Below, one piece after another: positions 1-64,000 of a stretch of 64,000 nt of DNA (position 1 is the stretch's first letter; each line of letters starts with the position of its first letter). A model generated the notes under the pieces. It saw only the letters and a list, made by a program, of their open reading frames with translations. It ran no database searches and was not told where the DNA came from. Both the position numbers and the translations under genes were made by a program. The DNA comes from Neoroseomonas eburnea (GTDB lineage Bacteria > Pseudomonadota > Alphaproteobacteria > Acetobacterales > Acetobacteraceae), in contig NZ_JAAEDL010000025.1 of the NCBI RefSeq assembly GCF_018129005.1, positions 1-64,000 of the forward strand, given 5' to 3'.

Positions 1-495
1 GATTGCCGCGCCGGCGCGGGGAAGTACGCTGCGGCCACGACGCCCGGAAGGAAATCCGGCCTTCGAGCGTGGCGCTTCCTTGGTTGCCGCGGAATACCTG
101 CTCTGCCCGACACCAGGTGATGGTTTCCAAAGGCCCTTCGGCCTTTGGTGGGGAGAGGTCCGGAGAGGGGCAAAGCCCCTCTCCGCTTCCCTCATCGCCC
201 CATGTTCGCGCGCATGGGGCAAGGCCCCATCGACCCCCCCCCGGCAAGGGCCGGAGGGCCTTTGCGAACCGCCACCTCGCGCCAAGCGCCGCGCTCGGAA
301 GCGGTGCCGGAACGCGGCTCCGGGCATGCATCAGCCGCGACGGTTCCGGACAGCCCACGGTGCCGCGGGGGCCAAGGCAAGGTGTCCAAGAGACCCGCGG
401 CCCTTGGTGGGGCGGTCGGGAGGGGCAGGCCCCCGCGATTCCGCTGCACATGTTCGCGTGGGCAGGTCGATCCTCCGTCCCGCCCGTTGCCTCTC
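1..495. other. Gene-free window edge with repeats
   Basis: No convincing gene is visible before the glnD stop codon. Open frames here are long only because the DNA is very GC-rich, and their residue composition is Arg/Pro/Ala-rich with no recognisable domain. The stretch holds a reversed copy of repeat family A (about 119-272), followed by further GC-rich palindromic sequence. In many alphaproteobacteria murJ follows glnD; it is not visible here. Confidence 0.6.
119..272 (-). repeat. Repeat family A copy, reversed
   Basis: Contains the family A signature in reverse orientation: the CCAAAGGCC-type hairpin followed by a GAGAGGGGC/GCCCCTCTC hairpin, then a second arm with a related GGAGGGCCTTTG sequence. 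Nearly the same bases, reverse-complemented, occur at 6465 and 40045. It lies downstream of glnD. Confidence 0.7.
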
Positions 496-3315
496 CTAGG
501 CCGGCTCGGCTGCCACCCGTGTCGCCATCCCGCCACCGCCCGGGCGGTCGGCGGTTTCGAGCGCCGCTTCCAGAGCGTGCCGCAGCGTCGCGAGCTTGCG
601 GTCGTTCTCGACCTTCAGCCCGAACACGTCCTTCACGTAGAACACGTCCACCGCGCGCACGCCGTAGGTGGTGATGTGCGCCGAGGCGATCTGCAGCCCC
701 TGGTCGCTGATCGCCGCCGTGACGTCGTGCAGCAGGCCCGGCCGGTCGCGCCCGTTCACCTCGATGACCGTGTGGGTGTTCGACGCATGGTTGTCGATGA
801 CGACGCGCGGCGGCACCGTCACGGCGCGGAGCCTGGCGGGTTCGCGCTTCAGCTTGCGGATCTCGTCGCGCAGCTTGAGCCGGCCGGACAGGGACTGTTC
901 CACCAGCACGGCCAGCCGCGCGAGCCGGTGCGGAGCCTCGAAGGCGCCGCCCTGCGTGTCCTGCACCCAGAAGGTGTCGAGCGCCATGCCGTCGGTCATG
1001 GTGTGGATGCGGGCATCGACGATGGTGGCGCCGGCCACCGCGAGCGCGCCGGCGATCTTGCTGAACAGGCCGGGGTGGTCGGTGCAGTAGACCGTCACCT
1101 CCGTCACCGCGCGGCTTTCCAGCACGCGGGTGCGCACCGTCAGCGGTGCCTTCGCTTCCTTCGCCTCCTGGATCATCGCCGCGTGGCGGGCGTGGGTCTC
1201 GGGGTCGAAGGAGAGCCAGTAGCCCGGGTAGCCGAGGGCGAGGAAGGCATCGACCTCCGGCTTCGGCCGGTCGGCCAGCAGCAGTGCCGCCGCTTCCTTG
1301 GCGCGCGCCACGCGCACGTCGCGTTCGGGCACGGAGAGGCCGCCGGCCAGCACTTCCGCCACGCGCCAGTAGAGCTCGCGCAGCAGCGTCGCCTTCCAGC
1401 CGTTCCATACCTTGGGCCCGACGGCGCGCATGTCGGCGACGGTCAGCACCAGCAGCAGGCGCAGGCGTTCGGGGGACTGCACCACCTCGGCGATGTCGAG
1501 GATGGTCTTGGGGTCCTCGATGTCGCGCTTGAAGGCGGTCTGGCTGATCAGCAGGTGATGAAGCACGAGCCAGGAGACGGTCTCGGTCTCCTCCGGCGTC
1601 AGGCCCAGCATCGGGCAGATCGTCTGCGCGAGCTGCGCGCCGATCTCGGAATGGTCGCCGCCGCGGCCCTTCGCGATGTCGTGCAGCAGCACGGCGACAT
1701 AGAGAGCGCGGCGGGACTGCAACTGGCCGATCAGCTCGGAGGCGACGGGCGCGACCTCGTTCAGCTCGTTCCGCTCGAGCGCGGCGAGCACGCCCACCGC
1801 CTCGATCGTGTGCTCGTCCACCGTGAAGACGTGGTAGGTGTCGAACTGCATCAGTCCGACGATGCGCTGCCAGTCCGGCAGCAGGCGGGAGATCAGCCCC
1901 GCCTCGTTGATCATGCGCAGCCAGGTCCCCGGGTCGCGGCCCGTGAGCAGGTCGAGGAATTCGGCGCTTGCCTCCTTGTCGCCGCGCAGCCGCGCGACGT
2001 GGCGCGCATGGCGGACGATGGCGCGGAAGGCGAGCGGATGGATCTCGAGCCCCCGGTCCCGGGCGAGCCGGAAGATGCGCAGCATCAGCACCGGGTCGAT
2101 GGTGAAGTCGTGCCCCGGGGCAGCGATGATCTTGCCGTCGGCGAGGGCGAAGCCCGCTTCCGTCAGTGCCTTGTCCGAGGCCGGCACCACCGCGGGCGGG
2201 CCGAGCGAGGCGCGTTCGATCGCCGGTTCGAGGATGCGGGTGAAGCGCGCGACGTCGCGGACCATCAGGAAGAAGTGCTTCATGAAGCGCTCGACCCCGT
2301 CCTGCAGCCCGTGGCGCGTGTAGCCCATGCGGGCGCCCACCACGGGCTGGAGGTCGAAGGTGAGGCGTTCCTCGGCACGGCCGGTGACCAGGTGCAGGTG
2401 GAAGCGCACGGTCCAGAAGAAGTCCCAGGCGCGCTTGATGGCGCGCGCCTCCTCCGGCAACAGCAGGCCGCCGCCGGGCGTATGGGCACCCACCAGCTCG
2501 GGCATGCGCTGCACGTTGAAGGCGTAGCGGGCGAGCCAGTAGAGCGTCTGCAGGTCGCGCAGCCCGCCGCGGCCTTCCTTGACGTGCGGCTCCACCATGA
2601 AGGGGCTTTCGCCGTAGCGGGAATGGCGCTGCATGCGCTCGGCACGCTTGGCGGCAAGGAAGGGCTTCAGCCCCCATTCCGCGCGGGCCTTGCGGAAGGC
2701 GTCGGCGAAGCGGTGGAAGACCGCTTCCTCGCCGGCGACGTGGCGGGCGTCGAGCAGCGCGGTCAGCACCGTGGCGTCGCCCTTGGCATCGACGATGCAA
2801 TCGGCGCGCGACCGTGTCGCGTGCCCCACCTTCAGCCCGAGATCCCACAGCAGGTAGAGCATGAACTCCACCGACTGCCTGCCGCGCGGGCCCATCGCCC
2901 CGTCGGTCAGGAACAGCAGGTCGATGTCGGAGAAGGGGGCGAGCACCCCGCGGCCGTAGCCGCCCGTCGCCACCAGCGCCCAGGGCTTCTCCCCGGCGGA
3001 GGGCGGCAGGACGGCCTCGGCATAGGCGTGGATGCCGACCATGACCGTGTCGGTCAGTGCCGCCAGCCAGCGCGCGGCGGACAGGCCGGAGAGGTCATGC
3101 GCCTCGAAGGCCAGCTGCACGCGGTTCTGGATGCGGCCGAGATGGCGGCGCAAGGACGCGACCGCGTCCTCCCGCGGCACCGGGTGGCCGTCCGGCATCA
3201 GGTCGGCGAGCAAGGTCGCGAGCACGATCGGTGGATCGCCCGCGACCGGGGCCGGGCGCGGTGCCCGGCGCTCAGCGGGGCCGGCACTCCGTCCGGCGTC
3301 CTCCAGGGATGTCAT
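496..3315 (-). CDS. glnD: GlnD, PII uridylyltransferase/uridylyl-removing enzyme
   Basis: Bifunctional nitrogen sensor that uridylylates PII proteins when glutamine is low and removes UMP when it is high. About 939 residues, normal for the family. The nucleotidyltransferase domain carries GGYGRGVLAPFSDIDLLF near residues 118-136, with the catalytic Asp pair. The HD domain follows (YHVFTVDEH near 494, LLHDIAKGRGGDHSE near 543-557), then two C-terminal ACT domains (roughly 733-810 and 845-925) that sense glutamine. The ATG at 3315 is preferred over an in-frame TTG at 3324; neither has a strong ribosome site. It starts 15 bp after the mutS stop, so the two are probably cotranscribed, a common alphaproteobacterial pair. 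Confidence 0.96.
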   Translation of the reverse strand: MTSLEDAGRSAGPAERRAPRPAPVAGDPPIVLATLLADLMPDGHPVPREDAVASLRRHLGRIQNRVQLAFEAHDLSGLSAARWLAALTDTVMVGIHAYAEAVLPPSAGEKPWALVATGGYGRGVLAPFSDIDLLFLTDGAMGPRGRQSVEFMLYLLWDLGLKVGHATRSRADCIVDAKGDATVLTALLDARHVAGEEAVFHRFADAFRKARAEWGLKPFLAAKRAERMQRHSRYGESPFMVEPHVKEGRGGLRDLQTLYWLARYAFNVQRMPELVGAHTPGGGLLLPEEARAIKRAWDFFWTVRFHLHLVTGRAEERLTFDLQPVVGARMGYTRHGLQDGVERFMKHFFLMVRDVARFTRILEPAIERASLGPPAVVPASDKALTEAGFALADGKIIAAPGHDFTIDPVLMLRIFRLARDRGLEIHPLAFRAIVRHARHVARLRGDKEASAEFLDLLTGRDPGTWLRMINEAGLISRLLPDWQRIVGLMQFDTYHVFTVDEHTIEAVGVLAALERNELNEVAPVASELIGQLQSRRALYVAVLLHDIAKGRGGDHSEIGAQLAQTICPMLGLTPEETETVSWLVLHHLLISQTAFKRDIEDPKTILDIAEVVQSPERLRLLLVLTVADMRAVGPKVWNGWKATLLRELYWRVAEVLAGGLSVPERDVRVARAKEAAALLLADRPKPEVDAFLALGYPGYWLSFDPETHARHAAMIQEAKEAKAPLTVRTRVLESRAVTEVTVYCTDHPGLFSKIAGALAVAGATIVDARIHTMTDGMALDTFWVQDTQGGAFEAPHRLARLAVLVEQSLSGRLKLRDEIRKLKREPARLRAVTVPPRVVIDNHASNTHTVIEVNGRDRPGLLHDVTAAISDQGLQIASAHITTYGVRAVDVFYVKDVFGLKVENDRKLATLRHALEAALETADRPGGGGMATRVAAEPA

Positions 3316-3330
3316 CGCCGGCAAGACTAG

Positions 3331-6009
3331 CTAGTCCGGCGCCTTCGCGACAGTCTCCATCAACGATTTCAGGCGGTAGAGCTCATCGAGCGCCGCTCGC
3401 GGCGTGAGCGAGTCCGCGTCCAGCGCCGCCAGCGCCGCCAGCGCCGGGTGGTCTGGCGCCGCCGGCGGCGCGGCCGGCGCGGAGCGGGCAAAGAGCGGAA
3501 GTTCCTCCGACAGCGGATCGAGGCCGCGGGCGCGGGCCTCCAGCGCCTTCAGCACGTCTCCCGCGCGCGTCAGCACCGGGCGCGGCACGCCGGCGAGCCG
3601 CGCGACATGTACGCCCCAGGAACGTTCTGCCGCGCCCGGCCCGACGCGATGCTCGAACACCACCTCCCCGCGCCATTCGCGCACCTGCATGGTGGAGGGC
3701 GTCAGTTCCGGCAGCTTGCCCGCGAGCGCGGTGAGCTCATGGAAATGCGTGGCGAAGATGGTGCGGCAGCGGATGCGGTCGTGCAGCGCCTCCAGCACCG
3801 CCCAGGCGATCGCGAGCCCGTCCCAGGTCGCGGTGCCGCGGCCGACCTCGTCCAGCACCACCAGGCTGCGCGCCGTCGCCTGGTTCAGGATGGCGGCGGT
3901 TTCCGCCATCTCGACCATGAAGGTCGATCGCCCGCCGGCGATGTCGTCCGCCGCGCCGACGCGGGAGAACAGCCGGTCCACCAGGCCGATCCGCGCGGCT
4001 TCCGCCGGCACGAAGAGCCCCGCCTGCGCCAGGATGGCGAGCAGCGCGTTCTGCCGCAGGAAGGTCGACTTGCCCGCCATGTTCGGCCCGGTGAGCAGAC
4101 AGAGCCGCCGCCCGGGCGAAAGGTCGCAGTCGTTCGGCACGAAGGCCGGACCGCGGGCACGGGCGAGCGCCGTCTCGACCACCGGATGCCGGCCCGCCAG
4201 CACGGCGAAGTCGGCACGTTCGGTCATCTCCGGGCGGCACCAGCGGCCATCCGCGGCGAGCTCGGCGCCGGCGGCATGGACATCCAGCTCCGCCATGGCT
4301 GCCGCCGCGGCGGCGATTCCCGGCGCGGCGGAGAGGCACAGGCGCCGCAGATGCTGCGCCACCAGACGTTCGCGCTTCGCCGCCTGGTCCCCCGCTTCCG
4401 CCACGCGGCGGTCGAGCTCGGCCAGTGCGGCGCAGGTGAAGCGCATGGCGTTCGCCATGGTCTGGCGGTGCACCGGCGCCCGCGCTCCCTCCTTCGGGGC
4501 TTCGCGCAGCAGGCGTTCGCCCGCCGCCGCCGGAACCTCCGCGAGGAAGCCGAACTGCTGGTGATGGCGGATCTTCAGGCTCGCCACGCCCCAGGCCTGG
4601 GCGAGCTCCATCTGCAGCGCGGCGATCGCCTCCCGCGCGCCGTCGCGCAGGCGGCGCAGCGCGTCGAGTTCCCCGTCATAGCCGACGGTGACGAGGCCGC
4701 CATCCTCGAGCCGCGCCGGCAGCGGGTCCGCCAGCGCCCGGGCGAGCTCCGCGCGCGGACTCTCGGCCGGGCACAGGGCGTCCCGCGCCGCGGCGACCAG
4801 CGGGGGCATGGGCGGCACGCCCGCCGCGGCGTCGAGCGTCCTGGCCATCGCCTCTGCCCGCCGCAGCCCCTCGCAGATGGCGCCGAGGTCGCGCGGCGCG
4901 AAACGGTCGAGCGACAACCGGGCCAGGGCGCGAGCCATGTCCGGAGCACCCTTGAGCGCCGCCCGCAGCCCGCCGCGCACCGCATCGGCGGCAAGCAGGA
5001 AGCCCACGGCATCGTGCCGGGCGGCGATCGGCGCCGCATCGGCCAGCGGCGCGGCGAGCCGCGCCGCCAGCTCGCGCGAGCCCGCCGGCGTGACGGTGCG
5101 GTCCACCGCGCCGAGCAGCGAATGCCGCGGGTCGCCACGCTCGCTGCGCAGGATCTCGAGGCTGCGGCGCGTCGCGCCGTCCATCTGCAGGAAACCACGC
5201 CCGCCGGTCGGCACGGGCGGCGCCAGGCGCGGCAGGGCGCCCGCCTGGGTCAGCTTCACATAGTCCACCGCCATCGCCGCGGCGGCGACCTCCTCCGGCG
5301 CGAAGCTGCCGAAGCCGTCGAGCGTCGCGACGGCGAAGGCCTCCGCCACGCGGCGCGTGCCGTCGCGTGGTGGAGCGACATGGGCGATGCGCTCCGCCAG
5401 CATCGCCAGCGCCGGCGTGCGGGCAAGCTCCTCCGGTGCCAGGATCTCCGCCGGCTCCAGCCGCGCCAGCAGGGCGGAGAGGTCGGCCTGCGGCAGGCTC
5501 TCCGTCCCGAAGGCGCCCGTCGTCACGTCCAGCCAGGCGGCTCCGAGCCGATCCCCGGCCGGCGCCAGCGCCAGCAGCCAGGCGGGGCGGGAGGCTTCGA
5601 GCAGCGCTTCCTCCGTCACCGTACCGGGAGTGACGAGGCGCACCACCTCCCGCCGGATGGTGGGCGCCTTGCGGCGCTTCTGTTCCTCCGGCGTCTCCAT
5701 CTGGTCGCAGATCGCGACACGGAAGCCCTGGCGGATCAGGCGCGCGAGATAGCTCTCATAGGCATGGGCGGGCACGCCGCAGAGCGGCACCTTCTCGCCC
5801 TGGTGCTCCCCCCGGTACGACAGCGCGATGTCGAGCGCGGCCGAGGCGACCTCCGCATCGCCGAACAGCATTTCGAAGAAGTCGCCCATGCGGAAGAAGA
5901 TCAGCGCATCCGGATGCGCGGTCTTCGCGGCGATCCACTGCGCGATCGCCGGCGTCGCGCCGGCCGCGGGCGGGATGGGCTTGCCCCCGGGGGGCGAGGC
6001 GTCTGTCAT
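3331..6009 (-). CDS. mutS: DNA mismatch repair protein MutS
   Basis: Mismatch-recognition ATPase of methyl-independent mismatch repair; 892 residues. The N-terminal mismatch-binding domain has FFRMGDFFEM (residues 38-47), with the Phe-x-Glu reader at F44/E46. The connector, lever and clamp domains follow. The ABC-type ATPase has Walker A GPNMAGKST near residue 640 and Walker B VVLDEVGRGTATWDG near 716. The ATG at 6009 gives the expected N-terminus. Its stop lies 15 bp before the glnD start. No mutL is in the window. Confidence 0.97.
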   Translation of the reverse strand: MTDASPPGGKPIPPAAGATPAIAQWIAAKTAHPDALIFFRMGDFFEMLFGDAEVASAALDIALSYRGEHQGEKVPLCGVPAHAYESYLARLIRQGFRVAICDQMETPEEQKRRKAPTIRREVVRLVTPGTVTEEALLEASRPAWLLALAPAGDRLGAAWLDVTTGAFGTESLPQADLSALLARLEPAEILAPEELARTPALAMLAERIAHVAPPRDGTRRVAEAFAVATLDGFGSFAPEEVAAAAMAVDYVKLTQAGALPRLAPPVPTGGRGFLQMDGATRRSLEILRSERGDPRHSLLGAVDRTVTPAGSRELAARLAAPLADAAPIAARHDAVGFLLAADAVRGGLRAALKGAPDMARALARLSLDRFAPRDLGAICEGLRRAEAMARTLDAAAGVPPMPPLVAAARDALCPAESPRAELARALADPLPARLEDGGLVTVGYDGELDALRRLRDGAREAIAALQMELAQAWGVASLKIRHHQQFGFLAEVPAAAGERLLREAPKEGARAPVHRQTMANAMRFTCAALAELDRRVAEAGDQAAKRERLVAQHLRRLCLSAAPGIAAAAAAMAELDVHAAGAELAADGRWCRPEMTERADFAVLAGRHPVVETALARARGPAFVPNDCDLSPGRRLCLLTGPNMAGKSTFLRQNALLAILAQAGLFVPAEAARIGLVDRLFSRVGAADDIAGGRSTFMVEMAETAAILNQATARSLVVLDEVGRGTATWDGLAIAWAVLEALHDRIRCRTIFATHFHELTALAGKLPELTPSTMQVREWRGEVVFEHRVGPGAAERSWGVHVARLAGVPRPVLTRAGDVLKALEARARGLDPLSEELPLFARSAPAAPPAAPDHPALAALAALDADSLTPRAALDELYRLKSLMETVAKAPD

Positions 6010-6051
6010 GCTCCGCCTCTAGACCGGAAACCGGCACAACGGGAGGGACGG

Positions 6052-6459
6052 ATGCGACCCGAAGGGCTCGACCACGCGACGTTGCGCTGCCGGCCGCAGG
6101 ACCTGCCGGCGGCGCTCGCCTTCTACCGCGATCTGCTCGGCCTGCAGGAAGGTCCGCGGCCCGCCTTCGACTTCCCGGGCCACTGGCTCTACGCCGGCGG
6201 GCGGGCCGTGCTGCACCTGGCTGCGCGCCAGGACGCGGCGCCGCCGGCCGGACCCTCGGCGGGGGCGAGCTTCGAACACATCGCCTTCCGCCTGCGCGGC
6301 CTCGCGAAGGTGCGGGAGGAACTGGCCGCCCACGGCACGGCCTTCGTCGAGCAGCCACTGCCGGGGATGCCGGTGATGCAGCTCTTCCTGACGGACCCGT
6401 TCGGGCTGCGGGTGGAACTGAACTTCGACATGACGGACGCGGCGAACGCAGAGGGGTGA
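6052..6459 (+). CDS. VOC/glyoxalase-superfamily protein
   Basis: A 135-residue vicinal-oxygen-chelate protein, typical single-module length. It begins LDHATLRCRPQDLPAALAFYRDLLGL and ends DPFGLRVELNFD, the usual first and last strands of a betaalphabetabetabeta module pair. Family members are metal-dependent lyases, isomerases, dioxygenases or resistance proteins; the substrate cannot be read here. The start ATG follows GGGAGGGACGG, a good ribosome site. It diverges from mutS, with 42 bp between the two start codons. A family A repeat begins just after its stop. Confidence 0.85.
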   Translation: MRPEGLDHATLRCRPQDLPAALAFYRDLLGLQEGPRPAFDFPGHWLYAGGRAVLHLAARQDAAPPAGPSAGASFEHIAFRLRGLAKVREELAAHGTAFVEQPLPGMPVMQLFLTDPFGLRVELNFDMTDAANAEG

Positions 6460-6462
6460 CGG

Positions 6463-6702
6463 CGGGTCCCGGAGAGGGGCTTTGCCCCCCTTCCGGACCT
6501 CCCCCCACCAAAGGCCGAAAGGCCTTTGGAAACCATGAGATCCATCAGGAATATCGGGGAAGGGCGGCACCGGCGCACCTGGCATCACAGGTGCGCCAGA
6601 CCCGCCCTCGAACCCCCAGACAATGTCCCGGTGTCCAGAGGCCTTTCGGCCTCTCGCGGGCGGGGTCCGGGGAGGGCAGCGCCCTCCCCGCGGTTCCCAT
6701 GC
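6463..6702 (+). repeat. Repeat family A, full-length copy
   Basis: About 240 bp filling the gap after the VOC gene. Layout: hairpin GGAGAGGGGC/GCCCCCCTCC, hairpin CCAAAGGCC-GAAA-GGCCTTTGG, a variable middle with a GGCGCACCTG/CAGGTGCGCC pairing, hairpin AGAGGCC-TTTC-GGCCTCT, hairpin GGGAGGGC/GCCCTCCCC. The first 65 bases or so are identical to the copy at 40045. The two ends are imperfect reverse complements, so the whole element is one large nested palindrome. A bidirectional terminator role is plausible but inferred. Confidence 0.85.
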
Positions 6703-6761
6703 CCGCCCTGCCGTCCTAGCCTCCCGCGCAGGGCGCGCCACGACGCCCGAGGAGGACATCC

Positions 6762-8339
6762 ATGATCCAACGCCGCACCCTGTTCGCGGCCGGTGCCGCC
6801 GGCATCTTCGCCGCCCCGGCCGTCGCGCAGAATACCCGTGCCGCCACGCTGCGCTTCGTGCCGCAGGCCAATCTCAGCGTGCTCGACCCGATCTTCACCA
6901 CGGCGACGGTCACCGGGAATCACGGCTTCCACGTCTTCGACACGCTCTACGGCGTGGATGCGGAACTGAAGCCGAAGCCGCAGATGATCGAGGGGCAGGA
7001 GACCTCCTCCGACGGCCTGACCTGGACCTTCCGCCTGCGCGAGGGCCTGCGCTTCCATGACGGCAGCCCGGTGCGCTCGGCCGACTGCATCGCCTCCATC
7101 ACCCGCTGGTGCGCGCGGGAGCCGATCGGCCAGTTGCTCGCGCGCGTGGTCGAGCAGTGGCGCGCCACCGATGACCGCAATTTCGAGGTGCGGCTGAAGC
7201 GCGCCTTCCCGCTGATGCTCGATGCGCTGGCGAAGCCGGATTCCTCGGTGCTCTTCGTCATGCCGGAACGGCTGGCCGCCACCGATCCGGGCCGGGCGGT
7301 GACCGAGATGATCGGCTCCGGCCCCTACCGCTTCGTCGCCGGCGAATACAATTCCGGCAGCCGCGTGGTGTACGAGAAGTTCGACGGCTACGCGCCGCGC
7401 AGCGAGCCTGCAGCCTGGACCTCCGGCGGCAAGGTCGCGCATTTCCGCCGCATCGAATGGCACATCCTGCCCGACGCCGCGACCGCCGCCGCCGCGCTGC
7501 AGAATGGCGAGATCGACTGGTGGGAACGCCCGCACCCCGACCTGCAGCCGCTGCTCGCCCGTGCGCGCGACGTGCGGCGGGAAGTGACGGACCCGCTCGG
7601 CCGGCTCGCGGTGATGCGCATGAACTGCCTGCATCCGCCCTTCGACGACGTGCGCATCCGCCGCGCCGTGCGGCTTTCGGTGGCGCAGGAGGAATACATG
7701 CGCGCCTCCCGCGGCGATGCGCGGGAGGATTGGGCGATCTGCCGCAGCCTCTGGCCGCGCGGCACGCCGTATCATCGCGACGAGGGCGCGGCGATGATGC
7801 CCGGGGACCTCGACCGCGCGCGGGCGGCGCTGCGGGAGGCGGGCTACGCCAACCAGCGCGTCGTCATCATCAACCCGACGGATTTCCCGGATATCGGCCC
7901 GCTCGGCCAGGTCACGGCGGACCGGCTGAAGCGCGTCGGCATGAACATCGACCTGGCGGAGAGCGACTGGGGCACGGTGGTGCAGCGCCGCAGCAACCGC
8001 GAGACGGTCGACAAGGGCGGCTGGTCCATCCTGCACACCACCGGCGGCGCCACCGCCTGGGCGAACCCGGCCCTGTCCTTCCTCGTGCGCGGCCAGGGGC
8101 CGAACGGCTGGTTCGGCTGGTGGCAGAGCGCGCGGGCGGAGGAACTGGCGGAAGCCTGGCTCTTCGCCACCGACCCGGAGCGGCAGAAGGCGCTGGCGAC
8201 GGAGCTCGGCCACCTCGCGCTGGAGGATGTCTCCTTCCTCCCGCTCGGCCAGTTCGTCATCCGCACCGCCTTCCGGCGCGACCTCACCGGCATCCTGCAG
8301 GGCTCCTCGCCCTATCCCTGGGGCGTGCGGCGCGGCTAG
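6762..8339 (+). CDS. ABC transporter substrate-binding protein, family 5 (peptide/nickel type)
   Basis: Periplasmic receptor of the oligopeptide/dipeptide/nickel class (SBP_bac_5); 525 residues. The N-terminus MIQRRTLFAAGAAGIFAAPAVAQ is a signal peptide with an Ala-x-Ala cleavage site. The family core follows (SDGLTWTFRLREGLRFHDGSPV near 85-105, then IGSGPYRFV). The start is set by GAGGAGG seven bases upstream. No permease or ATPase gene is nearby, so this receptor is an orphan. Aspartate 4-decarboxylase begins 10 bp after its stop, suggesting an operon and perhaps an amino-acid or peptide ligand; this is inference. Confidence 0.92.
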   Translation: MIQRRTLFAAGAAGIFAAPAVAQNTRAATLRFVPQANLSVLDPIFTTATVTGNHGFHVFDTLYGVDAELKPKPQMIEGQETSSDGLTWTFRLREGLRFHDGSPVRSADCIASITRWCAREPIGQLLARVVEQWRATDDRNFEVRLKRAFPLMLDALAKPDSSVLFVMPERLAATDPGRAVTEMIGSGPYRFVAGEYNSGSRVVYEKFDGYAPRSEPAAWTSGGKVAHFRRIEWHILPDAATAAAALQNGEIDWWERPHPDLQPLLARARDVRREVTDPLGRLAVMRMNCLHPPFDDVRIRRAVRLSVAQEEYMRASRGDAREDWAICRSLWPRGTPYHRDEGAAMMPGDLDRARAALREAGYANQRVVIINPTDFPDIGPLGQVTADRLKRVGMNIDLAESDWGTVVQRRSNRETVDKGGWSILHTTGGATAWANPALSFLVRGQGPNGWFGWWQSARAEELAEAWLFATDPERQKALATELGHLALEDVSFLPLGQFVIRTAFRRDLTGILQGSSPYPWGVRRG

Positions 8340-8345
8340 CCGCGC
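8330..8345. promoter_or_regulatory. Palindrome spanning stop/start junction
   Basis: GCGCGGCTAGCCGCGC is a perfect 16-bp palindrome (6-bp stem, CTAG loop as RNA). It contains the TAG stop of the receptor gene and ends 4 bases before the ATG of the decarboxylase. It would mask the initiation region unless ribosomes translating the first gene open it, so translational coupling is a reasonable inference. Confidence 0.45.
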
Positions 8346-8349
8346 CGCC

Positions 8350-9915
8350 ATGGACCCGGAGGCCTTCCGCCGCTTCGAGCGCATGAGCCCGTTCGAGATC
8401 AAGGACGAGCTCATCCGCCGTGCGCGCGGGGGCGCGTCCTTCCTCAATGCCGGGCGCGGCAACCCGAACTGGGTCGCGACGCGCCCGCGCGAAGCGTTCT
8501 TCCTGCTGGGCCGCTTCGCCATGGCGGCCTGCCGGCAGGGTGGCGAATTCGGCGAAGGGCTTGCCCTGGCGCCGGAGGCGCCCGGCATCGCCGCGCGGCT
8601 CGCCGGCTTCCTGCGGGAGGATGCGCCCGGCGCCGCCTTCCTGCGGGACGCCGTCGCCTTCGCCACCGGCGAGCTCGCCTGCGATGCCGACGCCTTCGTC
8701 CACGAGATGGCCTGCGCCGTGCTCGGCGACACCTACCCCCTGCCGCCGCGCATCCTGCCTCACGTGGAACGCGTGGTCGCGGCCTATCTGCGGCCGGTGC
8801 TCGGCGGGCCGGCCGCTCCCTTCGACCTTTTCGCGACCGAGGGCGGAACGGCGGCGATCTGCGACGTGTTCCGATCCCTGCGCGCCAACCGCCTGCTCAA
8901 CGCGGGCGATGCCATCGCGCTCGGCACGCCCATCTTCACGCCGTATCTCGAGATCCCGGCGCTTGGCGACTACGCCTTGCGCGCGCTGCCGATGGAGGCA
9001 GCAGAGGACCGGCGCTTCCAGTATCCCGACGACTCGCTGCGCGTGCTGGAGGACCAGGCTGTCAAGGCGCTGCTGCTGGTCAACCCCGGCAACCCGACCG
9101 CGGTCGCCATCGCGCCGGAGGGCATGGCGCGCATCGCCGCGATCGTCCGGGAGAGGCGGCCGGACCTCCTCATCGTCACCGACGATGTCTACGCGACCTT
9201 CGTGCCGGGATTCCGTTCCCTGTTCGCGGAGCTGCCGCGCAATACGATCGGCATCTACTCCTTCTCGAAGTATTTCGGCTGCACCGGCTGGCGGCTCGGT
9301 GTCATCGCGGTCGCGCGCGACAACGTGCTGGACGACGCACTGGCGGAGCAACCGGACGAGGTCGCCGAGATGCGCTACGCCGCCCTCAGCCCCACGCCGC
9401 GACGGATGCGCCTGATCGACCGCATGGTCGCCGACAGCCGCGACGTGGCGCTGAACCACACTGCCGGCCTTTCCCTGCCGCAGCAGGCGATGATGGCGCT
9501 CTTCGCGCTCGCGGAGCTGACCGACCGGCACCATGCCTATCGTCGGGAGGTGAACGCGGTGCTGCATCGCCGCTCGGCCGCCTTCGCCGCCGCGCTCGGC
9601 TTCGACCCGGAACGCAACAGGCTGTTCGATCACTACTACGGGCTGGCGGACCTCGATTTCTGGATGCGCACGCATCTGGGGGAAGCGGTGGCCGCCTGGA
9701 TGCGGGCGCATGTGCATCCGCTCGACATCGCCTTCCGCCTGGCCGAGGAGCACGGGATCGTGTTGCTGCCGGGCGGCGGCTTCCGTGCGCCGGGATGGTC
9801 CGTCCGGGTCTCCTTCGCGAACCTGCCCTGCGAGGCCTATGCGCGGATAGGCCAGGCGCTGCGGGCGGTGGTCGGGCGATACGAAGCCTCCTGGCGCGCC
9901 GCAGGGGCGGGGTGA
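8350..9915 (+). CDS. Aspartate 4-decarboxylase (PLP enzyme)
   Basis: Fold-type I PLP enzyme of the aspartate 4-decarboxylase/bifunctional aspartate aminotransferase family, converting L-aspartate to L-alanine and CO2. The predicted 521 residues match this large family rather than 400-residue aminotransferases. Family features: FLNAGRGNPNW near 33-43, NPGNPTAV near 246, and SFSKYFGCTGWRLG with the PLP lysine at K307. The ATG at 8350 is chosen because the protein aligns from MDPEAFRRFERMSPFEIKDE; longer frames upstream overlap the receptor gene. Its ribosome site is weak, fitting coupling to the preceding gene. Aspartate decarboxylation consumes a proton and can support pH homeostasis or precursor/product exchange. 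Confidence 0.88.
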   Translation: MDPEAFRRFERMSPFEIKDELIRRARGGASFLNAGRGNPNWVATRPREAFFLLGRFAMAACRQGGEFGEGLALAPEAPGIAARLAGFLREDAPGAAFLRDAVAFATGELACDADAFVHEMACAVLGDTYPLPPRILPHVERVVAAYLRPVLGGPAAPFDLFATEGGTAAICDVFRSLRANRLLNAGDAIALGTPIFTPYLEIPALGDYALRALPMEAAEDRRFQYPDDSLRVLEDQAVKALLLVNPGNPTAVAIAPEGMARIAAIVRERRPDLLIVTDDVYATFVPGFRSLFAELPRNTIGIYSFSKYFGCTGWRLGVIAVARDNVLDDALAEQPDEVAEMRYAALSPTPRRMRLIDRMVADSRDVALNHTAGLSLPQQAMMALFALAELTDRHHAYRREVNAVLHRRSAAFAAALGFDPERNRLFDHYYGLADLDFWMRTHLGEAVAAWMRAHVHPLDIAFRLAEEHGIVLLPGGGFRAPGWSVRVSFANLPCEAYARIGQALRAVVGRYEASWRAAGAG

Positions 9916-10020
9916 ACGGCGCGTCTTCCGCGCCTGCGAAGCCGGGGGGTCGCAACAGGGCCGCCGGAGCGCCACAATGGAAGCATTCGGATCGAAGTCT
10001 CCCTGGGAAGAACCACGACG

Positions 10021-12317
<2,297 letters not shown>

Positions 12318-12321
<4 letters not shown>

Positions 12322-12761
12322 CACACCAGGGCGAAGTCCTGACCATCGGCTACGAAAGGGCGACGCCGGCCTCCCTGCTGGCGGCGCTGCGCGAGGCCGG
12401 GGTGCAGACCCTGGTCGATGTCCGCGCGCTGGCCAACAGCCGCAAGCCGGGCTTCGCCAAGGGCGCGCTGTCGGCCGCGCTGGAGGAGGCGGGCATCGGC
12501 TACCTGCATCTCCGCGCCCTCGGCACCCCCGCGGCCGGGCGGGAAGCGGCGCGGTCGGGCAAGCCGGAGGTCATGCGCCGCATCTTCGCCGCCCATCTCG
12601 CCGGGACCGAGCCGCAGGCGGCGCTGGCGAACCTCAAGAACCTGGCCGGGCGGCAACGCGTCTGCCTGCTCTGCCTCGAAGCCGATCCGCGGCACTGCCA
12701 CCGAACGCTGGTGGCCGAGGCGCTTGGGCATCCGGTGATGCATCTCGATCCGGCCGCGTGA
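12318..12761 (+). CDS. DUF488 family protein
   Basis: 147 residues, translated from a GTG that overlaps the maeB stop by 4 bp, so very probably translationally coupled. DUF488 hallmarks are visible: LTIGYE at the start, TLVDVRALANSRKPGFAK near 34-51, and the C-terminal CLLCLEADPRHCHR, in which paired Cys and His residues could bind a metal or nucleic-acid ligand. No biochemical function is established for the family. It is commonly found as a small single-domain protein. Confidence 0.85.
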
Positions 12762-12837
12762 GGGGGCCGCCCGGGAACGGCATCCGTTCGCCTTGACCCG
12801 CGACAATCGCGCCGGCCCTTTGATGCGGGCCAGACTC

Positions 12838-13035
12838 GCGGCTGAACCGGCATCATCCAGCGGTCGCCGTTCGCGACCGCTGGGATCCGTCCCTTCACAC
12901 CCTCAGACGCGTCGTGGCGGAGGCACGCCTCAGACGCGCAAGCCTCCAGTCTGCTTGGCTTCGCCGGACCTCCGACGGGCCGCGGTCGCAGCCCCGGCAC
13001 GAGCCACGGCAAGGGCTCACCAACCTCGGCTGAAA
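12838..13035. repeat. Repeat family D copy
   Basis: Shares with 51248 and 62735 the sequence AGCGGTCGCCGTTCGCGACCGCTGG (hairpin AGCGGTCGC/GCGACCGCT), then CCCTCAGACGC, CTGCTTGGCTTCGCCGGA, and a hairpin around the final CGGCACGAG. Together with flanking bases it fills the gap between the DUF488 gene and the convergent propeller gene. Confidence 0.65.
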
Positions 13036-13048
13036 GCGGCCATTGGCC

Positions 13049-13897
13049 TCACATTGGCACGAGGCAGGTCAGCCGCGACGGATTCTGCTCACTGAGGAAG
13101 ATCCGCCCGTCCGGCGCCAGCCACATGCCATGCGCGCCGTTCAGCACCGGCCGGCACCGCCCGATCAGCGTGCCGTCGGGCGCCAGCCAGGACAGCCGCG
13201 GCACCTGGTCCGTGACGTAGAGCGTGCCGTCCGGCCCGCCATGCACGCTCATCGGCTTGTGGTGCCCGGTCCAGTCCGCGAGCCAGGATCCGTCCGGCGT
13301 GAAGACCTGGATGCGGTTGTTCTCCCGGTCCGCCACCGTCACGCGGCCATCGGGCAGCACCCAGACGGAATGCGGCGTGGAGAACTCCCCGGGCCCGTCG
13401 CCGGGCCGGCCCCAATGGCCCATCGGCGTGCCTTCCGCAGTGAAGCGGTGCACGAGCGAGGCGCCGTAGCCGTCCGCGACGTAGATCGTCCCGTCCGGGG
13501 CGAAGGCGACGTCGCAGGGCCCGTTGAAGGGTTCGCCCGGCCGGTGGCGCCGGCCGATCCCGCCGAGCCGCTTGCCGTCCGGGCTGAAGACGATGACCTC
13601 CTGCGCGTCGCGGTCCACCACGAAGACGCGCCCATCGGGATGGACGGAGAGCATGTGCCCGTCGGCCACGTCCCCGCCGCCCCAGGCGGCGAGTCGCCGC
13701 CCGTCCGGCGCCAGCACGACCACGGCGGGGCCTTCGGGGTCGGTCGTCGGGTCCTGGCGGAGCTGGCAATAGACGCGGCCTTCCGCATCGCAGGCGACGT
13801 CGCTCGGCACGCCGACGCCCCGGGGCACATCGCCCCATGGGCGCTCGACACGATAGAGCGTCTCGCCGAGACGGACGAAGAGGTCGTGCCGCGCCAT
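13049..13897 (-). CDS. NHL-repeat/six-bladed propeller protein
   Basis: 282-residue beta-propeller with repeated PDG(R/T)(I/V)(F/Y)V(A/V)D units (for example VHPDGRVFVVDRDAQEVIVFSPDGKRLGG and AFAPDGTIYVADGYG), resembling peptidyl-alpha-hydroxyglycine alpha-amidating lyase-like and SMP-30-like proteins. The ATG at 13897 (MARHDLFVRLGE) starts directly at the first blade; the longer frame upstream is Arg/Pro-rich and unconvincing. No signal peptide is seen, so it is probably cytoplasmic. The substrate is unknown; family members include lactonases and lyases. Confidence 0.8.
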   Translation of the reverse strand: MARHDLFVRLGETLYRVERPWGDVPRGVGVPSDVACDAEGRVYCQLRQDPTTDPEGPAVVVLAPDGRRLAAWGGGDVADGHMLSVHPDGRVFVVDRDAQEVIVFSPDGKRLGGIGRRHRPGEPFNGPCDVAFAPDGTIYVADGYGASLVHRFTAEGTPMGHWGRPGDGPGEFSTPHSVWVLPDGRVTVADRENNRIQVFTPDGSWLADWTGHHKPMSVHGGPDGTLYVTDQVPRLSWLAPDGTLIGRCRPVLNGAHGMWLAPDGRIFLSEQNPSRLTCLVPM

Positions 13898-14086
13898 GCG
13901 CCTGTTCCCGCTGCTGTCGGGCAGCAGGGTGGCGCCGGGGCACGAAGGCCGCAACCAGGCAGGGCGGAGGCTTCCGCCGGCGGCCTTTCCGCACCGTTCC
14001 GGCGCCGGCGGCGGGCGCCTCACAAGCATGACGTTTCAGCCGCGCCCGCTCCTGGTCTAGCCTGTTGCGGAACAAGGAGACGAACC

Positions 14087-14863
14087 TTGCCGGTACACAC
14101 GCTTTCCTGGCGCCCCGTGGCGCTGTTGTTCTCCCTCGCGCTGGTCGCCGGCTGCGAACAGGCCGGCAGTGCCGCCGGTGCCGCCGCCGGGCGCGCCGCC
14201 TCCGGTGCCGTTGCCGGCGCGGTGGGCGGACCCGCGGGCCAGGTCGCCGGGGCCGCTGCCGGCGCCGCGGCGACCCCGGCCGCCCAGCGCCTGGCGCGGA
14301 TGACCACCGCCGCCGCGCAGAACGCCTGGGACAGCATCGCCGCCGAGGACGTGCCCGCCTGCACCGGCGCCGCCGACAAGGAATGCGCCGAGGCCCATGC
14401 GCTGCGCGCGCGCGCCTGCCGGCGCCAGGCGGCCTCCGCGCCGCAGGACCGGCGCGCAACGCTGCGCGACTGCGCGGTGTCCTCCGGCCAGACGGCGCTT
14501 GCCGCCGGCGGTGCGAACACCCAGGCGGAACGGAACGCCTGGCGGGAGGAGTTGCTCGCCGCGCTCTACGATCGCCGCGCCGTCACGCCGCGCGCCAGCA
14601 TCTGCCCGGACAACGACCTGATGCGCGAACAGGCGGACATCCTGCTGCGCGACTCGCCGGGCAACAGCAGCGCGCGCTTCCATGGGGCGAGCGCGCGGAT
14701 GCTCGGGGTGTCGGTGTCCTGCGGGGCGGATGACCAGCGCTGCCCGGACCTCGCGCAGGCGGCGCGGCTGCTGACGCCGCCGCAGTCGGATGCGCGGTGG
14801 ACGCAGACGCTGGAAGGGGTGAGGACGCTGCAGCGGGTGGTGGTGGGGTGCCCGGAAGGGTGA
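14087..14863 (+). CDS. Putative lipoprotein, TTG start
   Basis: 258 residues from a TTG codon. The start is supported by AAGGAGA six bases upstream and by the exact lipoprotein signal that follows: VALLFSLALVAGC, with lipobox LVAGC at residues 19-23. A Gly/Ala-rich stretch after it (about 28-62, alternating AGAAAGRAASGAVAGAV) resembles glycine-zipper segments of outer-membrane-associated lipoproteins. The remainder has several Cys residues and no domain I recognise. It stands alone between divergent and convergent neighbours. Confidence 0.75.
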   Translation: MPVHTLSWRPVALLFSLALVAGCEQAGSAAGAAAGRAASGAVAGAVGGPAGQVAGAAAGAAATPAAQRLARMTTAAAQNAWDSIAAEDVPACTGAADKECAEAHALRARACRRQAASAPQDRRATLRDCAVSSGQTALAAGGANTQAERNAWREELLAALYDRRAVTPRASICPDNDLMREQADILLRDSPGNSSARFHGASARMLGVSVSCGADDQRCPDLAQAARLLTPPQSDARWTQTLEGVRTLQRVVVGCPEG

Positions 14864-14996
14864 AGGTCGGGGGAGGGGAACCTCCCCCGATCTCCCTCCC
14901 TTCCTTGTCACCTGGGAACTGACCTCCGAAGTCAGCTCCCAGGCGACGAGGAAGGCTGAGGGAGGTCCGGGGGGAGAAGTCCCCTTCTCCCCCCGC
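14864..14996. repeat. Repeat family B copy
   Basis: Opens GGGGGAGGGGAACCTCCCCC (hairpin), continues with a central hairpin CTGGGAACTGAC/GTCAGCTCCCAG, and ends with a mirrored GGGGAGAAGTCCCCTTCTCCCC hairpin. Same architecture as 26460, 39298 and 52018. It lies between the convergent lipoprotein and HAD genes, where a two-way terminator would be useful. Confidence 0.8.
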
Positions 14997-15653
14997 CTAC
15001 ATCCCCAACAGCGCCGGCAGCGCCGCGAAATCCCCGAACGGCTCCGCCCCATGGGCCGCGAGCACGCCGCCCGGCGTCTCCCGCGCGAATCCCAGCACGC
15101 GGCATCCCGCGGCGATCCCGGCGCGCACGCCGGGCACGCTGTCCTCGATCACCACGCAGTCCTGCGGCGCCGCCCCGCAGGCTGCCGCGGCGGCCAGGTA
15201 GATGTCCGGCCAGGGCTTCGGCCGGTCCACGTCCTCGAAGGAAAAGACGCGCTCGGCGAAGACATGCGCGAGGTCGAGCGAGCGCATCTTCGCCACCAGT
15301 TCCGCCCGCGCCGAATTGGACGCGACGGCCACCGCCAGCCCCGCTGCCGCGCAGGCGCGCACCGCCTCCGGCGCGCCGGGGATTGCGGGCGTGCGCATCG
15401 TCATCTCGTGCGCGATCAGGGTCGAGATCTCCTCCGCCCAGCCCGGCGGCAGCGGGCCGACGCGCGCCTCGATGCGCGGGACCATGTCGGGGAGCGCCAT
15501 GCCGAGAAAGGTCTCGCGCGACTGCGCGGCGGTGAGCGGCCAGCCGAGGGTGGTGAGCTGGTCGGCGACGATGGCGTTCACCACCATCTCGCTGTCGGCG
15601 AGGACGCCGTCGCAGTCGAACAGGACGGCGCGCGGGCGGCGGGGTGGCGTCAC
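14997..15653 (-). CDS. HAD-superfamily phosphatase (beta-phosphoglucomutase/GPH-like)
   Basis: 218 residues from a GTG whose bases overlap the hemH stop (GTGA, 4 bp), so translation is coupled to ferrochelatase. Motif I LFDCDGVLADSE has nucleophile D13 and acid/base D15. Motif II is VASNSA, and motif IV is VIEDSVPGVRAG. The helical cap between motifs I and II is subclass IA, as in phosphoglycolate phosphatase and beta-phosphoglucomutase. The substrate cannot be assigned from sequence alone. Confidence 0.88.
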   Translation of the reverse strand: MTPPRRPRAVLFDCDGVLADSEMVVNAIVADQLTTLGWPLTAAQSRETFLGMALPDMVPRIEARVGPLPPGWAEEISTLIAHEMTMRTPAIPGAPEAVRACAAAGLAVAVASNSARAELVAKMRSLDLAHVFAERVFSFEDVDRPKPWPDIYLAAAAACGAAPQDCVVIEDSVPGVRAGIAAGCRVLGFARETPGGVLAAHGAEPFGDFAALPALLGM

Positions 15654-16744
15654 GCGGCTTCCTTCACGTTGACGCGCCTTTCGGCGGTTGCCTGTGCGTG
15701 CGGGCAGTCGCCATGCCGCTTCGGGCATTGCCGCGCGCCGGCAAAGGAACAGAGCGAGCGCCCCGAGCCCAGCGCGGCGCGCGCCAGATCGGCCAGGGCG
15801 GCGATGAAGCCCGGGTCGCTGTTCTGCGCCGGCACGCGGAAGTAGCCGGGCACGCCGAGCCTGTGCGCGACCTCGCGGTATTCGACGTCGAGCTCGACCA
15901 GGGTCTCCGAATGCTCGGAGACGAAGGCGATCGGGCTGACCAGCAGCGCCACCTTGTCGTGGGCGGCACGCTCGATCTCCTCCTCGGTGGAGGGGCCGAT
16001 CCATTTCTGCGGCGTGACGCGCGACTGGTAGCAGATCGCGTGGTCGAGGCCCTCGATGCCGAGCTTTTCCACCACCGCGGCGACGGTCTGTTCCACCTGC
16101 CACTGGTAGGGATCGCCGGCGGTGACGATGCTCTCCGGCAGGCCGTGCGCCGAGAACAGGACGCGCAGCTTCAGGTCGGGCGGGAGCTCGGCGCGCGCCG
16201 CATCGTAGGCCTTGCGCACCAGCGCCGCGGTCGCCGCCGCGAAGCCGCCATGCGAATGCCAGCAGCACAGCGTCGTGGTCGGTACGGTGAGGCCGGCATC
16301 GCGGCAGGCTTCCTCCCACGCGGCGATGCTGCTGCCGGTGGTGGTGGTGGAATACTGCGGGTAGAGCGGCAGCAGCAGCACCTCATCCGGTGCCCAGGCC
16401 TTCACGGCGCGCGCGGCGGCGTCGCTGAAGGGGTGCCAATAGCGCATGGCGACGAAGGACTTCGCCTCGATCCCCGCATCGTCTGCGAGCGCGGCATCGA
16501 GCGCGCGCGCCTGCGCCTCGGTCAGTTCGAGCAGCGGGGACCTGCCGCCGATGATGGCGTAGTTCTCGAGCGCGGGCTTCGTGCGCCGCCAGGCGATCAG
16601 CCGCCCGAGCCAGGGCCGCACGAAGCCCGGCACGCGGAGGATCGCCGGGTCGGTGAAGAGGTTGACGAGGAAGGGGCGGACGCTTTCCGGGCGGTCGGGG
16701 CCGCCCAGGTTGAACAGCACGATGGCAATGCGGCGCTTGGTCAT
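15650..16744 (-). CDS. hemH: Ferrochelatase HemH
   Basis: Last step of protoheme synthesis, Fe(II) insertion into protoporphyrin IX. 364 residues from the ATG at 16744 (MTKRRIAIVLFNLGGPDRPE). Family motifs: YPQYSTTTTGSS, LFSAHGLPES with the catalytic His, and SEHSETLVELDVEY. The C-terminus holds three clustered cysteines (CSFAGARQC then KRHGDC, spacing C-x7-C-x6-C), which fits the [2Fe-2S]-binding extension reported for some alphaproteobacterial ferrochelatases such as Caulobacter; cluster binding here is inferred. The stop overlaps the HAD gene. No other heme genes are nearby. Confidence 0.95.
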   Translation of the reverse strand: MTKRRIAIVLFNLGGPDRPESVRPFLVNLFTDPAILRVPGFVRPWLGRLIAWRRTKPALENYAIIGGRSPLLELTEAQARALDAALADDAGIEAKSFVAMRYWHPFSDAAARAVKAWAPDEVLLLPLYPQYSTTTTGSSIAAWEEACRDAGLTVPTTTLCCWHSHGGFAAATAALVRKAYDAARAELPPDLKLRVLFSAHGLPESIVTAGDPYQWQVEQTVAAVVEKLGIEGLDHAICYQSRVTPQKWIGPSTEEEIERAAHDKVALLVSPIAFVSEHSETLVELDVEYREVAHRLGVPGYFRVPAQNSDPGFIAALADLARAALGSGRSLCSFAGARQCPKRHGDCPHAQATAERRVNVKEAA

Positions 16745-16794
16745 GATGCGCCCCGAGATGCTGTGCCGCGGCCGCCCGTCAACCCCGGCCCCGT

Positions 16795-16938
16795 CAGAGC
16801 CCGATCGAGAATGCGCCGAACGGCGCATTCTCGACGCCGGCACGGGCCCAGACCCCCACCCGGCCACCCATCAGGGATACTGTCGTCGGGTGGACGGGTG
16901 GGGGCCTGGGCCCGTGCCGGCATTCTCAAACGGCTCTC
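16795..16938. repeat. Repeat family C copy
   Basis: Starts AGAGCCCGATCGAGAATGCGCC and ends AAACGGCTCTCAG, so the ends are inverted repeats (GAGCC/GGCTC). Inside is a hairpin GAGAATGCGCC/GGCGCATTCTC and a long pairing between CGGGCCCAGACCCCCACCCG and the CGGGTGGGGGCCTGGGCCCG type sequence downstream. It separates hemH and secB. Confidence 0.75.
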
Positions 16939-17449
16939 AGGCGTTGGCGACAGGGGCGCCGATGTCGGCGCCCTGGCCGCGGCGTGCCTGCCAGAGCTGC
17001 ACGAAGTCGATCGGCGCCAGCAGCACCGGCGGGAAGCCGCCGTCGCGCGTCACGTCGGCGAGGATGTTGCGGGCGAAGGGGAAGAGCAGGCGCGGGCATT
17101 CCACCAGCAGCACGGGCTCCAGCATCTGCTGCGGCACGCCGTTCAGGGTGAAGATGCCGCAATAGACCAGCTCGGCGATGAACGCGGTCTGGCCTTCCTT
17201 CGTCTTGGCATCGGCGCGGATGTTCAGGGAGATCTCGTAGGTCTCCTGCCCTTCCTGCAGCCGGCGCGCCTGGACATCGAGGGCGATGTCGATCTGCGGC
17301 GCCTCGCGCAGGGTCAGGTAGATCTCGGGCGCGCCCGGCACCTCGAAGGACAGGTCCTTGGTGAACTGCAGGTTCAGCACCACGGGGCCGGTCGCGGGGG
17401 CGGCGCCCCCGTTGACGCCGGGGGCGGGCGGAATCGGCTGGTCGGACAT
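16937..17449 (-). CDS. secB: Protein-export chaperone SecB
   Basis: Cytosolic homotetrameric chaperone that holds preproteins unfolded for SecA. 170 residues from the ATG at 17449 (MSDQPIPPAPGVNGG), with the low-complexity N-terminus typical of alphaproteobacterial SecB. Core motifs: FTKDLSFEVPGAPEIY, YCGIFTLNGVPQQMLEPVLLVECPRLLFPFARNI and GGFPPVLLAPIDFVQLW. The extension to 17509 is not favoured. Usual alphaproteobacterial neighbours timA and mltA are found 13-14 kb away instead of adjacent. Confidence 0.96.
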   Translation of the reverse strand: MSDQPIPPAPGVNGGAAPATGPVVLNLQFTKDLSFEVPGAPEIYLTLREAPQIDIALDVQARRLQEGQETYEISLNIRADAKTKEGQTAFIAELVYCGIFTLNGVPQQMLEPVLLVECPRLLFPFARNILADVTRDGGFPPVLLAPIDFVQLWQARRGQGADIGAPVANA

Positions 17450-17618
17450 GTCGGGGCCTTTCGGATCGGGCGCGCCGGGCGCGCCGGACGGACCGCGGGC
17501 GGTTAGCACGCAGGGGCGGGAGCGGCAAACGCGGCGGATTGTCTCGCCTCCCGCCCTGGTCCCGCCTTAGGCTGGGCAAGGAAGCGGCCAGTCACAGGGC
17601 CGCAAGGGAGGACAACGG

Positions 17619-18602
17619 ATGACCATACCCGCCACCGGGCGCCGCGCCTTGCTTGGATTCGCCGCTGTCACGCTGGCTGCGCCGCGCCTCGCCGCCGCGC
17701 AGGATGCCTGGCCGACGCGCCCTGTGCGCTACATCAATCCGTACACCGCCGGTGGGCCGACCGACACGCTCTCGCGCCTGCTGTGCCAGAAGATGTCGGA
17801 CCTGTCGGGCCAGCAATTCGTGGTGGAGAACCGCACCGGCTCCGGCGGCATCGTCGGCAACCAGGCGATCGCGCAATCGGCGCCCGATGGCTACACGCTC
17901 GGTCTCGGCGGCATCGCGACGCACGCCATCGCGCCGACCCTCTATGCCCGCATGCCCTTCGACCCGCACAAGGACTTCACCTTCGCCAGCGGCATGTGGC
18001 AGCTCCCCAACCTGCTGGTGGTGAACAACGACATTCCGGCGCGCTCGGTGCCGGAGCTGATCGCCTTCCTGAAGGCCAATCCAGGTACATATTCCTACGC
18101 TTCGGCCGGGGCAGGGACGACGCTGCACATCTCGGGCGAGTTGTTCAAGACCATGGCCGGCGTCGACATCAACCATGTGCCCTACCGCGGCAGCGCGGCG
18201 GCCTATCCGGACATCATCGCCGGCCGCGTGCACATGATCTTCGACAACATCCCCGGCGCACTCGCCCAGGCGCGGGAGAACCGGGTGCGGGCGCTCGGCG
18301 TCACCTCCGCGCGGCGCAGCCCCGTGGTGCCGGACGTACCCTCGATCTCCGAGACGCTGGCAGGCTTCGACATGTCCTCCTGGACCTGCCTGTGCGGCCC
18401 GGCCGGGATTCCGCGCGACACCGTGCTGCGCATCGCCGCCCTCGCGCGCCGGGCGCTGGAGACGGAGGAGCTGAAGCGCGCCTACCTCGACCAGGGCGCG
18501 ACGGCCTGGCCGACCACGCCGGAGGAGATCGCGGATTTCCGCGCAAGCGAGGAACGGCGGCTGGCGCCGATCATCCGTGCCTCGGGCGCGCGCGTGGAGT
18601 GA
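17619..18602 (+). CDS. Bug-family tripartite tricarboxylate transporter receptor (1)
   Basis: 327-residue periplasmic solute receptor. Signal peptide with Ala-rich core ending AAAQDAW (about residue 28), then WPTRPVRYINPYTAGGPTDTLSR, the Bug hallmark loop, and the FVVENRTGSGGIVGNQAIAQSAPDGYTL segment. Later HVPYRGSAAAYPDIIAGRV is also characteristic. Bug receptors bind small carboxylates through the two loops. No tctA/tctB membrane genes are present, so this is one of four orphan Bug receptors in the window. A family C repeat begins at its stop codon. Confidence 0.93.
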   Translation: MTIPATGRRALLGFAAVTLAAPRLAAAQDAWPTRPVRYINPYTAGGPTDTLSRLLCQKMSDLSGQQFVVENRTGSGGIVGNQAIAQSAPDGYTLGLGGIATHAIAPTLYARMPFDPHKDFTFASGMWQLPNLLVVNNDIPARSVPELIAFLKANPGTYSYASAGAGTTLHISGELFKTMAGVDINHVPYRGSAAAYPDIIAGRVHMIFDNIPGALAQARENRVRALGVTSARRSPVVPDVPSISETLAGFDMSSWTCLCGPAGIPRDTVLRIAALARRALETEELKRAYLDQGATAWPTTPEEIADFRASEERRLAPIIRASGARVE

Positions 18603-18742
18603 GAGCCCGTCTGGAAACGCGTCTCGCGGCGCGTTTCCGGGTCCGACACCGGCCCGCACCCGGCCACCCTTTCCAGCATGCTGACGTCGGTGGCCGGATG
18701 GGGGTGCGGGCCGGTGCCGGATTCTCCAAGCGGTCTCTGAGC
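18600..18742. repeat. Repeat family C copy at a stop codon
   Basis: The TGA of the Bug gene forms the first bases of the element (TGAGAGCCCG), exactly as at 61021. It contains GGAAACGCG/CGCGTTTCC and CACCGGCCCGCACCC/GGGTGCGGGCCGGTG pairings and ends CAAGCGGTCTCTGAG, the inverse of its start. Confidence 0.8.
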
Positions 18743-19018
18743 TACCCAGGGCTCGCCCGAAGCGGCCCCTGGAGTCCTCGGAAGGCCCCCGAAGGAGTGC
18801 CGCCCGGACAGCTTGGCTTGCGCGCCGCGTGTCGGAGCGCAAGGGGCAGCTCCGGCACGACCGCGCCGTGCGCTCGAGCGTCTTCCGTTCTCCCCGGCTC
18901 GCGGCAACCGCGCCAGCCTTCGGGACTTGCGAGCATCTTCACCCGATCAGGCGAGTCCAGACTGATCGGGATCTGCCTTCCCGGCCCGATGCACGGCATC
19001 GGTCCGGCAAGGCTGCGA
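18743..19018. other. Intergenic stretch with family E hairpin
   Basis: Between convergent Bug genes. No gene is seen. It holds the hairpin CCGATCAG/CTGATCGG (18943-18950 with 18962-18969), shared with the hairpins at 63088 and near 33503, and a GAGCATCTTC lead-in also found at 63078. The remainder is GC-rich sequence without clear structure. Confidence 0.6.
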
Positions 19019-19990
19019 TCAGTTCACGGCGATGCGGGCCTCGCGCACCACGCGGGCCCATTTCGTCGATTCGGCGCGAAGGAAGGTGGCGAGTTCCTCC
19101 GGCGTGGAAGACACGCCATCCGCCCCGGCCGCCGCCAGACGGTCTTTCACCGCCTGCTGCGCCAGAGCGTCGCGGATGGCGGCGTTGAAGCGCGCGATCG
19201 CCGGCACCGGCATGCCGGCGGGCGCCATCACCGCGCCCCAGGACGTCGCTTGCGCGTCGGGCAGGCCGATCTCCGCCATCGTCGGCACGTCCGGCAGCAG
19301 GGCGGAGCGGCGCGCACCCGTCACCGCCAGCGCGCGCACCTGCCCGCCACGGATCTGGCCGATGGCGGAGGGGATCTGGTCCAGCATCACCTGCACGGTT
19401 CCCGCGACCAGGTCGTTCAGCGCCGGCGCGCTGCCGCGATACGGCACATGCTGGATCTCCACGCGCGCGGCGAGCTTGAACAGCTCCGGCACCGTGTGCG
19501 TCGATGAACCGGACCCCGCCGAGCCATAGGACAGCGTGCCCGGCCGCGCGCGCACCAGCGCGAGGAAGTCCTGCACCGTCTGCGCCGGCACCTGCGGGTT
19601 CACGATCAGCACGTGGTCCGTCGTGAAGGCCATCGAGACGGGCGCCAGGTCGCGCAGCGGATCGAAGCCGAGATTGGCGTAGAGATGCGGGTTCACCGTG
19701 AGCGTCCCGGTGGTGCCCATCAGGATGGCGCCGCCGTCGGCCGGGCTGCGGACCACGTTCTCCACGCCGATGTTGCCGCCGGCGCCGGCGCGGTTCTCCA
19801 CCACCACGGGCTGGCCCAGGGTCTCCTGCAGCCGTTCCGCGAGCACGCGCGCGACGACGTCCGTCGCGCCGCCGGCCGGGAAGGGCACGACGAAGCGGAT
19901 CGGGCGCGTCGGCGCCCAGGGCGCCTGCGCGCGGGCGACGGTGGGGACCGCCAGGGTGGCGGCGAGAAGCGTGCGGCGCGTGGCTTTCAT
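19019..19990 (-). CDS. Bug-family tripartite tricarboxylate transporter receptor (2)
   Basis: 323 residues with a signal peptide (MKATRRTLLAATLAVPTVARAQ). Bug motifs: RPIRFVVPFPAGGATDVVAR, VVENRAGAGGNIGVENVVRSPADG and IQHVPYRGSAPALNDLVAGTVQVM. It is the last gene of the minus-strand catabolic cluster: only 31 bp separate it from the TIM-barrel gene, so it is probably the receptor bringing in that pathway's substrate or a carboxylate product. No matching permease is in the window. Confidence 0.93.
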   Translation of the reverse strand: MKATRRTLLAATLAVPTVARAQAPWAPTRPIRFVVPFPAGGATDVVARVLAERLQETLGQPVVVENRAGAGGNIGVENVVRSPADGGAILMGTTGTLTVNPHLYANLGFDPLRDLAPVSMAFTTDHVLIVNPQVPAQTVQDFLALVRARPGTLSYGSAGSGSSTHTVPELFKLAARVEIQHVPYRGSAPALNDLVAGTVQVMLDQIPSAIGQIRGGQVRALAVTGARRSALLPDVPTMAEIGLPDAQATSWGAVMAPAGMPVPAIARFNAAIRDALAQQAVKDRLAAAGADGVSSTPEELATFLRAESTKWARVVREARIAVN

Positions 19991-20021
19991 CGAACGTCGT
20001 CCCGATCGTGGTTGTCGTTGT

Positions 20022-20825
20022 TCAGCAGAAGGCGCGGCTGGCCTTGACCTCCCGGATCACCGTCTCCGGGTCCTCTGCCCACCAGCGGTTGGAGAGGATC
20101 TCGACCTCCACGCCGCCCGGCCATCCCGCCGCTTCCGCCATGGCGCGGATCGCGGGGATGTCTATCACGCCCTCGCCCGGCAGGCCGCGGTCGAAGACGA
20201 GGTCGGCGGTCGGCACCTTCCAGTCGCAGACATGGAAACCGGCGATGCGGCCCCTGGCGCGGGCCATCTGCCGCGCGAGGTCGGGGTCCCACCAGACGTG
20301 ATAGACGTCCACGGCCACGCCGGTGCCCTCGCCCAGTTCGTCGCAGAGGTCGAGCGCCTGGCCCAGCGTGGACAGCACCGAGCGGTCCGCGCAGGTCATC
20401 GGGTGCAGCGGTTCCAGCGCGAGGGTGACGCCGGCGGCGCGGGCCTCGGGCAGGATGGCGTGCAGGCCCTCGCGGACGATTTCGCGCGCGGCGGGGAGGT
20501 CCTTCGAGCCCTGCGGCAGGCCGCCGCAGACCATCACCAGGCAGTCCGCGCCGATCGCGTGGGCTTCCTCGATGGCGCGACGATTGTCGTCCAGCGCGGC
20601 GGCGAAGTCGCCCCCGGTGAACATGCCGCCGCGGCACAGGCCGGTGACATTGAGGCCGGCGTCGCGGATGTGACGCGCAGCGGCCTGCGTGCCCATGGCC
20701 TGCAGCACGTCACGCCAGGGGGCGATGCCGGGAATGCCGTGGCGGGCGCAGGCCTCGATGACCTGCGGGAGGGACCAGGGTTTCACGGTGATGGTGTTGA
20801 GGGAGAGCGGGCCGGGGGGCGTCAT
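20022..20825 (-). CDS. Sugar phosphate isomerase/epimerase-type TIM barrel
   Basis: 267-residue AP-endonuclease-2-type TIM barrel (xylose isomerase-like superfamily). Metal-site candidates are visible: LALEPLHPM (Glu), VAVDVYHVWWDPD (Asp, His, Asp), IAGFHVCDW (His) and VEVEILSNRWW (Glu). Relatives act as ketose epimerases, hydroxypyruvate isomerase, inosose dehydratase or 3-keto-sugar enzymes. It sits downstream of the DUF993 gene, separated by 127 bp holding a family A repeat, and 31 bp upstream of a Bug receptor. Its job in the pathway (isomerising or dehydrating an oxidised sugar) is inferred. Confidence 0.85.
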   Translation of the reverse strand: MTPPGPLSLNTITVKPWSLPQVIEACARHGIPGIAPWRDVLQAMGTQAAARHIRDAGLNVTGLCRGGMFTGGDFAAALDDNRRAIEEAHAIGADCLVMVCGGLPQGSKDLPAAREIVREGLHAILPEARAAGVTLALEPLHPMTCADRSVLSTLGQALDLCDELGEGTGVAVDVYHVWWDPDLARQMARARGRIAGFHVCDWKVPTADLVFDRGLPGEGVIDIPAIRAMAEAAGWPGGVEVEILSNRWWAEDPETVIREVKASRAFC

Positions 20826-20839
20826 GCGGCGTGCTCCGC

Positions 20840-20946
20840 GGGCGTCGGAGAGTGGCTTTGCCCTTCTCCGGATTTCTCTCCACCACAGGCCCTTCGGCCT
20901 TTGGCGGGGGAGGTCCGGAGGGGGCAGCGCCGCCTCCGCGTGCCCG
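20840..20946. repeat. Repeat family A, short copy inside an operon
   Basis: GGAGAGTGGCTTTGCCCTTCTCC hairpin, CACAGGCCCTTCGGCCTTTGG hairpin and GGAGGGGGCAGCGCCGCCTCC hairpin. It occupies the gap between the DUF993 and TIM-barrel genes, which are on the same strand; a strong hairpin here could lower expression of the downstream genes or stabilise an mRNA end. Confidence 0.7.
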
Positions 20947-20952
20947 TACCCA

Positions 20953-22116
20953 TCACGCGACCCCGTGCAGCGCGAGCAGCGTGCGCATCCGCGCCGCTGC
21001 CATCTCCGGATCCCGCAGCAGCCCGGCCCTGTCGGCCAGGCGGAACAGATCCGAGAAATGCCGGATCGACCGCGTCGACTGCTGCCCGCCCACCATCACG
21101 AAGTGGTCCTGGTGCCCGTTCAGCCAGGCCATGAACACCACGCCGGTCTTGTAGAAACGCGTCGGCGCCCGGAAGATGTGGCGCGACAGCGGGACGGTCG
21201 GCGCCAGGATGTCGTGGAAGGTGCCGAGGTCGTTGCGCGACAGCGCCGCGAGCGCACCGCCCACCGCCGGCGCGATCGGGTCGAAGATGCCGAGCAGCGC
21301 ATCCGAATGGCCCTGCTCGTCGCCGGCGATCAGTTCCGCGTAGTTGAAGTCGTCGCCGGTGTACATGCGCACGCCGCGGGGCAGGCGGCGGCGCATCGCG
21401 ATCTCCTTCCTGTCGTCCAGAAGCGAGATCTTCACGCCATCGACCTTGTCGGCATGGGCGTGGATGACGGCGAGCGCCGTCTCCATCGCTGCCATGTGGT
21501 CGTGGTTGCCCCAGTAGCCCTCCAGCGCCGGGTCGAACATCTCGCCGAGCCAGTGGATGATCACCGGCTGCCTCACCTGCGACAGGATACGGCCATAGAC
21601 GCGCTCGTAGTCCGCCGGGGAGCGGGCGGCCTTGGCGAGTGCGCGGGAAGCCATGAGGATGATGCGTCCGCCCATCGCCTCGACGGCCTCGCACTGTTCC
21701 TCATAGGCGCGGATGACGTCGTCCACCGTCACCTCCGGGCCGGGGGTGAGGTGGTCGGTGCCGGCGCCGGACGCCATCACCGCGCCCGGCACCTCCTTCA
21801 TCGCGTCGAGCGAACGGCGGATCAGTTCCTGCGCACCGGACCAGTCGAGGCCCATGCCACGCTGCGCCGTGTCCATCGCCTCCGCCACGCCGAGGCCGAG
21901 CGACCAGAGGTATCTCCGGAACGCGATGGTGCGGTCCCAGTCGATCTTCACGTCGAGCCAGGGGTCCTGCTCGACGAGCGGATCGGCCACCACGTGCGCG
22001 GCGGCCAGCGCCACGCGCGGGAAGGGCGGCGTGGCCTTGGGGAAATCGCGCGGGGTGGAGGTGGAGAAGGCCTCCAGCGCGCCATTGCCGTTCGGCAGGT
22101 TGATCGTCGGCATCAT
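20953..22116 (-). CDS. DUF993 family protein (DHDPS-like lyase)
   Basis: 387 residues. I assign it to DUF993, proteins distantly related to dihydrodipicolinate synthase TIM barrels. The putative Schiff-base lysine is K229 in KVDGVKISLLD, and YTGDDFNY/GTDHLTPG segments are characteristic. Two Met codons open the frame (22116 and 22113), after AAGGGAGCAACG. 60 bp separate it from the dehydrogenase gene. No activity is established for the family as far as I know; a retro-aldol or dehydratase reaction on a keto-acid sugar derivative is the natural guess. Confidence 0.82.
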   Translation of the reverse strand: MMPTINLPNGNGALEAFSTSTPRDFPKATPPFPRVALAAAHVVADPLVEQDPWLDVKIDWDRTIAFRRYLWSLGLGVAEAMDTAQRGMGLDWSGAQELIRRSLDAMKEVPGAVMASGAGTDHLTPGPEVTVDDVIRAYEEQCEAVEAMGGRIILMASRALAKAARSPADYERVYGRILSQVRQPVIIHWLGEMFDPALEGYWGNHDHMAAMETALAVIHAHADKVDGVKISLLDDRKEIAMRRRLPRGVRMYTGDDFNYAELIAGDEQGHSDALLGIFDPIAPAVGGALAALSRNDLGTFHDILAPTVPLSRHIFRAPTRFYKTGVVFMAWLNGHQDHFVMVGGQQSTRSIRHFSDLFRLADRAGLLRDPEMAAARMRTLLALHGVA

Positions 22117-22176
22117 CGTTGCTCCCTTGGCGATCCGGTCACGGCCTGCACGCCCATCGGCGTCCCGGTCGTCGGA

Positions 22177-23331
22177 TCACGCCTCCAGCTTCGGCAGGTC
22201 GATCCAGCGGCGCTCGGCCCAGGACTTCAGGCCGGCTTCGGCGAGTTGCACGCCCTTGGCACCGGCCAGCAGGTTCCAGGGATAGTCCGCGCGTTCGCCC
22301 GCGACGTGCTTGAGGAACTCCTCCCACTGCACGCGGAAGCCGTTGGGGAAGTCCTGCGTCGTCGGCACTTCCTGCCAGCCGGCGAAGAAGTCGATGGTCT
22401 GCGGCTGGTCGGGATTCCACACCGGCTTCGGCGTCGCCACGCGCGATTGCGTCCAGCACTTGTGAAGGCCGCAGATCGCGGACCCATGCGTGCCGTCCAC
22501 CTGGAAGGTCACGAGATCATCGCGGCGCACGCGCGTCACCCAGGAGGAGTTGATGTGCGCGACGATCCCGCCTTCGAGCTGGAAGGTGGCATAGGCCGCG
22601 TCGTCGGCATCGGCCTTGTAGGGCCTGCCGTCCTCCCCGATGCGTTCGGGGATGTGCACGGCGCCGAGGCAGGACACCGCCTCCACATTGCCGAACAGAT
22701 TGTCCAGCACGTAGCGCCAGTGACAGAGCATATCGAGGATGATGCCTCCGCCCTCGGCCTTCTTGTAGTTCCAGGAGGGGCGCTGGGCGGGCTGCAGGTC
22801 GCCTTCGAAGACCCAATAGCCGAACTCGCCCTTCACCGAGCAGATGCGGCCGAGGAAGCCGGACTCGATCACCATCTTCAGCTTGCGCAGCCCGGGCAGG
22901 AACAGCTTGTCCTGCACCACGCCGTTCTTGATGCCGGCGGCCTTCGCCAGCCTCGCGACGTCCAGCGCATCGGCCAGCGTGTCGGCGGTCGGCTTCTCGC
23001 AATAGATGTGCTTGCCGGCTTCGATCGCCTTGCGCAGCAGGCCGGCACGCATCTGGGTCGTCGCCGCGTCGAAGAAGATCTCGTCCTTCGGGTCGGCGAG
23101 GCAGGCGTCGAGATCGGTGCTGACCCGCGAAATCCCGTGCGCCTTCGCCAGCACCTCGAGCTTCGCGCGGTTGCGCCCGACGATCACCGGGTCCGGCATG
23201 ATGGTGTCGCCATTGGCGAGCCTCACGCCGCCATCGGCTCGGATCGCCGCGATCGAGCGGATCAGGTGCTGGTTCATCCCCATCCGGCCGGTGACGCCGT
23301 TCATGATGAGGCCGATGCGGCGTTCCGCCAT
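22177..23331 (-). CDS. Gfo/Idh/MocA family oxidoreductase
   Basis: 384 residues from the ATG at 23331 (MAERRIGLIMNGVTGRMG); the longer frame lacks a ribosome site and overlaps the preceding gene. The N-terminal Rossmann domain has GVTGRMG in place of the usual GxGxxG, and CEKPTADT near residue 110 supplies the conserved EKP lysine. The C-terminal alpha/beta domain follows (DMLCHWRYVLDNLFG, with the usual active-site His). Members oxidise sugar hydroxyls (inositol, glucose, 1,5-anhydrosugars) with NAD(P). It starts 13 bp after the upstream lyase gene, so clearly the same operon. Confidence 0.9.
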   Translation of the reverse strand: MAERRIGLIMNGVTGRMGMNQHLIRSIAAIRADGGVRLANGDTIMPDPVIVGRNRAKLEVLAKAHGISRVSTDLDACLADPKDEIFFDAATTQMRAGLLRKAIEAGKHIYCEKPTADTLADALDVARLAKAAGIKNGVVQDKLFLPGLRKLKMVIESGFLGRICSVKGEFGYWVFEGDLQPAQRPSWNYKKAEGGGIILDMLCHWRYVLDNLFGNVEAVSCLGAVHIPERIGEDGRPYKADADDAAYATFQLEGGIVAHINSSWVTRVRRDDLVTFQVDGTHGSAICGLHKCWTQSRVATPKPVWNPDQPQTIDFFAGWQEVPTTQDFPNGFRVQWEEFLKHVAGERADYPWNLLAGAKGVQLAEAGLKSWAERRWIDLPKLEA

Positions 23332-23344
23332 GTGCGCGATGTCC

Positions 23345-24403
23345 TTACGAGAGCCAGCGATGCAGGTTGGTGGCGACGAAGTCGTCATCCGTCAGCAGCG
23401 GATAGCGTTCGGCGACCGCGGTCAGCAGCTCCGCCTGTCCAGGCGAGAGCGATTCACGTTCGTCGAGGCACCAGGTGCCTTCGAGCAGCCCCTGCCGGCG
23501 CAGCACCTCGTGGCAGCCGGCGATGACGCCGTGGAAATCATGCGCCACGTCGAAGACCGCGGCGTTCATCTCCGTCACCGCCGCATCGAGCGCGAGCAGG
23601 TCCGCCGGCACATGGTTCTGCAGCGCGGCCTCGCGGCAGCGGGCCTGCAGTTGCGCCGCCGCGCGCGTCCACACGCTCCAGTGCCCGAGAAGCCCGCCGA
23701 CGATGCGCAACGTGGCCAGCCGCCCTTCATGCGAGAGCCTGAACGGCGTCAGCAGATCCGCGACGATGTGGTCGTCATTGCCGGTGTAGAGCGCGACGCG
23801 CTCCTCCGCCCCCGCTTCCAGCACGCCGCGCAGCACATCGAGCGTCGCATAGCGGTTGAAGGGCGCGATCTTGATCGCGACGACATTCGGGATCGCGGCG
23901 AAACGCCGCCAGAAGGGCGCCGGCAGCGGCAGCCCGCCCACCGCCGGCTGGAGGTAGAAGCCGAAGAGCGGCATCTCGGCCGCGACGGCCGCGCAATGCG
24001 CGACGATCTCGTCCTCGCTTGCGCCCTTCCAGGCGGCCAGCGAGAGCAGCATCGCGTGGTAGCCGAGGCCGCGCGCGATCCGCGCCTCCGCGACCGCCTG
24101 CGCCGTCCTGCCGATCGCGCCGGCCACCAGGATCGGTGCTTCCGCGCGCTCGGCGGCGGCCTCGGCCGCGATGCGCAGCACCGGTTCGTACAGGCCGCGG
24201 TCGCGGATGGCGAACTGCGTCGTGTGCACGCCGACCGCCAGCCCCCCGGCCCCGGCATCGAGGTAGTAGCGCGACAACGCCTTCTGCCGCCGCGCATCCA
24301 GCGCCCGCGACGCGTCCAGCGCCAAGGGGTGCGCCGGGATGGCACAGCCGGCCCTCAGCCGTGCGGCAAGGCCCTCCGGCCAGTCCTGCCAGCGCAGACC
24401 CAC
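23345..24403 (-). CDS. Dihydrodipicolinate synthase-family lyase
   Basis: 352-residue class I aldolase-type TIM barrel. It has the family Schiff-base lysine (K178 in NVVAIKIAPFNRY) and Tyr Y150 in LFGFYLQPAVGG, but is longer than biosynthetic DapA (about 290) and lacks a lysine-pathway context, so it is probably a catabolic aldolase/dehydratase (N-acetylneuraminate lyase, KDG aldolase or similar). The GTG start is well supported by GGGGAGGAAGG five bases upstream. It is the first gene of the catabolic operon, and an 18-bp palindrome lies just before its ribosome site. Confidence 0.85.
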   Translation of the reverse strand: MGLRWQDWPEGLAARLRAGCAIPAHPLALDASRALDARRQKALSRYYLDAGAGGLAVGVHTTQFAIRDRGLYEPVLRIAAEAAAERAEAPILVAGAIGRTAQAVAEARIARGLGYHAMLLSLAAWKGASEDEIVAHCAAVAAEMPLFGFYLQPAVGGLPLPAPFWRRFAAIPNVVAIKIAPFNRYATLDVLRGVLEAGAEERVALYTGNDDHIVADLLTPFRLSHEGRLATLRIVGGLLGHWSVWTRAAAQLQARCREAALQNHVPADLLALDAAVTEMNAAVFDVAHDFHGVIAGCHEVLRRQGLLEGTWCLDERESLSPGQAELLTAVAERYPLLTDDDFVATNLHRWLS

Positions 24404-24419
24404 GCCTTCCTCCCCGATC

Positions 24420-24437
24420 AGTAACTACCTGGTTACT
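24420..24437. promoter_or_regulatory. Operator-like palindrome before catabolic operon
   Basis: AGTAACTACCTGGTTACT: perfect 6-base arms (AGTAAC/GTTACT) around a 6-base centre, A/T-rich against very GC-rich surroundings. It lies 17-34 bases upstream of the GTG of the DHDPS-like gene, directly before the ribosome site, where a bound repressor of GntR, MarR or TetR type would block transcription. The regulator is not identified; no such gene is adjacent. Confidence 0.6.
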
Positions 24438-24535
24438 CTACCGGGGCGCATCCGGGGGTCAAGCCGCTCGTTTCGTCGAAGGCCGAAGCGAAGTCCCGGA
24501 CAATTCCGCTATGGTGACGACATGACGAGGGCCCG

Positions 24536-26521
24536 GTGACGCTGCGCCTCCGCCTTCTCGGCGGCTTCGAGGCCGTGCGGGAGCGCGGGAGGCTGCGCCC
24601 GACGACCCGCAAGGCGGCGGCGCTGCTGGCGCTGCTCGGCCTGCGGCCGGGCATCCCTGTGCCGCGCGCACGCCTCGCCGCCCTCCTCTGGCCGGAGAGC
24701 GGGGAGGCCGCGGCGCGCACCAGCCTGCGCCAGGCGCTGGCGATGCTGCGCAAGGACCTCGGCGAGGGTTCGCCTCTGCCGGTCGCCGAGGGCGACGACC
24801 TGCTGCTGCCGGCCGACCAGGTCGAGAGCGACGTTGCCGCCTTCGAGCGCGCCCTTGCCGACCCATCCCGGCTGGCGGAAGCCGCCGCACTGCATGCGGG
24901 CGAACTCCTCGCCGGCTTCGACGCCGGCAGCGATGCCTTCGAGGATTGGCGCCGCGACGAGGCCGCCCGGCTGCGCGACCGCCTGGCCGCCGCGCTCGGC
25001 GCCGCACTGGCTCAGGCAGGGGGCGCATCGGCCACCACCCTCGCCACCGCGCTGCTCACCGTCGAGCCGGCCGCCGAGGATGCGCATCAGGCGTTGATCC
25101 GCGCGCATCTCGCCGAAGGCGCGCTCGGTGCCGCGATGCGGCAATACGCGAAGTGCCGGGACGCGCTGCAGCGCGAGTTCGGCGTGCCGCCGTCCCCGGC
25201 CACCGAGGAGCTGCGCGCCCGCATTCGCGCCCCGCAGGCCCAGGAAGGCGAGGGCGACGACCGCCCGGCGCTTGCCGTGCTGCCCTTCACGGACCTCTCC
25301 GACGACCCGGCGCATGGCTGGCTGGCGCAGGCCTTCGCGGAAGACCTGACCGCCGCCCTCTCCCGCTTCCGCGTGCTGCACGTCGTCGCTGCCGCCTCCG
25401 TCGCGGCGGCGCACGAACCGGGCGCGCCGATGACCGAGACCGCGACGCGGCTCGGCGCGCGCTACCTGCTCACCGGCAGCCTGCGGCGCGCCGGGACGCA
25501 GGTGCGCCTGACCGCGGACCTGACGGATGTGCGGGAAGGGCGGCACCTGTGGGCGCAGCGCCTCGACCTGCCGGCGGACCGGCTGCCGGCGATCGAGGAT
25601 GAGATGGTCGCGGCCATCGCCGGCACCCTCGCCAAGCGGCTCGAACAGAACCTGGTGCGCGAGGCGCGCCAGCGGCCCGCTGCCGACCTGCGCGCCTGGG
25701 AATGCTGGCTGCGCGGCCTGTTCCTGCTGCGCACCGGCGATGAGGCCCGCGCGCGCGAAGCGGAGGCGCTGTTCCGCCGCGCCCTCGACCTCGACCCAGG
25801 CTTCGCGCGCGCCGAGGCCGGGCTGTCCCTCGTCAACTTCAACGACTGGTCCTGCATGGCCTGGGACCGCTGGACGGAGCGCGAGCACGGCGCCTTCACC
25901 CACGCCCAGCGCGCCGTCGCGCTCGACGAGTCGGACCCGCTCGCGCACATGATCCTCGGCCGGGTCTTCCTCTATCGCCGCGACTTCGACCGCGCGGACC
26001 ACCACCTTGCGCGCGCCGAGGCGCTCAACCCGCACGACGCCGACCTGCAGACGCAGCTCGCGCTCACCCACTGCATGCTCGGGCGGCCGGAGCAGGGGCG
26101 GGATGCCGCGGCGCTCGCGGCCAGGCTGAACCCGTTCCATGACGACTGGTACTTCGCCTATGCGGCGATCCCGGCCTTCTGCCTTGGCGACTACCGCGGT
26201 GCGCTCGCGCTGGCGGACCGCGCGCCGGAGATCGCGACGGACATGGAGGCCTGGCGGGCGGCGGCGCTGGCGCATCTCGGGCGCCTCGATGACGCCGCGG
26301 CGGCGCTGGAACGCTTCCAGGCGCGCTTCCGCGAGCGCATCACCTTCGGGCGCGCTCCGAAGCCGGGAGAGGCGGCGCGCTGGCTCGCGCATGTGAACCC
26401 GTTCCGACGGGCGGAAGATCTGGCACGGCTGATGGACGGCGCGAGAAAGGCAGGGTTGGAAGACGGGGGGAAGAGAACTTCCCCCCGAACCCCCCAACCT
26501 TTTTTGAGACCTGGGGACTGA
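24536..26521 (+). CDS. BTAD-type transcriptional regulator with TPR domain
   Basis: 661 residues from a GTG (VTLRLRLLGGFEAVRERGRLR). Domains: OmpR/SARP-like winged helix (1-85, with RKAAALLALLGLRPG and RTSLRQALAMLRKDL), bacterial transcriptional activation domain (about 90-220, ending MRQYAKCRDALQREFGVPPSPATEEL), a TolB-like/adenylate-cyclase-associated segment (245-370, LAVLPFTDLSDDPAHGWLAQAFAEDL), then TPR repeats (about 380-600). This arrangement is seen in large proteobacterial BTAD regulators. It is divergent from the catabolic operon, so it is a candidate regulator, though BTAD proteins usually bind direct repeats. The last residues (about 643-661) are encoded by a family B repeat. Confidence 0.85.
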   Translation: MTLRLRLLGGFEAVRERGRLRPTTRKAAALLALLGLRPGIPVPRARLAALLWPESGEAAARTSLRQALAMLRKDLGEGSPLPVAEGDDLLLPADQVESDVAAFERALADPSRLAEAAALHAGELLAGFDAGSDAFEDWRRDEAARLRDRLAAALGAALAQAGGASATTLATALLTVEPAAEDAHQALIRAHLAEGALGAAMRQYAKCRDALQREFGVPPSPATEELRARIRAPQAQEGEGDDRPALAVLPFTDLSDDPAHGWLAQAFAEDLTAALSRFRVLHVVAAASVAAAHEPGAPMTETATRLGARYLLTGSLRRAGTQVRLTADLTDVREGRHLWAQRLDLPADRLPAIEDEMVAAIAGTLAKRLEQNLVREARQRPAADLRAWECWLRGLFLLRTGDEARAREAEALFRRALDLDPGFARAEAGLSLVNFNDWSCMAWDRWTEREHGAFTHAQRAVALDESDPLAHMILGRVFLYRRDFDRADHHLARAEALNPHDADLQTQLALTHCMLGRPEQGRDAAALAARLNPFHDDWYFAYAAIPAFCLGDYRGALALADRAPEIATDMEAWRAAALAHLGRLDDAAAALERFQARFRERITFGRAPKPGEAARWLAHVNPFRRAEDLARLMDGARKAGLEDGGKRTSPRTPQPFLRPGD

Positions 26522-26588
26522 CTTCCGCTGTCAGTTCCCAGGTGACAGAGAAGGGAGGGGGTTTGGGGGAGGTTCACCCTCCCCCAAC
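26460..26588. repeat. Repeat family B copy overlapping a gene end
   Basis: GGGGGGAAGAGAACTTCCCCCC hairpin, a CCTTTTTT tract, central CTGGGGACTGAC/GTCAGTTCCCAG hairpin, and a final GGGGGAGGTTCACCCTCCCCC hairpin. The TGA of the BTAD regulator is the TGA inside the central hairpin, so about 60 bp of the element are translated. The convergent TTC38-like gene ends just beyond. Confidence 0.85.
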
Positions 26589-26590
26589 CT

Positions 26591-27904
26591 TCACGCCGCC
26601 AGCCGCCGCGTGAAGTCCAGCACCACCGGCGAATGCGGCCGGATCGCCGCCCGTTCCGCCACCAGCGCCTCGCTCAGCGCCGCATCGCCGCCGCGCAGCG
26701 CGGCCTCGATCAGCGTCAGGTCGATCAGGTCGCGCTGCGCATGGCTGCCGCCGAAGCGGTGCGCGATGTTGCGCACCGCGCGCAGCCGCCGCGTCGCCAT
26801 GGCGTGGTCGTCCTCGGCGAAGGCCTTCACGCCCCGGATCAGCGGCAGGCCGACGTCGCGCGTGAACATGGCGTTGTCGCCGGCGCCGGACGCGGCGCGC
26901 GTCGCGGCCTCGATCAGTGCCTCCAGCGGCCCCGGCCGGTCCGCGCGGAGGAAGGCCATCGCCGCATGCCAGTCGTTGAAGGCGTAGGACCCGGCGCCGC
27001 CGACGGTCTCCCACTGGTCGGCCACGGCCTGCCAGCGGTTGCCGACATCCAGGCCGCGCAGATGCAGCCGCCACAGCATGGCGGTGGCGTCGACCAGGTC
27101 CAGCACGATGCTGCTCTGACCGCCCCTGACCGGCCCGTCGTAGAGCGCGAGCACCTCGGCGATCTCGCCGCGTTCCAGGTGATACAGCGCCAGGTGCCAC
27201 CAGTTGTGAACGGCGAAGAAGGAGTCCCTGGACCATGCATCCGGATTGGCGCGCATCCAGGTGATGCCGTCCTCCACGCGGTTCTGCATCTCCAGCACAT
27301 GGGCGACCGCGTGCTGGCCCCAGCCGTCGCGCGGTTCCATCTCGACGGCGCGACGGCCGGCGCGCTCGGCGGCGGCGTAGTCGCCCATCTCCTCGAGGCC
27401 GAAGGCATGCATCGACAGCATGGCGTGGTAGCCGGGCATGCCCGCGTTCCAGGCCGGCAATGCGCGCGCGATGCGATCGCGCAGCATGCGCGCATGGCCG
27501 GTGAAGAAGTCGATCTGGTGGCCGCACTGCAGCGCCAGCATGTCGCGCGGATGCGCGATGGCGACATCCTCCATGGTGCGGGACGCCGCCCACCAGTCGC
27601 CTTCCACGAGGTGGGACAGCGCGGCGACATGCCCGCGTTCCTGCTCCGTCATCGGCAGGCGCCGCGCCGCGGCGATCGCCTCCCGCGCGACGGGAATGCC
27701 CGCGGGCTCGGTGCCGAGCAGGCAGAGCCAGGCGAGCAGCGCGTGGCCCATGACGAAGCCCGGGCTGTCCTCGACCGCGCGCTGCGCGGTGGCAACCGGG
27801 TCGCCGCTGTAGATGCGGAATTCCGCGAGGGCCTGCGCGTAGATGTCGCGGGCCGCGGCGCTCGCGCCGCTCAGGGCGTTGCCCATGCCGTCGGTGATGA
27901 TCAT
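26591..27904 (-). CDS. TTC38-like tetratricopeptide repeat protein
   Basis: 437 residues of degenerate TPR helices, resembling the TTC38 family found in bacteria and eukaryotes. Recognisable stretches: MGHALLAWLCLLG, LQCGHQIDFFTGHARMLRDRI, HAVAHVLEMQNRVEDGI and FAVHNWWHLALYHLERG, where the His-rich segments are conserved in this family. There is no signal peptide, so it is cytoplasmic. The family's function is unknown. It converges on the BTAD regulator, which also has TPRs, but the two are different families. Confidence 0.8.
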   Translation of the reverse strand: MIITDGMGNALSGASAAARDIYAQALAEFRIYSGDPVATAQRAVEDSPGFVMGHALLAWLCLLGTEPAGIPVAREAIAAARRLPMTEQERGHVAALSHLVEGDWWAASRTMEDVAIAHPRDMLALQCGHQIDFFTGHARMLRDRIARALPAWNAGMPGYHAMLSMHAFGLEEMGDYAAAERAGRRAVEMEPRDGWGQHAVAHVLEMQNRVEDGITWMRANPDAWSRDSFFAVHNWWHLALYHLERGEIAEVLALYDGPVRGGQSSIVLDLVDATAMLWRLHLRGLDVGNRWQAVADQWETVGGAGSYAFNDWHAAMAFLRADRPGPLEALIEAATRAASGAGDNAMFTRDVGLPLIRGVKAFAEDDHAMATRRLRAVRNIAHRFGGSHAQRDLIDLTLIEAALRGGDAALSEALVAERAAIRPHSPVVLDFTRRLAA

Positions 27905-28019
27905 GCCGTCCTCCTGTCCTTCCTGGCTGACGGCGGCGATCTAGCCGGCCTGGCGTGAGGCCGGACGCAAGACCGGCGTGACGCCGGCGTGAAACACGTG
28001 ACCCGCATCACGCCACGGG

Positions 28020-28092
28020 CGCGCTCGCAGATCATTCGAGAATGCCGGCGCAGGATTCGAGCATGCGCCGGCCGGCGCTTTCTCGAACGGTC
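28020..28092. repeat. Hairpin with family C-type end
   Basis: Inverted repeat GCCGGCGCA (28044-28052) with TGCGCCGGC (28064-28072), followed by TTTCTCGAACGGTC, a variant of the family C tail. It lies directly downstream of the TetR gene stop and may act as its terminator, although no T-tract follows. The rest of the 190-bp gap up to 27904 shows nothing else. Confidence 0.55.
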
Positions 28093-28094
28093 GG

Positions 28095-28727
28095 TCAGGG
28101 GCGCAGATAGCCCAGCACCACCTCGACGACGTGCTTCTCCCGCGCCTCCAGCGCGGCCTCGGTGCCGAGATCCTCGCCGAAGATGGTCGACAGCGTGTGC
28201 CGGTTCGCCACCCAGAAATGCCCGAGGCCGAGCATCGTCACATAGAGCTGCAGCGCATCGACGCCGCGGCGGAAGGCGCCGGCGTCCTCGCCGCGCTTCA
28301 GCACGGCGCGCAGGCTGTCGAGCAGCGGTGAGTACATCGCCGGCACCTCCGCGCTGCGCTTGAGATACGCCGCGCGATGGATGTTCTCCTGGTTGAGCAG
28401 GGCGACGAATTCCGGATGCGCCGCGGTGTAGCGCAGGTTGAAGCGCACCAGGCGGGACATAGCCTCGACGGGTTCGAGGTGCTCGACCTCCAGCGCGCGC
28501 TCCTCGGCGCGCTTGGCGGCATAGGCGTGCTCCAGCACGGTCAGCCAGAGCTCCTCCTTCGAGCCGAAATGCGCGTAGAGCATGCGCTTGTTGGCGCCGG
28601 AGCGCGCGGCGATCTCGTCGACCCGCGCGCCGGCCAGGCCGTTCAGGGCGAATTCGGTCAGCGCCGCGTCCAGGATGCGCTGGCGCGTCGCCGCGGCACG
28701 GGGCGAAAGGGGGCGTGGCGCATCCAT
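28095..28727 (-). CDS. TetR-family transcriptional regulator
   Basis: 210 residues. The N-terminal helix-turn-helix (about 12-60) reads RQRILDAALTEFALNGLAGARVDEIAARSGANKRMLYAHFGSKEELW, a textbook TetR domain. The C-terminal ligand domain is of the kind seen in RutR-like/TetR_C regulators. The start ATG shares one base with the stop of the upstream reductase-like gene (TGATG), so the two are cotranscribed and translationally coupled; the regulator probably controls its own operon. The ligand is unknown. Confidence 0.9.
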   Translation of the reverse strand: MDAPRPLSPRAAATRQRILDAALTEFALNGLAGARVDEIAARSGANKRMLYAHFGSKEELWLTVLEHAYAAKRAEERALEVEHLEPVEAMSRLVRFNLRYTAAHPEFVALLNQENIHRAAYLKRSAEVPAMYSPLLDSLRAVLKRGEDAGAFRRGVDALQLYVTMLGLGHFWVANRHTLSTIFGEDLGTEAALEAREKHVVEVVLGYLRP

Positions 28728-29752
28728 CAGAACCGGCCGTTCCGCACCTCGAACTTGGTCGCCTTGCCAAGCGACCGTCCGCCGTGCGCCACCCATTCCG
28801 CCACCCAGTCGAGCATCCGCGCCAGCGGCACGGAAGGATAGCCGAATGCCGCGAAGGCCCGCGCGGCGTTGGAAAGCAGCGCATCCGGCGCCTCCTGCCC
28901 CTCCAGCAACGGCGCCTTGCCGAAGCGGCGGCCGAACTGCTGCGCGACCCAGCGGACGGAGACCGTCTCCGGCCCCGTCACGTTGAGGATGGGGCAGGAC
29001 GGATCGGCGCGGCGCAGCGCGCGCAACGTCCAGGCATTGGCATCGCCCTGCCAGATCACATTGGCATGACCCATGGCGAGCGGCACGGGCCGTTCCTCCA
29101 GTACCCTGGTGGCGATGTCGTGCAGCACGCCGTAGCGCAGGTCGATCGCGTAGTTCAGCCGGATGCCGAAGCAGGGCGTGCCGCGGGTCGCCGCGGCGTG
29201 CTGGAACACCCGCTCGCGCCCGAGGCAGGAGGCCGCGTAGTCGCCCACCGGCGCCGGCGCCGTGTCCTCCCCCGCGCCGCCCGAAGTGACCGGCACCAGC
29301 GGCAGCACGTTGCCGGTCGAGAAGAAGACGACGCGCGAGGACGCCCAGCGTTCGGCGACCATCGCCGGGAGCAGCACGTTCATCGCCCAGGTCAGCGGCT
29401 CGTTGCCGCTGGAGCCGAACTTGCGCGCCGCCATGAACACGACGTTGGGGGCGTCGGGCAGGGCGGCGAGCGCGGCGCGGTCGGTCAGGTCGGCGGCGAG
29501 GCATTCGACGCCCCAGGATTCCATCCGCGCCCGCAGCCCATCCTCCGACCACCGCGCAACGGCGATGACGCGGCGCGAGGGGTCGGCGCGCTTCGCCTGG
29601 CGGCACAGGGTCGGGCCCATCTTGCCGGCGGCGCCGAGCACCAGGATGTCGCCCGGCGCGGCGGCGAGATCTTCCGCCAGCGCCCGATCGGGGCGCGAGA
29701 GCACCTCCTCGAGCGCGGTCTCGTCGGCAATGGTCGTCGGCCAGTCCTGCAC
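28727..29752 (-). CDS. NAD-dependent epimerase/dehydratase (atypical SDR)
   Basis: 341 residues from a GTG at 29752; this start is preferred because GGAGGAA lies six bases upstream, whereas the ATG at 29803 has no such site. Rossmann glycine motif VLGAAGKMGP near residue 30. Extended SDR core: VVFMAARKFGSSGNEPLTWAMNVLLPAMVAE, then VVFFSTGNVLPLVP. The usual YxxxK is not clear; a Tyr occurs in VGDYAASCLGRERVFQ, without the Lys four residues on, so catalysis may differ from classical epimerases. Paired with a TetR gene. Confidence 0.82.
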   Translation of the reverse strand: MQDWPTTIADETALEEVLSRPDRALAEDLAAAPGDILVLGAAGKMGPTLCRQAKRADPSRRVIAVARWSEDGLRARMESWGVECLAADLTDRAALAALPDAPNVVFMAARKFGSSGNEPLTWAMNVLLPAMVAERWASSRVVFFSTGNVLPLVPVTSGGAGEDTAPAPVGDYAASCLGRERVFQHAAATRGTPCFGIRLNYAIDLRYGVLHDIATRVLEERPVPLAMGHANVIWQGDANAWTLRALRRADPSCPILNVTGPETVSVRWVAQQFGRRFGKAPLLEGQEAPDALLSNAARAFAAFGYPSVPLARMLDWVAEWVAHGGRSLGKATKFEVRNGRF

Positions 29753-29813
29753 GGCGGTTCCTCCTGCCGGGCATCCTTGCCCCCCTGCAGGAAGGCTGTC
29801 CATCAGCGCGCGG

Positions 29814-31145
29814 TCAGCGCGCCTCCTGCGCGGCGGCGACCTCGACCGGCCGGGGCAGCAGCAGGAAGACCTCGGCCTCGTCGCGCATGCGCCCGGCCCG
29901 GTCCCCGGCCTCCGGCCCCCAGCCCCAGAAGAAGTCGGTGCGGGCAGGGCCGCGGATCGCGCCCCCGGTGTCCTGCGCCACCACCAGCCGGCCTGCCGGC
30001 GGCGTGTCCCGCCGCGCGGCGGGGTCGCGCACGGTGACGAACATCGGCAGGCCGAGCGGGATGAAGGCGCGGTCCACCGCGACACTGCGCTGCGGCGTCA
30101 ACGGCACGCCGAGCGCGCCGATCGGCCCCTGGTCGGGCGCCAGCCCCTCCACGCGCCGGAAGAAGACGTAGGAGGGATTGCCGCGCAGCAGTTCGGTCGC
30201 TCGCTCATGTCCCGCCGTGGCCAGCCAGGCACGGAGCGCCTGCATAGACATCTGCTCGCGCGCGATCTCCCCGCGCTCGATCAGCAGCCGGCCGATCGAG
30301 ACGTAGCCGCGGCCGTTGTGGCCGGCGAAGCCGACGCGGATCATCTCGCCGCTCGGCAGGATGACGCGGCCGGAGCCCTGAATGTGCAGGAAGAAGGCAT
30401 CGGCCGGGTCGTCCACCCACACCAGCTCGAGCCCGCGCCCCTCCAGCGCGCCGGTGTCGATCGCCGCGCGGTCGGGGAAGGGTTCGAGCCTGCCCTCCAC
30501 CATCATGCCGTAGCGGCGGCGCATCGGATTGCCGATGACCGGGAGTTCCGCCAGCTCCGGCGGGCGGGCATGCAACGGCGTGCGGAATACCTCGCTCGGC
30601 TCGGTCGCTCCGCGCAGGATGGGCTCGTAGTAGCCGGTCATGATGCCGCTGCCGGCGGCGAAGGCCTCGAAGCGGGCTTCGAGGAAGCGCCGCACCGCCA
30701 GGTGGCGTTCCGCCTGCCAGGCGGCGACCCGGCGTTCATGGGCGCGGCCCGCGCCGCGGCGGGGCGGCCGCGGCAGGTCGCGCTCCAGCGCCCGCAGCTC
30801 AAGACAGATGGTCTGCCAGGTGCTGGCGCTGCCGGCGCGCAGCGCGGCTTCACCCTGGCCGCCGAGCGCATAGTCCGGCCGCATCGGGCGGATCGCGGCG
30901 CAGCTTGCGTGAAGAGCCGGCAGGATCTCGGCATGACCATCCGAGGGCCAGCCAGGGAGATCCTCGAAGGAGACGGGGCGCAGCAAGGGCGGGGCGGGCG
31001 GCGGTGCCTCCTCTCCCTGCCGTGCTGGCGGCTCGGGGTCCGGCGTGGGGCCGCCATGCTGCGCGGCCGCCGGGCGGACGAAGAACGCCGCGACCAGCAT
31101 CGCCGCCGCCAGAACGGCGCGGCCGAAGATGTCCTTCCGGACCAT
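29814..31145 (-). CDS. mltA: Membrane-bound lytic murein transglycosylase A
   Basis: Cleaves the MurNAc-GlcNAc bond in peptidoglycan, forming 1,6-anhydro-MurNAc. 443 residues. Signal peptide MVRKDIFGRAVLAAAMLVAAFFVRPAAAQ; no lipobox Cys, so it is periplasmic rather than lipid-anchored in this organism. The MltA barrel domain shows GIMTGYYEPILRG and DPADAFFLHIQGSGRV. The C-terminal 3D domain has VVAQDTGGAIRGPARTDFFWGWG with the catalytic Asp residues. It follows timA, a typical alphaproteobacterial pairing, with an 80-bp gap. Confidence 0.95.
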   Translation of the reverse strand: MVRKDIFGRAVLAAAMLVAAFFVRPAAAQHGGPTPDPEPPARQGEEAPPPAPPLLRPVSFEDLPGWPSDGHAEILPALHASCAAIRPMRPDYALGGQGEAALRAGSASTWQTICLELRALERDLPRPPRRGAGRAHERRVAAWQAERHLAVRRFLEARFEAFAAGSGIMTGYYEPILRGATEPSEVFRTPLHARPPELAELPVIGNPMRRRYGMMVEGRLEPFPDRAAIDTGALEGRGLELVWVDDPADAFFLHIQGSGRVILPSGEMIRVGFAGHNGRGYVSIGRLLIERGEIAREQMSMQALRAWLATAGHERATELLRGNPSYVFFRRVEGLAPDQGPIGALGVPLTPQRSVAVDRAFIPLGLPMFVTVRDPAARRDTPPAGRLVVAQDTGGAIRGPARTDFFWGWGPEAGDRAGRMRDEAEVFLLLPRPVEVAAAQEAR

Positions 31146-31225
31146 GAACGATTGATACTCCAGCCCGGCCGGCGCCGCGACTCTCCGGGGGCTGATGGAG
31201 TGCCGCGGACGCCCCGGCCCTGGGC

Positions 31226-31891
31226 TCAGGCGGGCCGGGTTCCCACCAGCTTCCAGGTAGGATCGGTCGAGGAAAGATCGCGCTGGAAGGTCCAGAGGTC
31301 GGTGATCTCAGTCACAGCCTCGGCGCCGGCGCTGATCGTGCCGTCGCGGCCGGTGGTCAGGTTCACCTGGTCGGAGACGATGCGCACGGTGATGTCGGCG
31401 ACGCTGCCGCGCAGATCGGCTGCCTCGATCGACATGTCGTGGATGGCGCGGAGTTCCGTGCGCTGGGTTTCCCCGGCCTGCTCGCGGCTGGCAATGGCGC
31501 CCTCGAAGCCGGCATAGGCCTCGTCCGAGAGCAGGTTGCGCAGCGTGCCGCGATCGCCGGCGGCGAAGGCCTCGATGATCATGCGGAAGGCGCCCTCGGC
31601 GCCGCCCAGGAAGGCGATGGGATCGAAGGCGGGGTCGGCGCCGCGGATGCGCATCAGGGCCTGGCCGACGGGCGAACGCGGGTCGGGCACTGCGCGCCGG
31701 CCGGCCTCGGACGGGGGCGGGGCGATCGCCTCCGCCTCCCGCCCGGCAGGGGCCTGGCCAAGGCCGGGCGCCGCCTCGCCCTGCGGCCGCTCGAAGCCGG
31801 TGCGTTTGCCGAGCACGCTCCGCAGACGCAGCACCAGGAACGCCGCGACCATGGCGAAGAGTATCAGATCGATCGGCAGGCCGCCTGTCAT
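31226..31891 (-). CDS. Tim44/TimA family protein
   Basis: 221 residues from the ATG at 31891, preceded by AAGGAGTTTCCC; the frame to 31915 is not needed. An N-terminal membrane anchor (LPIDLILFAMVAAFLVLRLRSVLG, residues 5-28) is followed by a Pro/Ala-rich linker, then a Tim44-like domain (about 75-221; FGGAEGAFRMIIEAFAAGDRG-type opening, ending LWTFQRDLSSTDPTWKLVGTRPA). Bacterial members are inner-membrane proteins related to the mitochondrial import motor subunit; a role in membrane-protein handling is suspected. Confidence 0.9.
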   Translation of the reverse strand: MTGGLPIDLILFAMVAAFLVLRLRSVLGKRTGFERPQGEAAPGLGQAPAGREAEAIAPPPSEAGRRAVPDPRSPVGQALMRIRGADPAFDPIAFLGGAEGAFRMIIEAFAAGDRGTLRNLLSDEAYAGFEGAIASREQAGETQRTELRAIHDMSIEAADLRGSVADITVRIVSDQVNLTTGRDGTISAGAEAVTEITDLWTFQRDLSSTDPTWKLVGTRPA

Positions 31892-32017
31892 GGGAAACTC
31901 CTTGCAGCCCTTCACTTAGGGCCGCGTTGCCGCCGCCGCAACATCACCCGCGGGTAGTTGCCGGCAGCCACGCCGCCCGCTACCCCGGTTCTCGGCCGGG
32001 CCGAGGGAAAGCGCCGC

Positions 32018-32575
32018 ATGATCCTGCTCCGTCACGGACAGAGCGAATTCAACCTGCTCTTCACCCAGACGCGTAGGGACCCGGGCATCGTGGACCCGGT
32101 GCTGACGCCGCTCGGCCACAGCCAGGCGGGCGCCGCGGCCGAGGCGCTGGCGCGGGAGGAGATCCGCCGCATCGTCGTCTCCCCCTATCGCCGCGCCATC
32201 CAGACGGCGTTGCCGGTGGCGCGGCGCCTCGGGCTGCGGCTGACCGTCACGCCGGTGGTGCGGGAACGCTACGCCTTCTCCTGCGACATCGGCAGTCCGA
32301 CGACGGAGCTCGGCATGGCCTTCCCGGAGGTGGATTTCACCCATCTCGAGGAGGTCTGGTGGCCGGCGGAAGAGGAACCCGCCGCGCAGGTCGAGGGCCG
32401 CGCTTCCCTGTTCCGTGCCGAGATGGCCGCGCTCGACGACTGGGCGCATACGCTGGTGGTCTCGCACTGGGGCTTCATCCTTGCCTTCACCGGGCAGAGC
32501 GTGATGAACGGCCAGATGCTGCGGGTCGATCCGACGATACCGGGTCCGGACACGGTCGTCTGGAAGCACCACTGA
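32018..32575 (+). CDS. Histidine phosphatase family protein
   Basis: 185-residue phosphoglycerate mutase-like protein. The phosphoacceptor motif LLRHGQSEFN opens the protein (R5-H6-G7), the second catalytic His is H150 in VVSHWGFI, and the IVVSPYRRAIQTA segment carries the supporting Arg. Start at 32018 follows GAGGGAAAGCGCCGC. The substrate is unknown; relatives include SixA, CobC and broad phosphatases. It diverges from timA and is followed by transposase debris. Confidence 0.88.
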   Translation: MILLRHGQSEFNLLFTQTRRDPGIVDPVLTPLGHSQAGAAAEALAREEIRRIVVSPYRRAIQTALPVARRLGLRLTVTPVVRERYAFSCDIGSPTTELGMAFPEVDFTHLEEVWWPAEEEPAAQVEGRASLFRAEMAALDDWAHTLVVSHWGFILAFTGQSVMNGQMLRVDPTIPGPDTVVWKHH

Positions 32576-32640
32576 TCCCGGCGGTCACTTTCAGTTTCAT
32601 GCGCCGTCAAGCGTCGGGCGTCGCCTCCGGCGGCTAGGAA

Positions 32641-33395
32641 ACCATTGTCGCCGCAACCCTCGGCGCCGCCGGTTTGCCGGTCGTCGTCGTCAACCCGGCC
32701 CAGCTCCGCGACTTCGGCCATGCCCTTGGTCAGCGCGCGTAGACCGATCCGATCGACGCCCGACTGATCGCCACCTTCGTGTCCGCCGCGCGCCCGGCCA
32801 TCCGCCCGTTGCCCGGCGAGGCCACCCGGCGTCTCGCCGACCTCGTCGCCCGCCACCGCCAGATCATCGCCATGACGGTTCCCGGACGGCGGCGCCTGAA
32901 GCGCTTCCCGGAGCGTCGCCTGCGGCGCGGCATCGCCCACCCATTCGACGCCCCGCAGCGCGAGCTCTCCGAGCTCGACAGCGGGATCGACGACGACTTT
33001 CGCGGCAGCCCCGCCCGACGCGAAAACGAGGATCTGCTCACCTCCGTCCCCGGCATCGGTCCCGCCATCGCGCGGACCACAATCGCCGAACCGCCCGAGA
33101 TCGGCCGGCTCGACGCGCTGCGCTGGCCGGCCTCACGCCCTGGACGCGTCAGTCCGGCCCGTGGGCGGCTTCATCGGCGGTGGCCGCGCCTGCCTCCGGG
33201 CCGCCCCTTGCACATGGGTGCCGCCACCGCCATCCGGCACAACCCCGCTCTCAAGGCCTTTCGCAACCGCCTGGTCGCCGCCGGCAAGCGCGCAATGGGC
33301 GCGATCATGGCCGTCGCGCGAAAGCTCCTCGCCATCCTCAACGCCATCATTCGGGACAAGGAACCGTGGCTGCCAAGACCCGCTCAACCGACATC
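32641..33395 (+). pseudogene. IS110-family transposase remnant
   Basis: Decayed IS110 (DEDD/serine-type) transposase. Readable pieces in order: TIVAATLGAAGLPVVVVNPA-QLRDFGHALGQRA, then an in-frame TAG at 32740 exactly where the family has Lys of AKTD(R)IDA, then TDPIDARLIATF; the C-terminal LLTSVPGIGPAIARTTIAE helix-hairpin; LAGLTPWTRQSGPW, GGFIGGGRACLRA and HMGAATAIRHNPALKAF lie in three successive frames; then VARKLLAILNAIIRDKEPW. So it has a nonsense mutation, about three frameshifts, and a missing N-terminus carrying the first catalytic acidic residues. It cannot encode an active transposase. Confidence 0.85.
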
Positions 33396-33633
33396 GGGAT
33401 GCCGGTTTCGACCACGGCCGCCGCACCCGGCGCCGCGCGCCATGCCTCCGGCTCTGGCCGACGAGGTCGTCGGCCAGGTTCGGCGGCACGATGCCTCAGG
33501 CCGCTTCGCCCGATCAGGCGAAACCGGCCGATCGGAAGCGGCTCCGGCAACGATGGCGTGCGATCCCGCAGGATCGGGAACGACCGCCCAAGCGGCTCGG
33601 AAATCCATGCGCAACTGCGACGGGCGACGCGGC
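33396..33633. other. Gene-free debris with repeat fragments
   Basis: After the transposase remnant. It contains a family E-like CCGATCAGGCG...CCGATCGG pairing (about 33508-33535) and a CGCGCGCCAT...CCTGGCCGA stretch resembling the bases at 51195, just upstream of a family D copy. No gene is seen. Confidence 0.5.
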
Positions 33634-33999
33634 TCAGGGCCGCGCGGGCGTCGCTGGCTGTGCCGGGGCGGCGGGCTGCGCGCCCATGCGGTCTCCCTGC
33701 CGCATGGTCCATTCGCCGGCGCCCTGCATCTGCTGGCCGGTCCAGCGCATGGCGCGGCCGACAGCCGAACCGGTTTCCTCGGCCGCGCGCCCCAAGGCCT
33801 GGCCGGTCTGATCCGCCGCGCGGTCGATCGCAGCGCCGGTGCGCTCGCCGAAGCCCGCTTGCGGTGCAGGTGCGGGGGCAGCCTGGGCGGGGGCGGGTTC
33901 GGCCGGCCGCGGCACCGGCGGCGGCAGGCTGCCGGCCGTCTGCGCCAAGGCGGGCGCGGCGGCCATGGCCAGGATCAGGGTGGCAGGGACGAGACGCAT
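33634..33999 (-). CDS. Small secreted 11-residue-repeat protein
   Basis: 121 residues with a signal peptide (MRLVPATLILAMAAAPALAQ, cleavage about 20) and a Pro/Ala linker. Then four consecutive 11-residue units: RTGAAIDRAAD (53-63), QTGQALGRAAE (64-74), ETGSAVGRAMR (75-85), WTGQQMQGAGE (86-96). Hendecad periodicity suggests an amphipathic helix or right-handed coiled coil, as in LEA-type proteins. The ATG at 33999 is chosen because it begins the signal peptide. The next upstream gene encodes the same repeat type. No known family is recognised; a periplasmic role is inferred. Confidence 0.7.
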   Translation of the reverse strand: MRLVPATLILAMAAAPALAQTAGSLPPPVPRPAEPAPAQAAPAPAPQAGFGERTGAAIDRAADQTGQALGRAAEETGSAVGRAMRWTGQQMQGAGEWTMRQGDRMGAQPAAPAQPATPARP

Positions 34000-34085
34000 C
34001 GATGCCTCCAGCGGGATCATGCGCCGGTATGCCCGGCGCGGCGCGGCCGGAATGACGGCCTGCGCCGGTGGCGACAGCGTGGCGG

Positions 34086-34316
34086 TCAGTCCCCGAAGGC
34101 CCATTGCCCGGCGCGGCGGAGCTTGCGCCCGGTCCAGTCCGCTGCGCGTTCAAGCGCGGAGCCGGTGCGGCGGGCGCCGCGCTCGACCGCTTCGCCGGTG
34201 CGCTTGGCGCCGCGCTCCACCGCGCGTCCCGCGCGCTGCACCGCTCCTTCCGAGGCCGCCGCCGGCAGGGCGGCAGCCGAGGCCATAAGGGCCAGGATCC
34301 AGGCTCGCCGTGTCAT
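34086..34316 (-). CDS. Small secreted 11-residue-repeat protein (paralogue)
   Basis: 76 residues. Signal peptide MTRRAWILALMASAAALPAAA (about 21), then four 11-residue units: RAGRAVERGAK (28-38), RTGEAVERGAR (39-49), RTGSALERAAD (50-60), WTGRKLRRAGQ (61-71). The last two units match the phase and Trp position of its neighbour (RTG.A..RAAD and WTG), so the pair arose by duplication. It is much more basic (many Arg/Lys) than its partner. 86 bp separate the two genes. Function unknown. Confidence 0.7.
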   Translation of the reverse strand: MTRRAWILALMASAAALPAAASEGAVQRAGRAVERGAKRTGEAVERGARRTGSALERAADWTGRKLRRAGQWAFGD

Positions 34317-34347
34317 GCCCGCAACTTGGGCAAGCGGTGCGGCCGGG

Positions 34348-35313
34348 TCAAGAATCCAGCCGTATCCCGAGATCCCGGATCAGCGGCCGCCACAGCGCGT
34401 TCTCCGTGGCGACGAAGGCATCGAACTCGGCGGCGCTCCAGCGGGTGGTCTGGATGCCAAGGGCGCGGGTGCGGGCCTGCACCTCGTCCGAGGCCACGGC
34501 GCGGACCAGTTCCGCGTTCAGGCGCGCGATGATCGGCGCGGGGGTGCCCTTCGGCACGCTGATGCCCTGCCAGCCGAAGGCGACGGCGTCGTAGCCGGTT
34601 TCGCGCATCGTCGGGACGTCGGGGACCTCGACGGTGCGCTCCTCCGTCAGCACGGCGAGCGCGCGGACGCGGCCGTCGCGGATGAAGGGCAGGCCGGTGG
34701 CGGTGTCGATCATCACCGTCTCGACGCTACCGGCCAGCAGGTCCTGCATCGCCGCCTGGCCGCCGCGATAGGGCACGTGCTCGGCGGCGAGGCCGGAACG
34801 CCGCTTCACCAGTTCCATCGCGAGGTGGTGGGGGGAGGCGATCGCGGGGCTGCCATAGGTCGGTGCGCGGGCCTGGCTGGCCGCGAGCAGTGTTCGAAAA
34901 TCGGCCCAGGGCGCGTCGGCGCGGCAGACGATGTAGAGCGGGAAGCGGCCGATGAAACCTACCCCGGTCAGGTCGCGGTCGGGATCATAGGGCAGCCGGA
35001 CGTAGAGCGCCGGGTTGTAGACCAGGATGCCATTGTCGGCGTGCAGCCAAGTGTGCCCGTCGGCAGGGGCGCGGACCGCGGTTTCGCTGGCCAGAACGGC
35101 GCCGCCGCCGGGCCGGTTCTCCACCACCACGTTCTGGCCCAGGCGCGGGCCCATCTGGTTGGCCATCAGCCGGGCGAAAACATCCGAGGGACCGCCGGCC
35201 GGGTAGCCGACGATGAGACGAAAGGGACGGTCCGGCCAGCCGGCCGGCTGCGCCCGCGCGGCGCCCGCCGCCAGCCCCAGGCCCATGCCGATCGCGCCGC
35301 GTCGTCCGATCAT
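34348..35313 (-). CDS. Bug-family tripartite tricarboxylate transporter receptor (3)
   Basis: 321 residues from the ATG at 35313 (MIGRRGAIGMGLGLAAGAARAQ signal peptide with a twin-Arg-like start). Bug hallmarks: WPDRPFRLIVGYPAGGPSDVFAR, NVVVENRPGGGAVLASETAVRAPADGHT, and AEHVPYRGGQAAMQDLLAGSVETVM. The frame extended to 35439 is Arg-rich and rejected. No tctAB nearby. It is downstream of an amidohydrolase gene by about 200 bp on the same strand. Confidence 0.92.
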   Translation of the reverse strand: MIGRRGAIGMGLGLAAGAARAQPAGWPDRPFRLIVGYPAGGPSDVFARLMANQMGPRLGQNVVVENRPGGGAVLASETAVRAPADGHTWLHADNGILVYNPALYVRLPYDPDRDLTGVGFIGRFPLYIVCRADAPWADFRTLLAASQARAPTYGSPAIASPHHLAMELVKRRSGLAAEHVPYRGGQAAMQDLLAGSVETVMIDTATGLPFIRDGRVRALAVLTEERTVEVPDVPTMRETGYDAVAFGWQGISVPKGTPAPIIARLNAELVRAVASDEVQARTRALGIQTTRWSAAEFDAFVATENALWRPLIRDLGIRLDS

Positions 35314-35371
35314 CGTCCTGTCCTTGTGGATGCGGGCGGCAATCTGCCGCCGGCGGCGGGGCGCGCCAAGG

Positions 35372-35400
35372 GGTGGGGTCGAGCAACGGCTCGACCACCC
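35372..35400. other. Hairpin between amidohydrolase and Bug genes
   Basis: GGTCGAGC (35377-35384) pairs with GCTCGACC (35389-35396), loop AACG, extended by GTGG/ACC outside a bulge. It sits between two minus-strand genes and could be an attenuator or processing site. There is no T-tract. Nothing else is visible in 35401-35510. Confidence 0.4.
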
Positions 35401-35510
35401 GCGCGGAGCTGCCCCCACCCTGCTGCCGATCGAGGTCACCGGCGGCTTGCGCCCGGCGTCCCAGGGCAGGAAGAGCCGGGCGCCAAGGGTTGCGACGAGC
35501 TGCCGATGGC

Positions 35511-37307
35511 TTACGCGCTGAAGATGCTGACCCCTTCCTTGAAGGTCTGCACGACCTTCAGGCCCGCCAGCGCCGCCGGTTCGACATCCAGCGGATTGCC
35601 CGACAGCACCGCGAAGTCCGCCAGCTTCCCGACCTCGATCGAGCCTTTCCGGTCCTCCTCGAAATGCTGGTGCGCGGCCCAGATCGTCATCGCCTTCAGC
35701 GCCACGGGCACCGGCACGCAGTGCTGCGGGCCGAGGATGTCGCCCGAGCGCGTCCGCCGCGTCACGGTGGCCGAGAGCACCCGCATCGAATCCGGGTTGG
35801 CGACCGGCGCGTCGTGGTGGGAGGTGAAGCGCATCCCGCGCTGCATCGCCCAGCCGGTCGGCGAGATGTTCTCCGCGCGCTCCGGCCCCAGCACGGAATC
35901 GCGGTGCCAGTCGCCCCAGTAGAAGGTGTGCATCGGGAACAGCGAAGGCAGGATGTCGAGAGCGCGAAGCGCGTCCATCTGGTCCTCCCGCAGCACCTGT
36001 CCGTGGATCAGGACGGGGCGGCGATCGGCGCGGCCATGCTTGCGCGTCGCCTCGCGGATCGCGGCGATCCAGACATCGGAGGCCGCATCCCCGTTGCAGT
36101 GGCAGATGATCTGCCAGCCTTCGGCGAAGGCGCGGTCCACCGCGGCGAAGGCGTTCTCCGACGGGATGGCGGGAAAGCCGACATAGTCGCCGCGCTGGCC
36201 CGGCGGCGGCACGTAGTAGGGCCGCGTCAGCCAGGCGGTCTTGCCCTGCGGCGTGCCGTCGATGACGAGCTTGGCGCCGCCGATGCGGAAGCGGTTGCGG
36301 TATTCGCGCGAAAGTGCGGGCGCCCTGATCTGGTCCGTGGCGGCGACGATGTCCGCATAGACCAGCAGGTCGATCGGCAGCAGGTTGCGCTCCGCAGCTT
36401 CCGCGATCCGGCCGACCGTGTCGCCGAAGGCGCGGGCCTCCTGGCAGGTCGTGTAGCCGAAGCGCGCGTAGAATTCCGTCCCGGCGCGGATCATCGCGAG
36501 ATAGGCGTCGAGATCGAAGCGCTCCCCGAGCTTGCTGAGCAGGGAGAAGAAGGCGATCTCCTCGATCACGCCGTCGGGCTCGCGCGAGCCCGGGCGCCGG
36601 CGATAGACGCCGCCCACCGGGTCCGCCGTCGCCGCGGTGATGCCGGCGAGTTCCAGCGCCTTCGAGTTCACCACGCCGAGATGCCCCGACTGGTGGATGA
36701 TGAGGATCGGCGTGTCGGTCGAGACCTGATCGAGGTCATCGCGCGTCGGATGGCGCTGTTCGCGGAGCTGGCTGTCGTCGTAGCCGAAGCCGATGATGAG
36801 GCCGTAGCGCCGGATGGCAGGCTGGCTGCGCGCCATCCACTCGCGCAGCAGGCGCTGCAGCGCGGCGATGTCGTTGCCCTGCCCGTCGGGCGCCGGCAGC
36901 AGGTTGGCCGAGACGGCCTGCAGCCCCACGAACACCGCATGGCCATGTGCATCGAAGAAGCCCGGCAGCATGGTCCGGCCGGCGAGGTCGATGCTGCGCG
37001 TACCGGCGCCGCGGCGGGCATTCACCTCGTCCCGCGTGCCGACGGCGAGGATGCGTCCGCCACGCACGGCCACTGCTTCGGCGGTCGGGCGCGCATCGTC
37101 CATCGTCAGGATGGTGCCGCCGGAGAAGATGGCATCCGCGGCACCCGAAGGATCGCTCGGCCCCTGCGCCGCGGCGCAGTTGAAACGTGCGCCGAACCCC
37201 GTCGCCGCCGCACCGAGCGCGAGCCGCCCGCTGCCCGACAGGAAGGAGCGCCGGGAAACGCCCGCGCGTGCGAGCGCCTGCCCCAGCGGGCTGCAACCGA
37301 TGCACAT
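35511..37307 (-). CDS. Exported amidohydrolase (YtcJ-like)
   Basis: 598 residues. A twin-arginine-type signal lies at VSRRSFLSGSGRLALGAAATG (residues 17-37), so it is probably exported folded with its metals. The composite beta-sandwich plus TIM barrel of metal-dependent amidohydrolases is seen: ADAIFSGGTILTMDDARPTAEAVAV, LPGFFDAHGHAVFVGLQ (metal His-x-His), CHCNGDAASDVWI and HHDAPVANPDSMRVLSA near the C-terminus with the catalytic Asp. YtcJ/NfdA-type proteins hydrolyse N-substituted formamides or similar; the substrate is unknown here. Confidence 0.87.
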   Translation of the reverse strand: MCIGCSPLGQALARAGVSRRSFLSGSGRLALGAAATGFGARFNCAAAQGPSDPSGAADAIFSGGTILTMDDARPTAEAVAVRGGRILAVGTRDEVNARRGAGTRSIDLAGRTMLPGFFDAHGHAVFVGLQAVSANLLPAPDGQGNDIAALQRLLREWMARSQPAIRRYGLIIGFGYDDSQLREQRHPTRDDLDQVSTDTPILIIHQSGHLGVVNSKALELAGITAATADPVGGVYRRRPGSREPDGVIEEIAFFSLLSKLGERFDLDAYLAMIRAGTEFYARFGYTTCQEARAFGDTVGRIAEAAERNLLPIDLLVYADIVAATDQIRAPALSREYRNRFRIGGAKLVIDGTPQGKTAWLTRPYYVPPPGQRGDYVGFPAIPSENAFAAVDRAFAEGWQIICHCNGDAASDVWIAAIREATRKHGRADRRPVLIHGQVLREDQMDALRALDILPSLFPMHTFYWGDWHRDSVLGPERAENISPTGWAMQRGMRFTSHHDAPVANPDSMRVLSATVTRRTRSGDILGPQHCVPVPVALKAMTIWAAHQHFEEDRKGSIEVGKLADFAVLSGNPLDVEPAALAGLKVVQTFKEGVSIFSA

Positions 37308-37370
37308 GAAATGCTGTCCCCCTTGACCACTGGCATCGCCGCGGCGGGGAAGTCCGCGATTCGCTTGCGA

Positions 37371-38444
37371 CTAGCCCAGCAGGCGCCCGATGACCCGCGC
37401 CGTATAGTCTACGACCGGAATCACTCGTCCATAGTTAATCCGGGTCGGGCCGATCACACCGATGGCACCGACGATCTTCTCCTGCCCGTTGCGGAAGGGC
37501 GCGACCACCATCGACAGGCCGGCGCTGTCGAACAACCCGCTCTCCGCGCCGATGAAGATCTGCACGCCCTCCCCGCGCTGCGCGAGGTCGAGCAGGCGCA
37601 GCATCGTCTCCTGCTGCTCCAGCCGCTCGAACAGGCGCTTGATCTCGATGACGTGCGCCGCCTGGTCGATCGTCTCCAGCAGCCGCGCCTGGCCGCGCAC
37701 GATCAGCGACCCGCCCTGCCCACCCGTCCAGGTGCCGAGGCCCGCCTCGATCACCTGCTGCGTCAGCGCATCCAGCGCAGTGCGGTTGGTGGCGATCTCA
37801 CTCGCGATGACGCCGCGCGCTTCCTCGAGCGTGCGGCCGGTCAGCCGCGCATTCAGGTAGTTCGACGCCTGTTGCAGCGCGGAGAGCGGCAGCCCGGCCG
37901 GCACCTCGATGACGCGGTTCTCCACCTGCCCGTCATCGTGCACCAGCACCACCAGCGCGCGCCCCGGACCGAGCGCCACGAACTCGATATGCCGCAGCGC
38001 ACCCTCCGCGGTCGGCGCGACCACCAGCCCCGCGGCGCCGGCGAGGCCGGAGAGCATCTGCCCCGCCTCCCCCAGGGTTTCCTGCAGCGACCGGCCGGAG
38101 GCGGCGCAGCGCGCGGAGATGGCGTCGCGCTCCTCCTCACCCAGCGCGCCGAATTCCAGCAGGCCGTCGACGAACAGCCGCAGCCCGCGCTCGGTCGGCA
38201 GCCGCCCCGCGGAGGTGTGCGGCGCATAGAGCAGCCCCGCATCCTCAAGGTCCGCCATGGCATTGCGGATGGTCGCGGGGGACAGCCCGAGCGGCAGCCG
38301 GCGCGACAGCGTGCGCGATCCGACCGGCTCGCCGGTCTGGACATAGGTTTCCACCAGCTCGCGAAGGATCAGCGCGCTGCGGCTGTCGAGGCCCGCCAGG
38401 GTCGCCCCGGCCGGGCCGGGAGGGAGTTTGGGTGTCGGTCCCAT
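37371..38444 (-). CDS. hrcA: Heat-inducible transcription repressor HrcA
   Basis: Represses groE/dnaK operons at CIRCE operators. 357 residues from the ATG at 38444; an in-frame TTG at 38465 adds seven residues. The N-terminal winged helix shows ILRELVETYVQTGEPVGSRTLSR and LSPATIRNAMADLEDAGLLYAPHTSAGRLPTERG, diagnostic for HrcA. The GAF-like dimerisation domain follows. It diverges from rph, a conserved alphaproteobacterial arrangement. No CIRCE palindrome is visible in the intergenic region, so it is not autoregulated by that site here. Confidence 0.96.
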   Translation of the reverse strand: MGPTPKLPPGPAGATLAGLDSRSALILRELVETYVQTGEPVGSRTLSRRLPLGLSPATIRNAMADLEDAGLLYAPHTSAGRLPTERGLRLFVDGLLEFGALGEEERDAISARCAASGRSLQETLGEAGQMLSGLAGAAGLVVAPTAEGALRHIEFVALGPGRALVVLVHDDGQVENRVIEVPAGLPLSALQQASNYLNARLTGRTLEEARGVIASEIATNRTALDALTQQVIEAGLGTWTGGQGGSLIVRGQARLLETIDQAAHVIEIKRLFERLEQQETMLRLLDLAQRGEGVQIFIGAESGLFDSAGLSMVVAPFRNGQEKIVGAIGVIGPTRINYGRVIPVVDYTARVIGRLLG

Positions 38445-38570
38445 CTCTCGGCTTGTCTCGGGCAATTCAAAAGGTAGGGAGCGGCATCACGCCGGTCAAC
38501 GCCCGGGGGCTGGACGCGAGCCGGCCGGATCGCCATTTTCCGCCGCTTGCACCCCCGAGGAACCCTGCCC

Positions 38571-39287
38571 ATGCGCCCTTCCGGCCGCGAACCCGGCGCG
38601 CTGCGCGCCGTCAGCCTGACCCCCGGCGCCGCCCGCCATGCCGAAGGATCCTGCCTCATCCGCATGGGCGTGACCGAGGTGCTCTGCACCGCCAGCGTCG
38701 AAGGCAAGGTGCCGCCCTTCCTGCGCGGCCAGGGGCAAGGCTGGGTAACAGCCGAATACGGCATGCTGCCGCGCGCCACCCACACCCGCGGCGACCGTGA
38801 GGCCGCCCGCGGCAAGCAGTCCGGCCGCACGCAGGAGATCCAGCGCCTGATCGGCCGCTCGCTCCGCGCCGTCACCGACATGAAGGCGATGGGCGAGATG
38901 TCCGTCACCATCGACTGCGACGTGCTGACCGCCGATGGCGGCACGCGCTGCGCCTCCATCACCGGCGCCTGGGTGGCCCTGCACCTCGCCTTCGAGCATT
39001 GCCGGCGAATGAACATCCTCACCCGCAACCCGCTGCGCGACCAGGTCGCCGCCGTCTCCTGCGGGGTGTTCCAGGGCACGCCGGTGCTCGACCTCGATTA
39101 TGCCGAGGACAGCAAGGCCGATGCCGACGCGAATTTCGTGCTGACCGGCGCCGGCGGCATCGTGGAGGTGCAGGGCACCGCCGAAGGAGCACCCTTCACC
39201 GATGCTGAGCTGCTGGCGCTGCTCGGCCTGGCGCGGTCCGGCACGGCCGAGCTGTTCGCGAGGCAGCGGGAGGCGGTGGGGCTGTGA
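38571..39287 (+). CDS. rph: Ribonuclease PH
   Basis: Phosphorolytic 3'-5' exoribonuclease for tRNA 3'-end maturation; 238 residues. It starts [19 protein letters not shown]; the R-x3-R-E-P-type start is usual for the family. Phosphate-binding and active-site motifs: [31 protein letters not shown] and [19 protein letters not shown], with catalytic Asp residues in [14 protein letters not shown]. The ATG at 38571 follows CGAGGAACC. First of two genes in the rph-rdgB set. Confidence 0.97.
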
Positions 39288-39297
39288 CACGCGCCGA

Positions 39298-39421
39298 AGA
39301 AGCGCGGGGGAGGGAACTCCCCCGCCCCCCCTCCTTTTTCCGTCTTTTGGGGACTGACAGCGGCGGGCAGCGCCAGGTGGCTGGGGAGTCCGGAGGAGGT
39401 TCTCCTCCCCCGGCCTTCGCG
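39298..39421. repeat. Repeat family B copy between rph and rdgB
   Basis: GGGGGAGGGAACTCCCCC hairpin, CCTTTTTCC, GGGGACTGACAGCGGCGGGCAGCGCC centre (degenerate), and GGAGGAGGTTCTCCTCCCCC hairpin. It separates two cotranscribed-orientation genes and ends two bases before the rdgB ATG, so it must be transcribed in front of rdgB and would place a hairpin over its ribosome site. Confidence 0.8.
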
Positions 39422-39423
39422 CC

Positions 39424-40038
39424 ATGAACCATCGTCGCCTCGCGCGTGGCGAGCGCATCGTCATCGCCACCCACAACAAGGGCAAGCTGCGGGAGGTGGC
39501 GGCGCTGCTCGCGCCCCACGGCATCGAGACGGTGAGCGCGGGCGAATTGAACCTGCCCGAGCCGGAGGAAACCGAGGAGAGCTTCCTCGGCAATGCCCGC
39601 ATCAAGGCCATGGCCGCGGCGCGCGCCGCCGGCCTGCCGGCGTTGGCGGATGATTCCGGCTTCTCCGTCGCCGCGCTGGCCGGCGCGCCGGGCGTGCGCA
39701 CCGCGGATTGGGCGATGCAGCCGGACGGCTCGCGCGACTACGCCGACGCCATGCGCAAGGTGATGGAAGCCGCGCAGGAATTCGAGGACCGCACGGCGTG
39801 GTTCTCCTGCGCGCTGGTGCTCGCCTGGCCGGACGGGCATGTCGAAGGCTTCGAAGGGCGCGCCATGGGCCATTGGGTCTGGCCGCCGCGCGGACAGCAC
39901 GGCTTCGGCTACGATCCGATGTTCGTGCCGAACGGGCGGGACGAGACCTTCGGGGAGATGGATCCGGCGGAGAAGCACCGCATCAGCCACCGGGCGGCAG
40001 CCTTCGCGCTGCTGTCGGCGGCGTGTCTGCCAAGGTGA
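39424..40038 (+). CDS. rdgB: dITP/XTP pyrophosphatase RdgB (Ham1)
   Basis: Hydrolyses non-canonical purine nucleoside triphosphates to keep them out of DNA. 204 residues. Motifs: [13 protein letters not shown] (residues 13-25, the T/SxNxxK nucleotide site), [12 protein letters not shown] (catalytic Asp), and [20 protein letters not shown] near the C-terminus. The start ATG lies right after a family B repeat and lacks a clear ribosome site outside it. A family A repeat follows its stop by about five bases. Confidence 0.96.
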
Positions 40039-40042
40039 AGCG

Positions 40043-40266
40043 CGCCGGAGAGGGGCTTTGCCCCCCTCCGGACCTCCCCCCACCAAAGGCCGAAAGGCCT
40101 TTGGAAACCATGAGATTCACCAGGAATGTCGGGGAGGGGCGTCACCGGCGCATCCCGCGTCAAAGGTGCGCCATGCCCCTCCCCGGCATCCCGGACCATG
40201 TCCCGGTGTCCAGAGGCCTTTCGGCCTCTGGCGGGTGGGGTCTGGGGAGGGCAGCGCCCTCCCCGC
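40043..40266 (+). repeat. Repeat family A, full-length copy
   Basis: Nearly identical to 6463-6702: about 65 identical bases at the left end, then a variable centre, then the AGAGGCC-TTTC-GGCCTCT and GGGAGGGC/GCCCTCCCC hairpins. It starts right after the rdgB stop and ends about 50 bases before rpe. Confidence 0.85.
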
Positions 40267-40315
40267 TCGCGTCACCCGGTTGTCCCTGCCGAACGCTAGC
40301 GGCTACAACCGATTC

Positions 40316-40975
40316 GTGGCCCCACCGCTGATCGCCCCTTCACTGCTCGCCGCCGACTTCGCCCGCCTGGGGGAGGAGGTGGAGACCGTCGCCGCCGCCG
40401 GCGCCGACTGGCTGCACCTCGACATCATGGATGGGCACTTCGTGCCCAACATCTCCTTCGGTCCCGTCGTGGTGAAGGCGTTGCGCAAGCGCGCCGCCAT
40501 TCCCTTCGACGTGCACCTGATGATCGCCCCCGCCGACCCCTACCTGGCGGCCTTCGCCGAGGCCGGGGCGGACTGGATCTCCCTGCACCCGGAAGCCGGC
40601 CCGCACCTGCACCGCTCGCTGCAGACCATTCGCGCCCTGGGGAAGAAGGCCGGCGTGGTGCTCAACCCGGCGACGCCGGTCGAGAGCGTCGCGCATGTCC
40701 TGGACCTCACGGATCTCATTCTTGTGATGTCGGTGAACCCGGGTTTCGGCGGGCAGTCCTTCCTGGACAGCCAATTGCCCAAGATCGCCGCGCTGCGCCG
40801 GATGATCGATGCTTCCGGCCGCGACATCCGGCTGCAGGTCGATGGCGGCGTCACCGCCGCGACGGCGCCGCGCTGCATCGCGGCCGGGGCCGACGTGCTG
40901 GTGGCCGGCACGGCGGTGTTCGGCCAGAAGGACTACGCCGCGGCCATCGCCGCCATCCGCGGGGCGCCGGCATGA
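40316..40975 (+). CDS. rpe: Ribulose-phosphate 3-epimerase
   Basis: Interconverts ribulose 5-phosphate and xylulose 5-phosphate. 219 residues from a GTG ([21 protein letters not shown]); the protein clearly begins there and no ATG fits. TIM-barrel motifs: [19 protein letters not shown] (metal Asp/His), [21 protein letters not shown] and [12 protein letters not shown]. Its TGA overlaps the next ATG (ATGA), coupling it to the heparinase-family gene. Confidence 0.95.
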
Positions 40976-42630
40976 TCGGCATCCTGCGCGGCGCCCGGCA
41001 GAAGCTGGCGCGGCTGCGCCCGGTTCGCGTGCCTGAGGCGCCGGCCCGCGCCTTCCGCGACCTCTGGCCCGGCGATGCCGCCCGCGGCGCCCGCCTGCTG
41101 CGCGGCGAATTCGAGACGCTCGGCACGGCGCGCCTGCTCCGCCCCGGCATGGACGGCGCGGAGGGCTGGGACACCGCCTCCGGCACGCCGGCCTGGCGCG
41201 CCGCCGCCCATGGCTTCACCTGGATGCGGGACCTGCGCGCGCTCGGCACTGATGCGGCAAGGCTGCATGCCCGCGCGCTGACCGCCGACTGGCTCGCGCG
41301 CGGCGCCGAGGAATCCGTCGCCGACGCGCCGGAGGTCGCGGGCAGCCGCCTGTCCGCCTGGCTCGGCCACTGGGACTTCTTCGCCGCCACCGCCGAGGAT
41401 TCCTTCCGCCGCGCGGTGATGACGCGGCTCGCGCAGGATGCCCGCGACCTTTCCGCCGCCCTGCCCGCCGAGGCCGAGCACCGCGGCGCGCTCGCCGCGC
41501 TCAAGGGCGCCATGGCGGCGGCGATCGCGCTGGAGGAGGACGCCTACCTCCAGCGCGCCGCCCGCTTCCTGCCCGCCGAGATCGAACGCCAGTTCCACCC
41601 CGATGGCGGGCATGTGGAACGCTCGCCCTCGATGCAGCTCCTGGCGCTGCAGGACCTCATCGAGATCCGCAACCTGCTCCATGGCGCGGGCATGGAACCG
41701 CCGCCGCACTTGGCCGCCGCGCTCGACCGCGCGGCGCCGGCGCTGCGGCTGTTCCGGCACGGGGATGGCGGCCTCGCGCTGTTCAACGGCACGCGGGACG
41801 AATCCTCGGCGCTGCTCGACCTGGTGCTGACGCAGGGCCAGGCGCGCGGGCGGGCGCCGCTCGACCTGCCGGAGACCGGCTTCCAGCGGCTGCAGGCCGG
41901 GCGCACGCTGGTCATCGTCGATACCGGCGCGCCGCCGGCCGGGCGTGCCGATGCGGGGGATGGCGGCCTGCCCGCCGGTGCCGACCGCTACGCCCATGCC
42001 GGCACGCTCGCCTTCGAGATGTCGGTCGGGCGCGACCGGCTGATCGTGAACTGCGGCGCCGCACCGGCCGCCGAGGATTCCTGGCGCGACGCGCTGCGCT
42101 CCACCGCCGCGCATTCCACGCTGGTGCTGTCCGACACCAATTCGAGCGAGCTGCGGCCCGAGGGCCTCGGCCGCCGCCCCGGACAGGTCGAGACCGCCCG
42201 CCACGAGGCCGCCGGCGCGCAATGGCTGGAAGCGAGCCACGACGGCTGGCGCCGGAGCTTCGGCGCGGTGCATCGGCGCCGGCTCTACATGGCGGAATCC
42301 GGCGACGACCTGCGCGGCGAGGACATGGTCGAGGTGGCCGGCGACGCCGCCCTGCCGCCCTTCCTGCTGCGCTTCCACCTGCACCCGGGGGTCGTCGCCT
42401 CCCTGTTGCAGGACGAGAGCGCGGCGCTGCTGCGCCTCCCCTCGGGCATCGGCTGGAAGATCCGCGCCAAGGGGGCGCGGGTCGCGCTGGAGGAGAGCGT
42501 GTACCTCGGGCTCGAGCCGCGGCGTTCCAACCAGGTGGTGCTGGTGGCGGAAGAAGGCGAAACCTCGGTGCAGTGGGCGATCACGCGCGTGTCGATGCCG
42601 ACGCCCGGGGTGGCAGCGCCAGAGGAATGA
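40972..42630 (+). CDS. Heparinase II/III family protein
   Basis: 552 residues, start ATG overlapping the rpe stop by 4 bp. N-terminal alpha/alpha toroid (about 30-330; [45 protein letters not shown]), then a heparinase II/III-type beta-sandwich (about 340-540; [24 protein letters not shown], with [19 protein letters not shown]). There is no signal peptide, so despite the name it is not an obvious secreted polysaccharide lyase; this cytoplasmic-type version occurs beside rsmB or purH in many alphaproteobacteria and its substrate is unknown. Confidence 0.9.
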
Positions 42631-42635
42631 AGCTG

Positions 42636-42845
42636 CGGCGGAGAGGGGCGCCGCCCCTCTCCGAACCTCTCCCCGCCAAGGGCTCGAGGCCCTTGGGACC
42701 CCTTGCATGGGCGCCCGGGCAAGGTGCGCCACCGATGCCGGGCATGCGCATCCCTTCCCCCCGACCGCCCCCCAAACTCCTGGTGTCCAGAGGCCTTTCG
42801 GCCTCTGGCGGGAGGGTCCGGGAGGGCAGCGCCCTCCCGGCACCG
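42636..42845. repeat. Repeat family A, diverged copy
   Basis: GGAGAGGGGCGCCGCCCCTCTCC hairpin, CCAAGGGCTCGAGGCCCTTGG hairpin, variable centre, AGAGGCC-TTTC-GGCCTCT and GGGAGGGCAGCGCCCTCCC hairpins. The stems differ from other copies by paired (compensating) changes, which preserve folding. It follows the heparinase-family stop by five bases. Confidence 0.8.
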
Positions 42846-42900
42846 CGTTGACGCCCGGCCTCGCCCGCCCGACCATCCGCCGCGCAACGGGAAAGATCGC

Positions 42901-44046
42901 GTGTCGTCCAATACCAGCGTGGCCAGGATCGGCGCCGCCGTCTTCGCGATCGGTTTCTCCACCACTCTCGCCATGCCGCTGTTCACCTCCTACGCCGCGC
43001 GCGATGGCGGCGGCGCGGGCGGCTTGTCGGCCGCCTTCGTCGCCTATGCCGCGACGCTGATCGTCACGGCGCCGCTGCTGGGCGGCCTGTCCGATCGCAT
43101 CGGGCGGAAGCCCTGCGTTCTGGCCGGCCTGGTGCTGGCGGGGTTGTCCACGCTCTCGCTCATGCTGGCGCCCGGGCTGGCGGCGCTCGCGGTCGCCCGC
43201 GTGCTCCAGGGGCTGGGGATCGGGCTGGTCGCCGGCGGCGCGACGGCCTGGGCGGCGGAACTCGCGACCGGGCCGGACGCCGCCCGGCGAGCGGCGCGCG
43301 TCATGGCCTTCGGTACGGCCGGGTCCTATGGCGCGGGCGCGCTGTCGACGCTGGCGGCGCTGTGGCTGCTGGGGGATGGCGAACCGCCGGTGACCTTCTG
43401 GCTGCACATCGCCGCGGTCGCGCTGCTGGTGCCGGTGGTGGCGCGGCTGCCGGACCGGCGGCCGGTCGCGCGCGTCGCCTGGCTGCGCCTGCCGGCCTTC
43501 CCGCGCGGCACGGTGGCGAGTTCCTTCGGCATGTTCGCCGCCTGGGGCGTGACCGGGGTGACGATCACCTCGGTGCCGAGCGCCCTCGCCGCGGCGGGGC
43601 ATCCGCGGCTGGGACCGCTGGCGGTGTGCTTCATGATCCTCGTGGGCACGGCGGTACAGCAGGCGATCGGCCACCTGCCCGCGCGGCGCCTGTCGCTGGT
43701 GGGCCTGCCGGTGCTGGGGGCGGGGGCGGGGCTGGTGATCCTCGGCACGCTGGGAGCGTCGCTGCCGCTGCTGCTGGCGGGCGGCGCGCTGGTCGGCAGC
43801 GCGGCCTACGGCTTCCTGTTCGTCGGCGCCCTGGCGGCGGCGAGCGAGGCGGCGGACGGCGGTGACCGCGCGCGGGCGGCGGCGGGGGTGTTCCTGGTCT
43901 CCCATGCCGGGTTCTGCGTGCCGCCGCTGCTGACCGGCCTGGCCGTCGATGCCTTCGGCGCGGCGGCAGCGCTGGCGGGGTTCTGGGCGGGGCTGACGGC
44001 ACTGTGCGCGGGGCTCGCGGCCGTGCTGTTGCGGCGGCGCGGCTAG
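42901..44046 (+). CDS. MFS transporter
   Basis: 381-residue, roughly 12-helix major facilitator permease. It opens from a GTG (VSSNTSVARIGAAVFAIGFSTTLAMPLF). The helix 2-3 signature GGLSDRIGRKPCV is intact, and VARVLQGLGIGLVAGGATAW is the helix 4 motif. It is short in the central loop. The substrate is unknown; it resembles drug/metabolite efflux members. The start is weakly supported (AAAGATCGC upstream), so the N-terminus may be slightly different. It is followed by the exonuclease gene after 19 bp. Confidence 0.85.
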   Translation: MSSNTSVARIGAAVFAIGFSTTLAMPLFTSYAARDGGGAGGLSAAFVAYAATLIVTAPLLGGLSDRIGRKPCVLAGLVLAGLSTLSLMLAPGLAALAVARVLQGLGIGLVAGGATAWAAELATGPDAARRAARVMAFGTAGSYGAGALSTLAALWLLGDGEPPVTFWLHIAAVALLVPVVARLPDRRPVARVAWLRLPAFPRGTVASSFGMFAAWGVTGVTITSVPSALAAAGHPRLGPLAVCFMILVGTAVQQAIGHLPARRLSLVGLPVLGAGAGLVILGTLGASLPLLLAGGALVGSAAYGFLFVGALAAASEAADGGDRARAAAGVFLVSHAGFCVPPLLTGLAVDAFGAAAALAGFWAGLTALCAGLAAVLLRRRG

Positions 44047-44065
44047 CACGGGCAGCATCGCGCGC

Positions 44066-44872
44066 ATGGAACGCGTCGTGGTCTTCGACATCGAGACGGT
44101 GCCCGACCTCACGGCCGGCCGCGCCCTGCTGGGCGAGGCGGCGGAAGGGCTGGACGATGCCGCGCTGCGGACGCGGCTCGGCGCGCGCTATGCGCGGGAG
44201 GGGCAGGACCCGGCGACGGCCTTCCTCAAGCCGCCGCTGCATGCGGTGGCCTGCCTCGCCCTGCTGGTTGCCGACCGGGATGGCGGCGATGAACCCTGGC
44301 GGCCGCGGCGCATGGCGTCCCGCCATGTCGGCGACACGCCGGAGGCGGAGATCCTGGCGCTGTTCGAGCGCACCCTGGCGCAGCGCCCGGCGCCGGTGCT
44401 GGCGGGCTTCAACACCGGCGGCTTCGACCTGCCGGTGCTGCGCTACCGCGCCATCGCGACCGGGGTGGCGATGCCCTCGCTGAACGGCGGCAACGGGCGG
44501 GATTACGGCTATCGCTACGGCCGCGACCACATCGACCTCGCGGACCGGCTCTCGGGGTTCCGCGCCTCGCCGATGCCATCGCTGACCGAAGCCTGCGCGC
44601 TGATCGGCCTGACCGCCAAGGCGGGCATGCACGGCTCGGAGGTGGAGCCGGCGATGGCCGAGGGGCGCGGCGCCGAGGTCGCGACCTATTGCGAGACGGA
44701 TGTCGCCGCGACCTGGCTGCTGCTGCTGCGCTACTGGCAGGCGACGGGCGCGCTGGGGGCGGATGCGGCGCGGGGTTCCTTCAAGGCCTTCGCCGAGTTC
44801 CTCGAGGAACACCGCGCCGAGCCGGATTTCGCCGAACATGCGGAGGTGGCGGCGCGGCTGGCCGCCAGCTGA
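44066..44872 (+). CDS. PolB-like 3'-5' exonuclease
   Basis: 268-residue DEDD-type exonuclease of the predicted PolB-like family. Exo I VVFDIETVPDL (D8, E10), Exo II region LAGFNTGGFDLPVLRYRAI (Asn/Asp), and Exo III YCETDVAATWLLLLRY (final Asp). YGRDHIDLADRLSG is characteristic of this family's central part. It probably degrades single-stranded DNA or RNA ends in repair, but the substrate is not established. No other repair gene is adjacent. Confidence 0.86.
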   Translation: MERVVVFDIETVPDLTAGRALLGEAAEGLDDAALRTRLGARYAREGQDPATAFLKPPLHAVACLALLVADRDGGDEPWRPRRMASRHVGDTPEAEILALFERTLAQRPAPVLAGFNTGGFDLPVLRYRAIATGVAMPSLNGGNGRDYGYRYGRDHIDLADRLSGFRASPMPSLTEACALIGLTAKAGMHGSEVEPAMAEGRGAEVATYCETDVAATWLLLLRYWQATGALGADAARGSFKAFAEFLEEHRAEPDFAEHAEVAARLAAS

Positions 44873-45054
44873 CCCGGGTTTCGGCTGCCTGGGGTCCCGC
44901 CTTGGGCGACGGGCGCGTGGCGCGCGGCTTTCCGGCATCATCGATGCGGCGGGGCGCGCAGGGCCGCCGAAGGCGACGTGCCGGCGGAATGCGCGCATTG
45001 AGGGGGCGTCGCCCCCTCAAGCTCCCCCACCAGGGAACACGGTTCCCTGGACCC

Positions 45055-45120
45055 GCGGAGACCTGGGTGGCCGGGTGGGGGTGCGGGCCGGTGCCCGACT
45101 CTTCAAACGGTCTCTCACCG
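45055..45120. repeat. Repeat family C, half element
   Basis: GGTGGCCGGGTGGGGGTGCGGGCCGGTGCCCGACTCTTCAAACGGTCTCTCA matches the right half of the 18600 copy. The left half is not evident; the remainder of 44873-45054 holds GC-rich sequence with a GGGGGCG/CGCCCCC palindrome and no gene. Confidence 0.7.
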
Positions 45121-46185
45121 CTCGCAGCGGATAAGCACCGTCGAAGGATGCGCCTGCTCGCCAACCTCGGCCGCGGGGCGTTCCGCGCCGGGACTTTCCC
45201 GCATCAGCGGCGTCACGCCGTTGCGGCGCAGGAAGTCGATCGCCTCGGTGCCCTTCACGGCGAAATTCACGTTCTGCGGGATGTCGCCGGTGCTCTGAGC
45301 GATGCGCGCGGCGTTCAGCTTGGAGACGATGACGCCGATCACATTGCCCTGCCGGTCGAGCAGCGGCCCGCCGGAATTGCCCTGCTGCACCGGCGCGCTG
45401 ATCTGGAACTGCGTCTGGTTGTCGCGCAGGCCAGCGAGGGCACTGACCTCCCCGGTGGTCAGGGTGGGGCCGGAGGACAGCAGCCCGGCGAGCGGGAAGC
45501 CGTAGGTCACCACGCTTTCCCCGCGCCGCACCGGATTGGCGCGGAAGGCCAGCGCCGGACCCGGATTGCCCGGCACCCGCAGCAACGCGAGATCGCGCCT
45601 CGGGTCGATGGCGGGCCCCTCCGGCACGTTCAGGATCCGCCCCTCCGCCGAGGCGACGAAGAGGCGCCGGCAGGACTGCACGACATGGTAGTTCGTCAGC
45701 ACCTGATCGGCCCCGACCACGAAGCCGGTGCCGGTGCTGGCGCGCGCACGGGGGTCCGGACGGGGCGTTCCCGGCGGCACCGGGGCGGCCGCCGCGGCGG
45801 CGGGGGCGGGCAGGGGTGCCGGCTTGGCCTCCTCCGGCGCCGCAGCGCCCGGGGTCAGAACCATCAGGACAGTGCGGCTGGCGCAGATGTCGGCGTTGCG
45901 CTGCACCACCTCCTGCCCGTCCTGCAGCACCATGCGCAGGTCGAAATTGCAGCCCGCGCCCTCGGACGGGCGCAGGGAGAAGAAGGCGCCGGGCCGAAGC
46001 GGCCCGCGGTTCAGCAGGTTGCCCCCCCAGTCGGCACGGCCGCTGCGCACGGCATGCAACGCCACCGCCGGGGCCGCGGTGCGGTTGACGACGCGGAAGG
46101 GTTCGCCCTGCGCCAGCGCGGGCGGCGCGGCAAGGCCGCTCAGGACAAGGGCAAGGAGCAGACGGCGCGGCATTGGACGAGTCAT
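45115..46185 (-). CDS. Secreted S1C trypsin-like serine protease with N-terminal beta domain
   Basis: 356 residues. Signal peptide MPRRLLLALVLSGLAAPPALAQ (second Met at 46173 also possible). Residues about 27-115 form a domain shared with the next gene (EPFRVVNRTAAPAVALHAV, WGGNLLNRGPLRPGAFFSLRP, CNFDLRMVLQDGQEVVQRNADIC). After a Pro/Ala linker comes a trypsin-like protease: TNYHVVQ (His), PRRDLALLRV (Asp), QQGNSGGPLLD (Ser), so the triad is intact. No PDZ domain follows, unlike DegP. Periplasmic protein quality control or signalling is possible. The target is unknown. Confidence 0.88.
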   Translation of the reverse strand: MTRPMPRRLLLALVLSGLAAPPALAQGEPFRVVNRTAAPAVALHAVRSGRADWGGNLLNRGPLRPGAFFSLRPSEGAGCNFDLRMVLQDGQEVVQRNADICASRTVLMVLTPGAAAPEEAKPAPLPAPAAAAAAPVPPGTPRPDPRARASTGTGFVVGADQVLTNYHVVQSCRRLFVASAEGRILNVPEGPAIDPRRDLALLRVPGNPGPALAFRANPVRRGESVVTYGFPLAGLLSSGPTLTTGEVSALAGLRDNQTQFQISAPVQQGNSGGPLLDRQGNVIGVIVSKLNAARIAQSTGDIPQNVNFAVKGTEAIDFLRRNGVTPLMRESPGAERPAAEVGEQAHPSTVLIRCER

Positions 46186-46680
46186 GTCGGCTGCGGCGCA
46201 CCGGTGTCAATCGCGACGCCGCGATGCCCGGCGGCGCCCGCCCGGCCCACCGGCCGGCATGCGGTCGCGGCTGGCGCGGGACGGTACTGCGCGTGGGGCG
46301 GCAGCCCGTGGGCACGGAGCGATCGCGGGGGAAGGGCGAAGGCGCCTTGCCCCTCCGCGCCACCCCGCCAAAGGCCACAGGGCTTCTGTCATACCAGCGG
46401 CACGAGTTCTTGCCTCGTGCCGAGGCCGCGAATGCGGCCCGGCGTCTGAGGGCAGGAAAAGCCTCATGCCAACGGTCGCGAATAGCGGCCGTTGGAAAAA
46501 GCGATTACCTGGCGCCGGGCCCATGGTCGGCGACCGGCAATGGCCGAACCGCCGTGCCGGGCGCCGATTCCCCGCGGTCCAGGGGCCCGCCGGCCCCTGG
46601 CGGGGTGGCTTGGAGGGGCAGAGCCCCTCCAGTCCCTGTGCACCCATAGGGAGGGCCTCGATGCCGCTTCATGCGGCCGT
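46186..46680. other. Gene-free stretch of nested repeats
   Basis: About 495 bp between two genes encoding the same exported domain. From 46330 a family A-like left arm (CCTTGCCCCTCCGCGCCACCCCGCCAAAGGCC), then a reversed family D copy, then a family A-like right arm (GGGGCCCGCCGGCCCC, GGAGGGGCAGAGCCCCTCC). No reading frame looks real. Confidence 0.6.
46388..46500 (-). repeat. Repeat family D, reversed, inside family A arms
   Basis: Reads CATACCAGCGGCACGAG, CCTCGTGCCGAGGCCGCG, GGCGTCTGAGGGC and ACGGTCGCGAATAGCGGCCGTTGG, the reverse complement of family D copies at 51248 and 62735. The flanking bases on each side look like the two halves of a family A element. Confidence 0.6.
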
Positions 46681-47070
46681 TCAGCGTGGTACGGCGGCCG
46701 GAGCGCGGTCGCCCCTGCCCGGCTCCGGCGCGTCGGGCGCGGAGGGGAGCGCCATCTCGACCGCCCGCTCGGCACAGATGTCGGCCCCGCGGCGCGTGAT
46801 CTCCCGCCCATCCTGCAACACCAGGCGGAGGTCGAAACGGCAGCCCGCGCGCTCCCCGGGGCGGAGGGAGAAGAAGGCGCCCGGCGCGAGCGGCCCGCGG
46901 TTCAGCAGGTTGGCGCCCCACGCCTCCCGCCCGCTCGGCACTGCGTAGAGCTCGGTGGCGGGCAGGGCGCTGCGGTTGACGACGCGGAAGGGCTCGTTCT
47001 GCGCCAGGGCCGGTGCCGCCCCGAGGGCCAGCGCCAGCGCGAGCGGGAAAAAGCGATGCGGAGCCGTCAT
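46681..47070 (-). CDS. Small exported protein, paralogue of the protease N-domain
   Basis: 129 residues. Signal peptide MTAPHRFFPLALALALGAAPALAQ, then one copy of the domain also found at the N-terminus of the neighbouring protease: NEPFRVVNRSALPATELYAVPSGREAWGANLLNRGPLAPG-type sequence followed by CRFDLRLVLQDGREITRRGADIC, including two conserved Cys that could pair. It has no protease part. Similar short Tat/Sec-exported proteins are common in Rhodospirillales, with unknown function. Binding of the same ligand as the protease, or regulating it, is inferred. Confidence 0.78.
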   Translation of the reverse strand: MTAPHRFFPLALALALGAAPALAQNEPFRVVNRSALPATELYAVPSGREAWGANLLNRGPLAPGAFFSLRPGERAGCRFDLRLVLQDGREITRRGADICAERAVEMALPSAPDAPEPGRGDRAPAAVPR

Positions 47071-47116
47071 GGTCCATCGGTGTCGGCCACGCGGCCGGTG
47101 GCGTCAATCATCGGCC

Positions 47117-47148
47117 TTGACCTTCCCATGATGGGAATCCCCACATGG
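47117..47148 (+). promoter_or_regulatory. CueR-type copA promoter/operator
   Basis: TTGACC (-35, 47117-47122) is followed by TTCCCATGATGGGAA (47123-47137), a 15-bp perfect palindrome, and a -10 region near 47142-47148 with the long 19-20 bp spacing that MerR-type activators correct. ACCTTCCC is the usual CueR half-site. It lies 20 bases before the copA ATG and the regulator is encoded in the same operon. Confidence 0.8.
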
Positions 47149-47167
47149 TGCGGCGACGAGGACCATC

Positions 47168-49536
<2,369 letters not shown>

Positions 49537-49540
<4 letters not shown>

Positions 49541-49926
49541 ACATCGGCGAGGCGGCCGGCGCCTCCGGCGTCTCGGCCAAGATGATCCGGCATTACGAAG
49601 CGATCGGGCTGCTGACGGCGGCGCGCAGCGCCAACGGCTACCGCGTCTACAATGATCGCGAGGTCGCGGTGCTGCGCTTCATCCGCCATGCGCGCGACCT
49701 CGGCTTCCCGCTCGAGGATGTGCGCAGGCTGCTCGCGCTGTGGCAGGACCGCGGCCGCGCCAGCGCCGAGGTGAAGCGCCTTGCGCTGGCGCATGTCGAA
49801 GCGCTCGAGACCAAGGCAGAGTCACTGCGCACCATGGCTGCGAGCCTGCGCCACCTGGCCGCGCATTGCCACGGCGACGCGCGGCCCGACTGCCCGATCC
49901 TGGATGACCTCGCGCGCAAGGAGTGA
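49537..49926 (+). CDS. cueR: CueR, copper-responsive MerR regulator
   Basis: 129 residues, start overlapping the copA stop (ATGA). MerR helix-turn-helix MNIGEAAGASGVSAKMIRHYEAIGLL, dimerisation helix, and metal loop C111-x7-C119 (CHGDARPDCPI). A Ser at residue 76 (RASAEVK) aligns with the Ser that gives monovalent-ion selectivity in E. coli CueR, against Cys in ZntR. It therefore very probably activates the promoter at 47117 and so its own operon when Cu(I) rises. Confidence 0.93.
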
Positions 49927-49931
49927 GAGAG

Positions 49932-50147
49932 ATGGAAAAGACCAGCCCGCCGACCATCACGCTGAAGGTGGAAGGCATGTCGTGCGGCCACTGCGTCAAG
50001 GCCGTCACCGCCGCGATCCAGGCCAAGGACCCGGACGCGAAGGTGGTGGTGGACCTCGAGGGCGGCACCGTGAAGGCGGAGACCGTCCTGCCGCGCCACA
50101 CCGTGACCGTCGCCGTCGAGGAGGAAGGCTACGCCGTCAAGGCGTAG
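49932..50147 (+). CDS. copZ: CopZ-like copper chaperone
   Basis: 71-residue heavy-metal-associated domain protein: MEKTSPPTITLKVEGMSCGHC, with the GMSCGHC metal site near residue 15-21, one ferredoxin-like fold, no membrane segment. The ATG at 49932 is chosen over the GTG at 49923 because AAGGAG ends six bases before it; that ribosome site includes the cueR stop region. It delivers Cu(I) to CopA. Confidence 0.92.
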   Translation: MEKTSPPTITLKVEGMSCGHCVKAVTAAIQAKDPDAKVVVDLEGGTVKAETVLPRHTVTVAVEEEGYAVKA

Positions 50148-50235
50148 CCCTCGGCGTCCGTTCGGGCAGGCCGCTGCCGAACGCGAGGATGCGCCATCCT
50201 GCGCATCCACGAACGGTCTCTCGGTGGGGCGGCGG
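50148..50235. repeat. Repeat family C fragment
   Basis: Begins just after the copZ stop with AGCCCTCGGCG, contains a GGATGCGCCATCCTGCGCATCC hairpin and ends CACGAACGGTCTCTCGG, the family C tail. A likely terminator of the copper operon, although no T-tract follows. Confidence 0.6.
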
Positions 50236-50363
50236 CTCCGGGGCAGCGGCCCCGGGGCGAACGCGCGAGGCACGATCACCCCACGCCTCCGGCGCGCCGG
50301 TTTCGCGCAGCCAAGGCGCACGGAGATGCGCCGCCGCGCGCGGGAGCGCCCACAAGAACCCCG

Positions 50364-50377
50364 TTGATCTGAATCAA
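50364..50377 (+). promoter_or_regulatory. Perfect FNR/ANR box
   Basis: TTGATCTGAATCAA matches the FNR consensus TTGAT-N4-ATCAA in all ten positions. It is centred about 59 bases upstream of the ATG of a Crp/Fnr-family gene, a likely autoregulation site. The A/T-rich box stands out in very GC-rich sequence. Confidence 0.8.
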
Positions 50378-50428
50378 CCCCCCCTTGCTCCGGCGCTGCA
50401 ATGCTTTCCGCATGCGGAAGACAGGCCC

Positions 50429-51133
50429 ATGCCGGCGATGCGCGCAGCCAACGGGGTGAGGGAGGTCGGCGCCCTGCTCGGCGCGGCATCGGCCGAGACG
50501 CGCGAGCGGCTCCTCGACGGCGCGGCGCCGATCGCGCTGCCGCGCGGCGCGACGATCTTCATCCAGGATTCGCCGGCGGATGCTCTGCACGTGCTGCTGC
50601 ACGGCTCGGTCGGGCTCAGCACGGTGGAGGATGGCGGCGTGCCGACGATGGTGGAGATCCTCGTCCCCGGCGAGGCCTTCTCCATTCCCGCGGTGATGCT
50701 GCGACTGCCGAACCCGGTGACCGCGGTCACTCTTGCTCCCTCACGCCTCATCGCCCTGCCGGCGCAGGAGGTGCGCGAGGCCGCCGCCGCCGATCCCGGC
50801 CTGATGCATGCGGCGATGGAGCAGATGGCGCGGCAGTGGCGGCTGATGCTCGACCAGGTGGTGGATCTCAAGACACGGGATGCGACGCAGCGCGCCGCGC
50901 ATTTCCTGGCGCGCCGGCTGGTCAGCCCGCGCGGCGCGGTGGAACTGCCGGAACCGCGTGCGGCGATCGCGGCCAGGCTCGGCATGACGCCGGAGAGCCT
51001 GTCGCGCGCCCTGCACGGGCTGGAAGCGGCGGGGCTGCTGCGCCTGCATGGCCGCCGGGTGGACGTGCCGGATCGCGCCGCGCTGCTGCGCGTGGCCCTG
51101 CCGCGGACCGAGGCCCGTCCTCGCCCGGCCTGA
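50429..51133 (+). CDS. Crp/Fnr-family transcriptional regulator
   Basis: 234 residues. cNMP-binding-type beta-roll (about 30-125; LPRGATIFIQDSPADALHVLLHGSVGLS), long dimerisation helix (125-160), and C-terminal winged helix with recognition helix TPESLSRALHGL. The recognition helix has E189-x2-S192-R193, the Fnr-type ExxSR code for TTGAT. There is no cysteine anywhere, so it cannot bind an Fe-S cluster as FNR does; a DNR-like heme/NO sensor or redox-independent FixK-like protein is likely. The ATG at 50429 follows GGAAGACAGGCCC. A perfect FNR box lies just upstream. Confidence 0.9.
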   Translation: MPAMRAANGVREVGALLGAASAETRERLLDGAAPIALPRGATIFIQDSPADALHVLLHGSVGLSTVEDGGVPTMVEILVPGEAFSIPAVMLRLPNPVTAVTLAPSRLIALPAQEVREAAAADPGLMHAAMEQMARQWRLMLDQVVDLKTRDATQRAAHFLARRLVSPRGAVELPEPRAAIAARLGMTPESLSRALHGLEAAGLLRLHGRRVDVPDRAALLRVALPRTEARPRPA

Positions 51134-51465
51134 TGCCGGCCGGCCTTTCGGCTGATGCGCTATCGGAGTTTCGCCCGCGGCCGCCCCACCGCCCCCGCGC
51201 GCCATATCACCGAGCCTGGCCGATGAGGGCATCGGCAGGGCTTTTACCAGCGGCCGCCATTCGCGACCGCTGGTATCGGCCGTTTCATGCCCTCAGGCGC
51301 CGGGCGCAAACCTCCGGTCTGCTTGGCTTCGCCGGACCACCGGCGGTCCGCGTTCGCGGCCTCGGCACGGGTCAAGAACTCCTGCCGCACGCATCAGCGG
51401 CATGAGGGCTTCGCACCGTGCACCGCGCGTGGTGCCATGCGCCCCGACCGCCAGGGGGAAACAGC
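51134..51465. repeat. Intergenic region with repeat family D copy
   Basis: No gene. Family D core at about 51248-51410: AGCGGCCGCCATTCGCGACCGCTGG hairpin, CCCTCAGGCGCCGGGCGCAAACC, CTGCTTGGCTTCGCCGGA, ACCGGCGGTCCG, CTCGGCACGGG. The preceding bases (51178-51240) resemble those at 33410-33475. Confidence 0.65.
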
Positions 51466-52014
51466 ATGGCCCGCGTGCCCGACATGACCGTCAGCGACCT
51501 GAGGGAAGCCGACCGCGACCTGCTCAAGCGCAATATCGCGCTGCATCGCGCGCTGGCCAACAGCCCGAACGGAGCGCGCGCCTTCTCGGGCCTCGGGCAG
51601 TTCATCCGCTACGGTTCGGTGCTCGATGCGCGGCTGCGGGAGTTGGCGATCCTGCAGGTCGGCTGGCTCGCGCGCTCGGCCTACGAATGGTCGCACCATG
51701 TGAAGATCGGCTTCGACTTCGGCGTGACCGGGGACGACATCCGCGCGCTGATCGCCGAGAGCGACGGGCGCGGCAGCGCGCTCGATCCGCTGGCGAAGCT
51801 CGTGCTGCAAGCCGCGCGGGAAGCCTATGCGGGGCCCGGCATTTCCGAAGCCACCTTCGGGAAGCTGCGCGCGCATCTCGACAATGAGAGGCTGGTCGAC
51901 CTGGTGCTGGTCATCGCGTTCTACTGCGGGGTGGTGCGCGTGCTGGCGTCGCTCGATATCCGGGTGGAGCCCGAATACCAGCCCTACCTCGACAGGTTTC
52001 CGCTGCCGGCCTGA
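51466..52014 (+). CDS. Carboxymuconolactone decarboxylase/AhpD-like protein
   Basis: 182-residue all-helical CMD-family protein. The ATG at 51466 follows CAGGGGGAAACAGC. Core: LDARLRELAILQVGWLARSAYEWSHHVKIG; the AhpD-type CxxC is replaced by Ser/Ala (SAYEWSHH), so the peroxidase cysteines are missing and only the His is kept. It therefore resembles the YE/SHH-type CMD branch rather than true AhpD. The substrate is unknown. A family B repeat follows its stop. Confidence 0.85.
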   Translation: MARVPDMTVSDLREADRDLLKRNIALHRALANSPNGARAFSGLGQFIRYGSVLDARLRELAILQVGWLARSAYEWSHHVKIGFDFGVTGDDIRALIAESDGRGSALDPLAKLVLQAAREAYAGPGISEATFGKLRAHLDNERLVDLVLVIAFYCGVVRVLASLDIRVEPEYQPYLDRFPLPA

Positions 52015-52017
52015 CAA

Positions 52018-52203
52018 GGTCGGGGGGGTGAACCTCCCCCGAACCGCCCACCGCCGGCGGCGTTGCCGGACAACGCCGCCGGGGACCCCAAGCCCCCCCC
52101 CCCCTTTTTCTCTGGCCCCCGGGAACCGACTTCGGCTGTCAGTTCCCAGGTGCCAAGGAAGGTTGGGGGGTTCGGGGGGAAGTTCCCTTCCCCCCGACCT
52201 TCC
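52018..52203. repeat. Repeat family B copy with extra hairpin
   Basis: GGGGGGGTGAACCTCCCCC hairpin, an additional GGCGGCGTTGCC-type hairpin (GCCGGCGGCGTT/AACGCCGCCGG), a run of 14 C then TTTTT, the central GGGAACCGAC/GTCAGTTCCC hairpin, and GGGGGGAAGTTCCCTTCCCCCC. Longest of the four B copies. Confidence 0.8.
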
Positions 52204-52282
52204 CGCCACGCATGCCCCGGCCTCGCCCCGCGCATGCACCCCGCCCTCGACGCGCGCATCCCGCGCGGGCCAGCATGCCGAA

Positions 52283-53500
52283 ATGAACCCAGCCCTTCGT
52301 GCCGGCCTGCCCATCCTGATCGGCACGGCGGTGATGCTCTCCCTCGCCATGGGCGTGCGGCAGAGCCTTGGCCTCTTCATGACGCCGGCGACGCGCGATC
52401 TCGGCCTCGCGGTGGCCGAGTTCACCCTCGCCATCGCCGCGCAGAACCTCATCTGGGGGCTGTTGCAGCCCTTCGCCGGCGCGGCGGCCGCACGCTGGGG
52501 GTTCCGGCCGGTGCTGGTGGCGGGCGTTGTCGCCTATCTCCTCGGACTCGCGGCGATGGCGCTGGCTCAGGGCGCCTTCGCGCTGATGCTCGGTGCCGGC
52601 GTGCTCGTCGGCGTCGCGCTCGCCTGCACCGCGAGCGGTATGGCGCTGGCGGTCGCCTCCCGCCCCGTCCCGACCGCGTTGCGCTCGACCGCGCTCGGCA
52701 TGGTCTCGGCCGCGGGGTCCGTCGGGGCGCTGATCGCGGCGCCGATCGGCCAGGTGCTGGCCGAAGGCTGGGGCTGGCGCGCCGGAGTGTGGGGATTCCT
52801 GCTGCTCGGCCTCGCCATGGTGCCGGCGGCCTGGATCGCCGGGCGGGTGGATCGCGTGCCGCCGCCCCCGTTGCCGCCGGGGGAAGCGCCGGGCATGGGC
52901 GCCGCCCTGTCCCGGGCCATGACGCACACGCCCTTCCTCGTCATGGCCGGGGCCTATTTCGTCTGCGGGCTGCAGCTTGTCTTCCTCACCACGCACCTGC
53001 CCTCCTACCTCGAGATCTGCGGACAGGATCCGATGCTGTCGGCGAAGGCGCTCGGGACCATCGGCGGGTTCAACGTGCTCGGATCCCTGTTCTTCGGCTG
53101 GGCAGGCGGGCGATGGAGCAAGGGGGCGCTGCTGGGCGGCATCTACCTGACACGCTCCCTGGTGCTCGGGCTGTATTTCGCCTGGCCGCCGTCGGAGGCT
53201 TCGACCCTCGTCTTCGCGGCGATCATGGGCTTCCTCTGGCTCGGCGTGGCGCCGCTGGTCTCGGGCATGGTGATCGAGATGTTCGGCATGCGCTTCCAGG
53301 CGATGATCCAGGGCATCGCCTTCATGTCGCACCAGCTCGGCTCCTTCCTCGGCGCCTTCGGCGGCGGGGTGCTGTTCGACCTGAACGGCGACTACGTGCT
53401 CGCCTGGCAGCTCGGCGTCGGGATGGGGATGGTGGCGGGGGCGGTGCAGCTCGGCTACGCGCTGCCGCGCACCGGCCCGCCGAGGCCGGCCGCGGCCTGA
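52283..53500 (+). CDS. MFS transporter, oxalate/formate antiporter-like
   Basis: 405 residues, 12 predicted helices. The N-terminus MNPALRAGLPILIGTAVMLSLAMGVRQSLGLFMTPATRDLG is typical of the monocarboxylate/OxlT-type branch, as are GWGWRAGVWGFLLLGL and SYLEICGQDPMLSAKALGTIGGFNVLGSLFFGW. The central loop is Pro-rich. It probably moves a monocarboxylate. 68 bp separate it from the TRAP receptor gene, so an uptake pair is possible. Confidence 0.85.
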   Translation: MNPALRAGLPILIGTAVMLSLAMGVRQSLGLFMTPATRDLGLAVAEFTLAIAAQNLIWGLLQPFAGAAAARWGFRPVLVAGVVAYLLGLAAMALAQGAFALMLGAGVLVGVALACTASGMALAVASRPVPTALRSTALGMVSAAGSVGALIAAPIGQVLAEGWGWRAGVWGFLLLGLAMVPAAWIAGRVDRVPPPPLPPGEAPGMGAALSRAMTHTPFLVMAGAYFVCGLQLVFLTTHLPSYLEICGQDPMLSAKALGTIGGFNVLGSLFFGWAGGRWSKGALLGGIYLTRSLVLGLYFAWPPSEASTLVFAAIMGFLWLGVAPLVSGMVIEMFGMRFQAMIQGIAFMSHQLGSFLGAFGGGVLFDLNGDYVLAWQLGVGMGMVAGAVQLGYALPRTGPPRPAAA

Positions 53501-53568
53501 TCCTTTTCGCCAATGCCGGTTTCGCCTATGTGCCTGCCCGATCGTCGTTCCCTGGGAGGAAACCCCGC

Positions 53569-54672
53569 ATGAACCGTCGCGCCCTGGTGGGGGCAGCGGC
53601 CGCCGCCGCCCCCGCCGCACTCGCCGTCCCCTTGGCCGCACCCGCGCTGGCCCAGACGCAGATGCCCGAGGTGCGCTGGCGCCTCACCTCCTCCTTCCCG
53701 CGCAACCTCGACGTGCTGTTCGGCACGGCGGAAGGCATCGCGCGCCGGGTCGGCCAGCTGACGGACGGGAAGTTCCGCATCAGCGTCTTCCCGGGCGGCG
53801 AGATCGCCCCGCCGCTCGCCGCGCTCGACGCGGTGCAGTCGGGTTCGGTCGAATGCGCCCACACGGCGTCCTACTACTATGTCGGCAAGGATCCGACCTT
53901 CGCCTTCTTCACCGCCATGCCCTTCGGCATGAAGAGCCGCCAGTTCACCTCCTGGTGGCGGCATGGCGGCGGCAGCGAACTCGGCGCCGAGCTGTTCCGC
54001 GACTACAATGCGGTCGCCTTCACCGCCGGCGACACCGGCGCGCAGATGGGCGGCTGGTTCCGCAACGAGGTGCCGAACCTCGCCGCACTGCAGGGGTTGA
54101 AGTTCCGCATCGCCGGCTTCGCGGGGCAGGTGTTCCAGCGCCTCGGCGCGGCGCCGACGCAGGTGGCGGCGGCGGACATCTACCCCTCGCTCGAACGCGG
54201 CACGCTCGATGCCGTCGAGTTCGTCGGCCCGCATGACGACGAGAAGCTCGGCTTCGTGCGCGTCGCCCGCTACTACTACGCGCCCGGCTTCTGGGAACCG
54301 GGGGCGCGGCTGCACTTCATCGCCAACCAGCGCGCCTATGACGCGCTGCCGGATCTCTACAAGCACGCCATCGAGGTCGCCTGCAACGAGCAGGATTCCG
54401 AGATGCTGGCGCGCTACGACGACCTGAACCCGAAGGCGCTGCGCCGCCTGGTCGCCGCCGGCGCGCAGCTTCGCTTCTGGCCGCGCGACGTCATGCAGGC
54501 CGCCTGGCGCGCCGCGCACGAGGTCTACGACGAGACCAGCGGCCGCAACCCGCGCTTCAAGAAGGTGTGGGATTCCTACCGGCCGTATCGCGACGAGCTG
54601 TTCCAGTGGTTCCGCGTGGCGGAGAATTCCTTCGACAACTTCGCCTTCCCGGCGGCCGCGGCGCAGCGGTAG
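53569..54672 (+). CDS. TRAP transporter receptor, DctP/TakP-like
   Basis: 367 residues from the ATG at 53569 (GGGAGGA upstream). Signal peptide through ALAQTQ (about 30). DctP-family core: VRWRLTSSFPRNLDVLFGTAEGIARRVGQLTDGKFRISVFPGGEI, GWFRNEVPNLAALQGLKFRI, and ERGTLDAVEFVGPHDDEKLGF, close in style to the 2-oxoacid receptor TakP. It ends QWFRVAENSFDNFAF. No dctQ/dctM membrane genes are present. The stop TAG shares its G with the GTG of the next gene. Confidence 0.92.
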   Translation: MNRRALVGAAAAAAPAALAVPLAAPALAQTQMPEVRWRLTSSFPRNLDVLFGTAEGIARRVGQLTDGKFRISVFPGGEIAPPLAALDAVQSGSVECAHTASYYYVGKDPTFAFFTAMPFGMKSRQFTSWWRHGGGSELGAELFRDYNAVAFTAGDTGAQMGGWFRNEVPNLAALQGLKFRIAGFAGQVFQRLGAAPTQVAAADIYPSLERGTLDAVEFVGPHDDEKLGFVRVARYYYAPGFWEPGARLHFIANQRAYDALPDLYKHAIEVACNEQDSEMLARYDDLNPKALRRLVAAGAQLRFWPRDVMQAAWRAAHEVYDETSGRNPRFKKVWDSYRPYRDELFQWFRVAENSFDNFAFPAAAAQR

Positions 54673-56264
54673 TGCTGCACCGCAAGCCCTCCTCCACCGC
54701 GCCACGGGCAGGTCTCGTGGATCGGTATGGGGGGCTTGCCGCGGTCCTCGTGGTTGCGGCGGCGCTGCGGCTGCACAACCTCGGGGCCTGGGGACTCTGG
54801 GTGGATGAGGTCGCGACGGCATACTTCGCGTCGCTTCCGTGGGACGAGCTCTTCGGGCCGGTCGCACGGATCGAAACCAACCCACCCGTGTACTACGGCT
54901 TCGTCAAGGCCTGGATGGCCCTGGCAGGGAGCAGCGACGGCGCGCTGCGCCTGCCCTCGGCCCTGGCCGGCATCGGCTCCGTGGCTGCCACCTGGGTGCT
55001 GATCCGCCAGGCCTTCGGGGCGCGAGCGGCGTTGCTCGCCGCGCTGATGCTGGCCGTCTCGGCGGCCCATGTCTTCGAATCCCGCGAGGCGCGGCCCTAT
55101 GCCTTCATCTTCCTCTTCTACGGGCTCGGCCTGCTGGCGGCGCGCGCGATGGCGGAGAGGCTCGCGCGCCCCGGCGCTTTCCCGGCCTGGCCGGCACTGG
55201 CGCTGGCCGTCGCCGGCGCGGCCACCGCGGCGATGCACTATACGGGCATCCTCGTGGCGGCCACGGCCTATGCCTATGTTCTCGCCCTGCTGCTGGTCCG
55301 GCGGCAGGTCTCATGGCGTGCGCTGGCGTGGATCTGCGCGTCGGGCATGCTGTGTCTCGTTCTCGCCGCTCCCATCATCGCGCTCGCCCTGCATCTGGCG
55401 GCGGATCCGTCGAACAGCGCATCCTGGCTGCGGGCCGCGAAGGGTGTCCGCGTCCCGCGCAGCCTGATCGAGACGCTGTTCGTCAATCCCGCCGACATGA
55501 TGCCGGACGATGCGCTGCGGATCGTGGTCTCCTTCGCTGCGTCCTTCTTCGCCTTCGTCATGCTGTGGCTGGGGATCCGGGCAGGCGGCCTGCGCCGGGA
55601 AGCGGCCGCGCTCGTCGGCGTCCTGGGCTTCGCGCTGCTTCTCTTCCTGTGCGCGGAGATGATCAGCCCCATCATCGTCCCGCGCAGCGTGGCCTTCGCC
55701 ACGGTCCCGGTGATCGGGCTGATGGCGGCCGCGATCGCCACCGTGCCGGCGCGCGGCCTGCGCGCCCTCGCCTTCGCGATCTTCACGGTGATCCAGGGAC
55801 CGGCCCTCGCGATCGCCGTGGGGGCGCCCTATAGCGAGGACTGGCGGGCGCTCGCCGCCGTTCTGGCGTCGCGGGCCACGCCGCCGGATGTGGTCGTCAC
55901 GACCGGTGCCTTCGAGGGCCTGGCGCTGATCCGTTCCGACGGCGGCCGCCATCGTCCCGACATCGTCGTGCCTCAGACCAACGGCATGCCGTTGCAGATA
56001 CGCGTGGTGCAGTCCGTCGAGCATGCCACGGCGACACGGGCGGATGGCCTTGCAGCCGCCATCTGCGCGCGCATGCCCGGCCCGGCCTCGGTCTGGGTGG
56101 CGATGCGCAGCAGCGTTGCCCTCGACCAGCTGATGCCGGTGATGGAGGCCTCGTTGGAGGCCGCCGGCGCCAGGCGCGTGGGACGGTACATTCGGGGCGT
56201 GCTCGCCCTCGACCAATGGCAGGGGCTCTCCTGCCCGAACGCAGCCCCGCGCGCCCCGGCCTGA
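54672..56264 (+). CDS. GT-C/GT39-type membrane glycosyltransferase
   Basis: About 530 residues with roughly ten membrane helices. The start GTG at 54672 overlaps the previous TAG by one base; a later GTG at 54717 is also possible. The first periplasmic loop has LWVDEVATAYFASL then NPPVYYGFVKAWM, the DE and Pro/Tyr features of ArnT/PMT-type transferases that use polyprenyl-phosphate sugars. SREARPYAFIFLFYGLGLL is also typical. The C-terminal soluble part is about 150 residues. It is immediately upstream of uppP, fitting a lipid-linked sugar role. Confidence 0.78.
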   Translation: MLHRKPSSTAPRAGLVDRYGGLAAVLVVAAALRLHNLGAWGLWVDEVATAYFASLPWDELFGPVARIETNPPVYYGFVKAWMALAGSSDGALRLPSALAGIGSVAATWVLIRQAFGARAALLAALMLAVSAAHVFESREARPYAFIFLFYGLGLLAARAMAERLARPGAFPAWPALALAVAGAATAAMHYTGILVAATAYAYVLALLLVRRQVSWRALAWICASGMLCLVLAAPIIALALHLAADPSNSASWLRAAKGVRVPRSLIETLFVNPADMMPDDALRIVVSFAASFFAFVMLWLGIRAGGLRREAAALVGVLGFALLLFLCAEMISPIIVPRSVAFATVPVIGLMAAAIATVPARGLRALAFAIFTVIQGPALAIAVGAPYSEDWRALAAVLASRATPPDVVVTTGAFEGLALIRSDGGRHRPDIVVPQTNGMPLQIRVVQSVEHATATRADGLAAAICARMPGPASVWVAMRSSVALDQLMPVMEASLEAAGARRVGRYIRGVLALDQWQGLSCPNAAPRAPA

Positions 56265-56291
56265 GGCCGACCGCGCAGCCTGGAGTGCCCC

Positions 56292-57095
56292 ATGCACCTC
56301 GCCTCGCTCTTCTCCGCCCTGCTCATGGGCCTCGTCGAGGGACTCACCGAGTTCCTGCCGATCTCCTCGACCGGGCATCTGATCCTGCTCGGGGAGCTGA
56401 TCGGCTTCCAGGGCCCGCCGGGCAAGACCTTCGAGATCTCGATCCAGCTCGGCGCCATCCTCGCCGTGGTGATGATCTACCGCGAATTGATCCTCGACCT
56501 GCTGCGCGGCATGTGGGCGCCGGGGCGGGAACGCTTCTACGTGATCAACCTGATGCTCGCCTTCCTGCCGGCGGCAGTGATCGGAGCGACGCTGCACAAG
56601 ACGATCACCGAGATCCTGTTCAATCCCTGGGTCGTCTGCGTGGCGCTGATCCTGGGCGGCATCGCCATCATCGCGATCGAGCGGGCGCGGCCCGAGCCCT
56701 CCATCCGCTCGGTGCCGGAGATCGGTCCGCTGGCGGCGCTGCTGATCGGCTTCGGCCAGGCGCTGGCGATGATCCCTGGCACCTCGCGGTCCGGCGCCAC
56801 CATCATCACCGCGCTGGTGATCGGGGTGGAACGCCGGACGGCGGCGGAATTCTCCTTCGTGCTCGCCATCCCGACCATGCTCGCGGCGACGGTCTACTCG
56901 CTGTGGAAGGCGCGGGCGGAGGTGGATTTCTCCGCCTTCGGGCAGATCGGCGTCGGCTTCCTGACCGCCTTCGTCGTCGCCTTCTTCACCGTGCGGGCGG
57001 TGCTGGCGGTGATCGGGCGCATCGGCTTCACGCCCTTCGGCTGGTACCGGATCGGGCTCGGCCTGCTGATGCTGACCGTGCTCGCCCTGCGATAG
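56292..57095 (+). CDS. uppP: Undecaprenyl-diphosphatase
   Basis: Recycles the cell-wall lipid carrier by dephosphorylating undecaprenyl pyrophosphate on the outer membrane face; overproduction gives bacitracin resistance. 267 residues, eight-helix BacA/UppP family. Motifs: GLVEGLTEFLPISSTGHLIL (about 14-33, catalytic Glu and Ser/His) and PGTSRSGATI (163-172, with Arg). It lies 27 bp after the glycosyltransferase gene and 63 bp before another membrane protein. Confidence 0.96.
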   Translation: MHLASLFSALLMGLVEGLTEFLPISSTGHLILLGELIGFQGPPGKTFEISIQLGAILAVVMIYRELILDLLRGMWAPGRERFYVINLMLAFLPAAVIGATLHKTITEILFNPWVVCVALILGGIAIIAIERARPEPSIRSVPEIGPLAALLIGFGQALAMIPGTSRSGATIITALVIGVERRTAAEFSFVLAIPTMLAATVYSLWKARAEVDFSAFGQIGVGFLTAFVVAFFTVRAVLAVIGRIGFTPFGWYRIGLGLLMLTVLALR

Positions 57096-57176
57096 GCGCC
57101 GCCGCCCGGCGCGGCGGATCGCTTCCGTCGCCCGGGGCCGCGTGGCACTCTCCGTCCGATGGTGGAAGGGGGCGCG

Positions 57177-58742
57177 ATGGCCGGGCAGGGGCAAGGCTCG
57201 ATCCTGGCCGCGCTCGCCTGCGCCGTCTGCGTGCTCCTCGTACCGCCGCTCCTGGTGCCGCTGCCGCCTCTGGTCGACTACCCCAACCACCTGGCGCGGC
57301 TGTGGCTGATAGCCGGGCATGCCGAACGCCCGCCGCTCGACGCGATCTATGTCATCGACTGGTCGCGCGCGGTCACCAATATCGGGATCGACCTGCTCGC
57401 GCTCGGCCTCGGACGCGTCATCGGAGCCGACACCGTCGGCCGGCTCGGGGTCGTGCTGGCGCTGCTGCTGCCGGTGCTGGGGACGCTGGCGCTTGGCCGC
57501 GCCGTCGCCGGGCGCTGGCATGCGGCCATGCTTCTCGCCCCCGCCCTGGCCTGGAACCTGCCCTTCGCGGCCGGCTTCCTGAATCACCAGATCTCCGTCG
57601 GGCTTGCATTGCTGGCAGCGGCCATGAGCGCCGCGCTGCCGGGGCGACCCGTCCTGCGCGCGATCCTCCTGTTCCTGGCAGGTCTCGTCATCATCGTCGT
57701 CCACCTTTTCGGCGGCCTGTTGCTGATCGCGCTCGTCGCGGCGCTCGCGATCGGGGAGACGATTCCGGCGCGCGGTGCCCGGAGCCTGGCGGTGCGACGG
57801 ATCGCCGTCGCGGCGGCTCCGCCGGCACTGGCGCTGGCCACGTTTCTGCTGCTCGCGCCGACGCTGCCCGGCGAAGCCGGAGAGAGCGCGGTGCCGCGCT
57901 GGTTCTGGACCTGGCGGCCGGACATGAAGGCCGGTGCGGCCCTCGCGCCTTTCGTGACCTACCATGTGCTCCTCGGGCAGGCGGTCGCGCTGCTTCTGCT
58001 GTTCCTCGCCCATGCCGCCGTCCGGCGCGGCTGGATCCGATTCCACGCCGGACTCTGCGCGCTGGCGGTCGGGCTGTTCCTCGGCAGCCTGGTGCTGCCT
58101 TCCAGCCTCGGCGACACCGAGCAGATCGAACTGCGGCTCTCCTGCGCTGCCGTGCTCGTCGCGATCGCATCCCTGCGGCCAGGGAGCGCCATGCCTCGCC
58201 GGGCCCGGCAGTCGGCGACCGCCGGCCTGCTGGCCATCACCTTCGTCTTGAGCGGATGGGTCCTGCACGATTGGCGCCTGGCCGCCCGCGATGTGGCAGC
58301 GGTGGAACGCGCGCTTGCCGCCCTGCCGCGCGGCGCCGCGGTGCTGCCGGCCGAGGCAGGGGACGATACGCGGAGTTCCGCGGCGCAGAGCCCGCGGCTG
58401 GCGGGAAGCTGGCCGCTCCACTCGCATTATGGGCTGCTGGCCGTCATGCTGCGCGATGCTGCCGTACCTGGCCTCTTCGCGCTCGCCGGAAAGCAGCCGG
58501 TGCGGCTACGGGACGCGTGGCGGCATCTGGCGCCGACGGGCAGCAGCCTGCCGCGCATCCAGGACCTCGACTCGACGCAGGCCGGGGCGACGGGCAATGG
58601 TCCGCCGCGGGACTGGCGGGAGAATTTCGGCTACCTGCTCGTTCTCGACGCAGCGGGTGCGGATGTGGCGCCGCCGCCGGCCGGGCTCGAATTGCTTGCC
58701 GATGAGGGCTTCGCGCGGCTCTACAGGGTGGTGCCGCGCTGA
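57177..58742 (+). CDS. Polytopic membrane protein, GT-C-like, unknown function
   Basis: 521 residues from the ATG at 57177 (GGAAGGGGG upstream), about eleven hydrophobic helices, then a soluble tail from about residue 380. The first loop PPLVDYPNHLARLWLIAG and the later IDWSRAVTNIGIDLLALG are a conserved pattern in otherwise uncharacterised proteobacterial proteins; the Asp-Tyr-Pro-Asn-His loop is placed like the acidic first loop of GT-C glycosyltransferases. With the GT39-like gene and uppP it forms a three-gene membrane cluster. No domain is certain. Confidence 0.7.
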   Translation: MAGQGQGSILAALACAVCVLLVPPLLVPLPPLVDYPNHLARLWLIAGHAERPPLDAIYVIDWSRAVTNIGIDLLALGLGRVIGADTVGRLGVVLALLLPVLGTLALGRAVAGRWHAAMLLAPALAWNLPFAAGFLNHQISVGLALLAAAMSAALPGRPVLRAILLFLAGLVIIVVHLFGGLLLIALVAALAIGETIPARGARSLAVRRIAVAAAPPALALATFLLLAPTLPGEAGESAVPRWFWTWRPDMKAGAALAPFVTYHVLLGQAVALLLLFLAHAAVRRGWIRFHAGLCALAVGLFLGSLVLPSSLGDTEQIELRLSCAAVLVAIASLRPGSAMPRRARQSATAGLLAITFVLSGWVLHDWRLAARDVAAVERALAALPRGAAVLPAEAGDDTRSSAAQSPRLAGSWPLHSHYGLLAVMLRDAAVPGLFALAGKQPVRLRDAWRHLAPTGSSLPRIQDLDSTQAGATGNGPPRDWRENFGYLLVLDAAGADVAPPPAGLELLADEGFARLYRVVPR

Positions 58743-58769
58743 TCCACGGCGCCGGCGCTGCCGCCAGAC

Positions 58770-59426
58770 TCACCGCGGCCCGACCAGTTCCATCACCTCG
58801 AGGATCGCGCCGTTCGACGGCTGCGGAAAGACGGCCCGCCAGCGGTCGGGCCCGATGCGTTCGACCGCGGCGACGCGGTCGCGCTCGCCGTCCCAGCCGT
58901 AGGTCGGAAAGCCGGTCTCCGGCCCCAGCGCCTCGGTGCCCACCAGCACCGAGCGCACCGGTCCATCGTGGAAGATGACGCCCGCCATGCGCCGGGGTCC
59001 GTCGATCTTCTCGAAGTAGGTGACGCCGAAACTCGCCCAGACCCGGCAGCGGAAAGCCCCCTGCGCGACAAAGGCGGGCGCCGGGCCATCCGCAGCACCG
59101 ACATGCAGCGACCGGCAGCGGTAGACGCCGCCGGACGGATGGGCGCCGTCCAGCGCCGCCAGGGGGTCCAGAAGCATGCCCTCGGCCGCGATCTCCGCCT
59201 GATGGCCGCCGCGGCGTGCGCTTTCGAGCGCGGCGGCCCAGGCACGGTCGAGGCCGGCCATGCGGCGGCGGTCGCGCGCCTCTGCCTGGCTGCGCCAATC
59301 CGCGCCGGGAACCACGGCGACGACCGCGGCCGGCTCCTGCCCCGGCCCGAGCCGCCGGCCTTGCGCCATGGAGTCCGGCGACGCCAGCGTCATCATCGTC
59401 AGCCCCCCGGCGATCCAGGCGCGCAT
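58770..59426 (-). CDS. DUF4893 protein, exported
   Basis: 218 residues from the ATG at 59426, preceded by GGGAGGGGGTCG. Signal peptide MRAWIAGGLTMMTLASPDSMAQ. DUF4893 pattern: LDRAWAAALESARRGGHQAEIAAEGMLLDP, GGVYRCRSLHVGAADG, FRCRVWASFGVTYFEKIDGPRRMAGVIF, then TEALGPETGFPTYGWDGERDRVAAVERIGPDRWRAVFP and LEVMELVGPR. The family function is unknown; it is found in Alphaproteobacteria. It converges on the 57 kb membrane cluster. Confidence 0.84.
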   Translation of the reverse strand: MRAWIAGGLTMMTLASPDSMAQGRRLGPGQEPAAVVAVVPGADWRSQAEARDRRRMAGLDRAWAAALESARRGGHQAEIAAEGMLLDPLAALDGAHPSGGVYRCRSLHVGAADGPAPAFVAQGAFRCRVWASFGVTYFEKIDGPRRMAGVIFHDGPVRSVLVGTEALGPETGFPTYGWDGERDRVAAVERIGPDRWRAVFPQPSNGAILEVMELVGPR

Positions 59427-59555
59427 CGACCCCCTCCCGATCCTGGCGCACCAGGCCCGGCCTCGGGCAGCCATGCGCGCAAGCGGCGCGCGGGCTCAGG
59501 GCGCGCCGTCCACCGGGAATGGAACCGCTTCGGCCGGGCGCCGCAGTGCGGCGCG

Positions 59556-59825
59556 TCACGCCGCGCGCCTGGTCTCCGCCCCGCCGCGCACTTCCATCAC
59601 GCCCACCACCTGGCCGAGATTGCCGAACACCAGACGGACCATCCCGGCGGGCATGGCCTCGAGCGCGATCTCGACGCGCATCGCCTCGCCCTCTCGCCGC
59701 GCGAGGACGAGGTCGGGGATGAGGTCGCGCTTCGCGAGCGGCTGCAGCAGGCGGGAGAGCAGGCCCGGCGAGGCCTCGGCGAGGACCGAGAAGCGCGCGG
59801 GCACAGGACGTTCGGGATCGGACAT
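59556..59825 (-). CDS. Small ACT-like protein
   Basis: 89 residues. MSDPERPVPARFSVLAEASPGLLSRLLQPLAKRDLIPDLVLARREG resembles one ACT domain: a beta strand, Pro-Gly turn (SPGLLSRLL) and helix, then paired strands with VVGVMEV. It is the length of IlvM-type regulatory subunits, but no acetolactate synthase is nearby. The start at 59825 follows GGAACTCC 10 bases upstream. A free-standing ligand-binding regulator is a guess. Confidence 0.6.
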   Translation of the reverse strand: MSDPERPVPARFSVLAEASPGLLSRLLQPLAKRDLIPDLVLARREGEAMRVEIALEAMPAGMVRLVFGNLGQVVGVMEVRGGAETRRAA

Positions 59826-60063
59826 GGCGGCAGGAGTTCCAGGCAGGGCAGGAGGGGCGGATCGGACGGTGCGGCCGCAAGGCGCGCCCACCCCGGGGCG
59901 CAGCCTCAGTCGGCCGTGCCGGTAATTCGCCCTGCGATGCGCCGATGCGCTGCCATGGCGGCACCATAACAGCATGGCCGCGGCGGCGCCAAGCTGCGAC
60001 GTTCCGGCCGCGCGGATCCTGCGCTAGCCTTGCGCGGACACCGCCGCCGCCGGAGGCCTTCGC
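59826..60063. other. Divergent intergenic region
   Basis: About 240 bp between the ACT-like gene and the Bug receptor. It should hold both promoters, but no clear motif, operator palindrome or repeat family member is visible. Confidence 0.5.
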
Positions 60064-61023
60064 ATGCTGCGCCGCAACCTGCTCCTCGCCGCACCCGCGC
60101 TGCTCGCCGCGCCGGCGCTGGCGCAGTCCTATCCCGGCCCGGTGCGGCTGGTCGTGCCCTTCGCCACCGGCGGCACCACCGACATCATCGCCCGGCTGAT
60201 CGCCGAGGAGATGGGTCGCCGCCTCGGCACCACCGTCATCGTGGACAACCGCCCGGGCGCCGGCGCGACGCTCGGCACCGGGCTGGTCGCGCGCGCCGCG
60301 CCGGACGGGACGACGCTGCTGATCTCCACCATCTCCGGCATGGCCGTGGGCAACACGCTCTACCGCGACCGCATCCAATGGGACGCCGACCGGGATTTCG
60401 CGCATATCGCGATCATCCTCGGCACGCCGTACCTGCTGCTGGTCAACCCGCGGACCTCGATGCGCAGCGTGGCGGATTTCGTGGCCGCGGCGAAGCAGCC
60501 CTCCGGCCTCGCCTTCGCCACCAGCGGCATCGGCTCGGTGCCGCATCTCGTCGGGCTGCGCATGGCGCAGGCAGCGGGGTTCGAGCTGCAGCACATCCCC
60601 TATCGCGGCGGGTCGCAGGCGGCCACCGACGCGATCGCCGGCGTGGTGCCCTCGGTGATGGACAGCCTGACGGCGGCCTCGGCCTATATCCGCGCTGGCA
60701 GCCTGCGGCCGCTCGCGTTCACCACGCGGGAAAGGATCGCCGACTTCCCCGACATCCCGACGCTGGTCGAAAGCGGCTTCCCCGGCATCGTCGCCGATGG
60801 CTGGGCCGGAATCGCGGCACCGGCGGGCACGCCGCGCGCGCTGCAGGAGCGTCTCGCAACCGCGATACGCGAAGCGATGGCGGCGCCGCAGGTGGCGCGC
60901 CGCTACGCCGAGACGGCGACGCTGCCCGGCACGCTCTTCCTCGATGACGCGCAGGCCTTCGTGCGCGCGGAGATCGCCGCCTGGGCGCCGGTGGTTCGCG
61001 CCTCGGGCGCGACGCCGGGCTGA
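60064..61023 (+). CDS. Bug-family tripartite tricarboxylate transporter receptor (4)
   Basis: 319 residues. Signal peptide MLRRNLLLAAPALLAAPALAQ. Bug features: SYPGPVRLVVPFATGGTTDIIAR, VIVDNRPGAGATLGTGLVARAAPDG and LQHIPYRGGSQAATDAIAGVVPSVM. A GGAGGCC ribosome site lies upstream. The stop codon is part of a family C repeat (TGAGAGCCCG), exactly as for Bug receptor 1. No transporter membrane genes adjacent. Confidence 0.93.
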   Translation: MLRRNLLLAAPALLAAPALAQSYPGPVRLVVPFATGGTTDIIARLIAEEMGRRLGTTVIVDNRPGAGATLGTGLVARAAPDGTTLLISTISGMAVGNTLYRDRIQWDADRDFAHIAIILGTPYLLLVNPRTSMRSVADFVAAAKQPSGLAFATSGIGSVPHLVGLRMAQAAGFELQHIPYRGGSQAATDAIAGVVPSVMDSLTAASAYIRAGSLRPLAFTTRERIADFPDIPTLVESGFPGIVADGWAGIAAPAGTPRALQERLATAIREAMAAPQVARRYAETATLPGTLFLDDAQAFVRAEIAAWAPVVRASGATPG

Positions 61024-61096
61024 GAGCCCGGCCGGAGACGCGCCTTGCGGCGCGTTTGCGGACCGGTGCCGGACTTTCCAAACGGTCTCTCGGCGG
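61021..61096. repeat. Repeat family C, short copy at a stop codon
   Basis: TGAGAGCCCGGCCGGAGACGCG, GCGGCGCGTTTGCGG, CGGTGCCGGACTTTCC, AAACGGTCTCTCGG. It lacks the central long stem of the 18600 copy but keeps both ends, GAGAG and CTCTC. Confidence 0.75.
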
Positions 61097-61136
61097 GGGG
61101 ACAATTTCGCGCTGGCGCAGGACGGCGCATCGGGTT

Positions 61137-61150
61137 TTGATCGGCATCAA
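61137..61150 (+). promoter_or_regulatory. Perfect FNR/ANR box before phbB
   Basis: TTGATCGGCATCAA matches TTGAT-N4-ATCAA at all ten positions, same as the box at 50364. Its centre lies about 75 bases before the phbB ATG, a suitable distance for activation with a start site around 41 bases downstream. Confidence 0.8.
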
Positions 61151-61218
61151 CGACCGCGCGGCGGACGTCACGCATCACGGCGGGGACCCCGCGGCTCGCT
61201 ACAGGGAGGAGACCAGCC

Positions 61219-61941
61219 ATGCCACGTGTCGCACTCGTCACCGGAGGCCAACGCGGCATCGGCGCCGCAATCAGCGAGGCGCTGCAGGCCGCCGGCCGCA
61301 AGGTCGTCGCCTCCTACGCAGGAAACGACGCCGCGGCGGAGGCGTTCACCAAGCGCACCGGCATCCCCTGCTACAAGTTCGACGTGGCGGACTATGATGC
61401 CTGCGCCAATGCGATGAAGCAGATCGAGGCCGAGGTCGGCTCGGTCGAGGTGCTGGTGAACAATGCGGGCATCACCCGCGACGGCACCATGAAGCGCATG
61501 AGCCGCGAGATGTGGGACGCGGTGATCGATACGAACCTCGGCTCCTGCTACAACATGTGCAAGCTGGTGTGGGACGGCATGACGGCCCGCAAGTTCGGCC
61601 GCATCGTCAACATCGGCTCGATCAACGGCCAGGCCGGGCAGTACGGCCAGGTGAACTACGCCGCCGCCAAGTCCGGAATCCATGGCTTCACCAAGGCGCT
61701 CGCGCAGGAAGGCGCGCGGACGCAGATCACGGTGAACGCCATCGCGCCGGGCTATGTGGACACCGAGATGGTGCGCGCGGTGCCGCCCGACGTGCTCGAG
61801 AAGATCGTCGCGCGCATCCCGATGGGCCGGCTCGGCCGCGCCTATGACATCGCGCGCGGCGTGGTGTTCCTGACCGCCGACGATGCGGATTTCATCACCG
61901 GTTCCACGCTGTCCATCAACGGCGGGCAGCACATGTACTGA
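61219..61941 (+). CDS. phbB: Acetoacetyl-CoA reductase PhbB
   Basis: NADPH-dependent reduction of acetoacetyl-CoA to (R)-3-hydroxybutyryl-CoA, the reducing step of polyhydroxybutyrate synthesis. 240-residue classical SDR: TGGQRGIG (8-15) cofactor motif, NNAGITRDGT (81-90), catalytic S134, Y147 and K151 (YAAAK), and NAIAPGYVDTEM. The start follows GGGAGGAG. phbA and phbC are not in the window, so this gene is separate. A perfect FNR box upstream suggests induction when oxygen is low, when reducing equivalents accumulate. Confidence 0.94.
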   Translation: MPRVALVTGGQRGIGAAISEALQAAGRKVVASYAGNDAAAEAFTKRTGIPCYKFDVADYDACANAMKQIEAEVGSVEVLVNNAGITRDGTMKRMSREMWDAVIDTNLGSCYNMCKLVWDGMTARKFGRIVNIGSINGQAGQYGQVNYAAAKSGIHGFTKALAQEGARTQITVNAIAPGYVDTEMVRAVPPDVLEKIVARIPMGRLGRAYDIARGVVFLTADDADFITGSTLSINGGQHMY

Positions 61942-62045
61942 GTCCTGGAGGGGGGATCGCCGGTGGCGCTGCCCCTCGACCTCCCCCCTTCGCCGCGCGC
62001 GGCGGACGCGCCATGATGGCGTCCAACCGCAGAAGGGGAAGCACC

Positions 62046-62684
62046 ATGGGCTACGCCATCATCGCCTGGGACGGTCCCGATCCCGCGCGCCGCACGGCGG
62101 TGCGCGACCGGCATCTCGCCGTCATCACCCGCTGGGCGCAGGATGGGCGGCTCGCCCTCGGCGTGCCGCTGTTCACGCCCGATTGGAAGGCCGCCGGCTC
62201 CCTGATGGTGCTGGAGGTGCCGGACAAGGCCGGCCTCGACGCCTACCTGGCGGAGGAGCCCTTCGCCGCGGAAGGCGTCTGGGCGAGGTGGGAGGCGCAC
62301 CCCTTCCGCATCGCGCCGCTGCCCTATCGCCCGCTGCCGCAGCCGGGTGAGCCGATCTCCGCCAGCCGCACGCATACCGTCATCGTCGCGATGGATGGCA
62401 CGGATGCCGAGGCGCCGGCGCGGCGGATGGCCGTGCGGGCGCAGCACATGGCGCGCGTCACGCCGATGGCGGCCGACGGCACGCTGGCGATGGGCGGAGC
62501 GATCCTGGACGAGGCCGGCACGATGCGCGGGTCGATCGCGGTGACACGCCACGCGACGGATGAGGCCGCGCGTGCCTGGATGGCCGAGGACCCCTACGTG
62601 ACCGGCGGCGTGTGGAAGGACATTGCGCTGCACGGCACTCGCTTCGCGCCCCTGCCGTACCGGGCGCTGCCCGGCGCGGCGTGA
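62046..62684 (+). CDS. Tandem YciI-domain protein
   Basis: 212 residues from the ATG at 62046 (AAGGGGAAGCACC upstream), made of two YciI-type ferredoxin-like halves. Half 1 (about 1-95): YAIIAWDGPD, RDRHLAVITRWAQDGRLALGVPL, SLMVLEVPDKAGLDAYLAEEPFAAEGVW. Half 2 (about 110-205): HTVIVAMDGTD, RAQHMARVTPMAADGTLAMGGAIL, SIAVTRHATDEAARAWMAEDPYVTGGVW. Each keeps the His thought to be catalytic. Most YciI proteins are single-domain dimers, so this is a covalent dimer. Function unknown. Confidence 0.85.
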   Translation: MGYAIIAWDGPDPARRTAVRDRHLAVITRWAQDGRLALGVPLFTPDWKAAGSLMVLEVPDKAGLDAYLAEEPFAAEGVWARWEAHPFRIAPLPYRPLPQPGEPISASRTHTVIVAMDGTDAEAPARRMAVRAQHMARVTPMAADGTLAMGGAILDEAGTMRGSIAVTRHATDEAARAWMAEDPYVTGGVWKDIALHGTRFAPLPYRALPGAA

Positions 62685-62734
62685 AACGCCGCATTCTCGT
62701 GCCGGACCGGCCGAACGCCCCGCTGATCCCGACG

Positions 62735-62935
62735 GCCGCCATTCGCGACCGCTGGTATCCGTCTTTTCGTGCCCTCGGACGCCGGGCGCAAACCTCCGCC
62801 TTGCTTGGCTTCGCCGGAGCACCGGCGGGCCGCATTCCGGATCCTCGGTCACGTTGCAAGGCAAGGTGACAGGGTGCCCGTCGCGGCCTCGGCACGAGGC
62901 AGGAACTCGCGCCGCTGGTATGACATGACAGCGGG
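62735..62935. repeat. Repeat family D copy
   Basis: GACGGCCGCCATTCGCGACCGCTGG, CCCTCGGACGCCGGGCGCAAACC, CTTGCTTGGCTTCGCCGGA, GCACCGGCGGGCCG, CTCGGCACGAGG. It has an extra insertion (about 62835-62885) relative to 51248, including a TCACGTTGCAAGGCAAGGTGA pairing. Confidence 0.65.
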
Positions 62936-63087
62936 AGCACGCCCGTCCGAACTTGGCGCGACGGGTGCAGGGCGCAGTGCCGGCAGGGCGGCCGCACGCC
63001 AGGCCGGCCGCGGAAGACGCGAGCGGCTTCTGTTCGCTCCGACCTGCGACAGCCTCTCCGAACCTTTGTCTTCACGAGCATCTTCAG

Positions 63088-63113
63088 CCGATCGGGTGTT
63101 TCCACCCGATCGG
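63088..63113. terminator. Family E hairpin, probable terminator
   Basis: CCGATCGGGTG (63088-63098) pairs perfectly with CACCCGATCGG (63103-63113) across a TTTC loop, an 11-bp stem. It lies about 50 bases past the stop of the minus-strand CoA-transferase gene. No T-tract, so factor-independent termination is uncertain. Confidence 0.5.
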
Positions 63114-63166
63114 GATCGGCTCCGGGCCGCGCGAAGCTGCATCCTTCGCGCGCTTGCGGCGCGGCG

Positions 63167-64000
63167 TCAGCCCAGCGCGCCGCCAGCCCGCAGCGCCTCG
63201 ACCTCGGCCGCGCCGTAGCCGAGCATGCCCAGCACCGTCTCGGTATCCGCGCCGAGGGCAGGCGCCGGACGATCCGGCCCGTCGGGCAGCGCAGGGAAGC
63301 GGACGGGCTGGCGCACGGACCGCGCGAGGCCGGTGCCGTTCGGGGCGAAGAAGTCGACGTCCTGCAGGTGCGGATCGCGCAGCAGGTCCTCGAGCCGGTT
63401 CACCCGCGCATGCGGGATGTCGAGCTCTTCCAGCGCGCGCAGCCATTCCGCGGTGCTGCGGCGGGCCATCTCCTCGGCGAGAACGGTGTAGAGCTCCGCG
63501 ATGCGCCTGCTGCGTTCCCCGGCATCGCCGAACCATGGCGCGTCCAAGATGTCCTGCCGGCCGGTGAATTCCAGCAGGCGGCGCCATTGCTGCCCGGTGT
63601 AGGGCAGCGCCGCGATCCAGCCGTCCAGCGTGCGATAGGGCCGGCGGTCGGCGGCGAACATGCGGTGGTAGCCGGCGGATTCCGGCGGGCCGCCGAAGCT
63701 CGCCGCGGCCAGATGCTCGTTCAGCACGAAGGCGGCGACGGCCTCGAACATCGCCGCCTCGACCTCGATCGGGCCTGTCATGCCGCGGCCGCGCGCGGCG
63801 ATCGCGGCCATCACGCCATAGGTCGCGGTCAGGGCCGCCACCTTGTCCGCCATCACGCCGGGGACATAGGCAGGGTCCTGGCCGCGGTAGGAGGGCAGCG
63901 CGGCAATGCCGCCGGCGGCCTGGATGACGTCATCGAAGGCCGGGCGCCCGGCATAGCGGCCGCCGCTGCCGAAACCCACCGCGGCGCAGTAGATGATGCC
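63167..64000 (-). CDS. CaiB/BaiF-type class III CoA-transferase (partial)
   Basis: The frame stays open to the window edge, so the N-terminal part lies outside. At least 277 residues are visible; full family members are about 390-410. Reading in from the edge: IIYCAAVGFGSGGRYAGRPAFDDVIQAAGG, then DKVAALTATYGVMAAI, then the family's C-terminal half (RPYRTLDGWIAALPYTGQQWRRLLEF, LDIPHARVNRLEDLLRDPHL, RFPALPDGPDRPAPALGADTETVL). The catalytic Asp would lie near residue 170 of the full protein, near the edge (the DDVIQA area is just past it). These enzymes move CoA between carboxylates. The substrate is unknown. Confidence 0.9.
   Translation of the reverse strand, partial: GIIYCAAVGFGSGGRYAGRPAFDDVIQAAGGIAALPSYRGQDPAYVPGVMADKVAALTATYGVMAAIAARGRGMTGPIEVEAAMFEAVAAFVLNEHLAAASFGGPPESAGYHRMFAADRRPYRTLDGWIAALPYTGQQWRRLLEFTGRQDILDAPWFGDAGERSRRIAELYTVLAEEMARRSTAEWLRALEELDIPHARVNRLEDLLRDPHLQDVDFFAPNGTGLARSVRQPVRFPALPDGPDRPAPALGADTETVLGMLGYGAAEVEALRAGGALG

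Follow-up and report, generated by a model that had tools for sequence, protein, structure and literature searches.

Palindromic Repeats in the Window

The window, a stretch of 64,000 nucleotides at the start of contig NZ_JAAEDL010000025.1 of Neoroseomonas eburnea, carries several copies of a long palindromic repeat, here termed Family A, which are listed in Table 1 together with the parts of the copy at 6463. The first-pass annotation had described two almost identical copies, diverged ones near 119, 20840 and 42636, and a tendency of most copies to begin close to a stop codon, and these observations have held up. The two main copies (6463 and 40043) match at 87% of 215 ungapped positions, with left arms that are 99% identical over about 72 bases, and the diverged copies are present as one arm, a compressed form and a two-arm element, respectively. 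Copies 6463, 40043 and 42636 begin 8–11 bases past a stop. Each arm consists of two hairpins, H1 and H2, with a short C-rich stretch after each, the linker and the tail. Compared with dinucleotide shuffles, the folds of copies 6463 and 40043 have z-scores of −8.4 and −11.7, and no Rfam family has been matched at its gathering score anywhere in the window.

Table 1. Copies of Family A in the window and parts of the element at 6463. H1 and H2, hairpins of an arm.
Feature	Position	Strand	Remarks
Family A element	6469–6690		Two arms flanking a palindromic core; starts ~10 bases past the stop of a gene ending at 6459
Left-arm H1 hairpin, 6463 element	6469–6496		CCGGAGAGGGGC-TTT-GCCCCCCTTCCGG
Left-arm linker ACCTCCCCCCA, 6463 element	6497–6507	−	Complement TGGGGGGAGGT would serve H1 as reverse-Hoogsteen strand; the minus strand has class I order, assigned from the triad-code tests and position
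Left-arm H2 hairpin, 6463 element	6508–6529		CCAAAGGCC-GAAA-GGCCTTTGG
Left-arm tail AAACC, 6463 element	6530–6534	−	Complement GGTTT fits the H2 tract AAAGG by the same code
Variable palindromic core, 6463 element	6554–6611
Right-arm tail GGTGT, 6463 element	6630–6634	+	Fits AGAGG of its own H2
Right-arm H2 hairpin, 6463 element	6635–6654
Right-arm linker CGGGCGGGGT, putative reverse-Hoogsteen strand, 6463 element	6657–6666	+	Class I order on the plus strand
Right-arm H1 hairpin, 6463 element	6667–6690		CCGGGGAGGGC-AGC-GCCCTCCCCG
Family A element	40045–40264		Between rdgB (39424–40038) and rpe (about 40316–40975), whose product is closest to Rpe of Roseomonas sp. AR75 (83%)
Family A element	42639–42840		Two arms of differing types
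Compressed Family A element	20846–20938		H1, single H2, H1'
Single Family A arm	122–185	+	GGTTT-H2-TGGGGAGAGGT-CCGGAGAGGGGC-AAA-GCCCCTCTCCG; class I order on the plus strand
Degenerate two-arm Family A copy	214–436
Degenerate two-arm Family A copy	46338–46632

Copy Number and Pairing of the Stems

Many copies genome-wide have been found with an arm profile, which has returned 151 arms in 1.64 Mb of the host genome. These arms form 104 elements, 47 with two arms and 57 with a single one, a density that is biased upward because contigs C4–C14 of the sampled stretches were picked for having matches. Contig C1 alone carries 14 elements in 498 kb, and the total for the genome is estimated at 150–400 (about 165 when extrapolated from C1, up to about 370 from the full sample).

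The stems of these arms change in a concerted way. In 51 distinct arms, 92.9% of the stem cells are paired, compared with 33–62% in slid controls, and cells in which both partners have changed number 61 against 18.3 in shuffles. The covariation score of the same arms is 0.247 versus 0.146 after shuffling, a value reached in 0 of 500 trials.

A Third Stretch That Follows the Stems

The linker co-varies with H1 and is the reverse complement of neither H1 strand. In parallel orientation, its bases complement those of the H1 purine arm one by one, with the exception that an A may be opposed by A or by T. This match amounts to 0.855 over 68 unique pairs with 22 H1 types, compared with 0.670 for permuted pairs (z 13.6, 0 of 2000 permutations), a z that overstates independence as the copies share ancestry. 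Other relations (reverse complement, reverse, identity) have given z of 2.7 or less, and the outer flanks of H1, in 22 tests that covered all registers, have stayed at |z| of at most 3.5, versus z 17.8 for the inner linker. Opposite G of H1 the linker holds C in 1435 of 1466 cases, and opposite A it holds T (169), A (142) or another base (13). A code of this type, with A to A and G to C, also connects the tail with H2 (z 7.5, 0 of 2000), where the tract and tail combinations are AAAGG/AAACC, AGAGG/ACACC, AAGGG/AACCC and AGGGG/ACCCC. Since A of the H2 tract goes with A of the tail, i.e., T on the G-rich strand, this relation is a code rather than a mirrored copy.

On the G-rich strand the order is RH-spacer-R-loop-Y, in which RH is the reverse-Hoogsteen stretch and R and Y are the two strands of H1, and the triads are G over G·C and A or T over A·T. 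Such triads constitute the code of antiparallel purine-motif triplexes, and the order RH-R-Y has been termed class I (PMC4666352). The RH, R and Y stretches of Family A are located on one strand and follow this code, as expected of an intrastrand triplex. The pattern of deviations differs between the three strands: the distinct variants among 271 class I units deviate in R in 14 cases, in Y in 33 and in RH in 58. R is therefore the most constrained (p 0.008 versus Y, 1.6e-7 versus RH) and RH the least conserved, and R is the only one of the three to take part in both sets of contacts. Of the 33 Y deviations, 20 are G·T wobbles when read on the G-rich strand. Of 43 A·C occurrences in H1, seen on the strand of the C-rich linker, 42 co-occur with a linker C, so that on the G-rich strand RH remains matched to R; many of them belong to one subfamily that includes copies 6463 and 40043. 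Each arm of Family A thus likely folds as a DNA triplex on one strand.

Palindromes undergo correction by template switching, and the pairing might accordingly be kept by mutation, with a linker match that reflects base composition; or the conserved fold might be a G-quadruplex, as some arms fit the pattern GGG-N-GGG-TCC-GGG-A-GGG. Template switching is, however, unable to yield a linker that is a parallel complement and has A or T facing A, and base composition is excluded by the permutation and outer-flank controls. Stems with G runs of 4-2-2-4 or GGGGGAGAC make poor quadruplexes and nevertheless retain the code, which leaves explanations of this kind highly improbable.

Two Arms in One Element

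The full element contains a long inverted repeat, and its arms behave as separate units. Where the two arms of an element differ, the linker agrees with the H1 of the same arm (0.92) better than with that of the partner (0.69), the tail fits its own H2 (0.88) better than that of the partner (0.60), and the two arms of one element resemble each other only as random arm pairs do (0.723 versus 0.726). Consequently, the large palindrome is a by-product, and a palindrome between arms has been rejected as the conserved feature, as complementarity between them is not conserved. That unlike arms are preferred, as in a report on E. coli pairs, has also been rejected, the arms being random and not significantly unlike. 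The earlier proposal that preserved pairing reflects a fold that matters has been upheld in so far as the stems covary, whereas, as the favoured structure, a four-hairpin RNA or a long palindrome has given way to a DNA triplex in each arm.

Position Relative to Genes

Genes have been called by a custom codon-usage gene finder (80–89% coding). The 99 classifiable elements are located in convergent (37), co-directional (59) and divergent (3) gaps, compared with 202, 1057 and 201 of all gaps. Convergent gaps are thus favoured (p 2e-8) and divergent ones avoided (p 0.001, and 1e-7 versus gaps of at least 100 bases). In co-directional gaps the elements lie at medians of 38.5 bases past the upstream stop and 89 before the next start, and between several convergent gene pairs a single element spans the gap from stop to stop.

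That the elements so strongly favour convergent gaps and the 3' ends of genes would also be compatible with an element that acts at the RNA level, either as a bidirectional terminator or as a stabiliser of mRNA 3' ends, and so would the very stable RNA fold and the GAAA tetraloop that H2 has on one strand. However, none of the hairpins within 38500–43200, a region with two elements, is followed by the U-run of an intrinsic terminator, the transcribed strand has no excess of G·U over A·C (about 32 versus 33), and the single arms are not clearly oriented to transcription (20 versus 13). In Watson-Crick terms the linker code has no role, and RNA does not form purine-motif triplexes (PMC4666352). 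Taken together, the missing G·U/A·C asymmetry, the missing U-runs and the inability of RNA to form this triplex favour a DNA structure, and we consider an RNA-level element unlikely.

Distribution Across Genomes

Family A is essentially confined to Acetobacteraceae. The 76-base left arm occurs in 34 of 35 genomes of the genus and in 0 of 24 genomes of other families, and a covariance model has found matches, many of them weak, in 133 genomes of an order-level sample of 250 (35 of 58 genera), where all of the matches listed fall within the same family. At E 1e-5, a class-wide sample has provided one match only outside Acetobacteraceae, in genome G312. Full searches of twelve genomes from ten genera have given 6 to 150 scored matches each, and about ten other genera have new stems that keep the triad code, e.g., GGGAAGGGC with CCCATCCCG. 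A plasmid collection has given no match to Family A. First-look arm candidates range from 3 to 561 per genome of the genus and are low in most species of 3–4 Mb and high in most members of 5–6 Mb.

History and Spread

For the 6463 element an empty site exists, in agreement with the earlier expectation: it is missing in seven relatives (G005, G009, G013, G016, G032, G033 and G040), which keep the upstream gene of the locus and have intergenic sequence without an arm match. The rdgB-side element has a different form in G015, is decayed in G032 and G033 and is absent in most other relatives, and the gene order next to it differs among relatives. In the decayed copies 3' of rdgB (L169 in G033, L170 in G032), a hairpin CCCACGGAGGTTGC/GCAACCTCCGTGGG is inserted within H2.

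Near identity of the distant copies had been regarded as a sign of recent mobility or gene conversion, and the former is not supported by comparison with other loci. Arms are ~95% alike across unrelated loci and even species, and cores and flanks reach about 70–80%. Between G032 and G033, which are ~93.5% identical, most elements are common to both at the same sites, and the differences are mainly deletions of arms or cores and the exchange of an H1 module. In one element shared by these two genomes, H1 and linker have jointly changed from CGGGAGGGC/ACCCACCCG to CGGAGGGGC/ACCACCCCG, while H2, core and flanks have stayed nearly constant. A second joint change of H1 and linker has been seen in an element of G013 and G001 that shows few left-arm differences and a widely diverged core and flanks. 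The arms thus appear to be homogenised or strongly constrained, and near-identical arms therefore prove no recent movement. A recent burst in G013 has been dismissed, because only the arms are near-identical there and whole elements are mostly about 70–76% alike; a link of the elements to an inversion between G032 and G033, with one of four junctions at an element, has been discarded as too weak.

Two kinds of transposition have been considered. In a REP/BIME-like element mobilised by a RAYT (Y1/IS200-type) transposase, one would recognise the intergenic position, the palindromes, the high copy number and the inverted pairs next to single units, and the empty site and a copy number that is highly variable by species point in the same direction. 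Family A indeed resembles REP/BIME, GTAG and CGTC repeats (PMC3733652) in being a short palindromic intergenic repeat that occurs as singles and inverted dimers, but it possesses a third-strand stretch and a larger unit, and its arm consensus, inspected by eye, has neither GTAG nor CGTC at the foot. Moreover, the RAYT domain Y1_Tnp (PF01797) has 0 matches in the host genome and 16 genus members, in which controls have matched, conservation is found at the level of arms and not of entire elements, and CGTC repeats have been reported missing from Acetobacteraceae (PMC3733652). Target duplications, the boundaries being uncertain by a few bases, are not significant over 47 pairs (p 0.225), and the 6463 element has a suggestive GCGGGTCCC/GCGGTTCCC repeat only. 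Mobilisation by a RAYT is accordingly very unlikely. Inverted arms around a core, and again the empty site, could also be derived from a MITE or another non-autonomous DNA transposon with long inverted terminal repeats, and MITEs share with Family A the inverted arms, the non-coding nature and the dispersed occurrence. The lack of a significant target duplication holds here as well; arms within one element assort randomly, cores vary between copies, and single arms are no rarer than pairs (57 versus 47), so that we regard a MITE as quite improbable.

Comparison with Known Triplex Motifs

The closest comparison is offered by the TM-ECO/PIT/Box C motifs of E. coli and its relatives, with the class II consensus Y-R-RH of CCCTCNCCC N3-6 GGGNGAGGG N3 GGGNGAGGG (PMC4666352, and the studies of Hoyne and Maher cited therein). 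As in Family A, their Y, R and RH stretches are consecutive on one strand with G·G·C and A/T·A·T triads, the second loop has three bases, and the motifs are intergenic and sometimes form inverted pairs; their copy number is likewise highly variable among close relatives, and TM-ECO has been tied to genomic instability. Membership of Family A in this group has been ruled out, as it has the class I order RH-R-Y and does not match the consensus. Unlike TM-ECO, which is more often upstream of genes and shows "extraordinary" identity between copies (PMC4666352), Family A is located behind genes, its stems vary widely by triad-preserving changes, and an additional hairpin, followed by a five-triad tail that fits it, belongs to each arm. 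In vitro, stable triplexes have been obtained with class II TM-ECO oligonucleotides, whereas DMS footprints of the known motif in living E. coli have revealed no triplex protection; PIT elements have neither terminator nor promoter activity, and polymerase arrest by the class II motif has been seen in vitro (PMC4666352).

Other Repeats

A blind scan for class I motifs over the 1.64 Mb has found 125, of which 5 are in genes, against 0 in Markov shuffles. Family A contains 54 of them, and much of the remainder is in a second repeat, Family B. The latter is unrelated to Family A and has repeats of about 120 bases at 14868–15003, 26464–26585 and 52098–52195, with the core CTTGGGAACTGAC...GTCAGTTCCCAAG. 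Both of its ends are class I motifs, e.g., TTGGGGGG-TTC-GGGGGGAA-loop-TTCCCCCC, and the copies vary at these ends in a triad-preserving manner. One may speculate, at a low probability, that class I triplex hairpins are a common end of unrelated Acetobacteraceae repeats, such as Family A and the CTTGGGAACTGAC Family B, and that a machinery which recognises the triplex spreads or maintains the DNA that carries it. If true, this would represent a new kind of structure-addressed repeat.

Two further repeats have been seen in the window. A dispersed one (CCAGCGGCCGCCATTCGCGACCGCTGG ... GCGCAAACCTCCGG...TTGGCTTCGCCGG) is located at 12857–13006, 51240–51374 and 62722–62856, with 66–86% identity between copies and similar sequence also near 46400–46500. 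A third palindromic repeat, GGTGGCCGGRTGGGGGTGCGGGCCGGTGCC, with a common ...CAARCGGTCTCT end, is found at 18683–18738, 45060–45115 and 61035–61090, and the palindromes 18636–18721 and 16836–16921 belong with it.

Proposed Fold and Significance

In the proposed fold, the G-rich strand would read 5'-GGTTT-like stretch, H2, G-rich RH, spacer TCC, R, loop, Y-3', where R and Y pair to hairpin H1 and RH folds back antiparallel along R through reverse-Hoogsteen contacts. H2 and the tail would repeat this scheme with five triads, and a full element would comprise two such arms in inverted order with a variable core between them. When the G-rich strand is exposed in single-stranded form during replication or transcription, it may fold and stall polymerases. 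Such a structure would be harmless or useful only behind genes, where it might insulate convergent or neighbouring transcription units from each other. The arms may be spread and homogenised by copying between loci, for instance by conversion or template switching at stalled forks, with no dedicated transposase. On balance, we hold it to be probable that Family A is a non-coding DNA repeat of Acetobacteraceae whose arms can fold into intrastrand triplexes, a reading drawn from sequence comparison; the family may further act as a barrier or insulator and be copied from locus to locus. As the class II motif arrests polymerases in vitro and yet has no terminator or promoter activity, caution is required regarding a benefit to the host, which would consist in a polymerase barrier and insulation; Family A may as well be a tolerated parasite.

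No description of Family A has been found in a literature search, most subscription journals being outside its reach. Triplexes in bacteria have been predicted and seen in vitro, but in the literature searched we have not found them traced by co-evolving bases; the E. coli motif is nearly invariant and consequently offers little covariation signal. The issue addressed here is whether bacterial triplex motifs fold and matter in cells. With hundreds of copies and dozens of stem variants that follow the triad code, in its own genus and about ten others, and with the middle strand under the strongest constraint, Family A provides evolutionary evidence for a DNA triplex of the type commonly used for RNA structures. 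Its variants form a ready mutant series for physical tests, and the family as a whole may represent a natural case of such a structure behind genes.
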